In this document: one piece after another, positions 1-50,548 of the stretch
How positions within the stretch are numbered: position 1 is the stretch's first letter
Layout: every line of letters begins with the position of its first letter
IMG/VR virus record: IMGVR_UViG_3300048672_000029
Coordinates: 1-50,548 of that record
Strand: one strand, 5' to 3'
DNA length: 50,548 bases
From: a virus
Program-made: the position numbers and the translations under genes
The notes under the pieces: generated by a model
The model's database searches: none
The model's input: only the letters and a program-made list of their open reading frames with translations
Told to the model about the DNA's origin: nothing

Positions 1-127
1 GATCACGGGTGCCATCCCTATTAAGTTCAAAATTCTCTTCGTCTATCGAAGCATTAGCTGGATAGTTTAAAGGGCTGGCTTCAGTAATTAACCCTTTAAT
101 AAAGTTATTTACTTCCGCCCGAGTCGC
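1..127. repeat. Left copy of 127-bp terminal direct repeat (circular assembly overlap)
   Basis: Bases 1-127 are identical to bases 50422-50548. An exact overlap of 127 bases is a common assembler k-mer length, so this most likely marks a circular contig rather than a true phage terminal repeat. The tail tubular protein B reading frame runs through the junction without a break, which supports circularity. Confidence 0.95.
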
Positions 128-139
128 TTTGTTTGCCAT
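1..139 (-). CDS. Tail tubular protein B (gp12-like), 5' part; continues at 50421
   Basis: This is the first 46 codons of a gene that crosses the contig ends. The start ATG lies at 137-139 (protein begins MANKATRAEV), and the frame passes base 1 and continues at 50421 down to the stop at 48263. The full protein is about 765 residues, close to the length of T7 tail tubular protein B, which forms the nozzle of the short tail. The start overlaps the end of the preceding 75-codon gene by 35 bases, as is common in this tightly packed late arm. The assignment rests on length and on position between the gp11-like adaptor and the ejection protein genes. Confidence 0.8.
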   Translation of the reverse strand, partial: MANKATRAEVNNFIKGLITEASPLNYPANASIDEENFELNRDGTRD

Positions 140-332
140 TATCTTCTTTATCTTTCTTAGAGTCTAGATATACAGAAATCTCAGACATAGCTAAAGTTGT
201 AGAAGTGAACATTCCAGAAAGCCTATCTGGTATTTTTCCACCTTTACCTACTGTAACTATAGCATAGTGTCTAGGATGTAGTTTATCAGGCTTTATGTAA
301 TACCCTTTAAACTCTTTTGCGTATTCATTCAT
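105..332 (-). CDS. Small protein of the tail-tube region, unknown function
   Basis: A 75-residue protein between the gp11-like and gp12-like tail tube genes. It overlaps its upstream neighbour by 4 bases and the gp12-like gene by 35 bases, so it is co-translated with them. The N-terminal half has a G-Y-Y-I then V-G-K-G-G-K-I-P pattern followed by a helix-like segment. The last 20 residues are Lys/Asp/Ser/Gly rich and probably disordered. Small proteins of this kind sit near tail tubular genes in other podoviruses, but I cannot name a function. Confidence 0.7.
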   Translation of the reverse strand: MNEYAKEFKGYYIKPDKLHPRHYAIVTVGKGGKIPDRLSGMFTSTTLAMSEISVYLDSKKDKEDNGKQSDSGGSK

Positions 333-1084
333 TTACGAGAAGCTCTTCCATAATTAGGATATACTATCCCACCATTAGCTGTCCATGCTTTACGGGCCAG
401 CCATCTATTTTGTCTATTGGCTTTCTGTTCAGCTTTCTGATTAGGCACTTGTTTAAGAGCTAAGAATGCTGTGCTTTTAGCTTCTGATAAGAGGGCTGAG
501 AAAGCTTCACTTGGAAGATCGGGAATAAAATCATTTTCATGATTCCACAGAGGCTCTACATAACCTAAGCACTGAGTTTTGGAAGCATGTAATGTGTCAT
601 CCACTGCATTATCGTAGGAATCTGTAACAATATAAGTATCGTCAAAGCTAGTCCAATAAGTGGGAGGAACATCCTTAAGAATAAGGAGCTTAACTCCGCT
701 AAAATCTGATACAGTTTGGACATTAGCGTTTAAACTATTACGGGACGATACCAGACGTAAAAATGAATCTGGATGCTTATATTCAACATCCAAGATTGTA
801 GTTTTTGGATTAGAAGCTGTAAATTTGTCATATTTGAAAAACGAAAGCTCTTTGATATTGTCTGGAATTTTTAAATAATTAGGTTTATCAATATATCCTG
901 AATCATTTAATTGAAACATCTGTCGTAGATGAGGCCAATTCCTATTGCCTAGCATCTCGAAGTAACAGGTCTTTACGATTTGAGCAACTTGCTGAGATTC
1001 AATAGTATCTGTAATACTATTAACCTCATCGCTGTCCATATCGTTAAGAATGTCTGTTACCATTTCTAATAGAGACATTTTCAT
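329..1084 (-). CDS. Tail tubular protein A (gp11-like head-tail adaptor)
   Basis: A 251-residue protein with the features of the T7 gp11 family: an N-terminal helical segment (MSLLEMVTDILNDM), an early C-Y-F-E-M-L motif followed by N-W-P-H-L-R, and a C-terminal part ending in a basic tail. Proteins of this family form the ring between the portal and the tail nozzle. The order capsid, structural proteins, this gene, then gp12-like fits a T7-type virion module. It overlaps the next gene by 4 bases and starts one base from the upstream gene's stop. Homology is judged by pattern and synteny only. Confidence 0.75.
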   Translation of the reverse strand: MKMSLLEMVTDILNDMDSDEVNSITDTIESQQVAQIVKTCYFEMLGNRNWPHLRQMFQLNDSGYIDKPNYLKIPDNIKELSFFKYDKFTASNPKTTILDVEYKHPDSFLRLVSSRNSLNANVQTVSDFSGVKLLILKDVPPTYWTSFDDTYIVTDSYDNAVDDTLHASKTQCLGYVEPLWNHENDFIPDLPSEAFSALLSEAKSTAFLALKQVPNQKAEQKANRQNRWLARKAWTANGGIVYPNYGRASRK

Positions 1085-1644
1085 TATAGAACTGCCTGAG
1101 CTACAAATTGCAAACCATATAAGGCCATAGTTCCCGCATTACCTGTCTTCATGTAAATTTCAAACTTATCTCCAGCAACTGCTGAAGTTTTTACAGAGAC
1201 ATGCATCCCTTGTCTATAAGTTGGAACACCTGCAACAATCTGACTAACACCAGTAAACGGAAGTATTACACCATTGCGATAAATAGCAACTGTTATATTA
1301 CGCCCAATAGATGCACTATCTGCTATAGTGAGATCAGCGTATATAAAAGCTACTCTTTGCTTCAAACCTACATATGTTAAACTGCAATCAGTACCTTCTG
1401 TAAATTCTATAGGAGATGTTTGTGGAGTAGTTGTAGGAGCTACTTTAACATATGCATTTGGACTTAATATTGAAAAAGGTGTACTCTCATTATAGAATGT
1501 AGTAGCTCCTTGTGCAGTAGCATACTCCCAAGAGCCGCTTCCTAAACCGTTTGACACATACACCTTATTAGCTACAGCCAAAGAAATATCTTTAGGTTCA
1601 TGCAATTGGCTATTGTCAATATTTTTATGTTGTACTATTGTCAT
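1084..1644 (-). CDS. Probable virion structural protein, beta-rich
   Basis: A 186-residue protein, Thr/Ala/Val rich, with alternating hydrophobic stretches that suggest a beta-sandwich. Its end (GTMALYGLQFVAQAVL) has the look of a phage surface or fibre-like domain. It lies directly downstream of a strong terminator and upstream of the gp11-like gene, inside the head-tail module. It could be a head fibre or decoration protein. There are no catalytic motifs, and I do not recognise the family. Confidence 0.65.
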   Translation of the reverse strand: MTIVQHKNIDNSQLHEPKDISLAVANKVYVSNGLGSGSWEYATAQGATTFYNESTPFSILSPNAYVKVAPTTTPQTSPIEFTEGTDCSLTYVGLKQRVAFIYADLTIADSASIGRNITVAIYRNGVILPFTGVSQIVAGVPTYRQGMHVSVKTSAVAGDKFEIYMKTGNAGTMALYGLQFVAQAVL

Positions 1645-1654
1645 AATCTTTTTA

Positions 1655-1696
1655 CAAAGAAAAAAAGGGACAAGCTTTTTTAACTGCTTGCCCCTT
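1655..1696 (-). terminator. Rho-independent terminator on the late strand
   Basis: Read on the minus strand, AAGGGGCAAGC (1686-1696) can pair with GCTTGTCCCTT (1665-1675) with one G-U pair and a 10-base loop. The stem is followed by a run of seven Ts. It sits between the capsid-associated gene ending at 1705 and the gene starting at 1644. Partial termination here would make capsid transcripts more abundant than those for tail and ejection proteins. Confidence 0.85.
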
Positions 1697-1704
1697 AATT
1701 TAGG

Positions 1705-2184
1705 TTAAACCTTCGTCTTGTAGATGTACTCAGCAATCAGCGTTGCTTTGCCTGCACCAGGCGTAACTGCTGGAGTAGTACCACCAAGAGCCTTGGTAAT
1801 CTTCTGAGCCGTCAGCGGACCCGTAGCATGATTGGTGGCCCAAGTACCAGTGCCTGCAGAAGCAGGAATCTTAGTACCAACAGCAGCAAGTTCGGCTGCT
1901 GTAAGGACAATACCATCAGTTGCCGGAGCCGTACCACCAAAGATCACCGTTGGTGAAGTACCCGTCATCGTAAATACTTCGTCTACACGAAGAATATAAC
2001 GAAGGAAGTGGGCACCCTTCGGAAGAACAATATTAGGCACGTAGGTTCCGATCAAGGATTCTGCCGTAAAGTCTACCGAGAGGAATTGGATAACATCATC
2101 CTCCACCTTACCCAGAGAACCACCAGTGTTTCGAACACCGTATTGGTTGAAAACGTTCAACCCTGCACTATTTTCATATGGCAT
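1705..2184 (-). CDS. Capsid-associated structural protein
   Basis: A 159-residue protein just downstream of the major capsid gene and just upstream of a strong terminator, so it shares the high capsid expression level. The sequence is rich in Gly, Thr, Ala and Val with short beta-like segments. Residues 60-100 (L-R-Y-I-L-R-V-D-E-V then a T-G-T-S-P-T-V turn) resemble beta-structured decoration or minor capsid proteins. Codons are visibly more GC-biased than in many neighbours, as in the capsid gene, which fits strong expression. A decoration protein is the best guess; this is inference from position. Confidence 0.65.
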   Translation of the reverse strand: MPYENSAGLNVFNQYGVRNTGGSLGKVEDDVIQFLSVDFTAESLIGTYVPNIVLPKGAHFLRYILRVDEVFTMTGTSPTVIFGGTAPATDGIVLTAAELAAVGTKIPASAGTGTWATNHATGPLTAQKITKALGGTTPAVTPGAGKATLIAEYIYKTKV

Positions 2185-2201
2185 TTATTATTTCCTAACT
2201 A

Positions 2202-3146
2202 TTAGCTAACTTTAACAGCGTCAGTAATAACAATACCCAGCGTGTCAACACGTTGCGTACCGAAACCAAAGCGGCAAGAAGTTACAAATTCATCACGACG
2301 AAGGTCTTTATTACGTTCACCTTCAACTCGTGGCATACGTCTCCAAGCTGCCATAATAGGCTTCGTGTTGTCATCAGCAACACACATGAAGATATTAGCT
2401 ACGCCATTAGTAACAGTGGTCGTACCATCACCAAACGAGCCTTTAGGCAGACGATTGGAAGTGATAATAGTCCAGCCATACAGATTCATAACATAAGCAT
2501 GATCTCGTTCGAAACCACTCTGGAGCAGCTTATCGCCGAAAGGCGTAGTCGTACCAGTCATCGTGATAGCAGTAGAGAACGTAGCTGCAGTTACAGGATC
2601 AACAATAGCCACCCGGCCAGCCATAGGCACATTAGCTTTATCGAAAGCAAGTTTCATCGAGATCAGATGACCAAGAGTGATAACGTTGTTCGTAGCAGCA
2701 GATGCGATACGGTGGGCAAAGCCGTTAATCAAATTAGCGTTAGCATTCGTCTGAGCGGAATTACAACGAGCCAAGAAACGTGTTTCAAACACTTCCTGAA
2801 TAGCGCGAGTAGATTCGCTAGAGCGAGCCGACATCAATTGTTCAACTTGAGCACCATCTTCACGAAGGTCATCGGTAACGTACCAAGCGTCACCAACATA
2901 GTCGGTAATCGTCAGCGTTACTTCACCAGATTCAATCGGAGAGTAATCAAATGCAACTTCTTCAGCACCGTCCTGAATAGTGACAGTACCAACAGTTTTG
3001 ATGTGGAGAGTCGTACCAGAACCAAAGTCCGATACGTTACGATAGAATGTTCCGGGGAGCATACCATCATGCAGATTGCGCAGAATGAAAGCAGAATACT
3101 GTTCACTTTCGATAAAGGCAGTCGAGTTTGCTCGATTTTGAGCCAT
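2202..3146 (-). CDS. Major capsid protein
   Basis: A 314-residue protein directly after the scaffold gene, the usual order in podoviruses. The N-terminal part (S-A-F-I-L-R-N-L-H-D-G-M-L-P-G-T-F-Y-R-N-V-S-D-F) is typical of HK97-fold capsid proteins of non-T7 podoviruses. Further patterns include T-D-Y-V-G-D-A-W-Y-V-T-D-D-L-R-E-D-G and a C-terminal R-F-G-F-G-T-Q-R-V-D-T-L-G. The RBS AAGGAAA lies about 6 bases before the ATG. A long open frame antisense to this gene is a by-product of its codon use. Its product is an obvious candidate target for the amide-ligase system encoded elsewhere, though nothing in the sequence proves that. Confidence 0.85.
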   Translation of the reverse strand: MAQNRANSTAFIESEQYSAFILRNLHDGMLPGTFYRNVSDFGSGTTLHIKTVGTVTIQDGAEEVAFDYSPIESGEVTLTITDYVGDAWYVTDDLREDGAQVEQLMSARSSESTRAIQEVFETRFLARCNSAQTNANANLINGFAHRIASAATNNVITLGHLISMKLAFDKANVPMAGRVAIVDPVTAATFSTAITMTGTTTPFGDKLLQSGFERDHAYVMNLYGWTIITSNRLPKGSFGDGTTTVTNGVANIFMCVADDNTKPIMAAWRRMPRVEGERNKDLRRDEFVTSCRFGFGTQRVDTLGIVITDAVKVS

Positions 3147-3162
3147 ATTTTATTTCCTTATA

Positions 3163-3978
3163 TTAACCAAATCGTTTAAAATAAACTTTAGGGTCTGAGA
3201 AGTCGTGTACAGACTTACCTTCTTTGTGAAGCTCTTCAACCATTTGATTAGCTCTTCGCTGTTCAGCTTGAAGCTCTTGTGATGTAGCACCAACTAAAGT
3301 AGGGGTCTTATTACGACCAACATTAGAATCGGTAGGAGGAACAAAGCTAGAGCTATTCACCGAGCTGGTCTGGGTAGACCCTTGTGTAGGTGGAGCAGCT
3401 TGCGTAATGCCGAGAGTCTTAAAAATTAATTTTGGATTTTTGGCTGCAAGAACATTAAGTTCTGCAACGCTCATCCCTAGTTCTGCGGCGGTCTCATTAA
3501 ACGTTTGTTCAGCTTTATCACCAAACTTTGCAACCAAAGCATTAACAACAGCTTTTTGATTGATCTTAGCTTGAGCAATTTGCTCACGTTGACTGAGGGT
3601 TCTATCTACTAATTCGGCAACAGTCTGTTCTGACAATGCTGCAGGTGGTTTGCCTGCTTCATCTGTCTTCTCAGTGAGGCTACGTATAGAATTCTCTAGT
3701 TCTGCAATTCGCTCTGCTTCTTTACGCAAACGTTCAATTTCCTTATCTTTCTGAGAGAGATCGTCTGTCAGTTTAGGAATGTATGTTTGTGCATTTTGCA
3801 AACCTACTAAAGCATCCTTTAGAGTTTTATACTTAGGCTCTCCACGTTCATTCTTGATTCCGGCTAACAGGTTTGTAAGCTCAGATTCTGTATTAACGTT
3901 GTCGGTATTGCCAGTACCGGAGGGTGGGAGGGTAGTCCCGGATTCTTGATTATCAAAAATACTTGTCTGGTCTGACAT
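3163..3978 (-). CDS. Capsid scaffolding protein
   Basis: A 271-residue acidic and helical protein. Residues about 60-115 form a charged coiled coil (DDLSQKDKEIERLRKEAERI and following), with a Ser/Thr/Pro/Asn-rich linker around 200-225 and a C-terminal helix with basic residues. This layout and the position immediately before the capsid gene are those of phage scaffolding proteins, whose C-terminal helix contacts capsid subunits during prohead assembly and which leave the mature head. The gene is separated from the upstream portal region by an inserted HNH gene. Confidence 0.8.
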   Translation of the reverse strand: MSDQTSIFDNQESGTTLPPSGTGNTDNVNTESELTNLLAGIKNERGEPKYKTLKDALVGLQNAQTYIPKLTDDLSQKDKEIERLRKEAERIAELENSIRSLTEKTDEAGKPPAALSEQTVAELVDRTLSQREQIAQAKINQKAVVNALVAKFGDKAEQTFNETAAELGMSVAELNVLAAKNPKLIFKTLGITQAAPPTQGSTQTSSVNSSSFVPPTDSNVGRNKTPTLVGATSQELQAEQRRANQMVEELHKEGKSVHDFSDPKVYFKRFG

Positions 3979-3993
3979 GTATTGTTCTTTCTA

Positions 3994-4281
3994 TTAAATT
4001 GTTTGCGAAAGCTTGAAATGTAATTTTCTATGACAATTAGCGCATAGAACAATACATTTAGATATTTCTTTTTCTAGACGAGTCCAAGAAATGTTAACAG
4101 ACATACTACCTATAGAATAATCTTTAGTAGAAGAGTCTATATGATGTAAATCTAAAACACATGTTTCTTTTTCTCCGCATTCCTTACATTCTTGTGTAGC
4201 TTTCCATTCTCTAAACTTTTGTCTATTTTTATTTTGCCATTTTACACTTGCAAGTTTTTGAGAATCAGTACGTTTAGCCAT
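3994..4281 (-). CDS. Free-standing HNH endonuclease
   Basis: A 95-residue protein with the zinc ribbon-type HNH layout. It has a C-x-x-C pair (C-K-E-C-G), a central L-D-L-H-H-I-D, and a C-terminal C-A-N-C-H-R-K-L-H. The N-terminus is strongly basic, suited to DNA binding. It interrupts the portal-to-scaffold run with 12-bp spacing on one side and a 95-bp non-coding gap on the other. Such short HNH genes usually behave as mobile homing elements in phage genomes. No intron signs were found around it, so it appears to be intronless. Confidence 0.85.
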   Translation of the reverse strand: MAKRTDSQKLASVKWQNKNRQKFREWKATQECKECGEKETCVLDLHHIDSSTKDYSIGSMSVNISWTRLEKEISKCIVLCANCHRKLHFKLSQTI

Positions 4282-4309
4282 TAGAATATATTAAATATTA
4301 ATTATACTT

Positions 4310-4343
4310 CTTAATCTCACTCGCTTCGCTCGTTCGTATTAAG
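4310..4343. repeat. Short inverted repeat next to the HNH gene
   Basis: CTTAAT (4310-4315) and ATTAAG (4338-4343) flank a segment of TCGCT-type direct repeats. The 13-mer TCTCACTCGCTTC found here recurs at about 14498-14510 in the CTTAAG repeat cluster, so the two places share a small dispersed element. Confidence 0.5.
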
Positions 4344-4376
4344 ATAATTTAGTAATAGCTAATATCGGAAATTCAC

Positions 4377-4634
4377 CTACTTCTCGACAATTTTGTCAGA
4401 AATAAGTGAAATAACATCTAAAATAGCTCTTTCGTACCCTACAGCGTCCGCTTGGAGGTACGGCCAACCAGCCTTCTCGTAATTATCTTTACTACGTGAA
4501 AAGCTATTAGAAGCTCTAAGTTTATCGTCTAAAAGCTCTATGAGACGCTTTCGCATCCCATAGGAACTTATATAATCTTGCTTAACTTCTTTTGCTTTTT
4601 CTTCTGGAAGTCCAGAAATCCAACTTTGTTTCAT
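4377..4634 (-). CDS. Small helical protein of the head module, unknown
   Basis: An 85-residue, mostly helical, charged protein encoded directly after the portal gene, overlapping it by 4 bases (ATGA). Podoviruses often carry a small gene between portal and scaffold. This one shows no recognisable motif. Residues 25-50 (R-K-R-L-I-E-L-L-D-D-K-L) form a strong amphipathic helix. It could be a portal or scaffold accessory factor; this is positional inference only. Confidence 0.65.
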   Translation of the reverse strand: MKQSWISGLPEEKAKEVKQDYISSYGMRKRLIELLDDKLRASNSFSRSKDNYEKAGWPYLQADAVGYERAILDVISLISDKIVEK

Positions 4635-6397
4635 GCTGCTATAGGAGGTGATTGAGGATCAGCAACTGTATCTTCTACAGCTAAATCTTCCTGAGATTGC
4701 TTAGCAAGTCTTGTAGTTTCTTGTTGTTCAAACACTGCAATATTAGGTATAAACAAGGAATAGCGATTAAGACCAAGAATGTCTTCCAAAAGCTTAGATA
4801 GAGCAAGTCCACTAAGGTGAGGAGCAACAACTTTAGAGATAGGGCTATTAAAGATATTTGTTACGTTCTGTAGGAGTTGAGCTTGAGCTGCAAAATGTCT
4901 TGCACCAATAGGGCGTAATACACCAGAAGCTGTAATATCTTCCTTCGTAATCTTAAGAAATTTCTCTACACCTACAGCGTCATCCAGAGTACGAACAGTA
5001 TCTGTAGCGTCCATATTTCTACGAGAAGTTTCTAACATATCGTTAAGAGCTGGCTCTAAAAGCTCAATCTCTAGATTTGTAATCTTCTCTTGGAAAATAC
5101 GACTAGCTGCATTCTCTAAGCGTTGCACTTCAAAGGCTGTTTTCTCTCCTGCAGTGCGTACACCCATAGCTTCCCTAGGTGCCCCTGCATAAAGCTCCAT
5201 ACGCTGCTCTAAACGCTCTATAGACGTGTCTGCAGCCATTACCCACTGGACATTATGACCAAGCTCTGCAATATCTCCTGCTTCGTCTAAATGAATCTCT
5301 ACACCTGGCCCATAAGCAAACTCTTCCACTTCACCTTTAATAACTAAAGGAGGAAGAACAGCTAAATCCATAGCGTCTGCTTTAAGATTCTCTAAGTGGT
5401 CAATACGATATTGCATACCAACCAGATTATCTAGAGGACCCATAGCCCATAGATTATCAGGGCGTGTACGCCATCCACAATGATAAATAGGGGCATGACC
5501 GTTCCAAGATTGATATGCTTCGTCATTGATGACGTACATACGATCTACAACAGTAATTTTCCTACCTGTCAATGTTTCACCAGTTTTCTGGTTATGGATG
5601 TTACCATAGAAGGTTAGAAATTCTACATATCCACTTTGCAGATAATCATAATAGTTACCAAAACCATCTACCTGAATTCCTTCAGCTTTCTGCCAATCTT
5701 CGATACCGTATGCATTCATATGAGCATACATTTTATCTCGTTGTCTAAGAGCTTTCTTAAGGAATTTATTCTCTGGACTATTCTGAGCTAATAGGTGAAG
5801 CTCACCAAGCGTCTTTACGCTACGTATAATCTTAGGGCTGTCGTTAAATGAAGCAGCTAAAGGATTAAATACAATATCCATAGGACTAATCCTATGAAGC
5901 TTGGGACCAATATAGATTTGAATTTTCTTGTCATTATCATCTGTACGATATGACGATTCAAAATCTACAAAAGCAAAAGCATTACCATAATCAATGTAGT
6001 CGTAAACAAGCTTACTTGTCTCTGTCCTAAAGCCACCTTCTCTAGTCTTATTGCTCATATACGCTTCAATGGCTGTTACCTTTTGCTTGGTAGCATCATT
6101 CATCGTATAGGCTTCCCATTTCAACCAATTATCATTAGGGAAAAGAGCAGAAATGTAATTAGAATGCAGATTATCCCTAATCTGACATAGTTTTGGAAGG
6201 GTCGTACTATTCTTCCAAGGAAGAGTTTTGTTAGTAGTGGTAGTAGTATCCGTAGCAAAAATATAGTCTCTAAGCTCTTGCCATTGCTTAATCTTCGTAT
6301 CACGCTGACTATTCCAATTCTGCCACATATAGGAAATCTCTTTGCCAAAAGCATCTCCCTTGAATTCTGTACGTATTTCTAATGCCGATTGTGACAT
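4631..6397 (-). CDS. Portal (head-tail connector) protein
   Basis: A 588-residue protein directly downstream of the large terminase, the usual place for a portal. Several segments match the T7-type portal family: an N-terminal W-x-x-L-R-D-Y-I helix, N-S-T-T-L-P-K-L-C-Q-I-R-D-N-L, D-Y-I-D-Y-G-N-A-F, an R-I-S-P-M-D-I-V-F-N-P segment near 165-175, and Y-A-G-A-P-R-E-A-M-G-V-R-T-A-G-E-K-T-A-F-E-V near 410. Portals form the dodecameric ring through which DNA is packaged and ejected. The length is slightly above T7 gp8 (536). It lies 8 bases downstream of the terminase stop. Confidence 0.88.
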   Translation of the reverse strand: MSQSALEIRTEFKGDAFGKEISYMWQNWNSQRDTKIKQWQELRDYIFATDTTTTTNKTLPWKNSTTLPKLCQIRDNLHSNYISALFPNDNWLKWEAYTMNDATKQKVTAIEAYMSNKTREGGFRTETSKLVYDYIDYGNAFAFVDFESSYRTDDNDKKIQIYIGPKLHRISPMDIVFNPLAASFNDSPKIIRSVKTLGELHLLAQNSPENKFLKKALRQRDKMYAHMNAYGIEDWQKAEGIQVDGFGNYYDYLQSGYVEFLTFYGNIHNQKTGETLTGRKITVVDRMYVINDEAYQSWNGHAPIYHCGWRTRPDNLWAMGPLDNLVGMQYRIDHLENLKADAMDLAVLPPLVIKGEVEEFAYGPGVEIHLDEAGDIAELGHNVQWVMAADTSIERLEQRMELYAGAPREAMGVRTAGEKTAFEVQRLENAASRIFQEKITNLEIELLEPALNDMLETSRRNMDATDTVRTLDDAVGVEKFLKITKEDITASGVLRPIGARHFAAQAQLLQNVTNIFNSPISKVVAPHLSGLALSKLLEDILGLNRYSLFIPNIAVFEQQETTRLAKQSQEDLAVEDTVADPQSPPIAA

Positions 6398-6405
6398 TTA
6401 TTTCC

Positions 6406-8016
6406 TTATCTGTAAGATACGCCACCAAAGCGGCTATTAAACTGTATTACATTGCTTTGAAGATCATTTAATCCTCTGGAACGTTTAGGTTTGATTGCAA
6501 TAGTTACTGCGGATGCCAGTGCATCCTTAATGTCGTCATGAGGAGGACGAGCAAGAATAAGTTCTTCTTCTAGAACATCTGTATATCCGCCTTTAAAATG
6601 CCAGATGGTCATGTTCTCATATTTATGCTCTAAAGCTGCAGCTATACGTTCTTGCTTATTACCTTCATTACGAGTAGGTCTATGTTCATCAATTGATAGG
6701 CTTAATCCCTCTTCTCGGAGTTTATCTTTAAGGTCTGAGACAATAACTGCTTGCGCGACTGTAACTTCCGCTCTGAGCTTTTTGAATTCCCAACGGGAGT
6801 GTAGCTCAGCAATGGATCGGAAGTAGTCACTAATTTTGTCGCTTTTGAATACCACAATGTCAAGTACATAAATATACCCTTCTGCATCTATACCAACAAC
6901 AACTATCGCTGTATTATCGCTTTTCTTACTTAAGGAGAAAGCGAAGTCTATAGCACCAAAGATATTAAGCTTATTGTTTTTATAATACCAATTTCCGTTT
7001 GTCTGCTTAAGAAACTTCTTATCGTAATATTGGAACTTATTCCTATCTATTCGATTACTTCCTGGATCATTAGGGTTGTTATAATACTGAGCGTGAAACT
7101 GTATTTTGTCAGTGTATTCTGCCCTAATACGAGAAAGAACTTGAGCATCAAAACCAAAGAACTTCTTATCGTCTCTCATAACCTTAGGCCAGATGAATAC
7201 ACCATCTACCTCTACAGCGTATTCTCTAATTTCCCATACAGGCTGTTGTTTAATCACTTCTCCTTCTTCGTTGTAAATGTCATACTCTTGGTCTCTCCAA
7301 GTAGCATACACATCTGAAGGGTGGTAGCGAGTACCACAGGCTAGCGTAAAACCACCAGCATTACGGATAGATGTAAACTGAGAAGCCTTCTTCATTACGC
7401 TATCTCGTCCATCTGCCGTATACGCGTTCTCAGGAACCACGATGTCATCTGAGATGATTACATCTGCGTGCCATCCTGTGGTGTTAGTAGTTAAGCCTGC
7501 TGTAGCAACAGTTTCATCCCGAATAGCTTCAGTCTTACGCTTCTCATGGTCAATAGAGAATTTACGCATAGACCACTTCTCTCGCTTTCCTTCTTGAGGA
7601 TTGATATATTCAGGGAAGTAACGATTGTAAATTGTACTACCTAGAATATTCTGAATAGCGTAGAGCTGTTTCTCAGCAAGCTCGGCTGTGGCCGAAAGAT
7701 AGAGAATAGTTATTTCAGGATGACGAGTGATAATCCAAGCTGCCCAAGTAGCCACCATATGGCTCTTTAAATGCCCTCGCGGGAGCATAATAAGCTTATT
7801 GGTGGACTGACCAACTCCTTGACCAAAAAGAGAATACTCTTCTAGCCATTTATAAAATTTCTTATGTATGTCACCATACATATAACCGGGATTTACTAAT
7901 CTAGCGAAGAAATACAAGTCATTGTAAGCTGTTTCTCTTAATTGTTTAGCCTCTTCAGGCATCTTCTCTAAGCGTAATTTAGCATCTCGCAGCCATGTAT
8001 CTACTTCTTTTACCAT
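6406..8016 (-). CDS. terL: Terminase large subunit (DNA maturase B type)
   Basis: A 536-residue packaging motor. The N-terminal ATPase domain has a variant Walker A, L-P-R-G-H-L-K-S, at residues about 78-85, and a Walker B-like D-V-I-I-S-D-D at 185-191. The C-terminal nuclease domain begins at G-A-I-D-F-A-F-S (D357) and includes the later D-x-x-I-V-V-V-G and A-E-V-T motifs. The R-G-H-L-K-S form is that of T7-like terminases. It translocates DNA into the prohead and cuts concatemers. The start touches the stop of the preceding small-subunit gene, so the two are translationally coupled. Confidence 0.93.
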   Translation of the reverse strand: MVKEVDTWLRDAKLRLEKMPEEAKQLRETAYNDLYFFARLVNPGYMYGDIHKKFYKWLEEYSLFGQGVGQSTNKLIMLPRGHLKSHMVATWAAWIITRHPEITILYLSATAELAEKQLYAIQNILGSTIYNRYFPEYINPQEGKREKWSMRKFSIDHEKRKTEAIRDETVATAGLTTNTTGWHADVIISDDIVVPENAYTADGRDSVMKKASQFTSIRNAGGFTLACGTRYHPSDVYATWRDQEYDIYNEEGEVIKQQPVWEIREYAVEVDGVFIWPKVMRDDKKFFGFDAQVLSRIRAEYTDKIQFHAQYYNNPNDPGSNRIDRNKFQYYDKKFLKQTNGNWYYKNNKLNIFGAIDFAFSLSKKSDNTAIVVVGIDAEGYIYVLDIVVFKSDKISDYFRSIAELHSRWEFKKLRAEVTVAQAVIVSDLKDKLREEGLSLSIDEHRPTRNEGNKQERIAAALEHKYENMTIWHFKGGYTDVLEEELILARPPHDDIKDALASAVTIAIKPKRSRGLNDLQSNVIQFNSRFGGVSYR

Positions 8017-8525
8017 TAGGTTCCAGTGTTAAGTCTGATAATATCTGCCGTATAATCTTTATCTACACGAGCTTGAAAGCGTTTCTCATTCTGAACTTCT
8101 TCCTTAGAAGGTCGTCCAGCACCTCTATTAGCCCAACCTCTATCGGCTAGCCATTTAGAAGCTTGAATATTTCCTTTTTCAGCTTTCTTAATCATTTCTT
8201 TTGTAGCTCGGCTACGTAGCTTCAATTCCAGCTCCTCACGCCAATCTTCAATATGTGGGCGTAATAGTTTATTGTCATATAGACGTTGCCATTGTCTCCA
8301 ATTTAGGAGATATTTGGTAACAAAACTATATTCTGTTGGGTCTTCTTCTTCAAGATATAGACGCTTAAGAGAAGGGTATACCTTACCTTTGTAATCATGA
8401 TCTTGATCTTTTAACGTATAAATAGCAGCATCACTATACCCAACTTCTAAGAACATAGATTGGGTAATAGGGCGTCCACTAGTGTCTAGCATTAAAGCTT
8501 TATCTGGTACAAATTCTTCCATCAT
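8016..8525 (-). CDS. Terminase small subunit (probable)
   Basis: A 169-residue protein directly upstream of terL, overlapping it by one base. The C-terminal part contains A-T-K-E-M-I-K-K-A-E-K-G-N-I-Q-A-S-K-W-L-A-D-R-G-W, followed by G-A-G-R-P-S-K-E-E-V. This helical segment plus basic R-P-S-K tail is a familiar signature of small terminase subunits in podoviruses. The protein would recognise the packaging site and regulate the large subunit. The next upstream gene is the lysozyme, an order also seen in T7-like late modules where lysis and packaging genes are mixed. Confidence 0.75.
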   Translation of the reverse strand: MMEEFVPDKALMLDTSGRPITQSMFLEVGYSDAAIYTLKDQDHDYKGKVYPSLKRLYLEEEDPTEYSFVTKYLLNWRQWQRLYDNKLLRPHIEDWREELELKLRSRATKEMIKKAEKGNIQASKWLADRGWANRGAGRPSKEEVQNEKRFQARVDKDYTADIIRLNTGT

Positions 8526-8968
8526 ATAAGAGCTACTTCAGCTTCTCTCCGTAATACAAGACCTTTTAATACTTTACCACCTCCTCTGTTCCACTTACGT
8601 AGTTCAGTAGGCACTTCGTCCCAATCTTCAGCTAAGATTTTCTTACGAAGGGTGGAGGTCTTGAGTCTTCCGCTTCCTAAATTAAAAGTAAAATCAATAA
8701 TAGCAGCTAAACGATTAGCATCTGTGATATTAGGGCAAAGCTTACGAACTGCAGGAAGATATACATAACGTATATGCCACATCAGTAATTGCTCTGCACG
8801 CTCTTTAGAGATCATAGGATCAGTTAAGGCTACCCTAGTACCATTCTCGTAATAAGTCGCCCCGTAGCCTATGCTAGGCACTCCTGCGGGGCATAGATAA
8901 GGACCTCTGTAAAGCCCTTCAAACTTACGACATAATATAGCTGCTATTTCGGCTGCTAGTTTATTCAT
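8522..8968 (-). CDS. Endolysin, GH24-type lysozyme (muramidase)
   Basis: A 148-residue phage lysozyme of the usual length for this family. The catalytic glutamate is in K-F-E-G-L (E17). Eight residues later comes C26, where many members have Asp or Cys, and five residues after that S32, where Thr is usual, followed by the G-Y-G-A-T loop. F-T-F-N-L-G-S-G-R-L near the middle and W-N-R-G-G-G-K-V-L-K-G-L-V-L-R-R at the end are strong family motifs. It cleaves the glycan strands of peptidoglycan. I see no clear SAR or signal sequence, so release probably needs a holin. It overlaps both neighbours by 4 bases. Confidence 0.93.
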   Translation of the reverse strand: MNKLAAEIAAILCRKFEGLYRGPYLCPAGVPSIGYGATYYENGTRVALTDPMISKERAEQLLMWHIRYVYLPAVRKLCPNITDANRLAAIIDFTFNLGSGRLKTSTLRKKILAEDWDEVPTELRKWNRGGGKVLKGLVLRREAEVALI

Positions 8969-9432
8969 TTTCCTCTCTTAATTAATGCTCTATCTGCGAG
9001 ATATAAACCTAAAGCAGCAGATGCTACAGACCAGCTAGATTCGCTAAGAACAAATACTGAAAACTCTGAGAGAGTCATCATTACTATTGCCCAAGTAGCA
9101 ACTCCGGGACGTATTGTAGCATTCCAAGCATCAACCCAGCGTATTCCTGTTTGTTTAGTCGTAGATTCTGAGACAGTAGCCCAAGCTGCAGCTTCTATTT
9201 CACGAATGTGATTGTCTGCTTGAACAGTGATGGTTTTAATACCAAGGTCTGCTTGTACGCGAATAGCTTCAAGATTTCTTTCATGCTGTTTAGCATCAAT
9301 TCCTTCTTGAAGCTTAATTCTTTCTATCTCAAATTCATGATCTTGTTTCTTATTCCACCAAGAACTAATCTCTCCCCATAACATGCGGAAAGCTGTTCCT
9401 CCAAGGAAAGAAAATAGTGTGGAAAAAATCAT
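8965..9432 (-). CDS. Holin-like membrane protein (3-TM type)
   Basis: A 155-residue protein directly upstream of the lysozyme. It has a hydrophobic N-terminus (F-S-F-L-G-G-T-A-F-R-M-L-W), a charged coiled-coil middle (about 25-80), and two hydrophobic segments near 110-145 ending in A-L-G-L-Y-L-A-D-R-A-L-I-K-R-G-K. This arrangement fits the three-TM holin family related to the gene-transfer-agent holin, whose members typically end in a G-x-x-x-x-x-R motif. Position and topology support a role in pore formation for lysozyme release; which protein is the timing holin is not decided by sequence. Confidence 0.65.
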   Translation of the reverse strand: MIFSTLFSFLGGTAFRMLWGEISSWWNKKQDHEFEIERIKLQEGIDAKQHERNLEAIRVQADLGIKTITVQADNHIREIEAAAWATVSESTTKQTGIRWVDAWNATIRPGVATWAIVMMTLSEFSVFVLSESSWSVASAALGLYLADRALIKRGK

Positions 9433-9683
9433 TTCTTATCTTCTTTTGTGTTTAAAGCATCTAAAATCTTATCTAGCTTCTCTAGAATAGTATTCTGAAA
9501 CTCTCTAAATTCTGTACGTTTTAGATATTCTCCTGCTATTAACACTTCAATATTTTGTAAGCGAATAGCAGTTTCTTTATGCGAATCCTTAACACCTTTG
9601 ACATCCTGCCAAAGCATATGAGAGACCCAACCAACTACGGTTAGGCCCACTCCCAATAGCCATTGAACCCAGCCCTCACTCAT
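9429..9683 (-). CDS. Small single-TM protein, lysis cassette (holin or spanin candidate)
   Basis: An 84-residue protein with one N-terminal membrane helix (about residues 5-25, rich in W, L, G, V) and a long coiled-coil C-terminal part ending in K-E-D-K-K. It overlaps the following holin-like gene by 4 bases. A single-TM plus coiled-coil layout is compatible with an inner-membrane spanin (Rz-like), a type II holin, or an anti-holin. There is no overlapping o-spanin lipoprotein frame that I could recognise, so the exact role stays open. Confidence 0.6.
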   Translation of the reverse strand: MSEGWVQWLLGVGLTVVGWVSHMLWQDVKGVKDSHKETAIRLQNIEVLIAGEYLKRTEFREFQNTILEKLDKILDALNTKEDKK

Positions 9684-9828
9684 CTTTAGGAGCCTCCTCT
9701 GCAGGTTTCTCCAAAAGCTGATTGCCTATGTAATTTATTAGGTCATTAACTTCTTTATAAGGAAGCTCAATAAGTCCTCTAAAAATTAGAGAGATTTGTT
9801 GTTCAGTTAAGTTATTGATATTCTTCAT
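9676..9828 (-). CDS. 50-residue protein between tail fibre and lysis genes
   Basis: An ATG at 9826-9828 overlaps the tail fibre stop (ATGA), and the frame runs to a TGA at 9676-9678 that overlaps the next gene by 8 bases. The protein starts MKNINNLTEQQISLIFRGLI and ends in an acidic, Pro/Ala/Glu-rich tail. The two tight junctions are the main reason to accept it. It is mostly helical with no membrane segment. Function unknown. Confidence 0.7.
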   Translation of the reverse strand: MKNINNLTEQQISLIFRGLIELPYKEVNDLINYIGNQLLEKPAEEAPKDE

Positions 9829-11459
9829 TGCGTTGCTGTCTTTGTATCTTTAAGATGTTGTACGATGCTTCCAATGATACACCAGAGAGGTCGCATATAA
9901 GTTTCGATATTGGAAGCACTATACGTACCTCCTAATCCTGAAGCAATATTACCTACTGCACAAGTTCCATTCCAATCAATATTAGCTACGGAGTTGAAAG
10001 CATTAACGTTAGAGCCTGTCCAGTTTACGAGGTTAGCAGACCATCCTAATGATGCTCCAAAAGCCTTGCTAGCCCCTGCTAAGGTCATCCCTGTAGCTCC
10101 AAAGCTTACGACAGAAACTGTCCCAGGACGTATTTCAATCGTAGGATCAGTGCTTCCTCTGTTAAACGTCTGTATATAACCTTTACCAGAAGCAATACCT
10201 ACGTCAAAACATTGATATACAGTGTCTGATGTAGAATTGTTACTAAAGAAAAGATTAGAGCTAGTTCCTGATCCACTAGGCTTAAACAATAGCGAAGTAG
10301 GGCTATTAGCTGTAGAAGATTGGAACGTAAAGAATGAAAGGAGGGAAGGACCAGTGCTAAAAGGGAATTTAAACCTTTGAGACGTAGTGGTAAATTCCAT
10401 ATCGCCAGCTACGTCTGCTCCAAATTTATTGAGCTTAGCTGTCTGATCTGAAACTACAGTTTCTGGAGGTCCCCAAGTACCTTTAATATTCGAGAAATCA
10501 ATGCTCCAAGTACCTAGATTATCTAAGAATACAGCAGCAAACATAAAGCCAGATTTAGAGAAATCTGCTCCTCCATTATGATCTAGAACATGCCCTGTAT
10601 CATTCTGAAGCTCCCAATATTTAGTTGTAGCTCCACTATACTTCCATAAACGATAACGAATATATTTAGCACTATTGTAATAAAGGACAGATTCTACTGA
10701 CACTTTATACCTAGCACCATCTACCAACAATTTATTACGAGGAGTTGTACTATCTGGAAATAAAAGCCTCTGAGTGCTAATACGTGTAGGGTCCCAAGTC
10801 TCTAGCATCATCACAGGAGTGAAGAGAGCTTGGTCTCCATTAAAACCACTCCAAGTAAGATTGCCCATAATAGCTCCATTACCTGTTACGGTAGTAGCTA
10901 CAGTAGCTGGGTCTTGTCTTAGAACAGTCGCTATATGAGCATTAGGATTATACAAGAAATAGTTATTACTAACAAACTCATATTCTAGCGTAAACTTACC
11001 AACTCCAGTATTAAATCCTGAAGGGTTGGTACTCATAAACTCTTGTCTACCATTAGGCGTAGAAGCATTCATAGTGAAATTGCTATACGTAGTGGTTACA
11101 GGAGTAGAAGCTGCTACTGTAGGAAGTTCTGCTAAAAGTTCAGCAATAGCTGCTTGTACATTAGTAGAGCTAATTGTTCCTACTGGAGTGAAGCTAATCA
11201 GGTTAGCTGTTGTAGCCCCTGATATAGCGTTTGTAACATCCTGTAGCCTAGCTGCTTCACTAGGGGAGAGAGGTTCTCGTAAATTATACAGACGAACACC
11301 ATTAACATCAACGTCTGTACGAAGTTGATTAGGTTCCCCTTCTGGGTTATTACGGTATAGAATTTTATTATTGAGTTCATCTTCTAGCTTGATAAAATTA
11401 TCGTTAATAGCTGCTAAATTAAATCCACTTGTTGGTTTCTGTAAAACCACTTTTGTCAT
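9825..11459 (-). CDS. Tail fibre protein
   Basis: A 544-residue protein and the first gene of the leftward late arm. The N-terminus (about 1-85) looks like the virion-anchoring part of short tail fibres. It has a segment F-N-L-A-A-I-N-D-N-F-I-K-L-E-D, then V-D-V-N-G-V-R-L-Y-N-L, then a P-L-S-P-S-E-A-A-R-L-Q-D-V pattern. The rest is Thr/Ser/Asn/Gly-rich and beta-structured, as expected for a trimeric receptor-binding fibre. No intramolecular chaperone motif is evident. The RBS AGGAAA precedes the ATG by about 7 bases, and two TAATGTATA promoter candidates lie 134 and 465 bases upstream. Confidence 0.8.
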   Translation of the reverse strand: MTKVVLQKPTSGFNLAAINDNFIKLEDELNNKILYRNNPEGEPNQLRTDVDVNGVRLYNLREPLSPSEAARLQDVTNAISGATTANLISFTPVGTISSTNVQAAIAELLAELPTVAASTPVTTTYSNFTMNASTPNGRQEFMSTNPSGFNTGVGKFTLEYEFVSNNYFLYNPNAHIATVLRQDPATVATTVTGNGAIMGNLTWSGFNGDQALFTPVMMLETWDPTRISTQRLLFPDSTTPRNKLLVDGARYKVSVESVLYYNSAKYIRYRLWKYSGATTKYWELQNDTGHVLDHNGGADFSKSGFMFAAVFLDNLGTWSIDFSNIKGTWGPPETVVSDQTAKLNKFGADVAGDMEFTTTSQRFKFPFSTGPSLLSFFTFQSSTANSPTSLLFKPSGSGTSSNLFFSNNSTSDTVYQCFDVGIASGKGYIQTFNRGSTDPTIEIRPGTVSVVSFGATGMTLAGASKAFGASLGWSANLVNWTGSNVNAFNSVANIDWNGTCAVGNIASGLGGTYSASNIETYMRPLWCIIGSIVQHLKDTKTATQ

Positions 11460-11529
11460 ATTTTTTTCCTAAAAATTTTTACACGTTTACGACAAGATAT
11501 TCTACTAGAGAACTCCGTTCCTATGTAAC

Positions 11530-11570
11530 GCTCCTGCGGAGCAGTAATTACCTATATGTGGCAAAGCCAC
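11530..11570 (-). promoter_or_regulatory. Two hairpins in the late leader
   Basis: GCTCC-TGC-GGAGC (11530-11542) and GTGGC-AAA-GCCAC (11558-11570) are perfect 5-bp hairpins with tight 3-base loops. They lie in the untranslated leader between the TAATGTATA site at 11593 and the tail fibre start. They may protect the 5' end of the long late mRNA or mark a processing site. Confidence 0.55.
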
Positions 11571-11592
11571 GTTATCGCTTTACAAGCTCATC

Positions 11593-11601
11593 TATACATT
11601 A
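11593..11601 (-). promoter_or_regulatory. Candidate phage-sigma late promoter, proximal (TAATGTATA)
   Basis: The minus strand reads TAATGTATA. From memory, this is the element of promoters used by the phiEco32 sigma factor gp36. This genome encodes its own ECF-like sigma (25238-25711). The site faces the late arm and would give a leader of roughly 125 bases before the tail fibre gene. It is a short motif, so the link to the phage sigma is inference. Confidence 0.6.
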
Positions 11602-11660
11602 TGCTTCTTTACACCTGCTCATAATGGTCAGGAGTTATTCTCAAGAGGCATGTCATAATT

Positions 11661-11701
11661 TCTTGGAGAAATTTAGAAGGTGCAATGCACCTCTTTCTCC
11701 A
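11661..11701. repeat. Large two-part stem-loop
   Basis: The outer arms TTGGAGAAA and TTTCTCCAA pair, and an inner stem AGGTGC/GCACCT with a 3-base loop sits inside. There is no T-run on either strand, so this is not an ordinary terminator. It lies between the two leftward promoter candidates, so it would be present only in transcripts from the distal one. Confidence 0.6.
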
Positions 11702-11746
11702 AAAGTAAACCCCTGCATACCCCTCAAGCATAAGCTCAAGCTTATA

Positions 11747-11761
11747 TGAGAATCATTATCA
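11747..11761. promoter_or_regulatory. Fur-box-like 7-1-7 site
   Basis: The 15-mer TGAGAATCATTATCA matches the Fur 7-1-7 consensus TGATAAT-N-ATTATCA at 13 of 14 defined positions. It lies between the two leftward TAATGTATA sites. A host iron regulator could bind here, but a chance match in AT-rich DNA, or a site for a phage protein, is possible. Confidence 0.4.
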
Positions 11762-11923
11762 TTTTGATCCAATCATCATATGAATAGACTAGATGGTTAC
11801 AATGCATTCTCCCCATTCTATTCATATACTGTCCAGTCACAATCTAGCCTTATTGTTCACATTATGTACTGTTTATGCGGGTTTCCGGACTATTGTGCCG
11901 TAAGGCACGTAGTAACAATTCAA

Positions 11924-11932
11924 TATACATTA
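11924..11932 (-). promoter_or_regulatory. Candidate phage-sigma late promoter, distal (TAATGTATA)
   Basis: This is a second exact TAATGTATA on the minus strand, about 330 bases upstream of the proximal copy and facing the same way. Two exact copies of a 9-mer with the same orientation in one intergenic region support a real promoter element for the leftward arm. Confidence 0.58.
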
Positions 11933-11998
11933 TAGTTATATATCCTCATATGCTATACACATTGGCATAACATATGCTTACATGACATAAATGGCATT

Positions 11999-12053
11999 AC
12001 ATTATTGTCACATTTACATTATTGTCACATTCTCCCTGACATTATTGTCACAT
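11999..12053. repeat. Three exact 15-bp direct repeats (operator or iteron array)
   Basis: ACATTATTGTCACAT occurs at 11999-12013, 12016-12030 and 12039-12053, with start-to-start spacing of 17 and 23 bases. The third copy is part of a dyad TGACA-TTAT-TGTCA. On the minus strand each copy contains TAATGT, the core of the candidate late promoter motif. It may be a binding array for a regulator, a replication initiator, or tandem sigma sites. Confidence 0.85.
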
Positions 12054-12079
12054 ACGATAGAACATCTCTTATATAAGAA

Positions 12080-12150
12080 ACCTATCAGAATCTCTGGGAG
12101 AATGCCGTTTAAACACGTTTTAAGTCACCTATCAGACGCCTAACGGCATT
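12080..12150. repeat. Direct and inverted repeats upstream of the early arm
   Basis: ACCTATCAGA occurs at 12080-12089 and 12127-12136. AATGCCGTT (12101-12109) and AACGGCATT (12142-12150) form a perfect 9-bp inverted repeat around the second copy. Two interleaved repeat types in 70 bases point to a protein-binding or structured regulatory segment. Confidence 0.6.
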
Positions 12151-12320
12151 TATGCTATACACCCTGCCTGATATAGGTTTAATGCCTTATAGAGGCTAAA
12201 ATCTAGGAAAGTGTAACATTTCTATAGTTGGCACAGTCGTTGCAAGTATAGAAACGTCGGGGCAACAAACTTGTTCAGACAGGATAGGTAAGTTGGCATG
12301 ATAGCTGCTTATATATCCGG

Positions 12321-12566
12321 GTCAGACAGTCATCGTACAGTCTGACAGTGTTCATTAAAAATTAGCTGTGTATGCGTTTATCAGTAGATGTTATGCATCT
12401 ATGGTTTAGCTTTAAGCGCTTTAGGATTGTCGTCCAGACTATGCCATTGATTCCAGATTGTGGAATCCAGGCAGGGTGCTGCTCGTCCGAAAAGTTAATA
12501 AAGAAAATCATAGTATGCCATGCATAACGCAATGGGTAAACAGGCACGATTTAATCGTAAATCGTG
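12321..12566. repeat. Run of four hairpins, possible structured RNA or origin
   Basis: Four perfect inverted repeats follow each other: GTCAGAC/GTCTGAC (12321-12327, 12340-12346), TAGATG/CATCTA (12385-12390, 12396-12401), GATTCCA/TGGAATC (12449-12455, 12461-12467) and CACGATTT/AAATCGTG (12545-12552, 12559-12566). None is followed by a T-run. The spacing is 50-80 bases. This could be the leader of the early transcript, a non-coding RNA, or part of an origin. Confidence 0.55.
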
Positions 12567-12793
12567 ATATATCAGTACACAGTGAATTCTTTAACAATTC
12601 AATTACATAGAGTATCGCGGAATTAACTATTAAAAAGTAGCTGCGCTATCATGCTTTATTCTCCCTTACGTGTATGACAATCACACTATACGTAACAGAA
12701 TAGAGAATGGTAAACCAGTGATGAATAGCATTAAATGGCCGAATACATCTATAGATTTGCTAACCTATTGTTAATTCGATAGTATGTAAATCC

Positions 12794-12816
12794 ATGCCCA
12801 TGTGACAGATGGGCAT
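12794..12816. repeat. Hairpin before the first early gene
   Basis: ATGCCCAT (12794-12801) and ATGGGCAT (12809-12816) form a perfect 8-bp stem with a 7-base loop, 58 bases before the start of the first plus-strand gene. It probably lies in that gene's 5' leader. Confidence 0.6.
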
Positions 12817-12873
12817 TAGTGTACATACTGTACAAACCCGCCTAATTCTGGGCAAACCTTATCGGAGATAATT

Positions 12874-13437
12874 ATGCCTTTCAAAGCAAATGATTTTGTT
12901 GCTTCTTTCGTTGCAACACTGGAAACCCTGACACAATCGGAAAAGATTACAAAAGCAACCCTTCAAACCCTTAGCCGTGATGTGCTTTATGCATTGCACT
13001 GTGATGGTGACACAAAGGGGGATATTGGGTATATCAATCGCACCATTGCCGTGCTTACGCCAGTAAACAAGAAAGCATTCATTCTGTTCTGCAAGGAGTT
13101 CACCGGGTTCATTATGAACAATGAGGGGAATGCTTTCCTTAAGAAATCCAAGAAGCATTACGAAGAAGTGTCACTAAAGGCACTGGCATTCTTGGATGAC
13201 CCAATGAATAACCTTTGGTCATGGGCTGATCGCAACATTGAAATGGAAAAGAAAGAATTCTCTCTTGATGCTGTGACACACACTATCGAAGTGCTGCTTA
13301 AGAAAGCGGCAAAGAACAACATCAGTCAGGCTGATTTCCTGCGTGCTGTAATGAAGGGCGGTATTGATTCCGATTCCATCATTGCGATTATGGATGATCT
13401 GGGTTTTGAAGTGGCTGATGAAAAGGAAGGCGAATAA
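12874..13437 (+). CDS. Early protein of unknown function (first gene of the rightward arm)
   Basis: A 187-residue, largely helical protein with many charged residues and an acidic end (D-E-K-E-G-E). GGAG at 12864-12867 gives a good RBS 6 bases before the ATG. It is the first gene after the control region, so it is probably made immediately after infection. First early genes of lytic phages often encode host-takeover factors, but I recognise no motif here. Codon use is less AT-biased than in the genes after 14.6 kb. Confidence 0.75.
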   Translation: MPFKANDFVASFVATLETLTQSEKITKATLQTLSRDVLYALHCDGDTKGDIGYINRTIAVLTPVNKKAFILFCKEFTGFIMNNEGNAFLKKSKKHYEEVSLKALAFLDDPMNNLWSWADRNIEMEKKEFSLDAVTHTIEVLLKKAAKNNISQADFLRAVMKGGIDSDSIIAIMDDLGFEVADEKEGE

Positions 13438-13542
13438 GAATCAGTTTGTAAAACAATAAACTGTAGAGCATTAGAGATAGTGCTCTATGGTTTAGTGTTT
13501 CCTCAACCCGTATCAATAGATACATATTTTCAGGAGTTTTCC

Positions 13543-13851
13543 ATGTCCGCTACACACAAGATCAACACTGCTATGCGTAACGCTATCATCAATGTCAGGG
13601 TGATGCGAAGCGCAGAGAAAGCAGAGAACACGGAAGCATCGAAGGCTTGTATCAATTACCTTATGAATGCTGAAAAGAAGGGGAGTGGTGTTATCAATCG
13701 TCCTGACTGGAATGCTAATCTGTCATTCAAGACAGCAAAGCTTTTACATGCTCCATTGTTCACCAATGGAAATGACAAGAATGGGAATGCTTTGCCTTGG
13801 AATTTCCATCAGGGCAAGAACAATGCATACGATTGTATGGTAATGGGTTGA
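13543..13851 (+). CDS. Small early protein, unknown
   Basis: A 102-residue protein starting MSATHKINTAMRN. The ATG at 13543 is preferred over an upstream in-frame TTG at 13480 because AGGAG lies at 13532-13536, 6 bases before it. The segment before it holds two hairpins (CAGTTT/AAACTG and TAGAGCA/TGCTCTA, 13442-13487), which occupy the upstream extension. The C-terminal half is rich in N, G, K and W with a possible small fold (L-P-W-N-F-H-Q-G-K-N-N-A-Y-D). Function unknown. It ends seven bases before the tRNA cluster. Confidence 0.7.
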   Translation: MSATHKINTAMRNAIINVRVMRSAEKAENTEASKACINYLMNAEKKGSGVINRPDWNANLSFKTAKLLHAPLFTNGNDKNGNALPWNFHQGKNNAYDCMVMG

Positions 13852-13857
13852 TTAATA

Positions 13858-13945
13858 GCGAGAGTGGCGAAACTAGGTATACGCAAGAGATTTAAAATCT
13901 CTCGATAGTAATATCATACGGGTTCGATTCCCGTCTCTCGCACCA
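13858..13945 (+). tRNA. tRNA-Leu (anticodon UAA)
   Basis: The acceptor stem GCGAGAG pairs with CTCTCGC, followed by an encoded ACCA end. The anticodon stem AGAGA/TCTCT holds the loop TTTAAAA, giving anticodon UAA. The long variable arm fits class II tRNA-Leu, and the T arm is GGGTTCGATTCCC. It reads UUA, a codon favoured by this AT-rich phage. Confidence 0.93.
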
Positions 13946-13949
13946 ATAT

Positions 13950-14024
13950 ACGCCATTAGCTTAATGGATAAAGCTATGATCTTCTACATCATTGATATAG
14001 GTTCGATTCCTGTATGGCGTACCA
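13950..14024 (+). tRNA. tRNA-Arg (anticodon UCU)
   Basis: The acceptor ACGCCAT pairs with ATGGCGT and the CCA end is encoded. The anticodon stem ATGAT/ATCAT holds the loop CTTCTAC, giving UCU, which reads AGA. The T arm has GGTTCGATTCC. AGA is common in this genome and usually rare in GC-richer hosts. Confidence 0.93.
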
Positions 14025-14028
14025 ATAA

Positions 14029-14104
14029 GCAATCTTAGCTCAGTGGTTAGAGCAGGGTACTCATAATGCCTTGGTCATTGGTTCAAATCCAATAGATTGC
14101 ACCA
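14029..14104 (+). tRNA. tRNA with anticodon CAU (elongator Met, or Ile2)
   Basis: The acceptor GCAATCT pairs with AGATTGC and the end ACCA is encoded. The loop CTCATAA gives CAU. Base pair G1-C72 is intact, which argues against an initiator tRNA. If the first anticodon base is modified to lysidine it would read AUA as Ile; otherwise it is elongator Met. Confidence 0.9.
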
Positions 14105-14118
14105 ACAATAGGAGAAAT

Positions 14119-14286
14119 TATGTCTTTAGGACAGATAAATCTTATTCGTTATCAAGTAAGGGATGCTACATTGCGAGCTATCCCTTTTTCTTTTTCTGTT
14201 TTATATCGTCCATTAAGGACAGACAAAAGGAGCTATCATGCCTCAACCAACCAAACCGACTGTACGTTACACACCTTCCAGATTTG
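14119..14286 (+). CDS. Doubtful 55-codon frame after the tRNAs
   Basis: An ATG with a GGAG-like RBS follows the last tRNA, and the frame stays open for 55 codons (starts MSLGQINLIRYQV). Two things speak against it: a rho-independent terminator lies within it, and it overlaps the better-supported next gene by 49 bases. It may be a leader peptide or no gene at all. Confidence 0.25.
14158..14189 (+). terminator. Terminator after the tRNA cluster
   Basis: AAGGGAT-GCT pairs with AGC-(T)-ATCCCTT, with one bulged T and an 8-base loop, followed directly by TTTTTCTTTTTC. It would end or attenuate the transcript carrying the first early genes and the tRNAs before the operon that starts at 14633. Confidence 0.8.
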
Positions 14287-14441
14287 ATTACATTGAGGAA
14301 GGCAAGAGTGCTAACGTAATTCCAATTGACCATACATCAGAGCTTGTATCGAACAAATGTCTTGTTCATACATCTCCAGTAATCAAGAAACATCCTAATG
14401 GAGATTTTGAAACCAGGAATTCTTTCTATCAAAAGTTCTAA
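14238..14441 (+). CDS. Small early protein, unknown
   Basis: A 67-residue protein with a good RBS (AGGAG at 14228-14232, 5 bases before the ATG). It has no membrane segment and no recognised motif. The middle (D-Y-I-E-E-G-K-S-A-N-V-I-P-I-D-H) and end (F-E-T-R-N-S-F-Y-Q-K-F) look like a small soluble domain. It lies between the tRNA terminator and the CTTAAG repeat cluster. Confidence 0.6.
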   Translation: MPQPTKPTVRYTPSRFDYIEEGKSANVIPIDHTSELVSNKCLVHTSPVIKKHPNGDFETRNSFYQKF

Positions 14442-14442
14442 G

Positions 14443-14567
14443 CCTTAAGTATTCTTAAGGTTCACTTCGTTCACTCTTAAGGTATATTAGCATTATTCTC
14501 ACTCGCTTCTTAAGGTTCGCTAATCGCTCACTCTTAAGATAATCTAATATATAATACTTAAGGTATT
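14443..14567. repeat. Cluster of CTTAAG palindromic repeats
   Basis: At least six CTTAAG palindromes occur in about 125 bases. Two pairs are spaced so that each pair encloses a TTCACT- or TTCGCT-type segment (14454-14482 and 14509-14538). The 13-mer TCTCACTCGCTTC here also occurs near 4314. The cluster sits just before the 375-codon gene that opens the amide-ligase operon and could regulate it or be a mobile remnant. Confidence 0.65.
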
Positions 14568-14632
14568 CCTTATATCGGTTTTTCAGTCGTTTCTCGACTA
14601 AATTCTTTTAAATTGTTACAAAATAGAGTAAA

Positions 14633-15760
14633 ATGATGCGTAAATTTGAAGATGGTGACTTGGTTAAGCTGGTTTCCACTCGTAAAGATAACAATCGTGC
14701 TCATTATATTCCAGCAATGGAGCATTTGTTAGGAAAAACATCAATTGTTGAATATGTAGAACATTGGGGTGGTCCTATTATTAGGATGAAATGCCCGGAA
14801 GATATTGATGATCGTGGCTATATCAATTTTGATGAGCTTTGCTTTAGGCGTATACGTAAAGCTATTAACGTCAAGAAAAAAGATGACGTAAAGGTAGAAG
14901 TTCCTAAGGTAGAGGAAGTAAAACCTATTGCTTTAAAAGAAGGAAACGATCCTACTGGATTACGTGCCTACTTTACCAAATCTATGGGAGATGCTGATCC
15001 AGCAACATGCTCATATGCAATTAAGCTTGCAAATGGAAAGATACGTGAGCAGAAAAGAGATGTATGCCATGCACGTCTTCCTTTACAAACTGGTGATTAT
15101 TTGGGGCATAAGCAAGAGAAAGACCCTATTGCTGTAGTGTTGCATTTAAAAGGACATTACAAGAATGCACAGCCAGACCTTAAAGAAACATACGTTAAGT
15201 ATGTAGATTACATGATTAATCGTAGCCCTTGGGCACCAATTCATTTGGTGAAAGATGCTCATGACGCAATTGCTAATTGCGCCTCTCTAGACGTATCACG
15301 TCCATTGTATGAATTGATGGGTGCTGCTGTATCTCTGCGTGAAGCTAGTGAATTTCCTAGCAATTTCCGTAGCTTTAAGAAAGCTTTAGAGCTTGGCTAT
15401 TCTGAGCATACAGCATATTTGATGACATGCTGCTTTATCACTAGAGAATCAGGTGATTCTTGCAGGACATACATCACCAACGGTCATAAGGTTATGCATA
15501 CTGACAATAAGGTGCCAGCTATCATCAATTTCTTTACGAAAGGTTATAAGCCAGCAAAAGAAGCTTACAACAAAGGTGGTATAGATAATGGTATTAACAA
15601 GTATATGATGACCATATTTGAAGGAAGTTCTTTCAAGAATGCCGTTGATGCTTTGGCTCCTTTAAATGATTGGGCTTTTGGTACAAATGGAGTGGTAGAT
15701 AACAAAGGCTTTATTTCTGTTGCGGATATGTTTGAGAAATTTTTTAAGAAAGCAAAATGA
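14633..15760 (+). CDS. Unknown protein opening the amide-ligase operon
   Basis: A 375-residue protein. The N-terminal 75 residues form a small domain (F-E-D-G-D-L-V-K-L-V-S, then Y-I-N-F-D-E-L-C-F-R-R-I-R) that resembles SH3-like folds. A Lys/Val/Glu-rich linker follows (about 80-103), then a larger helical domain with several Cys and His residues (C-H-A-R-L-P-L; L-M-T-C-C-F-I-T-R-E-S-G-D). I recognise no enzyme family. It overlaps the next gene by 4 bases, so its product probably works with the class I amidotransferase and ligases downstream. It could be a substrate, a scaffold or a new enzyme. Confidence 0.75.
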   Translation: MMRKFEDGDLVKLVSTRKDNNRAHYIPAMEHLLGKTSIVEYVEHWGGPIIRMKCPEDIDDRGYINFDELCFRRIRKAINVKKKDDVKVEVPKVEEVKPIALKEGNDPTGLRAYFTKSMGDADPATCSYAIKLANGKIREQKRDVCHARLPLQTGDYLGHKQEKDPIAVVLHLKGHYKNAQPDLKETYVKYVDYMINRSPWAPIHLVKDAHDAIANCASLDVSRPLYELMGAAVSLREASEFPSNFRSFKKALELGYSEHTAYLMTCCFITRESGDSCRTYITNGHKVMHTDNKVPAIINFFTKGYKPAKEAYNKGGIDNGINKYMMTIFEGSSFKNAVDALAPLNDWAFGTNGVVDNKGFISVADMFEKFFKKAK

Positions 15761-16368
15761 AGAAGGTTTATATCGTAAACGGAAGCAAACAGTATTCTGA
15801 TTTGTTCCGTAATGTTGGATGGTTTATTACAGATATGCTCCATGAGGCTGATTTAGTATGCTTCACTGGTGGAGAGGATGTAACCCCTTCCTTCTATGGT
15901 GATGCTCCTCATATGCATACACATAACAATGTCCATCGTGATCGAGATGAACAAATAATCTTTGAAGTGTGTACACATGACAAGGTGCCTATGGTGGGCG
16001 TCTGTAGAGGCGGACAATTTTTAAACGTAATGTCCGGAGGACGAATGTATCAACATGTCAGTGGACATGGTGGAGCACATTCGATTATAGACGCTAGGAC
16101 AGGCGAAACAGTGTTAGCCACATCTACCCATCACCAAATGATGATGCCCTCTCCTGAGGCCGTTCTAGTGGCTTCTAGCACCCTTGGTGGTACTAGAGAA
16201 TGGTACGATCATGAAATCTTTCGTAGAGATGTATCTAAAGAAGATATTGAGGTGGTTTTCTATCCAGAAACAAAGGCTCTCTGCTTTCAGCCTCATCCAG
16301 AATTCAATGGCTATGCATCATTGAAGGAATATTTCCATTCACTTATTAAGGAGTTTTTTCATGTTTAA
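15757..16368 (+). CDS. Class I glutamine amidotransferase-like hydrolase
   Basis: A 203-residue protein of the class I glutamine amidotransferase / peptidase C26 superfamily. It has the nucleophile elbow G-V-C-R-G-G-Q with catalytic C83, and the His-Glu pair in Q-P-H-P-E-F (H180, E182). The early F-T-G-G-E-D-V-T-P-S-F-Y-G motif is typical of the gamma-glutamyl hydrolase/PuuD branch. It should hydrolyse a gamma-glutamyl or glutamine amide bond, either releasing ammonia for a partner ligase or trimming a gamma-glutamyl peptide. It overlaps the preceding gene by 4 bases and the following small gene by 8. Confidence 0.85.
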   Translation: MKKVYIVNGSKQYSDLFRNVGWFITDMLHEADLVCFTGGEDVTPSFYGDAPHMHTHNNVHRDRDEQIIFEVCTHDKVPMVGVCRGGQFLNVMSGGRMYQHVSGHGGAHSIIDARTGETVLATSTHHQMMMPSPEAVLVASSTLGGTREWYDHEIFRRDVSKEDIEVVFYPETKALCFQPHPEFNGYASLKEYFHSLIKEFFHV

Positions 16369-16516
16369 TATAAATTACATCTTCGGTTATTACGCTTATA
16401 TGCGTAAGAATCTTGTGTCTAAGCGCCCTTGGGCACATTTCCGTAAGAAGGGGCCTGGTCGTAAGCATCAGCAAGGACAGCCATTGACTAAGGGAGAGCG
16501 TAATGGAAAAGCATGA
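16361..16516 (+). CDS. 51-residue basic peptide within the amide-ligase operon
   Basis: AAGGAG lies about 6 bases before the ATG at 16361, which overlaps the end of the amidotransferase gene by 8 bases. The frame is 51 codons. The N-terminal third is aromatic (Y, F), and the rest is very basic with a K-K-G-P-G-R-K-H-Q-Q-G-Q stretch. It has no membrane helix. Its position between the amidotransferase and the ATP-grasp ligase makes it a candidate substrate or carrier peptide, but this is speculation. Confidence 0.65.
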   Translation: MFNINYIFGYYAYMRKNLVSKRPWAHFRKKGPGRKHQQGQPLTKGERNGKA

Positions 16517-16670
16517 ACAATTATTTGTTCCTAAAGCAGATTACAATAGAGATATTAAATGGAAAAAAGATTCTAAACAAAAATGTTTAGCTCAATCCAT
16601 TGGATATTTCTATATGGACGAAGAAGAAAGAAGTTGGTATTGGTTATTTAAATATGAAAGTGGTGAGTAA
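16503..16670 (+). CDS. 55-residue acidic-ended peptide within the amide-ligase operon
   Basis: The ATG at 16503 has an RBS-like AGGGAG before it and overlaps the previous small gene by 14 bases. The stop (TAA at 16668-16670) overlaps the ATP-grasp start as TAATG, indicating translational coupling. The protein is charged and aromatic, ending Y-E-S-G-E. It has one Cys. No family is recognised. A role as a ligase partner or substrate is possible from position only. Confidence 0.65.
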   Translation: MEKHEQLFVPKADYNRDIKWKKDSKQKCLAQSIGYFYMDEEERSWYWLFKYESGE

Positions 16671-17371
16671 TGCTTAAAGTAGCTATCATCCATTCTGTAG
16701 CAGGGATTTCTAGCAAAATTCTGGCTACAGCATTGAAGAATAATGGTGTAAAGGCTGATGTTTTCCGTTATAGTGACATACTTAGCAGGGATTTTAGACA
16801 ATATGATTATGTTTTTTCGTATGGTTGCTCGGGGCGTACTGACCATAACAATCGGCTCAATTCTGCTAATGCAGTGGCTACTTGCGTGTCTAAACCAGCT
16901 ACTTTTAACAAGCTTATACAAGCTAAGGTTTCGACAGTAGAATATGTCACTGAGAAGCCTATTCCTAAGCATTGGGATTGGGTGGTGATACGAGATAAGA
17001 CTGATGGACGTAAAGCAGAAGGGCTTCATTACCATGAAAATAATGCAAATGTTCCAGATGGTGTTCTCTACTCCGAATACTTTGAACACAAATATGAATA
17101 TCGAATTATGGTGTTCAAGAATGAAGTTGTTGGACGATATTTCAAAGCTGAGGACAATGGCGATTGGTACTTCAATAAGCAGCCCCCTAGAGCTTTTGAA
17201 GATATGGATGAGCATTGCATTCGTGCAGCTAAAGCTATTGGCATTGACTACGTGGGCTTTGATGTAGTAGCTAATAACAAGAAGGATTTCCGTATTCTTG
17301 AGGCTAACTCAGCCCCTCGTATTACGGATGAAGCAGAGAATGCTATTGTTGAATATTTCATTAACCTTTAA
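16670..17371 (+). CDS. ATP-grasp ligase (RimK-like)
   Basis: A 233-residue ATP-grasp fold enzyme. The C-terminal half carries the family pattern: Y-E-Y-R-I-M-V-F for the central strand with its Arg, F-K-A-E for the following strand, and G-F-D-V-V then F-R-I-L-E-A-N-S-A-P, the Mg-binding E-x-N motif. The N-terminal 75 residues form the short preATP-grasp domain. Enzymes of this type activate a carboxylate as acyl phosphate and join it to an amine. Together with two amidoligase genes and two amidotransferases nearby, it is probably one of three amide-bond formers in a single pathway. Confidence 0.87.
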   Translation: MLKVAIIHSVAGISSKILATALKNNGVKADVFRYSDILSRDFRQYDYVFSYGCSGRTDHNNRLNSANAVATCVSKPATFNKLIQAKVSTVEYVTEKPIPKHWDWVVIRDKTDGRKAEGLHYHENNANVPDGVLYSEYFEHKYEYRIMVFKNEVVGRYFKAEDNGDWYFNKQPPRAFEDMDEHCIRAAKAIGIDYVGFDVVANNKKDFRILEANSAPRITDEAENAIVEYFINL

Positions 17372-17391
17372 AGCAACTGATTAACTCAGGC

Positions 17392-18762
17392 TTGGATTAC
17401 GGAGCTTTTATTATTTGTGGTATTGTTGGCGTTGCGGGTGATCTAACCCAAAAGGAAGACAAGATTTTTCGTACTATGCTTATCCTTGACACTGTACGAG
17501 GGGAAGACAGTACAGGATTGGCTGCTGTTCCTAAGTTTGGTGATTCAGTGGTGGTTAAGACTGTTGGTCCTGCTTTTGATCTATTTGCTAGTAAGAAATA
17601 CGATGCAACTATGAACAAAATGAATAGAGCAGTGATTGGACACAATCGCTATGCTACTCAGGGCGTAGTGAATAAAGCTAACGCTCATCCTTTTGAATTC
17701 CAAACTCTTATTGGTGTACATAATGGTACATTGAAGAATAAACACAAGCTTCTTGATCCTCATAAATTTCAGGTAGATAGTGAAAATCTATATCATCACA
17801 TTGAGAACAATGGTTTACGTGATGCTATTGACATTGTTGATGGGGCTTATGCTCTAGTATGGTGGAATAAAGATGAGGAAACTCTTAACTTCCTACGTAA
17901 TAAAGAACGTCCATTGTTCTATGCCTATTCTAAAGATACTAAAGTTATCCTTTGGGCATCTGAGAAATGGATGATTGACATTGCTTGCTTCAAGCATGAT
18001 CTAGTGATTGACGAGATCAAGAGTGTTCCAGTAGACTATCATTATTCTTTCCATATTGACAACAAAGGCTTCATACATAAGCCTAAAGAAGTTGAGATGA
18101 AACAGAAAGAGATTAATCGTCCTGATATTTCCTACTACACTGGTGGTTATTTTGGTAATCAATATCAAGGACATAGACAACAGCAGCAAGGATTTGCTCC
18201 TCAACTTCCTGCTCCGACAACAAGTAATGTAACAACTCTTCCAGTAGTTGACGCTAAAAAAAACTTGGTTTCGGACAAAGATATCGAGACTTATTCCAAC
18301 ACAAAAGGAGTGATTCTTAATGTTGTAGAGAGCGATATCAATACGCATGGAGCTAAGTATGTAACTCTACGTGACCCTTTACACCCTACATTTCCTATCT
18401 CAATGTACATCAATAGAGATACAGGAATTCTCAAACTAATTGGCAAATCAATTAAGGCCAATGTTGGGAAATGGTGTATGACGTATAAAGCGGGAGGTTT
18501 CTTTCGTGTCAGTGAAAATGAATACGAAGAAATCCCTGATGAATCTCCAGAGCTATACATCTACGATGATGGCAAAGGTCACATGCTTAACAAGAAGGAG
18601 TGGGAAACGAAGTTCTCTAATTGTGAATGGTGCTTCGATCATCTGTTTGCAGAAGATCATGGTAATAGGATTAATGATGCTGGTCAGTGTTTCTGTGCTA
18701 CTTGCGTAGCTACGTATCCAGAGATTGAAGAGCATGCTGGTAAATTGAAACGTGTTTATTAA
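17392..18762 (+). CDS. Class II (Ntn-type) glutamine amidotransferase with C-terminal zinc motif
   Basis: The amidotransferase domain (about the first 210 residues) has all the expected motifs: C-G-I-V-G-V for the N-terminal nucleophile Cys, G-H-N-R-Y-A-T-Q-G, N-A-H-P-F, V-H-N-G-T, D-S-E-N and D-G-A-Y-A-L-V. It would release ammonia from glutamine. A Gln/Pro-rich linker follows, then a second domain, and near the end C-E-W-C with C-F-C-A-T-C, a likely zinc-binding site. The only usual start codon is TTG at 17392, which puts 8 residues before the Cys. A GGAG at 17401-17404 lies 8 bases before an ATT that directly precedes the Cys codon. The active protein therefore arises by propeptide removal or by an AUU start at 17413. 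Confidence 0.88.
   Translation: MDYGAFIICGIVGVAGDLTQKEDKIFRTMLILDTVRGEDSTGLAAVPKFGDSVVVKTVGPAFDLFASKKYDATMNKMNRAVIGHNRYATQGVVNKANAHPFEFQTLIGVHNGTLKNKHKLLDPHKFQVDSENLYHHIENNGLRDAIDIVDGAYALVWWNKDEETLNFLRNKERPLFYAYSKDTKVILWASEKWMIDIACFKHDLVIDEIKSVPVDYHYSFHIDNKGFIHKPKEVEMKQKEINRPDISYYTGGYFGNQYQGHRQQQQGFAPQLPAPTTSNVTTLPVVDAKKNLVSDKDIETYSNTKGVILNVVESDINTHGAKYVTLRDPLHPTFPISMYINRDTGILKLIGKSIKANVGKWCMTYKAGGFFRVSENEYEEIPDESPELYIYDDGKGHMLNKKEWETKFSNCEWCFDHLFAEDHGNRINDAGQCFCATCVATYPEIEEHAGKLKRVY
17401..17415 (+). promoter_or_regulatory. RBS with probable AUU start for the class II amidotransferase
   Basis: GGAG (17401-17404) is followed after 8 bases by ATT (17413-17415) and then the TGT codon of the catalytic Cys. 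Starting here gives fMet-Cys-Gly, the form in which class II amidotransferases are normally encoded. The TTG at 17392 has only a weak AGG before it. Confidence 0.5.
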
Positions 18763-18780
18763 CTTTAGGAGATATATGAA

Positions 18781-19575
18781 ATGACGAAGATTCTAATTGG
18801 TTGCGACCCAGAAGTGTTTATTAAACAGAAAGGCATCTTTAAGAGTGCTTACAATCTAATTAAGGGAGATAAGAAAAATCCTCAAAAGATTCGTAGTGGA
18901 GCAGTGCAAGTAGATGGTATGGCATTAGAGTTTAATATTGATCCAGCCGCTACTGAAGATGAATTTGTCTTTAATGTACAAGACGTGTTCAATCAAATGA
19001 AGGCTATGGTGCCTAAGTATGAGGTGGTAGTGTCTCCTGTTGCTCACTTTGATGCAGCATATATGAAGAAGCAACCTAAGGAAGCCTTAGAGCTTGGTTG
19101 TGATCCTGACTATAACGCTTGGACAGGTGAGGCTAATGCTCGCCCTGATGGTGATCGTCCTATGCGTACTGCGTCAGGTCATATCCATATTGGATGGACT
19201 GCTAATCGTTCTAAAGACGATATGGGCCATGTAAATGATTGTCACATCATTGCTAAGCAAATGGATTATTATCTGGGCCTCACCAGCCTGTTTTATGACA
19301 AGGAAGTAGAACGTCGGGAGATGTATGGGAAAGCTGGCGCTGTTCGTTATAAGCCTTATGGTGTTGAGTATCGTACTCTCTCTAATGCTTGGCTTAAGTC
19401 TGAAACTCTTATGCGCTTTGTATACCGTAATGCGGTAAAGGCCGTTACTAACGTTATGGATGGTAATATCCTTGTGGATAAGTATGGAGATATTCAAGAC
19501 ATTATCAATACGTCTAATCTAAAGAAGGCTTCGGCTATCATTAAGTCTGAGAATCTAGAGGTTTGTTATGGATGA
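18781..19575 (+). CDS. COOH-NH2 ligase, phiEco32-type (type 2)
   Basis: A 264-residue protein matching the glutamine-synthetase-like COOH-NH2 ligase family described from phiEco32-like phages. It has G-C-D-P-E-V-F-I at the start, V-D-G-M-A-L-E-F-N near residue 45, S-G-H-I-H-I-G-W near 135, and G-V-E-Y-R-T-L-S-N near 198. The Glu and His residues of these motifs form the metal and ATP site. The family is predicted to make amide bonds between a carboxylate and an amine using ATP. AGGAG lies 9 bases before the ATG. It overlaps the next gene by 8 bases. Confidence 0.87.
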   Translation: MTKILIGCDPEVFIKQKGIFKSAYNLIKGDKKNPQKIRSGAVQVDGMALEFNIDPAATEDEFVFNVQDVFNQMKAMVPKYEVVVSPVAHFDAAYMKKQPKEALELGCDPDYNAWTGEANARPDGDRPMRTASGHIHIGWTANRSKDDMGHVNDCHIIAKQMDYYLGLTSLFYDKEVERREMYGKAGAVRYKPYGVEYRTLSNAWLKSETLMRFVYRNAVKAVTNVMDGNILVDKYGDIQDIINTSNLKKASAIIKSENLEVCYG

Positions 19576-20170
19576 AGAAGAAGTATTGTCTAATGACGAT
19601 ATTGTCCAACAGTATTACAAGAACATAGTAATTTATAATACTAAGTTGGTATTTGTTAGTCATTGTAAAGATGGGATCGTTACACTTAATCCAGTAGGAG
19701 TGGCTAAGAATTTCAATGTAAAGTTTGAGAGGAAATTGTTTAAGCCTTGTCTCAATCGTATTGGAATGATTAACGTCTTAGGCTCTGTTATCTATGGCTC
19801 ACGTAATCCTGTACGTAAGATGCAGATAGGACACAATCGTAATAACATTTCTTTGCATTATATCAAAGGGCTGGAATACAAAGAAGGAGCAATGGCTACT
19901 AAGGATTACCTATACAATGTTAATTGTGTAGAAATTGGTAATTCTTTAGAAAATAATTATCCTACTTTTGAGAAAGCTTTAGAGATAATTGATAAGAAAT
20001 CTGGTATTAATGCTGTTGCTTTTGATAAGCAATTCTGCCTAGATAAGCTAGGCAACATCTACTATAAACTTGATTGCGTTGGTAAGGTAAAAGATAAACG
20101 TATTGAGTTTAAGTCTGGTAAAGAACATCTTGAACTTCTTTTAGAGAATAGCTATGAGCAGTATATTTGA
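19568..20170 (+). CDS. Unknown protein between the two amide ligases
   Basis: A 200-residue protein overlapping both ligase genes (8 bases before, 17 after), so it is clearly part of the operon. It has an acidic N-terminus, several aromatic residues and a G-H-N-R-N-N-I-S-L-H-Y motif near the middle; no catalytic signature is recognised. The C-terminal part (Y-Y-K-L-D-C-V-G-K-V-K-D-K-R) has beta-hairpin character. It may be the protein substrate, a specificity subunit, or a divergent member of a ligase family. Confidence 0.7.
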   Translation: MDEEEVLSNDDIVQQYYKNIVIYNTKLVFVSHCKDGIVTLNPVGVAKNFNVKFERKLFKPCLNRIGMINVLGSVIYGSRNPVRKMQIGHNRNNISLHYIKGLEYKEGAMATKDYLYNVNCVEIGNSLENNYPTFEKALEIIDKKSGINAVAFDKQFCLDKLGNIYYKLDCVGKVKDKRIEFKSGKEHLELLLENSYEQYI

Positions 20171-21356
20171 AATCCTGGAAATGGAAAATGGTAAAAAGCA
20201 AGCTGGCTTCTTCGGTATTGAGATTGAAGTGGAAGGTAAGCACTTAGGTATTAATCCTGCTAGATTCTGGAGAGCAGAGGCTGATGGAAGTTTACGTAAC
20301 GGTATTGAATACGTTCTTAAGAAACCTTTGTTTATTAAGGAAGTGTCTACAGCATTGCAATATCTAAATAATTATCTAAAAGATCAAGGAAGCCGTCCTG
20401 TATTCTCCTTCCGTACTTCTGTGCATGTGCATCTCAATGTGCAATCTCTTACAGAGGATCAGCTCCTTAATCTAATCTATACGTATTCTCTCCTTGAGAA
20501 TGTGTTTATGGAATATTGTGGAGATAGTCGTAAAGGCAATCGCTTTTGTCTACGAGCACAAGATGCTGACGGATATGTGGATAATGTGGACAAGTTATTC
20601 TCTCAAGGTGTACGAGAAATCTTTCGTATTCCTCAGAATCAGATTAGGTATTCCTCTCTTAATCTCGAAGCTTTGCTTAAGTATGGCAGTATTGAATTCC
20701 GGGGATTGGCTGGTACATTAGATGAGAAACGTATTCTTGTATGGTGCCAAGCTATTGACAAGCTCAGAGAATATGCTGTTAAGCAAGAAAATCCTATTGC
20801 TATTATGAATCACTTTAGAGAGAGTCATAGTATTTCTTTTGCTAAGGAAATTCTTGGGGAACTTTTCCAGGAATTTGAATTCAAAGGGATGGATAAGGAG
20901 CTTGTTCGTAATTTCTCATTAGCTATTGATTTCCCTTCTTCGTATAGAGATCGGAAAGAAAAGAAGGAAGTAGCTAAAGCTAAGAAGGAAATTGATCCTA
21001 TTCGTCAACAGAATGTTTTAAACGAAGTTCTTGTAGACTTGGCTAATAGGGAAGCAGCACGTATAAGGAGAGATGCTGCTGGACGTTTTGCTCCGTGGCA
21101 TCAGGCTGTCCCTAATGAACATGAATTACGAGCAGCAGGTGTGGAAGTTGCCGGACATGTACATGATGCTGTAAGATTTAATCCTTTTGCAATTCCTGAA
21201 GCTGTTATTAGAGATGAAGTTGCTGTGGCAGATCATAATAATAGATTGAGAGGAGTTATGGATGAACAAATACGTGCTCATCGTGTAGGTGTTAGGCGTG
21301 TTCCTGTCCCTCCTAATAGAATGTTTGATGAGCCTCAAGAGGAACCATTGGAATAA
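20154..21356 (+). CDS. Amidoligase (Amidoligase_2 type) with Arg-rich C-terminal tail
   Basis: A 400-residue protein. Residues about 20-230 form a glutamine-synthetase-like amidoligase domain: F-G-I-E-I-E-V-E-G, A-D-G-S-L-R followed by G-I-E-Y-V, S-V-H-V-H-L-N, and S-I-E-F-R-G-L-A-G-T. These E-x-E, H-x-H and E-F-R motifs match the Amidoligase_2 family. The last 130 residues are rich in Arg, Ala, Glu and Pro and look largely unstructured. It is the second, different amidoligase in the operon. Such tails may dock to a partner or serve as a self-modified substrate. Confidence 0.87.
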   Translation: MSSIFEILEMENGKKQAGFFGIEIEVEGKHLGINPARFWRAEADGSLRNGIEYVLKKPLFIKEVSTALQYLNNYLKDQGSRPVFSFRTSVHVHLNVQSLTEDQLLNLIYTYSLLENVFMEYCGDSRKGNRFCLRAQDADGYVDNVDKLFSQGVREIFRIPQNQIRYSSLNLEALLKYGSIEFRGLAGTLDEKRILVWCQAIDKLREYAVKQENPIAIMNHFRESHSISFAKEILGELFQEFEFKGMDKELVRNFSLAIDFPSSYRDRKEKKEVAKAKKEIDPIRQQNVLNEVLVDLANREAARIRRDAAGRFAPWHQAVPNEHELRAAGVEVAGHVHDAVRFNPFAIPEAVIRDEVAVADHNNRLRGVMDEQIRAHRVGVRRVPVPPNRMFDEPQEEPLE

Positions 21357-21358
21357 TT

Positions 21359-21595
21359 ATGAAAAAACTATCTTTAATTGCATTCCTGCTCCTTGCAGGA
21401 TGCTCTCAACAATTAAGCTTGAAGGATGCTATCATTGCACAAACCTTCTGTAGAGCTTTAGGTGGAGAGCTTGTTACATATGGCGTATCTGATGAAACAA
21501 GGTATGGAAGATATACTATTACAGCAAATTGTTCAGCAGGAGTAGTGGTGACTATTCCTATATCTCCTAATAAGAAAGTGGAGCCTAATGTATGA
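21359..21595 (+). CDS. Small lipoprotein
   Basis: A 78-residue protein with a typical lipoprotein signal: basic MKK, a hydrophobic stretch and the lipobox L-L-A-G-C, giving a mature protein starting at C15. The mature part has two further Cys residues that could form a disulfide in the periplasm. Phage lipoproteins in an early or middle operon often act in superinfection exclusion, and another possibility is that the amide-ligase pathway acts on it. It follows the amidoligase gene by 2 bases. Confidence 0.75.
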   Translation: MKKLSLIAFLLLAGCSQQLSLKDAIIAQTFCRALGGELVTYGVSDETRYGRYTITANCSAGVVVTIPISPNKKVEPNV

Positions 21596-21807
21596 TAAGC
21601 GATGTAGATATTCGTGATTGGGAAAAAAGTATTGTAGCTGCTAAGATGGCTTCAGAACGTTTAGGAAAAGATCATCCTAATGGATCGTATGACTTATCCT
21701 TTCTTAAGGAATTTATAGACAAAGTAGAAGCTGCTATCTATCTTAATCGTAAGCAAATTCCTGCTTTGTTTAAGCCTATGTATTTGGAGGTGCCTACAAG
21801 TGATTGA
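21592..21807 (+). CDS. Small protein, unknown
   Basis: A 71-residue, mostly helical protein overlapping the lipoprotein gene by 4 bases (ATGA). It contains D-W-E-K-S-I-V-A-A-K-M and F-I-D-K-V-E-A-A-I-Y-L segments. AT-rich codon use is like the main genome. No family recognised. It is the last gene before the GC-rich cassette. Confidence 0.65.
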   Translation: MISDVDIRDWEKSIVAAKMASERLGKDHPNGSYDLSFLKEFIDKVEAAIYLNRKQIPALFKPMYLEVPTSD

Positions 21808-22048
21808 TAAAACACAACAGGGGGAACCGGTAGCGTGGCGCATCTGGTCACCTGATGGGACGAACGTCTACCAGTACACAGAAAACGGTGATGGAGAACC
21901 GCTATTCACCCACCCAGCGCCAAGAGAGCCGATGACGCCTGAGAAAGTGCGCGCAGTCGGTGGAATTGTCCACAGTGATGGCAACGTGTTTTTCACAAAT
22001 ATGGCGCAGCTTAACGAGGCTATCGGCATCAAGGAGAAATCAGAATGA
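21800..22048 (+). CDS. Small accessory protein in GC-rich cassette
   Basis: An 82-residue protein starting with GTG. It has the G-E-P-V-A-W-R opening and the P-L-F-T-H-P-A-P-R-E-P-M-T-P-E-K linker that are widespread in short proteins of proteobacterial phages and prophages; the function of these is not known. The GC content (about 52% in its first part) is well above that of the preceding gene (about 35%), so this gene and the next three look recently acquired. Confidence 0.7.
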   Translation: MIDKTQQGEPVAWRIWSPDGTNVYQYTENGDGEPLFTHPAPREPMTPEKVRAVGGIVHSDGNVFFTNMAQLNEAIGIKEKSE

Positions 22049-22206
22049 ACCTCACCCTACATCTTTGGATGGCTCCGCTTGCGTGCTTGTGGATCTTCTG
22101 CTTGTGGCTTTGGGTTTGTGACGGCTTTGCGGCTGAGTCTCTTGTTTTTGGCTCGTCTACTTGCACTTTCGTTACCGCTATTGCTTTACTCACGAGGTTC
22201 CTATGA
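22045..22206 (+). CDS. Small membrane protein in GC-rich cassette
   Basis: A 53-residue protein whose ATG overlaps the previous stop (ATGA) and whose TGA overlaps the next ATG, a tight arrangement that supports it. It has two hydrophobic segments, residues about 5-25 (very rich in Leu, Trp, Cys) and 32-50. It is probably an inner-membrane protein. Function unknown. Confidence 0.6.
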   Translation: MNLTLHLWMAPLACLWIFCLWLWVCDGFAAESLVFGSSTCTFVTAIALLTRFL

Positions 22207-22655
22207 CCAAAGAATACACCGGAGCCGAGTTTGCTCCAGTCTTTTACCGCGCATTGGCTGACTGGTTTGAAAGCGGGTGTAACGGCCCTGACCCAAGGAA
22301 AAATATCGAGGTTTGTCGCTATGAGAATTATTGGGCTACAGGAGAATCAAGGCAAGTCGATTGCATGGAGGAGACGTTTCGCTACCGCTGGAAGCCCGTC
22401 CCCAAGCGCACCGTAAAAATTAGCTATCAAGACAAGTTCGGCAAAGAGCATCAGAAAGAGCTTGTCGCGCCAGAGGTGGAGGCACCGCCAAAAGGAAGTT
22501 TGTACTTTCACTATGGCCGTGACACTGCGCTTCCGTGGGCTGGAGGTGGGATAGATTGCAAGTGGTTGGAAGCTGGCGAAATTTTCCTCACCCGTGAAGA
22601 CGCCCAAGCAATGGCCGAATGGCTGGCTGTATGTCGTCGGGGAGGTGCAGCATGA
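22203..22655 (+). CDS. Accessory protein in GC-rich cassette
   Basis: A 150-residue soluble protein. The start at 22203 (MTKEYTGAEF) is chosen over an upstream in-frame ATG at 22161 because it gives an ATGA overlap with the preceding gene. It has many Trp and charged residues, including W-F-E-S-G-C-N-G-P-D-P-R and an E-A-P-P-K-G-S-L-Y-F-H linker. Similar small proteins occur in phages and prophages of proteobacteria. No motif gives a function. Confidence 0.65.
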   Translation: MTKEYTGAEFAPVFYRALADWFESGCNGPDPRKNIEVCRYENYWATGESRQVDCMEETFRYRWKPVPKRTVKISYQDKFGKEHQKELVAPEVEAPPKGSLYFHYGRDTALPWAGGGIDCKWLEAGEIFLTREDAQAMAEWLAVCRRGGAA

Positions 22656-22831
22656 GGTACGCAATGCTCTTGCCACTGCTATTGCTTTCTGGCTGTGTTT
22701 CTGACCCGAAATTCGATGGAAAGTTGTATTGTGAATCCGGCACTGCCTACGTCATTACATGGCGTGTTGGATCGCTTTACTGGTTTCAACCAACCCCAGC
22801 CGCTAACGCTTTATGCAAGGTGACGCCATGA
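22652..22831 (+). CDS. Small lipoprotein in GC-rich cassette
   Basis: A 59-residue protein with MRYAMLLPLLLLSGC, a signal peptide with lipobox L-L-S-G-C, and a short mature part. GAGG lies 7 bases upstream, and the ATG overlaps the previous stop. It is a second small lipoprotein within 1.3 kb of the first but not similar to it. It may be an o-spanin or an exclusion factor; neither is proven. Confidence 0.65.
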   Translation: MRYAMLLPLLLLSGCVSDPKFDGKLYCESGTAYVITWRVGSLYWFQPTPAANALCKVTP

Positions 22832-22864
22832 ATCAGGACAAGGCACGCAATAAGGAAAATCAAA

Positions 22865-23065
22865 ATGAAATTATACGAAGTACCTAACCACTCTTGGATA
22901 ATTGTAAAAGAAGCAGAAGCACCCCCTCCCGGAGCTAAAGCTGTAGATGTTGGGCAGATGATTAAATTCCATCATATTGATGGGATGTATTCCTATTGTA
23001 AAACTGTTGATGGTGATGTTGTGCATCTACCAGCTTGGGCTGAAGTGGAATTAATAGATGGCTAA
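22865..23065 (+). CDS. Small protein upstream of primase-helicase
   Basis: A 66-residue protein that returns to the AT-rich codon use of the main genome. It contains a beta-rich segment (W-I-I-V-K-E-A then I-K-F-H-H-I-D-G-M-Y-S-Y-C) and overlaps the primase-helicase gene by 8 bases. No family recognised. It could be a small partner of the replication module. Confidence 0.65.
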   Translation: MKLYEVPNHSWIIVKEAEAPPPGAKAVDVGQMIKFHHIDGMYSYCKTVDGDVVHLPAWAEVELIDG

Positions 23066-24713
23066 ATGCGTAGAGAAAATAGCACACAACACAGATAAGT
23101 GTAATAGTAAGAATGGTTTACAAGTATTCCTAAAGGACGATGGGACTTATGATGGATATTGTTTTGCATGTGGTACCGTGGTACCTAATCCTTATAGTGA
23201 TAAGCCTGTGGGCTTTAAGCCTACACGAGCGATCAAAACGCAGGAAGAAATTGATGCTGAAATTCGAGAGATTGCAACGCTTGGCACATCGTCGTTACCA
23301 CAACGAGGACTTAGAAAAGACTCGCTTGAATATTTTGGAATTAGAATTGGAAAATCTGAGACAGATGGCGAAACACCTGTAAGCCATTACTATCCCTATT
23401 ACAAGGGAGATATTCTCTCAGGATATAAGGTACGCTTGATTGAAGATAAGCGTATGTGGAGCATTGGAGATATTAAAGGAGTTGATCTATTCGGATGGAA
23501 TCAAGCTATTGCTGCTGGTGGTAAGAAATTATTCATCACAGAAGGAGAGCTTGATGCTGTAGCTTTATATCAAATCTTTAAAGATCATAACAAAGGCACC
23601 CCATACGCTGACATGTCTCCAGCTATTGTTTCATTAACTAATGGGGCATCTGGAGCAGCTAAGCAAATAGGTGGATGTATAAAGGAAATACGTCAAGTAT
23701 TTAAGGAAATCATCCTTGTATTTGATATGGATGTTCCTGGTCGTAAAGCTGTAGAAGAAGTGATTAGGATTGTCCCAGATGCTAAGGTGGCAATTCTTCC
23801 AGCTAAAGATGCTAATGAATGTCTTATTCAAGGACGTAGTAAGGCTTGTTATAATGCTTGTCAGTTTAATGCAGAGAAGCCTAAAAACACTAGGCTAGTG
23901 TCTGGAGACGATTTGCATGAGAAAGCTAAGGTACCCCCTGTCTACGGATATTCATGGCCTTGGAAGCACATTACAGAGGCTACTAGAGGCATTCGCTTAG
24001 GTGAAACTATCTATATTGGAGCAGGACAGAAACAAGGGAAGAGTGAAGTTGTTAACACCCTTGCTGCCCATTTCATTCAAGAACATAAATGGAAGGTGTT
24101 CCTTGTTAAACCTGAAGAATCAAATAACAAGACATATAAACTTGTTGCTGGCAAATTGGTTGGGAAGTTTTTCCATGATCCTAATAAGCCTTTTGATGAA
24201 GAAGCCTACGACAGAGCTGGTGCTATTCTCCACGGTAATCTTTACATGCTCAATTTGTATCAGCATGTTGATTTTAATACGCTTAAAGGAGACATTAGAC
24301 AAGCTGCCTTAGAAGGGTGTCAGGCTATCATCATTGATCCAATTACCAATTTTACGAATGGAATGAATGCAGCAGATGCTAATACGAAACTTCAGGAAAT
24401 TGCCCAAGAGCTTGCTGCTATGGCTCTCGATCTTAATGTCGTTATTTTTATATTCTGTCACCTTAGGAACCCTGAAAGTGGTCCTCCTCATGAACGAGGT
24501 GGTGAGGTTCTTAGCAGTCAGTTTGCAGGGTCTAGAGCAATGGCTAGATCGTGTAATCTCATGCTTGGTTTGCAAGGAAATAGAGACCCGTCACTATCAA
24601 TAGAAGAACGTAATCTGCGTACTCTTATCTTATTAGAGGATAGAGAATTCGGAGAAACTGGTAGATTTGGGTTGTATTGGGATAAGGCTACAGGACTTTT
24701 TAATGAGATTTAG
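23058..24713 (+). CDS. DNA primase-helicase (T7 gp4-like)
   Basis: A 551-residue fusion of primase and replicative helicase, close to T7 gp4 in length (566). The N-terminal zinc-binding part uses H10, C15, C35 and C38 (G-Y-C-F-A-C-G). The Toprim domain shows L-F-I-T-E-G-E-L-D-A and L-V-F-D-M-D-V-P-G. The RecA-like helicase has I-G-A-G-Q-K-Q-G-K-S as Walker A, a later I-I-I-D-P-I as Walker B, F-C-H-L-R and S-R-A-M-A-R-S. It unwinds DNA and primes the lagging strand, working with the polymerase at 26225. Confidence 0.93.
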   Translation: MAKCVEKIAHNTDKCNSKNGLQVFLKDDGTYDGYCFACGTVVPNPYSDKPVGFKPTRAIKTQEEIDAEIREIATLGTSSLPQRGLRKDSLEYFGIRIGKSETDGETPVSHYYPYYKGDILSGYKVRLIEDKRMWSIGDIKGVDLFGWNQAIAAGGKKLFITEGELDAVALYQIFKDHNKGTPYADMSPAIVSLTNGASGAAKQIGGCIKEIRQVFKEIILVFDMDVPGRKAVEEVIRIVPDAKVAILPAKDANECLIQGRSKACYNACQFNAEKPKNTRLVSGDDLHEKAKVPPVYGYSWPWKHITEATRGIRLGETIYIGAGQKQGKSEVVNTLAAHFIQEHKWKVFLVKPEESNNKTYKLVAGKLVGKFFHDPNKPFDEEAYDRAGAILHGNLYMLNLYQHVDFNTLKGDIRQAALEGCQAIIIDPITNFTNGMNAADANTKLQEIAQELAAMALDLNVVIFIFCHLRNPESGPPHERGGEVLSSQFAGSRAMARSCNLMLGLQGNRDPSLSIEERNLRTLILLEDREFGETGRFGLYWDKATGLFNEI

Positions 24714-24762
24714 TCGAATAACTATAAGAAAGACGATAGAAGATATTTCTTGAAAGGCACTA

Positions 24763-25257
24763 ATGGATAAAAAATATTTAGAAAGTTTGCTAAGCTATGA
24801 CCCTAATACAGGTTTATTTACATGGAAAATAAATAAAGGAAGGGTTTCAGCAGGGTCTGTATGTAATAATACACAAGATCAAGGTTATAAAAAAGTGAAT
24901 ATAGATGGGAAATCCTACTATTTACACAGGTTAGTTTTTCTTTTAGAGGATGGGTTCTTTCCTAATGTAGTTGATCATATCAATGGGGATGTGTCAGACA
25001 ACAGAAGAATTAATTTACGAAAAACTTCTAGAGCAGGTAATAGACGCAACTCTAAAGTATCCAGTAACAACATCTCCGGTGTTAAAAATGTGCATTATAA
25101 CAAAAAGACCTCTTCTTATTCTGTAGCTATGCATGTAAACGGTGTTAGAAAAAGTTTTGGTAGTTTTAGTACCCTTGAAAAAGCAAAACAGGTAGCAGAT
25201 AAAGCTAGAGAAAATAACCATAAAGAATTTGCTTATAATGTACATTCCCATAATTGA
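24763..25257 (+). CDS. HNH homing endonuclease with AP2-like DNA-binding domain
   Basis: A 164-residue protein. The N-terminal half has the HNH layout seen in phage homing enzymes: L-H-R-L-V-F, V-V-D-H-I-N-G-D, D-N-R-R-I-N-L-R. The C-terminal half has S-G-V-K-N-V-H-Y-N-K-K-T-S-S-Y and F-G-S-F-S-T-L-E-K-A, an AP2-type DNA-binding domain. It is inserted between the primase-helicase and sigma genes with a 49-bp gap upstream and overlaps the sigma gene. The neighbours are intact and no intron core is evident here, so it is a free-standing mobile endonuclease. Confidence 0.9.
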   Translation: MDKKYLESLLSYDPNTGLFTWKINKGRVSAGSVCNNTQDQGYKKVNIDGKSYYLHRLVFLLEDGFFPNVVDHINGDVSDNRRINLRKTSRAGNRRNSKVSSNNISGVKNVHYNKKTSSYSVAMHVNGVRKSFGSFSTLEKAKQVADKARENNHKEFAYNVHSHN

Positions 25258-25711
25258 ACAACACTTCATTGAGAATAGGCGTAAGCTTGTTAAGAAGATG
25301 GGGTTTAGGGCAGGAACTCCAGAAGATGCTGAAGATGTTGTACAAGAAGCTTATGCCCGAGCTATTAAATATCAAAAGAGTTTTGATGGAACTAATATAG
25401 ACAGATGGTTCCATACAATTCTTAACAATGTTCTTAAAGAGTTTAAGAATACACAAAAAGGATATTCTACAGTTGAATACGAAGAAGAAGAAGACCAAGC
25501 TGTAGAATATATCTACCCAACTAGGGTGATGGCTGAGATTTATGAAATGATTGATAAGCGTCCAGTAGTTCAGAAAGAAATACTTACGCTCTTCTTCACT
25601 CAAGAATATTCAGCTAAAGATATTAGCAACATCTTGCCCTCTTCATATTCCCAAATACATCAAGTGATACAAAGGTTCAGAAATGAACTAAAGGAAATCT
25701 ATCGTGAGTAA
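25238..25711 (+). CDS. ECF-like sigma-70 family factor
   Basis: A 157-residue small sigma factor. Region 2 covers about 25-70 (P-E-D-A-E-D-V-V-Q-E-A-Y-A-R-A, then R-W-F-H-T-I-L-N-N). Region 4 covers about 105-155 (V-Q-K-E-I-L-T-L-F-F with Y-S-A-K-D-I-S-N-I-L, a helix-turn-helix). It lacks regions 1 and 3 like ECF sigmas. phiEco32 also encodes such a factor (gp36), which drives phage promoters. The ATG at 25238 is preferred over a TTG at 25229. The start overlaps the HNH gene by 20 bases. Probable targets are the TAATGTATA sites at 11593 and 11924. Confidence 0.85.
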   Translation: MYIPIIEQHFIENRRKLVKKMGFRAGTPEDAEDVVQEAYARAIKYQKSFDGTNIDRWFHTILNNVLKEFKNTQKGYSTVEYEEEEDQAVEYIYPTRVMAEIYEMIDKRPVVQKEILTLFFTQEYSAKDISNILPSSYSQIHQVIQRFRNELKEIYRE

Positions 25712-26228
25712 CGTATGGTTTTGTAGTGATTTACATTTCGGTCACGAAGGAATCGGAAAGTTTAGAGAAGCTCTAGGTATTAAAGACGAGCAACATAATC
25801 GTTCAACAATCAAAGATGATTGGAAAGAACTGGTACATAAGAAAGATATTGTATATGTATTAGGTGATGCGGCATTCACTATGGAAACAATAGAGGATTT
25901 TGCTGAATTGCCTGGAACTAAGTATCTTATTCGTGGAAATCACGATCAACTAAATACCAACGTATATCTCAAATATTTTAAAGAAGTGTACGGTCTTCTT
26001 AAATATAAAGAGTTTTGGTTGAGTCATGCTCCTATACATCCTGAAGAACTTAGAGGTAAGGTGAATCTTCATGGACATGTTCACTTCTCGTCTATCAGGT
26101 ATCCTTTTGAAGCTGGACAGCCTATAGATCGACGCTATTTAAACTGTTGTCCTGAGAATCTTATGCCAACTTACGATAGATGTTTGGTATCTCTAGATCA
26201 GATTAGGACTTCTTTAAGCTACAAATGA
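25704..26228 (+). CDS. Calcineurin-like metallophosphoesterase
   Basis: A 174-residue enzyme with a GTG start that overlaps the sigma gene by 8 bases. The metal-binding motifs are in order: S-D-L-H-F-G-H, V-L-G-D-A, R-G-N-H-D, L-S-H-A-P, and N-L-H-G-H-V-H. These residues bind two metal ions and hydrolyse phosphoesters. The length is that of the compact phage and bacterial members. The substrate is unknown; it could be a nucleotide, a cyclic nucleotide or DNA end. It lies just before the DNA polymerase. Confidence 0.9.
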   Translation: MSNVWFCSDLHFGHEGIGKFREALGIKDEQHNRSTIKDDWKELVHKKDIVYVLGDAAFTMETIEDFAELPGTKYLIRGNHDQLNTNVYLKYFKEVYGLLKYKEFWLSHAPIHPEELRGKVNLHGHVHFSSIRYPFEAGQPIDRRYLNCCPENLMPTYDRCLVSLDQIRTSLSYK

Positions 26229-28108
26229 AAATAGTATTCGGAGATTTAGAAGCTAATGGATTCTTGGATACTGTAACTACAGCTTGGTGTGGCGTCTTCA
26301 AAGACTTAAACACTAAAGAAGTAGTTAAGTTTAGACCACATCAAATGAAAGAGATGTTGGATTTTCTAGATACAGTAGATGTGCTTATTATGCACAATGA
26401 GCTTGGCTACGATCTCCCTTTACTAAAGAAATTATTCAACTACGAATATAAGGGGAAGAAAGTAGACACGTTAGTGATGTCTAGACTTCTTAATCCTAAG
26501 CGTATTGTTCCATTCAATTGCCCTAATAAGAAATGTGGACCTCACAGTATAGAGGCATGGGGTTACAGAGTGGGACGTGGTAAGCCTGAACATAATGATT
26601 GGATGCAATTCTCTGAGGATATGCTACATCGTTGTTCAGAGGATGTAGAGATTCTAGAGCTTGTCTATTATGAATTACTAAAAGAAGCTAAAGGAGACAA
26701 CTGGAAGAATGCTTTCCTATTGTCTTTCAAACTATTTGAGAATCTACATAAGCAAGAAGCTTATGGTTGGCTTGTAGATAAAGAGAGAATAGCATTCTGT
26801 ATCCGTCAGCTTACTAAGTGGATGGACAGGATAGATCGAGTGATTGTTCCTAAACTCCCAATGATATTGGAGGTAGATGAAACTAAAAAAGGTGAAGAGT
26901 TCTATGTCAAGAAACCATTCCTCAAAAGTGGGGCTTACTCAGAGAGTAGTTTACGGTGGTGTGCTAGTGGTGGTCTTAATCCTGACGATAGGCCCATCGT
27001 TGGCTGTTTTAGCCGTATCCATTTTAGGGTTACTGACTTAAATAGTAATGAAGAAACTAAAGATTTTCTATTAGCATCTGGATGGGAACCATTAGAATGG
27101 AATACAAATGATGACGGACAACGAACAAGCCCTAAGCTCTCGAAAGACGATCCTTTCGAAGGCATTGAGGGTAAAATTGGAAAACTTGTTGCTAAGCGAG
27201 TGCAATGCAGACACAGAAGAAGCTCAGTTGAAGGTCTTGAGAAACTTATTAGACCGGATGGACGAATCGCATCTGTCGTTAATACTCTTGCGGTTACAGG
27301 AAGAGCCACGCACAGAAACATCGTTAATATCCCTAGAGCGGGGAGCTTCTATGGTAAACAGATTAGGGCAATATTTACTTCCGCTAAAGGCAAGGTCTTA
27401 GTAGGAACAGATAGTGATGGTTGTCAGCTTCGTATGCTTGCTGCCCGAATGGGAGGAAAAGCTTACATAGATGCTATGGTGTCTGGAGATAAGAAGAAGG
27501 GCACTGACAATCACTCAATGACAATGAAGATTGGTGAGCTTGACAGTAGAGATACAGCTAAGAGCGTAATGTATTGTCTACTATTCGGAGGTGGCGATCC
27601 TAAACTGGCTAAGACAGCAAAGAAGCCAGCAGGTAGTGGTGCCGAATTAAGAAGCAAGCTTTACAAGGGTCTTGATGGTTTAGAAGAGCTTATGGAAAGG
27701 CTCACTAAAGAATGGAAGGAAACAGCTAAGAAGCGATTTAACAAGCAATACAATCGTATGGAATATTACGATGGAAAGATAACAGGATTGGATGGAAGAC
27801 CTATTGTAGTGCCTTCTGAACATATGCTGTTAGTATATTTATTGCAATCGGATGAGGCCATAATGATGGCAGCAGCCTATAACAGATTTCACAAGCGTAT
27901 GGAAGTCTTAGGATATACATACGGAAAAGAGTATGGAACTGTTTGTTGGTATCACGACGAATTCACTGTAGAGTGTGACGAAGATATTGCACATATTGTG
28001 AAGAAGGAGAGTGAAGATTCGATTGCCTGGGCTGGAAAATTCTATAACATCTTATGTCCACATTTAGGACAAGGTGCTATAGGCAAAAATTGGTATGAAA
28101 TTCATTAA
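26225..28108 (+). CDS. Family A DNA polymerase with 3'-5' exonuclease domain
   Basis: A 627-residue T7-type replicative polymerase. The N-terminal exonuclease has G-D-L-E-A-N-G (D7, E9) and a C-S-E-D-V-E-I-L-E motif. The polymerase domain shows motif A around G-T-D-S-D-G-C-Q-L-R (D396), motif B region K-S-V-M-Y-C-L-L-F-G-G-G, and motif C Y-H-D-E-F (H577, D578, E579). It is somewhat shorter than T7 gp5 (704). It overlaps the metallophosphoesterase by 4 bases. A host or phage processivity factor is not apparent. Confidence 0.95.
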   Translation: MKIVFGDLEANGFLDTVTTAWCGVFKDLNTKEVVKFRPHQMKEMLDFLDTVDVLIMHNELGYDLPLLKKLFNYEYKGKKVDTLVMSRLLNPKRIVPFNCPNKKCGPHSIEAWGYRVGRGKPEHNDWMQFSEDMLHRCSEDVEILELVYYELLKEAKGDNWKNAFLLSFKLFENLHKQEAYGWLVDKERIAFCIRQLTKWMDRIDRVIVPKLPMILEVDETKKGEEFYVKKPFLKSGAYSESSLRWCASGGLNPDDRPIVGCFSRIHFRVTDLNSNEETKDFLLASGWEPLEWNTNDDGQRTSPKLSKDDPFEGIEGKIGKLVAKRVQCRHRRSSVEGLEKLIRPDGRIASVVNTLAVTGRATHRNIVNIPRAGSFYGKQIRAIFTSAKGKVLVGTDSDGCQLRMLAARMGGKAYIDAMVSGDKKKGTDNHSMTMKIGELDSRDTAKSVMYCLLFGGGDPKLAKTAKKPAGSGAELRSKLYKGLDGLEELMERLTKEWKETAKKRFNKQYNRMEYYDGKITGLDGRPIVVPSEHMLLVYLLQSDEAIMMAAAYNRFHKRMEVLGYTYGKEYGTVCWYHDEFTVECDEDIAHIVKKESEDSIAWAGKFYNILCPHLGQGAIGKNWYEIH

Positions 28109-28114
28109 GGAAAT

Positions 28115-28351
28115 ATGAAGAAAACTTTGAGCGTAGTAAGTAACGATGCAGCAACCCCTGTCATCACTAAAGAGCAATTTATCATCGTTGAGTTTCAAGA
28201 TGGTAAAGTAAAAGGCCATGCAGATATTAAAGGCTATTCGATTAATGGCCCCTACTTCGTAGTTCAGCAAACTGACGATACACAATACATCTACCCTATG
28301 GCTAATGTACAATTTATTAAGATTTCTGTTAACACTATTGCAGAGGAATAA
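28115..28351 (+). CDS. Small protein between polymerase and SSB-like genes
   Basis: A 78-residue beta-rich protein (I-I-V-E-F-Q-D-G-K-V-K-G-H-A-D, then Y-F-V-V-Q-Q-T-D-D-T-Q-Y-I-Y-P-M). It begins 6 bases after the polymerase stop and ends 2 bases before the SSB-like gene. The fold may be a small barrel. No family recognised; context suggests replication. Confidence 0.65.
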   Translation: MKKTLSVVSNDAATPVITKEQFIIVEFQDGKVKGHADIKGYSINGPYFVVQQTDDTQYIYPMANVQFIKISVNTIAEE

Positions 28352-28353
28352 TC

Positions 28354-29034
28354 ATGGGACTAAATGCTAATAAAGCTGGTGGTGAGAAGCAATTTACTAA
28401 ACAAGATAATTTAGAGCCAGCAACATATCCTGCACGTCTTGTACAGCTTATTGATCTAGGCTTGCAGGCTCAACGAGAATTCAAGGGACAAGCTAAGGCT
28501 CCTGTTCAGGAGATTATGCTCACCTATGAACTCGTAGACACCTTTATGAAGGATGAGAAAGGGAACGATATTGAAGACAAGCCTCGCTGGATTAATGAGA
28601 TTCTTCCGTTCTATGGCCTATTCGCTGACAAAGCCAAAAGCACTCAGCGTTATAATGCTTTTGACCCTAATGGTGTGTATGATGGAGATTTCGCTAGAGC
28701 TGTCGGGAATCCTGTTAACGTCACTATTGTTAATAACAAAGTAGGTGATAAGGTTTACGATAATGTTGGTGCTGTAAATCCAATGCGAGCTAAGGAAGCT
28801 GAGAAGTGCCCTCCTCTCATTAATCCAGCAGTGACATTCGATCTGGATGCTCCTAACTTGGAAGTGTTCAATAAGCTTCCTAAGTTTGTCAAAGATAAGA
28901 TTATTGCTAATCTGAATTACAATGGCAGTGCTCTTAGCAAGTTGTTAGGAGATAAACCAGCTCCTAAGGCTGAAGAGAAGCCAGCCCCTGCTCCTGCTGC
29001 TGAAGCAGATGCAGCAGACGACAATCCATATTAA
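28354..29034 (+). CDS. Probable single-stranded DNA-binding protein
   Basis: A 226-residue protein. The core (about 20-150) is beta-rich with conserved aromatic positions. The C-terminal 30 residues are Pro/Ala/Glu-rich, ending in an acidic A-D-D-N-P-Y tail, like the protein-contacting tails of phage and bacterial SSBs. It sits between the DNA polymerase and the 5'-3' exonuclease. It would coat single strands and recruit replication enzymes. Assignment is from tail, size and context; the core domain is not recognised with certainty. Confidence 0.7.
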   Translation: MGLNANKAGGEKQFTKQDNLEPATYPARLVQLIDLGLQAQREFKGQAKAPVQEIMLTYELVDTFMKDEKGNDIEDKPRWINEILPFYGLFADKAKSTQRYNAFDPNGVYDGDFARAVGNPVNVTIVNNKVGDKVYDNVGAVNPMRAKEAEKCPPLINPAVTFDLDAPNLEVFNKLPKFVKDKIIANLNYNGSALSKLLGDKPAPKAEEKPAPAPAAEADAADDNPY

Positions 29035-29831
29035 TGAAACCTCTGGTCGATAGCGATGTTTTGTTCTATGAAGCAGGTTTTGCTGCTGAAGCAGGCTGGC
29101 AATCAGAAGGAACTCCTCCCTTTGATTATGCTAGAGAACTAATTGATGAGCGTATAGCTAATATCTGTGCAATGGTGGAGGCATCCCAGCCTCCTACATT
29201 GTATATCTCTGGAAAGGAAAACTTCAGATATAAAATAGCTAAACGTACACCATACAAAGAACGTCCTAGCAATAAACCTTGGCATTATTACAATCTCAAG
29301 GCATATGTTAAAGCTCAATATGACACAAGAATATCAGAAGGAATGGAAGCAGATGACCTTATGGCCATTGAACAAACCCGGATGGGTGGAACAGCTATCA
29401 TCTGCACAAGAGACAAAGACCTTAGACAAGTCCCCGGATGGATTTACTCGTGGGAACTCGGCAATCAGCCTTCCTTCGGACCAGTGCTGGTTGACCCCTT
29501 GGGAAGCTTGCGCTTGTCAGAGGATGGGAAAAAGCTGTCAGGCACCGGGAGTTTATTCTTCTATGCACAATGCATCACCGGTGATCCAGTAGATACTGTC
29601 CCTGGCCTTCCTAAATTTGGGGCTGTTAAAGCCTTTAATATATTAGAAGGCTCCGATAGTATTGAGGAAGCTTTTAAACGTGTCCTAGAGGCTTATAGAG
29701 GGGTGTATGGGCCTAATGCAGAAGAGGAGCTTCTTGAGCAAGGAAGACTGTTGTGGATGACAAGAGAGCTTAACGAGGACGGCTCTCCTAAGCTATGGGA
29801 ATTTCCAATTGACAATAAAAACAAGGAATAA
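29034..29831 (+). CDS. 5'-3' exonuclease (PIN/FEN-like)
   Basis: A 265-residue nuclease. It has the early metal residue in L-V-D-S-D-V-L, E-A-D-D-L-M-A near 110, T-R-D-K-D-L-R near 130, and the helix-three-turn-helix segment G-D-P-V-D-T-V-P-G-L-P-K-F-G-A-V-K-A near 185-203. These are the features of T5/T7-type flap and RNA-primer-removing exonucleases. The start overlaps the SSB-like gene stop by one base. Confidence 0.92.
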   Translation: MKPLVDSDVLFYEAGFAAEAGWQSEGTPPFDYARELIDERIANICAMVEASQPPTLYISGKENFRYKIAKRTPYKERPSNKPWHYYNLKAYVKAQYDTRISEGMEADDLMAIEQTRMGGTAIICTRDKDLRQVPGWIYSWELGNQPSFGPVLVDPLGSLRLSEDGKKLSGTGSLFFYAQCITGDPVDTVPGLPKFGAVKAFNILEGSDSIEEAFKRVLEAYRGVYGPNAEEELLEQGRLLWMTRELNEDGSPKLWEFPIDNKNKE

Positions 29832-30186
29832 CGGTGAATGGTCAGAATCGAGATATTTCTCTTTCGTCAAAGGCGGCCTCAGAAGCGCTAGTCAGAGATG
29901 GCCTCCTAAATATCGTGTTCTTAACGAAGCTTGCGTTGGACAGAGAGTTAACCCCGCGTCTGGAAGACTTGCTAAGTTCTATAGATGCGCAGCTTGTCTT
30001 GATACGTTCCCAGCTAAGCTCGTTGAAGTAAATCATATCAAACCAGTGATTCCTGTTACTGGATTTGATAGTTGGGATGGTGTAGTGGATAGATTGTTCT
30101 GTGAAAAGGAGGGCTTAGAGGTATTATGTAAGCCGTGTCACCGAGTAGTTAGTAAGCAAGAAAATATACAAAGAAAGAATAAATGA
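29809..30186 (+). CDS. HNH endonuclease of the podovirus replication module
   Basis: A 125-residue protein with a TTG start overlapping the exonuclease gene by 23 bases. It has the N-N-G-E-W-S-E-S-R opening, S-A-S-Q-R-W-P-P-K, a C-A-A-C zinc pair, V-E-V-N-H-I-K-P-V-I-P-V-T-G-F-D-S-W-D-G, and V-L-C-K-P-C-H. This family is common in podovirus replication modules and is more likely a resident nuclease than a homing enzyme. A second open frame on the same strand (29834-30031) is its shadow. Confidence 0.85.
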   Translation: MTIKTRNNGEWSESRYFSFVKGGLRSASQRWPPKYRVLNEACVGQRVNPASGRLAKFYRCAACLDTFPAKLVEVNHIKPVIPVTGFDSWDGVVDRLFCEKEGLEVLCKPCHRVVSKQENIQRKNK

Positions 30187-30440
30187 ACGAAATTAAGAAG
30201 ACATTTAAAGGTTTTGAATTGTTTAACGATATTACAGACCGTATCCTACGTAATCGTAATAGGGCTGTGGTGTTGGCTAATATTGCCGAAGACCATTCCA
30301 AAAATAAGCTTATCACTCCTAAAGCTGCTGGCCTTATTCTAGGATATTTCAAAGAAGTGCCTAACGATGAGAAAGCAGAAGTACAGGAAGAGTTTAAAAA
30401 GAATATGAATCTACGAGGATTTAAACTTGCTACTCAGTGA
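30183..30440 (+). CDS. Small helical protein, unknown
   Basis: An 85-residue charged helical protein overlapping both neighbours (4 and 14 bases). It contains D-R-I-L-R-N-R-N-R-A-V-V-L-A-N-I. No family recognised. Located at the border between replication and nucleotide metabolism genes. Confidence 0.65.
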   Translation: MNEIKKTFKGFELFNDITDRILRNRNRAVVLANIAEDHSKNKLITPKAAGLILGYFKEVPNDEKAEVQEEFKKNMNLRGFKLATQ

Positions 30441-30735
30441 TAATTCAGCAGAGCGTAAAGCTATTCCTATTGCTACAGGTGTTATGGATTATTTCCCATT
30501 AGCCTTGATAGAAGTAGCTAAAACCTCTAAAGCAGGGAATGACCAGCACAACCCTGGTCAGCCCTTACATTGGGATAAAACTAAGAGCATGGATCATGCT
30601 GATTGTATTGCTAGGCATCTAATTGATAGAGGAACAGTAGACTCAGACGGTATTAGACACTCAGCTAAAGTTGCTTGGCGTAGCTTGGCGATGCTACAAG
30701 TTGAGTTAGAAAATATTCAGAATGCCAAGTTGTAA
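30427..30735 (+). CDS. dATP/dGTP diphosphohydrolase-like protein (DUF5664 type)
   Basis: A 102-residue protein with a TTG start. It has the family core S-D-N-S-A-E-R-K-A-I-P-I-A-T-G-V-M-D-Y-F-P, K-A-G-N-D-Q-H-N-P-G-Q-P-L-H-W, D-H-A-D-C-I-A-R-H-L and R-H-S-A-K-V-A-W-R. I recall this phage family being annotated as dATP/dGTP diphosphohydrolase. It would adjust nucleotide pools and fits beside MazG, ThyX and the ribonucleotide reductase. The biochemical assignment of the family is less certain than the homology. Confidence 0.75.
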   Translation: MLLSDNSAERKAIPIATGVMDYFPLALIEVAKTSKAGNDQHNPGQPLHWDKTKSMDHADCIARHLIDRGTVDSDGIRHSAKVAWRSLAMLQVELENIQNAKL

Positions 30736-31168
30736 AATTTGTTCTAGAGCTTTACCACAAGAGAGTTTCTACAAAACACGAACAAAGCACAGAAATAGTG
30801 GAGGTTACTACGAAGGTTTTCGTAAGGAATGTAAAGAGTGTACTTTAAATAGGAACCAATCTGAACGCGATCTGTGGAAAGATAATCTATTCTACGTTTA
30901 TACCCTACCTGCTGAACATTACTGTGGTTACACAAACAATGTACGTCATAGAATAAATCAACATAAAAGATCAGGTAAAGATACTTCTAACTTTCAAGTT
31001 GTGTTCAGTTCATCTAATCAAATAGAAGCACATTTGATTGAAACACAGTACCACTTAAACGGTTGGAACGGATTTAATTCTAATATCGGTTATTATAAAC
31101 GAAGAGTTCATACTAATCGGCATAAACTATTACAAATTGAAATGGAGCAAGAAAATGCATCTACATGA
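30722..31168 (+). CDS. GIY-YIG endonuclease with N-terminal zinc motif
   Basis: A 148-residue protein. Residues 1-45 have C-K-I-C and C-K-E-C pairs (P-S-C-K-I-C-S-R-A-L-P, R-K-E-C-K-E-C), a zinc-binding domain. Residues about 57-110 have a GIY-YIG-type catalytic core: F-Y-V-Y-T, Y-C-G-Y-T-N-N, V-R-H-R-I-N-Q-H with the catalytic Arg, and a later E-A-H-L-I-E glutamate. It is probably a free-standing homing endonuclease, different from the HNH types in this genome. It overlaps both neighbours by 14 bases. Confidence 0.8.
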   Translation: MPSCKICSRALPQESFYKTRTKHRNSGGYYEGFRKECKECTLNRNQSERDLWKDNLFYVYTLPAEHYCGYTNNVRHRINQHKRSGKDTSNFQVVFSSSNQIEAHLIETQYHLNGWNGFNSNIGYYKRRVHTNRHKLLQIEMEQENAST

Positions 31169-31565
31169 AGGTCATCTAGACCCTCAATCTCTAAGTGCTA
31201 AAATTAGAGAATGTAAGGATGGTGTTGTAAAGAATCCGTATCAAGGAAAGGATAAGAAAGTAGTGTTTGTTTGTAGCATGGGAATCTTACGTAGTGCTAC
31301 AGGAGCTAGACTATATGCTCATAAACATAACACTAGAACTGCCGGGAGTTATCCAGATGCTTTAGTGCCTCTAACTCCAATGCTAATTGCTTGGGCTGAT
31401 GAATTAGTGTTTGTCAATAACGATAACTACAAATACATCGTAAACAAATACGATAACGATGTAGAAATCATTAATAAATCCACAGTGCTTAATATTCCAG
31501 ATTGCTACGAACATATGCATCAGGAGTTGATTAAAGCCTTCAAAGAGCAATATGAAGATTTCTGA
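31155..31565 (+). CDS. Low-molecular-weight protein tyrosine phosphatase-like
   Basis: A 136-residue protein. The ATG at 31155 (MHLHEGHLDP) has GGAG 7 bases before it and is chosen over an upstream TTG. The P-loop V-F-V-C-S-M-G-I-L-R-S-A (C40-x5-R46-S47) matches the C-x5-R-S signature of low-molecular-weight phosphatases. A later A-W-A-D-E-L-V-F-V segment fits the Rossmann-like fold. It may dephosphorylate a host protein or a small molecule. It overlaps thyX by 14 bases. Confidence 0.75.
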   Translation: MHLHEGHLDPQSLSAKIRECKDGVVKNPYQGKDKKVVFVCSMGILRSATGARLYAHKHNTRTAGSYPDALVPLTPMLIAWADELVFVNNDNYKYIVNKYDNDVEIINKSTVLNIPDCYEHMHQELIKAFKEQYEDF

Positions 31566-32187
31566 AATCACAGTTGATTACGTAAACCATATGGGAAATG
31601 ATCTTAGCGTAGTTAATGCTGCTAGGGTTAGCTTCCATAAAGAAAGCAAGGAGATGTCTCTAGGAGACGAGAAGCTTATCAATTATCTTGCTAAGCACAA
31701 ACATTTCTCTCCTTTCAACCATACGTTCTTAACCTTCAAAATAAAAGCTCCAATCTTCGTTTCAAGGCAACTTGTAAAACATAAGTTCATGCCTTGGAAT
31801 GAAGTGAGTAGGAGATATGTGGATGAAGAGCCTGAGTTTTATATCCCACAACTACGTAAACGTGCTGAGAATGTAAAGCAAGGCAGCAGTGATGAGTTGA
31901 TGAACAATAACTGGAGAATCTCTGGAGAAGTTCATACAGAGAATATGTTAAGCTATTATACTGCTGCTATTAAAGCAGGTATGGCTCCTGAAGTGGCTAG
32001 AGCATTTCTTCCACAGAGCATGATGACCGAATGGTATTGGAGTGGGACATTGGGAGCGTATGCAGATATGCTGCGATTACGGCTTGATCCCCATACACAA
32101 GCTGAATCTCGTGTTGTAGCAAATTTAATTCATGAGGAAATTAAGAAATTATTTCCTATTTCAATAAAGGCATTATTAAATGATTGA
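31552..32187 (+). CDS. thyX: Flavin-dependent thymidylate synthase
   Basis: A 211-residue ThyX, which makes dTMP from dUMP using FAD, NADPH and methylene-tetrahydrofolate. The signature region reads R-Q-L-V-K-H-K-F-M-P-W-N-E-V-S-R-R-Y, so the classical R-H-R-x7-S motif is present as K-H-K-x7-S. F-S-P-F-N-H, E-V-A-R-A-F-L-P and the C-terminal H-x-Q-A-E-S-R region are typical. It supplies thymidine nucleotides together with the ribonucleotide reductase downstream. Confidence 0.93.
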   Translation: MKISEITVDYVNHMGNDLSVVNAARVSFHKESKEMSLGDEKLINYLAKHKHFSPFNHTFLTFKIKAPIFVSRQLVKHKFMPWNEVSRRYVDEEPEFYIPQLRKRAENVKQGSSDELMNNNWRISGEVHTENMLSYYTAAIKAGMAPEVARAFLPQSMMTEWYWSGTLGAYADMLRLRLDPHTQAESRVVANLIHEEIKKLFPISIKALLND

Positions 32188-32470
32188 AGATATGAAAGAA
32201 ATTTCTTTATCTAGTGAAGAAGTTGAAGATTTGTATATGAATGATGGGAACGAATATTTGATATTAGAAGACTCAGGAGATTGGGTTTCTGAAGGTAAAT
32301 ATGAATACTGTTGGTTCGTATATAAACATATAAAGACTGGTCGTTTTTATGAATTACATCTTAATAGAACAGGTTCTTATTATTCTGACTATTATATAAA
32401 TTATTCTGAACAAGTTCTGTGCGAAGTAGAAAAGATAGAAATTACTAAATGTGAATGGAGAACTAAATAA
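32180..32470 (+). CDS. Small acidic protein, unknown
   Basis: A 96-residue acidic protein overlapping thyX by 8 bases and touching the next gene by one base. It is rich in Tyr, Glu and Asp with beta-hairpin-like segments (F-V-Y-K-H-I-K-T-G-R-F-Y-E-L-H-L). No family recognised. Strong acidity could indicate a DNA mimic or inhibitor, but that is a guess. Confidence 0.6.
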   Translation: MIEDMKEISLSSEEVEDLYMNDGNEYLILEDSGDWVSEGKYEYCWFVYKHIKTGRFYELHLNRTGSYYSDYYINYSEQVLCEVEKIEITKCEWRTK

Positions 32471-33234
32471 TGACTAAAATTCTCGTTATCCCTGATGTTC
32501 AGGCAAAATCTGGAAATGATTTCACTTTCCTTACAAATATAGGAAAATACATTGTAGACAAAAAGCCAGATATGGTTGTATGTCTTGGTGATTTTACTGA
32601 TATGGAAAGTCTCAGTTCTTACGACGTAGGTAAGAAGTCTTTTGAAGGACGTAGATATACTAAGGATATTGATGCAGCAATTGATGCGCAAGTAGCCTTG
32701 TTTACTCCTCTCTATGAGTATGCTGCTCAACAGATTCGTAATAAGAAGAAGACATATCAACCTTATTGTACCATGCTGCTCGGGAACCACGAGAATCGAA
32801 TTAATAAAGCGATTAACAATGATCCTAAGCTTGAAGGGCTTATTTCTGTAGATGATCTGAAGTATAACGATTTCTGGGACGAAGTAGTTCCTTTCCTAGA
32901 AACTGTCACTATTGACGGTATTGCTTTCTGTCACTATTTCGTAACAGGTTTAGCAGGGCGTCCTAGCACTACAGCTAACGCTCAGATGAATAAGCAACAT
33001 ATGAGCTGTATTGCTGGTCATCAGCAAGGGTTACAGATTGCTACAGCTAATCGAGCTGATGGCACTCGTCTCACTTCTATTATTGCTGGTAGTTGCTATG
33101 AGCATAACGAAGACTATCTCGGTCCTCAAGGAAATAACCATTGGAGAGGAATTCTAATGCTACATGAAGTAGATAATGGAAGCTTTGATCTGATGCCTGT
33201 CTCTCTTAAATATCTGAATAAGAAATATAGCTAA
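32470..33234 (+). CDS. Calcineurin-like phosphoesterase, second copy
   Basis: A 254-residue phosphoesterase with P-D-V-Q at the N-terminus (where many family members have D-x-H), V-C-L-G-D-F-T-D, L-L-G-N-H-E-N-R, and I-A-G-H-Q-Q-G. This phage subfamily is distinct from the shorter enzyme at 25704. It may act on nucleic acid ends or nucleotides. It overlaps the MazG gene by one base. Confidence 0.87.
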   Translation: MTKILVIPDVQAKSGNDFTFLTNIGKYIVDKKPDMVVCLGDFTDMESLSSYDVGKKSFEGRRYTKDIDAAIDAQVALFTPLYEYAAQQIRNKKKTYQPYCTMLLGNHENRINKAINNDPKLEGLISVDDLKYNDFWDEVVPFLETVTIDGIAFCHYFVTGLAGRPSTTANAQMNKQHMSCIAGHQQGLQIATANRADGTRLTSIIAGSCYEHNEDYLGPQGNNHWRGILMLHEVDNGSFDLMPVSLKYLNKKYS

Positions 33235-33545
33235 TGAACGCTAACGAATATCAATCATTCTGCCTCTCTATCCGTATGGAGAGTGCAGATGAGCAATATG
33301 CTAAAGAGAATCTAGTAGGAGAAGTGGGAGAGCTTTTCTCCCTCATGGCTAAAGCTAGACGAGATGGTAGAAAGCCTGATTTTGATATGAATGTCAAGAA
33401 AGAGCTTGGAGATATTATGTGGAGTGTAGCAGTTATTGCTTTTGATAATGGCTGGACTCTACAAGATATTATTGACGGCAACTATAACAAGTTGTCTAGC
33501 AGAGTAGCTAAAGGAACGCTACAAGGTAGCGGAGATGATCGTTGA
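33234..33545 (+). CDS. MazG-like nucleotide pyrophosphohydrolase
   Basis: A 103-residue single-domain MazG-like enzyme. It has G-E-V-G-E-L for the first metal motif, K-E-L-G-D-I-M-W for the second, and a C-terminal N-x-x-K-L-x-x-R with a G-S-G-D-D-R end. It hydrolyses NTPs or dNTPs to monophosphates, and in other phages is thought to adjust nucleotide pools or the stringent response. It overlaps the following gene by 4 bases. Confidence 0.85.
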   Translation: MNANEYQSFCLSIRMESADEQYAKENLVGEVGELFSLMAKARRDGRKPDFDMNVKKELGDIMWSVAVIAFDNGWTLQDIIDGNYNKLSSRVAKGTLQGSGDDR

Positions 33546-34099
33546 GAGTATTAGTAGCTTGTGAGTACAGCGGAGTAGTAAGTCAAGCTTTTAGACTTAA
33601 AGGCCATATGGCTATTTCTTGTGATTTTCTAGAAAGTGAAATCACAGGGAATCAGTTTCATTATCAAGGAGATGTACGAAACATCTTAGATAAGAAGTGG
33701 GACTTGCTAATAGCTCACCCTCCCTGTACTCATCTAGCTGTAAGTGGGGCTAGGTGGTTTAAAGAAAAGAAAGAAGAACAAGTAGAAGCTCTAGACTTTG
33801 TACGTATGTTACTTGCTGCTCCTATTGATAAAATAGCTTTGGAAAATCCAATATCAATAATTAGCAGCAGGATACGTAAACCAGACCAGATTATCCAGCC
33901 TTGGATGTTTGGACATGGAGAGACCAAAGCAACATGCTTGTGGCTTAAGAACCTTCCTAAGCTTGTTCCTACGAACGTAGTAGAAGGAAGAGAAGCTAAA
34001 GTGCATAAGATGGGTCCTAGCCCAGATCGTTGGAAGAATCGTAGTAGAACATATCAAGGCATAGCAAACGCTATGGCAGAACAATGGGGGAATATTTGA
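33542..34099 (+). CDS. Short C5-cytosine methyltransferase-like protein
   Basis: A 185-residue protein with TTG start. It has a SAM-binding-like N-terminus (V-L-V-A-C-E-Y-S-G), the catalytic P-P-C loop in I-A-H-P-P-C-T-H-L, and an A-L-E-N-P motif like motif VI of DNA cytosine methyltransferases. It is much shorter than a full enzyme (300 or more residues) and lacks an obvious target-recognition domain. This compact family is common in phages; whether it methylates DNA is uncertain. It overlaps the reductase gene by 16 bases. Confidence 0.75.
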   Translation: MRVLVACEYSGVVSQAFRLKGHMAISCDFLESEITGNQFHYQGDVRNILDKKWDLLIAHPPCTHLAVSGARWFKEKKEEQVEALDFVRMLLAAPIDKIALENPISIISSRIRKPDQIIQPWMFGHGETKATCLWLKNLPKLVPTNVVEGREAKVHKMGPSPDRWKNRSRTYQGIANAMAEQWGNI

Positions 34100-35262
34100 A
34101 TAAATCAGAATTTAAGACATCTTTTGGTGAAGACATCTTTAGATATAAATATGCTCAAGGTCCTGGAGACACCTGGGCTAAACTAGCAGAACGTATCGTA
34201 GAAGATGTATGTGGAAGTCGCTGGGGAACACTTCCTGTTTTAATGTCTACAGAAGATCGTAAGCAGCTAGTACAATACATTAAGGAATTTAAATTTATTC
34301 CTGGTGGACGATATTTGTATTACGCTGGTCGGCCTAATAAAGCATATAATAATTGCTATTTGTTACGAGCTGAAGAAGACACTAGAGAAGAATGGAGCGC
34401 TGTTACATGGAGAGCAATGTCTTGCTTGATGACTGGTGGAGGGATTGGAATTGATTATTCACGATTACGACCAGCAGGAAAAGCTCTTAGCAGAACTGGA
34501 GGAACTTCCTCGGGGCCACTCCCACTTATGTACGCTATTAATGAAATTGGGCGTAATGTTATGCAAGGAGGAAGCAGACGATCTGCTATATACGCATCTC
34601 TTAATTGGCAACACGAAGATATTATTAGTTTTCTTAAGAGCAAAAACTGGAGTGATTTAATCAAGGAGCAGAAGCTTCTAGATTTCAACTTCCCTGCTCC
34701 ATTGGATATGACTAATATCAGCGTCAATTACGATGATGCTTCTTTAATTAATGGATTAGAAAACAATGACATATTTAAGAGAAATGTTAGACAAGCAATG
34801 GAAACGGGCGAACCCGGCTTCTCCTTTAATTTTGGAGCAAAGCAGAATGAAACGTTACGGAATGCTTGTACTGAAGTTACCTCTGAGGATGATTCAGATG
34901 TTTGTAATCTTGGCTCTGCTAATCTCGGTAATATTCGAAGTATTGATGAGTTTCGTTCAGTGGTGCAACTTGGCAGTAAGTTCCTTGTTTGTGGCACTCT
35001 TCGGGCTGATCTCCCCTACGAGAAAGTTTACAAGGTTCGAGAAAAGAATCGACGCTTGGGTCTCGGACTTATGGGTATACATGAATGGCTATTACAGAGA
35101 CAGCTCCCTTACGAAGTTAATCCGGAACTTATTGAATGGTTAAAGGTATACAAGAATGACTCAGAAAAAGCTGCAAATGAGCACTGTGATCGGTTCTATA
35201 TTAGTCGCCCGGTTGCATATAGAGCAATAGCTCCAACTGGTAGTATTGGTATTCTTGCAGGT
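34084..35262 (+). CDS. nrdJ: Class II (B12-dependent) ribonucleotide reductase, exon 1
   Basis: The first 393 codons of a split gene. Motifs: F-I-P-G-G-R-Y-L-Y-Y-A-G, N-N-C-Y-L-L with an active-site Cys, G-G-G-I-G-I-D-Y-S-R-L-R, R-N-A-C-T-E with the radical Cys and Glu, C-N-L-G-S-A-N-L, and A-I-A-P-T-G-S-I-G-I-L-A-G at the end. The normal continuation of the last motif is T-T-x-G-I-E-P-L-F, found 864 bases downstream at 36127. Without splicing, only 8 foreign codons follow before a stop at 35287-35289. The spliced protein is 551 residues and makes deoxyribonucleotides aerobically or anaerobically with adenosylcobalamin. Confidence 0.92.
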
Positions 35263-36126
35263 TATGTAGTAGCCTGCTCTGCAGAGTAATCTGCTTAAAA
35301 TAAATTGGGTGAATTCAGGGAAAACCTAAAGATATTGTCGAATTCGATTAGTAATCCAGATAGATAGGAATACAACCTAACTAAGGATATTATGAATAAT
35401 TCGTTCGGAGATTATAAGTTGTTTGACAATGAAACAAAAGTCAACAACGATAATAGAAAACTCCTACATGTAATTTGCAAATGTGGAACTATTGATTTTA
35501 AAGAAGAAAGGAACCTTCTATCTGGAAGAACTACTTCTTGTAAATCTTGCTCTGCTAAGAAAACTGCTATAAACCATCCACCACCAATAATGTATAAAGG
35601 TTTCGGAGACTTATCTGGAACTCATTATCTTACGATACGTAATAACGCTATACGTAGGAATATATTGTTTAACCTATCTCCAGAATATCTCTGGAGGCTG
35701 TACGAGAGACAAAAAGGTAAATGTGCTCTTACAGGTGTTGATCTAGTTTTAAATAGATCATTAAAGAATAACAATGTAAATTGGGACGTAATAACTGCTT
35801 CTGTAGATCGTATCAAATCAGATTGTGGTTATGAAGATGGGAATGTATGGTGGGTTCATAAAGAAGTAAACCGTTTAAAGAATAATTATTCTATGGATGA
35901 ACTTCTTTATTGGTGTAAGTTACTAGTAAATAGACATGGCAATCCTGAGCCAAGCGTACTGAATAGCATAAAGTAAGTACGAAGGTGCAACGACTAACAG
36001 GTGAGAAGCTAACTCAATAATCCTGACACGAGCGCCCAACCCCTATTAATTAGGGTGAAGATATAGTCTGAGCTGCATAGAAATATGCAGAAGTATAAGA
36101 TAAAGAGCTTATACGATAACAAACTG
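35263..36126 (+). other. Group I intron in the ribonucleotide reductase gene
   Basis: The intron can be placed to the base. The exon end GCAGGT (35257-35262) pairs with the internal guide GCCTGC (35272-35277), with the required U-G pair at the 5' splice site (P1). The intron ends in G (36126), and the joined exons read L-A-G-T-T-T-G-I-E-P, the expected reductase sequence. GACTA (35992-35996) pairs with TAGTC (36064-36068) as P7, within the familiar GAAGATATAGTC 3' core. The ORF for an HNH protein lies between the P4-P6-like segment near 35310-35345 and P7, probably looped out of P6. The intron splits the gene at the highly conserved A-P-T-G-S/G-I-E-P region. Confidence 0.92.
35392..35976 (+). 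CDS. Intron-encoded HNH-type endonuclease
   Basis: A 194-residue protein inside the group I intron. The N-terminal third has two C-x-x-C-like zinc pairs (C-K-C then C-K-S-C). The catalytic part has R-Q-K-G-K-C-A-L-T-G, then S-V-D-R-I-K-S-D-C-G-Y-E-D-G-N-V, where Asp replaces His of the usual D-H-I, then W-V-H-K-E-V-N-R-L-K. It is related to phage HNH enzymes with this C-A-L-T-G layout. It would cut intronless reductase genes to spread the intron. Translation must start within the unspliced RNA; AAGGA lies 6-7 bases before the ATG. Confidence 0.85.
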   Translation: MNNSFGDYKLFDNETKVNNDNRKLLHVICKCGTIDFKEERNLLSGRTTSCKSCSAKKTAINHPPPIMYKGFGDLSGTHYLTIRNNAIRRNILFNLSPEYLWRLYERQKGKCALTGVDLVLNRSLKNNNVNWDVITASVDRIKSDCGYEDGNVWWVHKEVNRLKNNYSMDELLYWCKLLVNRHGNPEPSVLNSIK

Positions 36127-36603
36127 ACAACCACAGGTATAGAACCTCTATTCGCTGTGGCATACAAAAGACGCTTCCTTACTGAGGGAACTAAGTGGAA
36201 ATACAAATACGTCGTTGACGGAACAGCTCAAAGCTTAATCCAGCAATACGATGTCAATCCAGATAATATAGAAAGTGCAATAGACTTAAGTGGAAAATAC
36301 GAGCAAAGAATCAAATTCCAAGCCGATATTCAGGATTTCGTTGATATGTCAATCAGTTCTACCATTAATCTCGAACAATGGGGGAGTGAATCTAATAACG
36401 AATCAAAAGTGGGAGAGTTTGCTAGCGTCCTTGCAAAATACGCTGGACGACTCAGGGGATTTACGTGTTATCCAGATGGTAGTCGAGGAGGCCAACCTTT
36501 AACATCTGTCCCATATTCTGAAGCTATTAAGCATAAAGATACTGTCTACGATGAGATTGTAGATATTTGTGACCTAACAGGTGGTGGCACCTGCGGTAGT
36601 TAA
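36127..36603 (+). CDS. nrdJ: Class II ribonucleotide reductase, exon 2
   Basis: The last 158 codons of the split reductase, in frame with exon 1 after intron removal. It begins T-T-T-G-I-E-P-L-F-A-V-A-Y-K-R-R, contains G-T-K-W-K-Y-K-Y-V-V-D, S-S-T-I-N-L and G-F-T-C-Y-P-D-G-S-R-G-G-Q-P, and ends C-D-L-T-G-G-G-T-C-G-S, the redox-active Cys pair that re-reduces the active site. It is the last gene of the rightward arm and stops 16 bases before the convergent terminator. Confidence 0.92.
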   Translation, partial: TTTGIEPLFAVAYKRRFLTEGTKWKYKYVVDGTAQSLIQQYDVNPDNIESAIDLSGKYEQRIKFQADIQDFVDMSISSTINLEQWGSESNNESKVGEFASVLAKYAGRLRGFTCYPDGSRGGQPLTSVPYSEAIKHKDTVYDEIVDICDLTGGGTCGS

Positions 36604-36618
36604 AGTATAGACGAAAAT

Positions 36619-36674
36619 AAACCCCTTAAATGGAATAGCTTTAATAGGCTAAACTGTTTAAGGGGTTTTTTATT
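36619..36674. terminator. Bidirectional terminator between the converging arms
   Basis: AAACCCCTTAAA (36619-36630) pairs perfectly with TTTAAGGGGTTT (36657-36668), a 12-bp stem. T-runs follow on the plus strand (TTTTTTATT), and the minus strand reads TTTATTTTC after its stem. It lies between the stop of the reductase (36603) and the stop of the last late gene (36677), so it ends both transcripts. Confidence 0.92.
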
Positions 36675-36676
36675 GT

Positions 36677-37981
36677 TTAACTATTTCTACGTTGTCCATA
36701 AGAAGAAAATCCTCTTACGTAAAACACAGTTGTAGCTGTAGAAGGCTCTCCACCAACTAAGGCAGGAATTCCAAACACTTCACCAGATGGTATTCCAGAA
36801 GGAAATATAACTACTGTTCCAGTTAAGAAAGAGGCTGTACCAAACCCTTCTTGAGAAGCAATACCTGTAGGCGTAACTATAATGGTTCCAGCATTTATTA
36901 ACGCTGTACCAAAAGCTTCATCACTAGGTATTCCATTTACAAGGACAGTTTGAGAACCTCCTGCTTGACTGATGATGTGACTACCAAATACTTCTCCTGA
37001 AGATATTCCAGAAGGAGAGATGGTAACGTTACCGACAGTTATTACATGAGTTCCAAACGCTTCAGCAGAAGCTATTCCTGCAGGAGCTAGAGCAACTATT
37101 GATGATAGCGTATGACTACCAAATGCCTCAGCACTAGCAATAGAAGTAGGAGATAATCCTACTAATCCCATTGAGATTAGATGACTACCAAATGCTTCGT
37201 CGCTAGGTATCCCTGAAGGAAGCAGAGTTGAAGAACCACCACCCGCAGCCGCTGGCGCCCATATCGTGCGGGAAAGTGGGGAAAATAGTTGCCAAGGATT
37301 GGCGGTTAGACTTCTTTGAAGCGCAAGCGGTATCCCATTTTTGAACACCGCCCACAGCAAAATCGAGGAGTTTGTTAAACCCGCGCCACCATTTGCCGCA
37401 TACATCGTCGCGCTGGTACGCAGCGCATTTAGGTTGAATGTCCTTGCGGTCGAAAATACCGTGTTCCCGTCTAACGAACCGGACCACGTTACACCATCAT
37501 ACGAATAGCAAAAGGCATGGGCCGATGTGTCCGAAACAACCAGACTGCTTCCGGTTCTAGGATCGGACCCAGTAAATGATGGTGCGTAAAACTCTATGGA
37601 GTTTGCCGTGTAACCATAAATAATTGCAGCTTGCGATGACCCACCCGATGAATGCTGTGCAAGATAAGTGTTGGTTAGCCCCGTCGCATTCGGCGCAAAA
37701 ACGCCAACGACTGTAAAACTTGTATTGGTTGGCGCGATTAGATCGCCAAAATTCCCTGAGATGGTCTTATAGGCTGCCCCACCATTTGATTGACCGATGC
37801 CTTTATTTGTCGCTCTTGGGCTAAAAGAGCCAACATCAACGCCAGAAATCCCGCCTCGTACTAAATTCCTACCATTAGCGTCAAGTAAGGTAACAAGCCC
37901 TAGAGATAGCCATTTTTGGTCTATCTCAACGGGCCTCTGCGGCTGGCGGGTCCACGGCGTGCGAAGTGTAAGCTTCGCCAT
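36677..37981 (-). CDS. Tail-associated protein: lectin-like domain plus seven tandem repeats
   Basis: A 434-residue protein and the last gene of the late arm. Residues about 35-230 look like a LamG/concanavalin-type domain (T-S-F-T-V-V-G-V-F, A-F-C-Y-S-Y-D-G, S-L-D-G), followed by N-P-W-Q-L-F-S-P-L, a motif common in phage tail proteins with such domains. Residues about 254-413 hold seven repeats of roughly 22 residues with the core G-I-x-S-x-E-A-F-G. The DNA for the lectin domain is GC-rich (up to about 58% in one 60-base stretch), while the repeats are AT-rich, indicating a chimeric gene. Likely a receptor- or sugar-binding appendage. Confidence 0.75.
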   Translation of the reverse strand: MAKLTLRTPWTRQPQRPVEIDQKWLSLGLVTLLDANGRNLVRGGISGVDVGSFSPRATNKGIGQSNGGAAYKTISGNFGDLIAPTNTSFTVVGVFAPNATGLTNTYLAQHSSGGSSQAAIIYGYTANSIEFYAPSFTGSDPRTGSSLVVSDTSAHAFCYSYDGVTWSGSLDGNTVFSTARTFNLNALRTSATMYAANGGAGLTNSSILLWAVFKNGIPLALQRSLTANPWQLFSPLSRTIWAPAAAGGGSSTLLPSGIPSDEAFGSHLISMGLVGLSPTSIASAEAFGSHTLSSIVALAPAGIASAEAFGTHVITVGNVTISPSGISSGEVFGSHIISQAGGSQTVLVNGIPSDEAFGTALINAGTIIVTPTGIASQEGFGTASFLTGTVVIFPSGIPSGEVFGIPALVGGEPSTATTVFYVRGFSSYGQRRNS

Positions 37982-37982
37982 A

Positions 37983-38498
37983 TTAAGTAGCCGTGTAAGT
38001 TATCCCGTTAAAGCTGAACAATCCACTATTTGAAGCACCCAATGAGCCAGTATGATTGTGGGCAACATACAGCCCCCAAAACTTGGGCATGATGCCACCA
38101 AACAACTGTGCCACGCTAAACGGTTGGATGTAATAAACAAGTGCAGCAGTTGCCACAGTTACTGTAGGAGCAGCAGCAAAACGTAGACTATTCAATACTG
38201 AAACATGACTTAACGTTTCTGCACTATCTGTACCGTCAAGTACATCTATAGCAGTTGTAGCCAATGAGGTGTCAGCACCCCACACCCACAGACCGATATA
38301 TTGACCTACAGTTGGTGCAGTTGAAGCATGACCAGTAATTCCTTTAACGTTCACTAGACAATCATCGTACATGGTTGACGTATTATCTATTTGGGTAGAC
38401 TCACGTCCAGCCACAAAAGTAGAGGACGTACCCAAACTAGAAAGATCAAAGGTAATTGCTGTATTCGCTGAATACGTTTGTGTAAGTATTGTTGCCAT
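37983..38498 (-). CDS. Virion structural protein near tail-associated genes
   Basis: A 171-residue beta-rich protein with many Thr, Ser, Ala and Gly. Segments such as A-I-T-F-D-L-S-S-L, Y-I-G-L-W-V-W-G-A-D and W-G-L-Y-V-A-H-N-H-T-G-S-L are typical of a phage structural protein family found next to tail fibre genes. It stops 2 bases before the lectin-repeat gene. The precise role is not known; attachment or baseplate-like function is likely. Confidence 0.68.
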   Translation of the reverse strand: MATILTQTYSANTAITFDLSSLGTSSTFVAGRESTQIDNTSTMYDDCLVNVKGITGHASTAPTVGQYIGLWVWGADTSLATTAIDVLDGTDSAETLSHVSVLNSLRFAAAPTVTVATAALVYYIQPFSVAQLFGGIMPKFWGLYVAHNHTGSLGASNSGLFSFNGITYTAT

Positions 38499-39058
38499 TA
38501 ACTAATCCTTGCTGCCATTACATCAGCATCTGAAATTGAACCTTCAAAAACTAAAATAGCAGATAATGCCCGTGTACTACCATCTCCAACAGCAGTGTCT
38601 GCCAGAATCTTTTCAATATACTTAGCTTTACGTGCAAGCGTATTACGAACAGCCGTCCAACCTGCATCTTGAGAAGCACCACCTACACCAGAGCGAACAC
38701 TTTGCAAAGCATCCTGCAAACCATTACGGAGATTAGCATCCGATGCATCTAACGTGCCAGTAAATGGTACGATATTCTGAAGATTAAACTGTTTACCTTG
38801 GCATTGGAGAGAACGATTAGCCCATGCCTGTGTACCATCAGGTACATCAGCAGGGGTCAAGTTAGCCCAGACAATAGCAGCACGAAGTAGATTAACGTTT
38901 ACATTAGTAGACCAAACCCAAAAGGTAGGAGCTGCTTCTTTATTAAGTTGAACTGCAAGATCAAAATAGCCATCCCCAGTCATGGGATAAGCAGCCCACG
39001 TGGGGTTGTTATTAATTGCGGTTTTGAGAGCAGTGAGTTGTGGTGCAGTGAGTGCCAT
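38498..39058 (-). CDS. Conserved phage structural protein
   Basis: A 186-residue protein of a family often seen beside tail genes. It starts M-A-L-T-A-P-Q-L-T-A-L-K, and has F-W-V-W-S-T-N-V, W-A-N-L-T-P-A-D-V-P-D-G-T, W-A-N-R-S-L-Q-C-Q-G-K-Q-F-N-L-Q, and a C-terminal V-F-E-G-S-I-S-D-A-D-V. I remember the pattern from phage tail regions, but its structure or role is not known to me. One-base overlap with the preceding stop and the following start. Confidence 0.7.
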   Translation of the reverse strand: MALTAPQLTALKTAINNNPTWAAYPMTGDGYFDLAVQLNKEAAPTFWVWSTNVNVNLLRAAIVWANLTPADVPDGTQAWANRSLQCQGKQFNLQNIVPFTGTLDASDANLRNGLQDALQSVRSGVGGASQDAGWTAVRNTLARKAKYIEKILADTAVGDGSTRALSAILVFEGSISDADVMAARIS

Positions 39059-39198
39059 TATTTTCCTTCTTTCTTGTGTAATTCTAATTGCTCTTGTAGA
39101 AGAGCGTCACGTTTATCTTGCAATTGTTTAATCTTTTCTTCGAAAGAAAGTTCTTTTTCAGGAGCTTTAGAGAAAAGTTTCTTAATATATTCAAACAT
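39058..39198 (-). CDS. 46-residue coiled-coil protein
   Basis: The ATG at 39196-39198 lies right after the preceding stop, and the TAA overlaps the next ATG (TAATG). The protein is MFEYIKKLFSK followed by a highly charged helix (E-E-K-I-K-Q-L-Q-D-K-R-D-A-L-L-Q-E-Q). The tight fit between two structural genes supports it as real. Function unknown. Confidence 0.65.
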   Translation of the reverse strand: MFEYIKKLFSKAPEKELSFEEKIKQLQDKRDALLQEQLELHKKEGK

Positions 39199-39200
39199 AA

Positions 39201-39599
39201 TTAAAGCTTAAAGATTTTATTAGTACCATTATCCCAAGTGATTGAAATATCACCACCATTAGGAGTTACTGGAAGATTAGTAGCAGTGTCGATATAAGCA
39301 ATTAGAGGGCTAGTGCCTGCTACGCCTGTATCTTTATAAATCACAATTGCTTCACAAGAAGCCCCTGATACTGCTGTATACGTTACGTCAGCAGCATCTG
39401 CTACACCTGATGTAACTGTCTTAGTTCCTAGCGTAGCTGCTGTACCAACAGTACCACTTAGAGACGATAAGTATTGATGAGCCTGAGAGAACGTATATGT
39501 ACCAGTATCTACCAATACAGCTTTAATAGTATCTCCGCTCCAAGAGATGCCTCCAGATAAGAAAGCTTCTCTCCCTTTGTCATATAGCGTATTTGCCAT
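39201..39599 (-). CDS. Conserved phage structural protein
   Basis: A 132-residue beta-rich protein beginning M-A-N-T-L-Y-D-K-G-R-E-A-F-L-S-G-G-I-S-W, then I-K-A-V-L-V-D-T-G-T-Y and a C-terminal S-I-T-W-D-N-G-T-N-K-I-F-K-L. This pattern occurs in many phages near tail and structural genes and is usually annotated as a virion protein of unknown role. Confidence 0.72.
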   Translation of the reverse strand: MANTLYDKGREAFLSGGISWSGDTIKAVLVDTGTYTFSQAHQYLSSLSGTVGTAATLGTKTVTSGVADAADVTYTAVSGASCEAIVIYKDTGVAGTSPLIAYIDTATNLPVTPNGGDISITWDNGTNKIFKL

Positions 39600-39602
39600 T
39601 TA

Positions 39603-39914
39603 TTATTTCATCCTATTAACTGAGAACACTCCCGAAGAAGCTCCTACTTGAAGAACTGCTACGTGTGTTATATCTTGCGGAAGAGCAAACATTTCTACAC
39701 CAGCAGGGAAAAGAATAGAACTGGTTGTAGCTACTGCTGAGCCTGTTCCAAACTCTACATATACATTTCCTGTACAAGCCATTCTAACGAATTTAGTGCT
39801 TGTAGGGAGCGCGATCAATTGACTAGAAGCTGAGAGGGCTACATTCGTAGCTGATACAGGATAAAGAGATTGTACTGCTTCTCCGTTATGATCTCGTTGT
39901 AGTGCTTCATTCAC
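39603..39914 (-). CDS. Small virion-type protein, GTG start
   Basis: A 103-residue beta-rich protein. It starts with GTG at 39912-39914, overlapping the TGA of the upstream 48-codon gene (GTGA). The pattern A-L-S-A-S-S-Q-L-I-A-L-P then F-V-R-M-A-C-T-G-N-V-Y-V-E-F-G and V-L-Q-V-G-A-S-S-G-V-F is common in small phage structural proteins near tail genes. Probably a minor virion component. Confidence 0.68.
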   Translation of the reverse strand: MNEALQRDHNGEAVQSLYPVSATNVALSASSQLIALPTSTKFVRMACTGNVYVEFGTGSAVATTSSILFPAGVEMFALPQDITHVAVLQVGASSGVFSVNRMK

Positions 39915-40057
39915 TTCTTCTTACCTTTTTTAGCTTGCTTAGCACCTTTAGCTTCAACCTTCTTAAATTTAGAACTCTCACCTTTTTCGTGTTTCTTAGT
40001 TCCAGATTTACCAGATTTAGCTTCTTGATAACCTTGCTTAAACGGATTGGTAGCCAT
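39911..40057 (-). CDS. 48-residue lysine-rich protein
   Basis: The ATG at 40055-40057 overlaps the TAA of the upstream gene (TAATG), and its stop overlaps the next start. The protein begins M-A-T-N-P-F-K-Q-G-Y-Q-E-A-K and is about one third Lys, ending K-K-G-K-K-K. It is too short for a fold of its own and probably binds nucleic acid or packs with it in the head. Supported by coupling to both neighbours. Confidence 0.65.
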   Translation of the reverse strand: MATNPFKQGYQEAKSGKSGTKKHEKGESSKFKKVEAKGAKQAKKGKKK

Positions 40058-40338
40058 TATTTTTTCTTCCTTTGACGAGAGTCGTATTGATTCATAGCTC
40101 TATTCTTACTAGCTGAAAGAACTTGCGTATTGCTTTTCTTATTATTACGAGGATTGGAATCTTTATGGTCAATATCCTTCCCATCTCCCTTACGCACTTT
40201 TCCTGCTTTCATAGCTTCGCTACGAGCAGCATTTCTAGAGGCTCTATCCTTCTTACTAGAAGCTTTAGAGTTATATTCTCGTTGGCGAATACTGTCTGCT
40301 GTAGCATTGGCTTTAAATTGGCCTTTACGAGGCATCAT
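40057..40338 (-). CDS. Small basic HNH-like DNA-binding protein
   Basis: A 93-residue very basic protein. The core K-V-R-K-G-D-G-K-D-I-D-H-K-D-S-N-P-R-N-N-K-K-S-N resembles the D-H and N positions of HNH nucleases. Proteins of this kind are common at this place in podovirus late modules and are often labelled HNH endonuclease. Only the central motif is present, with no zinc pairs, so it may bind DNA without cutting. Overlaps the upstream gene by 4 bases. Confidence 0.65.
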   Translation of the reverse strand: MMPRKGQFKANATADSIRQREYNSKASSKKDRASRNAARSEAMKAGKVRKGDGKDIDHKDSNPRNNKKSNTQVLSASKNRAMNQYDSRQRKKK

Positions 40339-40928
40339 TTTCCTTTCAGCTTTGTGAGAGTGTCTTCTAAGATTTTCTTAATCTTAGGGTCTTTTGTTTT
40401 AGAGATTTCTGTGAGAAGCTCTCTAATACTCTCTGGGCTTCTAATCTCAGCATGTTGAGCCTTTAGTTCTGCCGTAGTGAACTGAGCAGCTTTAATCATA
40501 TCAGCTTCAGTGTTTAAAGGCTTCACAGGAGCTTCAGGAGCCTTTTGTTTAGGCTTGTCAATACCTAACCAGCTTGGAGGGTTTCTAAAGGCTTCCTCGG
40601 CCCTTTGCCAAGGCAACATCTTTCCAATGTTTTGTACTAAACCTTCTGCTACACCTTTAAGACCAGAGACCATTTGATCTACTGATCCTTCCGATCTTCC
40701 TTGGATGATTCCTGCTGCTTTCCCTGCTGTACGTACGACAGTACCTACTGCAATAGGAACAGCTAAAGCTGGATTTTCAGCAGTAGCTTCTCTAGCAAAA
40801 GCTCCCCATTCAGCGTTAGCTAATTTATTCTGCCCTTCCTGTGTAGTAGCTTTATATCTAGCCATATACAATTCAGAATGAGCCTGATTAGCTAACTCCC
40901 AAGGAGGCATATCCTCATTTACTGGCAT
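40335..40928 (-). CDS. Virion-module protein, unknown
   Basis: A 197-residue protein. The ATG at 40928 (M-P-V-N-E-D-M-P-P-W-E-L) is chosen because it overlaps the end of the preceding gene by only 14 bases and has AAGG upstream; an earlier GTG/TTG-type start would overlap by 70 or more. It has an Ala/Gly-rich middle (A-L-A-V-P-I-A-V-G-T-V-V-R-T-A-G-K-A-A-G) that could contact membrane, and a Lys-rich helical C-terminus. It follows the ejection protein genes and may be part of that group. Confidence 0.65.
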   Translation of the reverse strand: MPVNEDMPPWELANQAHSELYMARYKATTQEGQNKLANAEWGAFAREATAENPALAVPIAVGTVVRTAGKAAGIIQGRSEGSVDQMVSGLKGVAEGLVQNIGKMLPWQRAEEAFRNPPSWLGIDKPKQKAPEAPVKPLNTEADMIKAAQFTTAELKAQHAEIRSPESIRELLTEISKTKDPKIKKILEDTLTKLKGK

Positions 40929-42741
40929 TATCAACCTTAGTGTAATTAGAAGGGCTACGAGCACTTCCACCATTAAACCTATAACCATTCATAACATCTC
41001 CGGGTTTTAGTCCTTCTAAGAAATATCCAGGAATCCAGCGATGTTTATTTTCTTCCCAATATTTTTGGTAGTCTGTACTTCCATCCATATGGGCAGCTAT
41101 GTGTATTAATTGGTTAATACCAGCTTGAGCAGATTTCAGATTTTCAATCTCTAAAGCAGCAGCTCTATATTCAGAACCTGTAAGTCCTTGCTTATTCAAC
41201 GGTTCGAATACAATACCACTCCCTGTAAATTTAATATCCACAGTGTCAGCAACTTTAGCGTCTTCTTTACGACCTACTAAAGAAGCTCCACCACCAGCAG
41301 CTAAACCTCTAGGAAGCACTTTCTCTAATTTCTTTTGTACGCCATCAATGATAGCAGGAGTATAAGACATTTCAAAAGTCTTTTGGCAAGCTCCTAATGC
41401 TTGTGGATCGAGAGTACCATTCTTGGCAAACTCCCCATATTCACTAGAAGCACAGAATGCTGCGATTCCTTTTAGTTGCTTAGGATCAGCACCTTTATCT
41501 AATAGCTCTCCAGTTTGCTTAAGCATCTGGTTAATTGAATTAGAAGCTTGTGCTTTAACTAGATCAGGTTCTGCAATCTTCCCACCTTTTAGATCGGAGA
41601 GAGCACCTTTCAATACTTTCAATACACCTTCTTCTGCATTAGGATCGCCTATTACAGCAGGAACAAAATCTTTACTGCCTATGTTCACTCCTGAGAGGAG
41701 AGACAAAGCGCGTATAGACTCTTTAGATACTGTTAAAGCAGTGGCAGGATTGTTACCAAACATTTTGTTTGCAACAACAGCCCCGAATACTTTAGGGTCA
41801 TTAGAAGCAGCAAGCTGCAATGTCATCACTCTACGATTGTATTCATTCTCAAGTTTAGCTATATCAGCTTTAGGATCAAGCATTTGTTGACCAAGCTTGA
41901 AAGCATCGTCAAACACTGTCTTGAAATGTGTAGCGTATTGAGGATTCGTTCTAGCTCCTGCATAAAGAGCAGCACTAATATTGTTATACTGAGACGTTAG
42001 ATAGTGAGCAGCTTCTTCAGGATTCATCTTACCGCTAGTAACCTGTGCTCGTAAATCCTTACTAAGAGATTGGAAACTCTCTAGGTGAGAACCTGCAAGC
42101 ATGTTAGTAGTTTGGAAAGCTGTTTCTTCAGCTTCTCGTTTGGCTACTTCAGCATTATACCTACCAAGCTGCATATCCTGATCTTGCTTGCGATATAAGG
42201 CATCAGTATCTGCTTTAGCTCGTATAGTGCTCTTATGAGCAGCTACAATAGAAGATTTAAGTTCTTCAGACGAGTTAGGAGGGATTACATATCCTGCTGT
42301 AGCAGCTTGTGAAAGATCAGCATACTTCCTGTCTCTCTCAGCTTTAATCTCTGCTTCAGCATCTCCTATTTCAGAATTACCTTTAAGAGCACCAGCAGCT
42401 TTATTAAGCTCATCAATAAACTGTGCATTACCTGCAGCATGTTTACGGAAGTTAGCTCTACTCATAGCGCCAGCCATAGCTGCTGTTAAACTTCCTTGTA
42501 GCAATCCAGACGAGATAGTGTTCTCAGCATCTACATAAGAATTAACTACAGCATTCTGCTTATCAAGCAAATCTTGCTTACGCTGAGCTTGCAACCCTTT
42601 AACGAAATAATCTCCAATCTCGTTAATAACACTTCCTGATAATGCAGAAGTTTCTTTAGCTGCTTGTACAGGAGTTACGACAGTAGAGCCAGCCCCCTGA
42701 GGGGCGGCTAAGTCTGTGGCATTTACACTGAAATCTGCCAT
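40915..42741 (-). CDS. Internal virion (ejection) protein, gp15-like
   Basis: A 608-residue largely helical protein, rich in Ala, Lys, Glu and Gln, located after the large ejection protein. The length is near T7 gp15 (747) and it occupies the same module, though the order with the large protein is reversed compared with T7. It would sit in the head core and leave with the DNA to help form the trans-envelope channel. No catalytic motif is evident. Identification is by length, composition and synteny. Confidence 0.68.
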   Translation of the reverse strand: MADFSVNATDLAAPQGAGSTVVTPVQAAKETSALSGSVINEIGDYFVKGLQAQRKQDLLDKQNAVVNSYVDAENTISSGLLQGSLTAAMAGAMSRANFRKHAAGNAQFIDELNKAAGALKGNSEIGDAEAEIKAERDRKYADLSQAATAGYVIPPNSSEELKSSIVAAHKSTIRAKADTDALYRKQDQDMQLGRYNAEVAKREAEETAFQTTNMLAGSHLESFQSLSKDLRAQVTSGKMNPEEAAHYLTSQYNNISAALYAGARTNPQYATHFKTVFDDAFKLGQQMLDPKADIAKLENEYNRRVMTLQLAASNDPKVFGAVVANKMFGNNPATALTVSKESIRALSLLSGVNIGSKDFVPAVIGDPNAEEGVLKVLKGALSDLKGGKIAEPDLVKAQASNSINQMLKQTGELLDKGADPKQLKGIAAFCASSEYGEFAKNGTLDPQALGACQKTFEMSYTPAIIDGVQKKLEKVLPRGLAAGGGASLVGRKEDAKVADTVDIKFTGSGIVFEPLNKQGLTGSEYRAAALEIENLKSAQAGINQLIHIAAHMDGSTDYQKYWEENKHRWIPGYFLEGLKPGDVMNGYRFNGGSARSPSNYTKVDNASK

Positions 42742-45700
42742 TATTTATCTTTCATTTCTTTATTGTCTTTCATAGCCTTCTCGAAATCGTCTACAATAGA
42801 CAACGCTAAAGCTTTCTGATCGTCAGCAATAGGGGCTTTTCTTATATCGTCTCGTAATGATCCGATAGTAGGAAGTTGCATACGTTTCATAATAGCAGAA
42901 GATAAAGCATTATCTCGTCCCATCATATCCTTTTCAAACTCTCCAAGAATGATTCGTTGGCCTACAGGATCGTTAGCATAGGCTTTCATAACCATGCCGC
43001 TAATCTTAATAGCCCATTCTGGATTTGTATTGTCATCATCTAACTGTTCAGTTAAATAACGCTTCATTAAGTTGTAATCAGATAAGACAGTATCTCTGTG
43101 CTTCTTCTCTTCTGTTCTCCATTTATCCGTAAGCTCGAATAGCTCTCTAGGTTTCTTAGTAGGGATACCGAACATCTGAGCAACTGCTTCGTAGTTGGTA
43201 AGCCCTTGCTCTATAAGCAATCCATTCTTATCCCAAATCTTCCCTGTCTCCAAGATCATCTGAGCTTTGAACATATTACTAGCTCCAGAGAATATCTTAG
43301 CTGTTTCTTTCAAAACTGCTAATCCTGTCTCCGTAGTATCGTCTGGACTATCTTTAAGACCAAAATACCTAGCTGCAGCACCTAAAGCATTAGGAAGTCT
43401 ACCACCATCCTTCAAGAATAGCTGTCCTGATGGGCTATTAAGAACAGCTTGCATCATACCGCCTTGAGTGAAGACAGCTCCAAATATCTTAGACCATCCT
43501 GTAATATCGTAAGGAGCCATAGCAGAGAAATCTAGATTAACATCTTTTCCTGCTAGTACAGACAACGTATGGTTGAGTAAAGAGCTTTCCAATCCGTCTA
43601 CTAATGTTTCTCTCCAGAACTTATCATCTGGAAGAACGTCTGTACCTAAAGCTGCAGCAATAATAGCTGCTGTAGGCGTTCCCCACAATATACTGTCTGC
43701 TAAGAACATTCTAACCCTATCCATGCCATCAATACGCCTATTGGAATATTGCAGAGCCATCTTATGTGGAACTTGTAAGAAGTTTACCAAGACAGCAGGA
43801 GTAGTTTGATTATAAGGCATATCTCCAGCAAAATTCATTTCACCAGAAATAGCTCTTGTTTCAGAATGTATAGCATCTCTAACAGAAGGATCAAGAACGT
43901 TTACGCCTTCTCTAAGTTTCCTATCGTATACAGCAGCAGCGTGCCCAACAATGTTAAAGCTTTCACCAGCGTCAAAACCATACTTACGCATAGGTACAGT
44001 AGTGTACTTGGTAAGAGTAGTCATAACTTTATTAGACTTATCAGCAGCATCTAGTAATGTTCCACGAATAAGATTGCTCTTATCAACAGAAGCTACTAAA
44101 CCGCTTCGTTCAATGAAGTCATTAAAAGCTTGATGCTTAGCAGATAGACGCATACCTGGATTCATTACTCCAGTGATATATCCACCAACTAAATCAAAGA
44201 TGCTTCCTGAAGCCCATCCTGTAGGATTATAAGCTATAGTACGCAAGAACTGATGAGGCTGTACCACCCACTGACGAAGAACGTTACTGACAATAGTTGT
44301 CGTATATACAGAACTCTTTAATGCCCCTGTCAGAGATTTATCTGACATTTGCAAAGCTCCACGTTCAACAGCAGATAATACAGAACCCCCCACTTTAGCA
44401 TTAACGCTCGCCTTTCCAGCTATTGAAGCCGTTAAGTTAAGCAGTTGCTTAAGTGTTTCATCCATACTATTGATGTAACCATTCTCTAAATACTTAATGT
44501 ATTCGAAATTAGACCTAGCATCTCTAAGTTCTTTATCTGTAAATCTTCCTTTACCGCCTAATTGATTGGCAGAGCTAGGGAAAGTTTTACCTCCATAAGC
44601 ATTAGCTGGAATGACATTATCAAATTGTCTTACGAATCTAGCTTTAGCACCTTCTAGCATAGGACGTGTAACAATACGTCCTGAGATGCTCTTAGCAGCC
44701 CTCTCAGCGCTTTCTACAGGGCTGACGATATAACTACCATCACCTAAGTGATTCATGCCGCTAGCGTCTTCTAAGACCTTTCCACGCCTACGTTGAGCAA
44801 TACGACCAGAAGCAGAATTCACATCCCACCACTCGTTAGTTCCTCTACGCATTCCATTAACGTCCCCACGTACTACATATTCTTTTCCAGTGTTTCTGGC
44901 TAAACTGTCTGCAAAGTGTTGTGCTTCAGCAGTGTCTTTGGCTACAGCTATTGTGCGTATCTTCTTACTTCCGTTAGGGAGAGTGGACACTTCATCAATG
45001 AACTGAGCATTCTTCTTATACTGAGTTTGGAAATAGCCTTCTCTGTAAGGCAACACCATATCGCTGTCTCTAAAACCTCTGAGATATTCGTTAGGAGTGT
45101 TACGAACAATCATATGCTCCACTTCTATACCATTTACTTCAATAGGTCTACGAAGCCTAGCGTAAGTGCCCCCAGCAGCATACAAGATGTCTGCTTCGCC
45201 TTTACCATGTCTGATTACGTCATCTATAGCAGGATCATAAAACCATCCTATATTAGTATTCTTGACTATAGGCTTAGCATACAATTCGGTATTAGCATTC
45301 TTAAACATTTGAAAGCCATTAGCATTCAATGTCTTAACTACGTCTGCATTTTCTAAGTAGTAATGAGTGTTCCAAAAATCTCTAAACACTCGTATACTTT
45401 CAATCTCTTCGGCATTGAATCTAAGCGTTAAAGCATTAGGATCAAACTTAATACCATTAGCATTTGCTTCTTGCAGATAACGAGTAATTGCTTCTTGTCT
45501 ATCCTTAGGAAATTTAACAAACCTATTAGTGAAATCTTCCACCTTAGTAAGCAGAAGCTTTTCAAATCTAGAGATGTGATCTGTAGCTACAGAAGCAGCA
45601 CCAGTGATCTTAGGATCAAGCATAGAAGCTGCATCCATAAGATTACGAGCCAAGCTTCCGCTACGCTCTGTAATAGTGGCTGAGAAGCTATCTGTTACGT

Positions 45701-47429
45701 TACGCTTAGTGATGAGTTGTTCAAACTCCTCAATATCGTTACTTGTAATTTCATGAGAAGTAGAGACACGAATCTTATAGCTCCCTTCCACACCTTGCGA
45801 TTCAGCAAGAGTAGTAGGAACATAATCCAGCCCATCTTTACGCATCAGCGTAATGTCTTCATCCTTAATACCATACTTACGTAGAGCATATTTAGCTTGC
45901 TCTATTGCATCAGTAGCGGTGAGGAAACCTCCCTCGCTAGTGCCATATAACACATCCACCTTAACTCTATTACCAAGAATCGAAACACCTGTCTCAGCAT
46001 CATTAGCAACTAAGCCTTCAGCAGCTTTGAAATCATTAACCACTAAAGCTCTAGCTTGAGCCTTCTCACCTTGCGTAAAAGTAATTGCTCCAGTGTCAGT
46101 AAGATTGTCTATAACCTCTTGAGATACACCAAGCTCTTTACGAAGATTCCTATCTACGTCCACAACCTTAGCTGTAACAGCTCCAGTTTCTGTGGCTGCT
46201 TGTGGCATAATATCGTTTACAATTGCTTGCTCACGAGATGCTCCATGTAGAGCACCAGCCACTTCACCTGATTGATCTTTTACTACTGCTTCGTGAATAC
46301 CTCTAGCTTTTTCTGGATTAGCTTGAGCTACAACATTAGCAGGAGCTGCAGGATTCTCTAGACGAATAGGAGAATTCATTTCTATTCGTTTAATTCCATC
46401 TTCTAGCTTCTTGTAAGGAGGGTTAACTCTATCGTCTACAAGCTCCCATTTAGCAGGATGAACAATCTCATCTATGCCTTTAGAAGCCCCTCCAGAGGCT
46501 CTAGGAACGGCTTTAGTACCACGTACTATCTGCCCTATACCTACAGCATCTAAAATCGGTGAGAGATTATCTATCCACTTCTCTCCGCTAGAATATCCAC
46601 CTTCTTCAAATATCTTCTTAATCAAATCGGCTTGAGCAAATTGATTATCGTTGCTAAATAGAATGCCATTAGACTTGCTAATGCCTTCTAGAATTGTCTT
46701 AGCAACATGCACTCTCTGATCTGCAGGAATGTTGTTCAAGCTGTCTTTCAGCTTTTGTGTTGCACTTCCTGAAGATGCTAAATTCTTTAATGTTTCCCAA
46801 AAGCTTAAAGGCTTGCCTTGTGCTGCAGCAATCCCTTCAGAAGCTTTCGATACATTTATTGCATTGGCAAAAGGCATGCCAATCATGGCTGCGGCATTAA
46901 GCCCTTGCCCTTCACTATCCAAGCTTGCTACATAAGCATTAACTAAACCCTGTACTGCATTCCTAGATTCGTAGATTTTACGAATAGAATCAGCAGAAGA
47001 GATACGAGCAGCTTCTTGATATTGATTTTCACCTTTGCTCCCAGCAGCTAAACTTTGTGAATGTAAAAGAGAAGAAGAATCTTTTAAATACCTAGAAGAC
47101 TTCAAGCCTTCGGCTGCTTTCCTCTTATCTTCTATAGAGATGTTCTTATCTCCTAGAATAGACATAAGCCCTTCCATATCTAATTTGGAAGCTGCTTTAT
47201 CTACGTTCTCTTTTTGCATCTCGAAGGAGGCAGGGTTGTTCTCCTGCCCATCCTTCATAAGCACTTGATAAGTGCCAACAGGATCATCCGACATCATAGA
47301 GGCAGTAGCTGCCCTATTCCGTATAGACCCTGCAGGGATTAAGGACGGAGCTAGAGGCGTTCCAACAATTTCATGAAGCTCTACAGGAGCTGTTTGAGCA
47401 CCAAAGCTCTCGTCTAAAAAATCCACCAT
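42741..47429 (-). CDS. Very large internal virion (ejection) protein, gp16-like
   Basis: A 1562-residue protein, the longest in the genome and larger than T7 gp16 (1318). It is mostly helical, with an Ala/Gly-rich hydrophobic stretch near 1260-1290 (W-G-T-P-T-A-A-I-I-A-A-A-L-G) and one near 1085-1110 that could insert in a membrane. I see no N-terminal lytic transglycosylase motif (E-S with later G-L-M-Q) such as T7 gp16 has. It is probably the main ejection channel component. Confidence 0.72.
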   Translation of the reverse strand: MVDFLDESFGAQTAPVELHEIVGTPLAPSLIPAGSIRNRAATASMMSDDPVGTYQVLMKDGQENNPASFEMQKENVDKAASKLDMEGLMSILGDKNISIEDKRKAAEGLKSSRYLKDSSSLLHSQSLAAGSKGENQYQEAARISSADSIRKIYESRNAVQGLVNAYVASLDSEGQGLNAAAMIGMPFANAINVSKASEGIAAAQGKPLSFWETLKNLASSGSATQKLKDSLNNIPADQRVHVAKTILEGISKSNGILFSNDNQFAQADLIKKIFEEGGYSSGEKWIDNLSPILDAVGIGQIVRGTKAVPRASGGASKGIDEIVHPAKWELVDDRVNPPYKKLEDGIKRIEMNSPIRLENPAAPANVVAQANPEKARGIHEAVVKDQSGEVAGALHGASREQAIVNDIMPQAATETGAVTAKVVDVDRNLRKELGVSQEVIDNLTDTGAITFTQGEKAQARALVVNDFKAAEGLVANDAETGVSILGNRVKVDVLYGTSEGGFLTATDAIEQAKYALRKYGIKDEDITLMRKDGLDYVPTTLAESQGVEGSYKIRVSTSHEITSNDIEEFEQLITKRNVTDSFSATITERSGSLARNLMDAASMLDPKITGAASVATDHISRFEKLLLTKVEDFTNRFVKFPKDRQEAITRYLQEANANGIKFDPNALTLRFNAEEIESIRVFRDFWNTHYYLENADVVKTLNANGFQMFKNANTELYAKPIVKNTNIGWFYDPAIDDVIRHGKGEADILYAAGGTYARLRRPIEVNGIEVEHMIVRNTPNEYLRGFRDSDMVLPYREGYFQTQYKKNAQFIDEVSTLPNGSKKIRTIAVAKDTAEAQHFADSLARNTGKEYVVRGDVNGMRRGTNEWWDVNSASGRIAQRRRGKVLEDASGMNHLGDGSYIVSPVESAERAAKSISGRIVTRPMLEGAKARFVRQFDNVIPANAYGGKTFPSSANQLGGKGRFTDKELRDARSNFEYIKYLENGYINSMDETLKQLLNLTASIAGKASVNAKVGGSVLSAVERGALQMSDKSLTGALKSSVYTTTIVSNVLRQWVVQPHQFLRTIAYNPTGWASGSIFDLVGGYITGVMNPGMRLSAKHQAFNDFIERSGLVASVDKSNLIRGTLLDAADKSNKVMTTLTKYTTVPMRKYGFDAGESFNIVGHAAAVYDRKLREGVNVLDPSVRDAIHSETRAISGEMNFAGDMPYNQTTPAVLVNFLQVPHKMALQYSNRRIDGMDRVRMFLADSILWGTPTAAIIAAALGTDVLPDDKFWRETLVDGLESSLLNHTLSVLAGKDVNLDFSAMAPYDITGWSKIFGAVFTQGGMMQAVLNSPSGQLFLKDGGRLPNALGAAARYFGLKDSPDDTTETGLAVLKETAKIFSGASNMFKAQMILETGKIWDKNGLLIEQGLTNYEAVAQMFGIPTKKPRELFELTDKWRTEEKKHRDTVLSDYNLMKRYLTEQLDDDNTNPEWAIKISGMVMKAYANDPVGQRIILGEFEKDMMGRDNALSSAIMKRMQLPTIGSLRDDIRKAPIADDQKALALSIVDDFEKAMKDNKEMKDK

Positions 47430-47437
47430 TCTATTCC

Positions 47438-47998
47438 TTAATTATCACCACGTTGGTTGTAATCTACACCAGACCAATTAGTAGTAGGAGTTGAAGCAGT
47501 AGAACCACTGCTACCAAAGATACTCTTAGTACCTCCAGCTTCTCTGAACATACTTGTAGAAATTCCAAATATTTGATCTTGGAATTGAGCATCACTACGT
47601 AGGTTGTCAGCTCTTCCAATGAAGTCAGCAGCATTCTGAGCAAATTGTCCAGTACGTTCTGCTGTAGCAATACTTCCTAAGTTTCTACCAATACCGACAT
47701 CTAGGTTAGTATCTAGAACACCTAGAGCACCTTGCTCACCAGAGCTACCTACTACTCCAGAATTGCTAGACATTTGTAATACACGAGCACGTTTGATACG
47801 CTCTTCTCTTACTTGCTGTCTACGTTCTGCCATAGCTGCTGCAGCATTGCTAGCCTTCTGTTCACCAGCTATTTTAGTCTGTTCATCTCTAGCTCTATTA
47901 GCTGCTTCATTAGCTTTATTCCTATCATCTACCCCCTGAACAAAACTAGCTACACTTAGGCCAGCAGTGATATAAGGGAGGGCTGCTGCTACAGGCAT
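47438..47998 (-). CDS. Internal virion protein, gp14-like
   Basis: A 186-residue protein with a hydrophobic N-terminus (A-A-A-L-P-Y-I-T-A-G-L-S-V-A-S-F-V), a long Ala/Arg/Glu/Lys coiled coil (about 28-75), and an M-S-S-N-S-G-V-V-G-S-S-G-E motif. This last motif and the overall layout are typical of the gp14-like internal proteins of podoviruses, which are ejected first and insert in the outer membrane. It sits directly before the large ejection protein, as expected. Confidence 0.78.
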   Translation of the reverse strand: MPVAAALPYITAGLSVASFVQGVDDRNKANEAANRARDEQTKIAGEQKASNAAAAMAERRQQVREERIKRARVLQMSSNSGVVGSSGEQGALGVLDTNLDVGIGRNLGSIATAERTGQFAQNAADFIGRADNLRSDAQFQDQIFGISTSMFREAGGTKSIFGSSGSTASTPTTNWSGVDYNQRGDN

Positions 47999-48270
47999 TC
48001 ATACACCTCGTAATTTAGTCCATCCATATTAATATCTCCCATTTTTCTACCACCAAAAGCTTTAACAAGTTTAGGTTGTCTTGTATAGGTGATGATTCTT
48101 GTAACACCTACAGCTTGCATTTCTTCTATAAACTTAGCAAACTCTCGGATTGCTGTCTTGAACACCGAGAGTTTCCATTGCTTCACTTCACAATGTATGA
48201 TAGCAATCTTATCTACTAGATCGTATTTAAATACTATATTACCATCATCGTAGTAATCTACTCTATACAT
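47989..48270 (-). CDS. Small protein with GNAT-like look, at the gp13 position
   Basis: A 93-residue protein between the gp12-like and gp14-like genes, where T7 has gp13. Its pattern (A-I-I-H-C-E-V-K-Q-W, a long helix with F-A-K-F-I-E-E-M, G-V-T-R-I-I-T-Y, then a C-terminal L-N-Y-E-V-Y-E-C-L) recalls a shortened acetyltransferase fold. An acetyl-CoA site is not evident. It could be a virion assembly factor as gp13 is. Overlaps the gp12-like gene by 8 bases. Confidence 0.6.
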   Translation of the reverse strand: MYRVDYYDDGNIVFKYDLVDKIAIIHCEVKQWKLSVFKTAIREFAKFIEEMQAVGVTRIITYTRQPKLVKAFGGRKMGDINMDGLNYEVYECL

Positions 48271-50548
48271 CAGAATTACCTTTTAGAGAGATGCTCCAAC
48301 CTATGATACGACAATCTTTAAAAGCTTCAGTCTCTAGATATAACGCTAATGTTTTTCCCCTACCTCTAACTTTGTTCTTGCTAGAGATAATAGAAAAGCC
48401 ATTATCATAATCATCATTAACATCTTCAATATACAGAGCACGTCTGTATCTGTATACTTGAACTAATGGAGACCATTTCTTAGAAGCTATGCTATTAGCA
48501 AAATCCCATTGCATACGCATTAGGCAGCTAGACTGTTTATTAGGAATAAGCTCTTCTGTAACGCCTTGTTCAGTACGCCTAAAGAACATATTCAAGTAAG
48601 GCACTTGCTTAGCTACTGGAGTGTCTCCAGCATTCTGTTGACCAGTAAGCAAATAGGCTTTAGCATCAACACCTACACCATCTACACCTTTGAAGTCTCT
48701 AAACTCAAAATTATTGTATAAACCAAAAGTGATGTAAGATTGTCCACCATTAGCAAGTAGCAGTACATATCTCATAGACTGTACACCAGAATCTCTTACA
48801 GTTTCGTTGGTAACAACTTGGAATGCATCAGCATATACAGGATCAGTACCTACGTATACAGGGGAGTCTGATCGACCTCGGTTATAAGGTTTACCCGGAA
48901 ATAGTCCTACAACTTGAATAGTATTTATAGGAAGATTTCCTATATTATTCTGGTAAAAAGCCTGAATAATGGTATCTAGTACAAGCTCTTTAGTTACGGA
49001 AGTTAAACTATCGAATCTAACACCTGATTTGTAAATCCATCTAATCTTTTTAGCAATAGGGTCGTAAGAGCCTACAGCCTCTTCTTTAGAAGATTGAGGA
49101 ATAGTTTCGTACAGCTTCTGTATAGTTGTCTGAGTTAGATTGTTGACTACTAGATCACCAGTTTGATTCTTGGCAACTACATAAATACCATCTAAAGCCC
49201 AGAAGAATATTCTATCTGATTCCAATACGATAGATTTAGGAGCAATACCACCGAAGATAGAAAGCTGCTTAATCTTATAATTCGTAGCTGTAAATCCATA
49301 ATCAGCTCCTCCAGATACAGACCATACACCATTAGAAGCAATAACAATCAAAGAACTATCTAATACAGCCATTCCTAGAATATTCTTAGCTCCAGCTATT
49401 CGTACAAAACCACCATCTGTATCTACAATATCTGGGTTGTCTCTCGAAGAAGGATCACCTTCTTGGTAGCATTTTATCAAATCTCCTTTATTCTTAACAA
49501 GTTGTGAGAAGAATAAGAAATTGGAGAAATCAGGACTACGTGAGTCTTTATCGAACACTTCCCCATTAAAACCAGAATACCAAATACGTCCTGCAAAATT
49601 GCAAATAGTCTTAGCTCCACCTTCTGTTTTATCAGCAGGAAGAGTGATGGAAGAGAGAAGTCCAGTAGTGAACTTGCTTTTATTATTTAGGAATACAGTT
49701 GTACGCGATGCTCCTCTATCTAAAGCATCTATAATGTAATAACCTTTAGCCGAATACTCTCTACTACCTAAAGTTTCTGTATAGAGGTTAGTATACATTC
49801 TTTCAAATGTTACACCAGCAGTGACTGGCTGAAATTGTAATCCAGGCCAAACAGATTCAGAAGAGCTAGGAACTAATGCTAAATCTGTCATGTACTTTTG
49901 TACAGGGTCTACTAGCGTACCACCAGAATCTTTCCTAGGAATTCCCCAAGATTGATTTTGAAGATTATAATAATGTCTATCTGGAAGTCCTAAATTAGCT
50001 CTATATGTTGGATCAGTTTCGTATAAAGGTTGATCTTGAACCTGTACACCCCATAAATCTCTTACTAGAATCCGTTTATATTCTACAGAAAAAGTTCCAA
50101 GCTGATATGTTATAATAGCAATGTCAGGAACACCTCCTGCAACTATTAAACTTCGTTCTAATGAGGAAAAAGAAAATATGGTGTTAGAAGGGAAACTAGA
50201 AAGAGTTAACGATCCTAAATACCCTGAACCAGATATTGAATCTGCTAAAGCGTCATAGAATTTTAATTCTTTTTCTGATTGAATAACTAAAATATCTTTA
50301 TCTGTAGTACCGTTAGCACTAACCCAAATATAGCTAGAAATCTTAGCAGTGTTAATCAGAGTTATGTCAAACGTATTTAAGGATGTATTAGCATCCTCTT
50401 CATAATCCAGACCAAGCCTGCGATCACGGGTGCCATCCCTATTAAGTTCAAAATTCTCTTCGTCTATCGAAGCATTAGCTGGATAGTTTAAAGGGCTGGC
50501 TTCAGTAATTAACCCTTTAATAAAGTTATTTACTTCCGCCCGAGTCGC
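48263..50548 (-). CDS. Tail tubular protein B (gp12-like), main part; 5' end lies at 1-139
   Basis: The frame is open from the right end of the window to the stop at 48263 and is joined to the start at 139 through the circular junction, giving about 765 residues. An internal ATG at 49891 is not the real start, because the frame continues upstream without a stop. The protein is beta-rich with many Asn, Gly, Asp and aromatic residues, as in T7 gp12, the tail nozzle. Motifs such as F-A-G-R-I-W-Y-S-G and P-G-K-P-Y-N-R-G-R-S-D-S-P-V-Y appear in this family as I recall it. Bases 50422-50548 duplicate the left end. Confidence 0.8.
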   Translation of the reverse strand, partial: ATRAEVNNFIKGLITEASPLNYPANASIDEENFELNRDGTRDRRLGLDYEEDANTSLNTFDITLINTAKISSYIWVSANGTTDKDILVIQSEKELKFYDALADSISGSGYLGSLTLSSFPSNTIFSFSSLERSLIVAGGVPDIAIITYQLGTFSVEYKRILVRDLWGVQVQDQPLYETDPTYRANLGLPDRHYYNLQNQSWGIPRKDSGGTLVDPVQKYMTDLALVPSSSESVWPGLQFQPVTAGVTFERMYTNLYTETLGSREYSAKGYYIIDALDRGASRTTVFLNNKSKFTTGLLSSITLPADKTEGGAKTICNFAGRIWYSGFNGEVFDKDSRSPDFSNFLFFSQLVKNKGDLIKCYQEGDPSSRDNPDIVDTDGGFVRIAGAKNILGMAVLDSSLIVIASNGVWSVSGGADYGFTATNYKIKQLSIFGGIAPKSIVLESDRIFFWALDGIYVVAKNQTGDLVVNNLTQTTIQKLYETIPQSSKEEAVGSYDPIAKKIRWIYKSGVRFDSLTSVTKELVLDTIIQAFYQNNIGNLPINTIQVVGLFPGKPYNRGRSDSPVYVGTDPVYADAFQVVTNETVRDSGVQSMRYVLLLANGGQSYITFGLYNNFEFRDFKGVDGVGVDAKAYLLTGQQNAGDTPVAKQVPYLNMFFRRTEQGVTEELIPNKQSSCLMRMQWDFANSIASKKWSPLVQVYRYRRALYIEDVNDDYDNGFSIISSKNKVRGRGKTLALYLETEAFKDCRIIGWSISLKGNSDV
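50422..50548. repeat. Right copy of 127-bp terminal direct repeat
   Basis: Identical to bases 1-127. When the ends are merged the genome is 50,421 bp and the tail tubular protein B gene becomes whole. Confidence 0.95.

Follow-up and report, generated by a model that had tools for sequence, protein, structure and literature searches.

The window, meaning here the whole stretch of 50,548 nucleotides that was analysed, is a complete phage genome of 50.5 kb with a terminal repeat of ∼128 bases (at least the first 100 bases recur from 50421 to the end) and with its virion, replication and packaging genes all in place. Between positions 14633 and 21356, a single, tightly packed operon on the + strand encodes five enzymes and four proteins of 375, 51, 55 and 200 aa without assigned function. 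A preliminary description of this DNA had listed these open reading frames, their overlapping layout and the four unassigned proteins, and every one was recovered in its place, with genes that overlap or almost touch. Its estimate that the operon takes up ∼13% of the genome also stands, as the terminal repeat marks the 50.5 kb, of which the operon is 6.7 kb, as a whole phage genome. The features are as follows.

14633..15760, + strand: U375, 375 aa (open reading frame; relatives across loci; AlphaFold model)
15757..16368, + strand: C26 gamma-glutamyl-hydrolase-like protein, class I amidotransferase fold, C83/H180/E182 (Pfam PF07722, 7e-20)
16361..16516, + strand: small basic ORF, 51 aa (translation; relatives in 3-4 loci)
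16503..16670, + strand: small ORF, 55 aa, with a one-base overlap with the ATP-grasp start (sequence read directly)
16670..17371, + strand: RimK-like ATP-grasp ligase of a separate clade, type B (Pfam RimK, 2.7e-6)
17413..18762, + strand: class II (Ntn) glutamine amidotransferase, probable ATT start (Pfam GATase_6, 3.8e-18; alignment)
18781..19575, + strand: phiEco32-type COOH-NH2 ligase (Pfam PF14395, 8.4e-9; phrog_3815, 1.7e-90)
19568..20170, + strand: U200, core cassette protein, 200 aa (position and profiles across loci; AlphaFold)
20154..21356, + strand: Amidoligase_2 with a C-terminal extension (Pfam PF12224, 8.3e-11; phrog_7469, 3.5e-66)

CTTAAG repeats precede the operon in six copies and were considered as a conserved regulatory site. 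This was rejected, as L016 has three copies and no cluster lies upstream of U375 elsewhere.

All five enzyme families proposed earlier exceed their Pfam gathering cut-offs (in bits, 20.5 for Peptidase_C26, 21 for RimK, 27 for GATase_6, 25 for COOH-NH2_lig and 22 for Amidoligase_2), and PHROGs E-values of 3.5e-23 to 1.7e-90 agree. The first enzyme, initially labelled a class I amidotransferase/C26 hydrolase, is better read from its sequence as a C26 gamma-glutamyl-hydrolase-like protein, since it scores 72.2 bits with Peptidase_C26 and 25 bits with GATase and its PDB relatives are Lin1909 and PuuD; the C26 half of the label holds, while the GATase half is the weaker. Its Cys-His-Glu triad (C83, H180 and E182) is present alongside the profile match and invariant in the C26 alignment.

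The ATP-grasp protein matches the RimK profile at 27.6 bits and belongs to a clade of 18 members (support 0.999) that keeps K75, R108, E143, R145, K159, D198, E211 and N213, of which the metal/ATP-binding residues D198, E211 and N213 are kept in the window. Its best solved relatives are RimK S6-glutamate ligases, the closest, and related alpha-L-glutamate ligases; the graspetide synthetase CdnC is among several weaker matches, and the profile also extends to D-Ala-D-Ala ligases. An ATP-grasp of the type usual in related cassettes is absent from the window's whole genome, and on gene content the type-B enzyme is its substitute.

The COOH-NH2 ligase (35.5 bits with COOH-NH2_lig) is 48-50% identical to the proteins of PA11, CW02 and CVT22. 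Amidoligase_2 scores 42.7 bits, and its C-terminal extension yields marginal matches only, with weak or absent conservation. The search for structural relatives suggested by the preliminary description succeeded for the C26 and ATP-grasp proteins but found no PDB relative by sequence for either amidoligase, so that gamma- rather than alpha-carboxyl chemistry is a presumption for these ligases.

The class II amidotransferase (GATase_6, 66.2 bits; conserved CxxC...CxxC in the C-terminal part) most probably starts at ATT 17413 and not at TTG 17392, which would make the catalytic Cys residue 2. A GGAG lies 8 nt before this ATT, and the ATT codon directly precedes the catalytic Cys codon. ATT or ATC starts of the amidotransferase recur in 22 of 83 loci, 16 of which offer no usual start. 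Autoprocessing of a propeptide, an alternative to the ATT start, is ruled out in these 16 of 22 loci because the stretch from the in-frame stop to the Cys contains no ATG, GTG or TTG.

With both amidoligases, an ATP-grasp (type B), a class II amidotransferase and a candidate gamma-glutamyl cleaver all present, the operon is, by its gene content, a member of the cassette of phiEco32-, LUZ24-, RIO-1- and PA11/CW02-type podophages. The cassette itself is not new, as descriptions and a hypothetical function are in print (PMC5498523; PMC10580990). The ‘peptidoglycan modification’ cassette of phiEco32 and RIO-1, as presented in PMC5498523, has in common with the window the ligases, the class II amidotransferase, a glutamyl-cleaving enzyme and a position before primase/helicase. 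The window differs from it in having C26 in place of the cyclotransferase, an additional U375, an amidotransferase-first order and an ATP-grasp of another clade located upstream of the amidotransferase; the cyclotransferase named there is not universal among loci. In the Zobellviridae PA11, CW02, CVT22 and Klyazma, the C26 protein, class II amidotransferase, COOH-NH2 ligase, U200 and Amidoligase_2 follow the window's order, but these phages carry the usual ATP-grasp after Amidoligase_2, which the window genome lacks.

Several hundred phage records contain the cassette, including the phiEco32, LUZ24/PaP3, PA11 and CW02 groups. Among 50,697 phage records, the COOH-NH2 ligase was found in 315, the amidoligase in 324 and the class II amidotransferase in 337, with nearly identical host breakdowns (in that order, Pseudomonas 121/119/121, Escherichia 93/92/93, Vibrio 22/22/22). 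A comparison set of 150 non-redundant loci, which are not mutually independent, was picked by the COOH-NH2 ligase, and 95 of these have enough flank for gene-content counts. The class II amidotransferase and an ATP-grasp are present at all 95, Amidoligase_2 at 92 and U200 at 90, in several gene orders. This co-occurrence strongly supports the conserved multi-enzyme amide-bond pathway put forward in the preliminary description; the neighbourhood comparison it called for also united U200 with the enzymes and located U375 relatives at 86 of the 150 loci. Matches in bacterial genomes number 12, all on contigs of metagenome-assembled genomes and most phage-like with the same gene orders, so chromosomal context gave no help with function.

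U200 is a previously overlooked core member of the cassette. It occurs at 139 of the 150 loci; in each of the first 87 it neighbours the amidoligases, in a slot that follows the COOH-NH2 ligase and precedes Amidoligase_2. It is not universal, since five of the 95 flanked loci (L117, L146, L147, L212 and L214), whose layout is different, do without it. Its AlphaFold model is confident (pLDDT 93.7), and a Foldseek comparison of this model with the PDB returned no match. U375, mostly directly upstream of C26 where it occurs, conserves C145, R236, E240 and H285; its model (pLDDT 82.9) shows an SH3-like barrel at the N-terminus, and a PDB search at E<=0.001 found no match for the model or for its C-terminal part. 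The genes that precede the ligase in PaP3 and phiEco32 were not accepted as homologues of U375 (HHalign probabilities 0.3-29.5%). Relatives of U200 and U375 were recovered solely through gene position and profiles; single-sequence tblastn and pattern scans for the two found nothing.

Gamma-glutamyl cleaving enzymes follow a ‘never neither’ rule. At the 95 flanked loci, 59 have C26 only, 20 have both enzymes, 16 have the cyclotransferase only and none has neither, where ∼10 would be expected under independence (Fisher 1.3e-8, uncorrected for relatedness of the loci). The window, with C26 and no gamma-glutamyl cyclotransferase anywhere along its length, falls among the 59. Cultured phages show the same pattern: cyclotransferase counts equal ligase counts in records from Escherichia (93), Aeromonas (11), Proteus (8), Salmonella (7) and Cronobacter (6), and in Pseudomonas 105 cyclotransferase and 16 C26 records make up the 121 of the ligase. 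Strict mutual exclusion fails at the 20 loci with both, so the two enzymes are not simple substitutes. The presence of one or both at all 95 loci suggests that gamma-glutamyl cleavage may be an obligatory step of the pathway.

Comparable pairings of ATP-dependent gamma-glutamylation with a C26 hydrolase or cyclotransferase are PuuA/PuuD in putrescine metabolism and BtrJ/BtrG in butirosin biosynthesis. The phage cassettes would resemble these in pairing gamma-glutamylation with cleavage, and the C26 protein resembles PuuD. What sets the cassettes apart is their three ligases plus a class II amidotransferase; no acyl carrier protein and no oxidation step of the PuuB/PuuC kind was recognised in them. 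Members of both the C26 and cyclotransferase families also perform other chemistry, and the gamma-glutamyl assignment depends on membership in these families.

The enzyme families, their intact active-site motifs and the conserved association of their genes are direct observations, and a multi-step product, as the preliminary description proposed, is a reasonable deduction. The best reading, on balance a probable one, is a pathway that builds amides in several steps by way of a gamma-glutamyl intermediate. The COOH-NH2 ligase, Amidoligase_2 and RimK-like ATP-grasp would successively join carboxyls to amines at the expense of ATP, and ammonia or a glutamyl group would come from glutamine hydrolysis by the class II amidotransferase, while U200 may hold or present the substrate or complex. 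At least one intermediate would carry a gamma-glutamyl amide, and its removal by C26, or by the cyclotransferase in relatives, would follow the protect-and-release logic of PuuA/PuuD and BtrJ/BtrG. Most likely the pathway would serve to alter a host molecule early in infection, with the cell wall as the published favourite. In Kuravirus SU10, the ATP-grasp, amidotransferase and cyclotransferase were detected by mass spectrometry in phage concentrate (PMC4281155).

What the pathway makes can be read in several ways. Modification of the cell wall against superinfection is the hypothesis in PMC5498523, citing Hardies 2013, and PMC10580990, citing Iyer 2009. It is possible, at rather low probability, that unusual links are placed in peptidoglycan side chains or precursors, blocking superinfection or adjusting lysis; the reach of the ATP-grasp profile to D-Ala-D-Ala ligases fits, as does the predominance of Gram-negative hosts among the cultured phages that carry the COOH-NH2 ligase, but RimK and not Ddl is the closest match and the cassette has no cell-wall-specific gene. 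The function has been a prediction since 2009. The preliminary description correctly credited the prediction of such networks to Iyer, Aravind and colleagues and knew of no biochemical proof in phages, and the literature searched contains neither an experiment on a cell-wall role nor biochemical proof of the product. The RimK and alpha-L-glutamate ligase relatives of the ATP-grasp, with CdnC weaker, would fit a protein target, on which the ATP-grasp and amidoligases would put glutamyl or other residues for C26 or the cyclotransferase to trim; such modification of a host or virion protein is a tentative proposal, for the cassette has no recognised conserved substrate protein, a part that U200 or the small ORFs could fill.

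A similarly doubtful candidate is a small free product, whether a peptide or a gamma-glutamyl metabolite (a polyamine conjugate or a compound like glutathione), that would serve as a signal, defence inhibitor or DNA-packaging counter-ion. A GCS/GS-like ligase, an ATP-grasp and a cyclotransferase together match the make-and-break logic of glutathione and gamma-glutamyl-amine metabolism, and C26 is similar to PuuD, but no transporter, carrier domain or precursor peptide was recognised. A bolder and unlikely proposal is that U200 has a fold new to solved structures and carries the substrate, or provides the platform for assembly, in a viral protect-build-release pathway leading to an undescribed class of gamma-glutamyl/amide-linked products, with the recurrent AUU/AUC start keeping amidotransferase translation low. 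An auxiliary nitrogen metabolism aiding host ammonium assimilation is very improbable: phage ZRK32, for which it was proposed, has amidoligase, amidotransferase, glutathione synthase and cyclotransferase genes and raised host growth on ammonium, but within the accessible text of PMC10945688 its genes were not tested one by one, ammonium assimilation has no need of three separate ligases, and growth promotion is a poor fit for a phage with the window's full virion, replication and packaging gene set.

The elements new here are U200 as a core member, the C26-or-cyclotransferase rule, the type-B ATP-grasp clade and the recurrent ATT/ATC start of the amidotransferase. As several hundred sequenced phages, those of Pseudomonas and E. 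coli included, keep the enzyme set, the product of the amide-building pathway must be worth much to them. Three things now make the function testable: the confident model of U200, the prediction of a gamma-glutamyl intermediate, and the proteins expressed by a related E. coli phage that can be cultured. Should the product block superinfection or defence, it would represent a new kind of viral chemistry.

The operon that the preliminary description placed at 14633-21356 is real, its open reading frames lying where they had been assigned, and every enzyme family named for it scores above the curated Pfam cut-off, with PHROGs in agreement. The genes overlap or almost abut; the overlap is 4 bases between the 375-residue gene and C26, 1 between the second small ORF and the ATP-grasp gene, 8 between the COOH-NH2 ligase and 200-residue genes, and 17 between the latter and Amidoligase_2. 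Four members recur below:

14633..15760 (+), U375, a 375-residue protein
15757..16368 (+), C26, a gamma-glutamyl-hydrolase-like protein of class I amidotransferase fold
16670..17371 (+), the ATP-grasp enzyme
19568..20170 (+), U200, a 200-residue protein

Head, connector, terminase, tail, primase/helicase, polymerase and ribonucleotide reductase genes identify a tailed phage, related through the cassette to the PA11, CW02 and CVT22 phages (Zobellviridae). Because the first bases of the 50,548-base record recur at 50421-end, absences in it carry meaning. Three tRNA genes (Leu-TAA, Arg-TCT and a CAT anticodon; 13858-14104) lie immediately upstream of the operon. Between them and it, six CTTAAG palindromes, of only 23 in the whole window, fall within 119 bases (14444-14562; longer repeats TCGTTCACTCTTAAGGTA); the cluster is not conserved in relatives, except for three copies in one locus (L016). 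A 187-residue protein (12874-13437), whose sole Pfam match is sub-threshold (COMM_HN), has relatives in ~30 related loci. Downstream of the ribonucleotide reductase ORF (34084-35289) is a group I intron match (35809-36090; Rfam RF00028), which scores 51.4 bits where the cut-off is 50.

The observation is correct, and the cassette is known and uncharacterised. Among 50,697 phage records, COOH-NH2 ligase occurs in 315, amidoligase in 324 and class II amidotransferase in 337, with almost identical host breakdowns; PaP3 and phiEco32 carry the cassette with a gamma-glutamyl cyclotransferase. Published papers call it a seven-gene peptidoglycan modification cassette, list RIO-1-like phages, phiEco32, 7-11, PA11, tf, MR299-2, LUZ24, PaP3 and CW02 as carriers, and hypothesize superinfection exclusion (PMC5498523; PMC10580990); a paper on a relative suggests nitrogen metabolism (PMC10945688). 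The literature searched yielded no biochemical proof of function.

Iterated profiles of up to seven sequences each were applied to 150 non-redundant loci from three viral scans and named phages. Class II amidotransferase was recovered at 148 of these loci, Amidoligase_2 at 146, ATP-grasp at 143, U200 at 139, C26 at 114, U375 at 86 and cyclotransferase at 54. U200 follows the COOH-NH2 ligase in all of the first 87 loci, a single one (L058) having an ATP-grasp gene in between, and precedes the amidoligase wherever the contig includes it. It diverges down to ~20% identity, which explains why tblastn of the window's U200 against 50,697 phages gave no match. Its predicted structure (pLDDT 93.7, pTM 0.88) matches no PDB entry at E<=0.001, just SH3-like fragments at higher E-values; matches in a viral library include a CW02 protein. 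In the U375 model (pLDDT 82.9), an N-terminal SH3-like part resembles PetP and the rest is without structural match. Gene order varies, with the amidotransferase first, the amidotransferase after the amidoligase, or a layout without U200 (L146, L147, L212, L117, L137, L160, L194 and L214, on contigs up to ~94 kb) that keeps C26, ligase and ATP-grasp close together. That the set stays together despite changing order argues for members serving one pathway.

Flanks of 4.5 kb or more upstream and 6 kb or more downstream were available for 95 loci. C26 occurs alone in 59 of them, cyclotransferase alone in 16 and the two together in 20; none has neither, against ~10 expected under independence (Fisher 1.3e-8, a guide, as related loci are not independent). 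Cultured phages agree: by organism name, there are as many cyclotransferases as ligases among phages of Escherichia, Aeromonas, Proteus, Salmonella and Cronobacter, and Pseudomonas phages hold 105 cyclotransferases and 16 C26 (together 121), totals not matched record by record. C26 hydrolases and cyclotransferases carry out one type of reaction, in which a gamma-glutamyl group is freed from an amide. Judged by family function, the simplest feature common to both is therefore a gamma-glutamyl amide. In the favoured mechanism, amide bonds would be formed in sequence via a gamma-glutamyl intermediate that would be cleaved later.

The window's ATP-grasp falls in an 18-member clade (support 0.999) that is separate from the usual enzyme. 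Genes of this clade lie mostly between C26 and the amidotransferase, while the usual one follows Amidoligase_2; about ten loci have both types, and the window, L017, L022, L038 and L049 have the 18-member type only. Since active-site residues are retained, it is likely a working replacement.

Class II amidotransferases require Cys as the residue next to the initiator Met. The window has this Cys immediately behind ATT (17413-17415), the probable start, with GGAG 8 nt upstream; no ribosome-binding site accompanies the TTG at 17392. Across 83 loci the codon preceding the Cys is ATG in 51, ATT in 17, TTG in 8, ATC in 5, GTG in 1 and unclear in 1. L234, the window's closest relative, has ATG. A canonical start is entirely absent in 16 of the 22 ATT/ATC loci, and their Shine-Dalgarno matches equal those of ATG starts in quality. 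Of the COOH-NH2 ligases, just 3 of 143 lack one near the N-terminus (Fisher 1.3e-5, the two counts following slightly different rules). For phiEco32 and SU10, the annotated gene begins at ATT.

In an SU10 sample concentrated with PEG and not purified on a gradient, peptides were found for ATP-grasp (6), amidotransferase (9), cyclotransferase (2) and a 23.3-kDa protein (1) (PMC4281155), so detection indicates expression, including that of the amidotransferase gene, rather than virion location. The 23.3-kDa protein is possibly U200 (23.2 kDa in SU10); its number in the paper, 86, is the amidoligase in GenBank. The listed amidotransferase mass, 63.8 kDa (PMC4281155), fits a start at internal Met115 (76.2 kDa from ATT), and the listed protein therefore misses the catalytic Cys. 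Gene callers will mis-annotate amidotransferases with ATT/ATC starts and drop this Cys. To an already known cassette family are added an overlooked core protein, U200, the rule that C26 and cyclotransferase are never both missing, and a recurrent AUU/AUC start.
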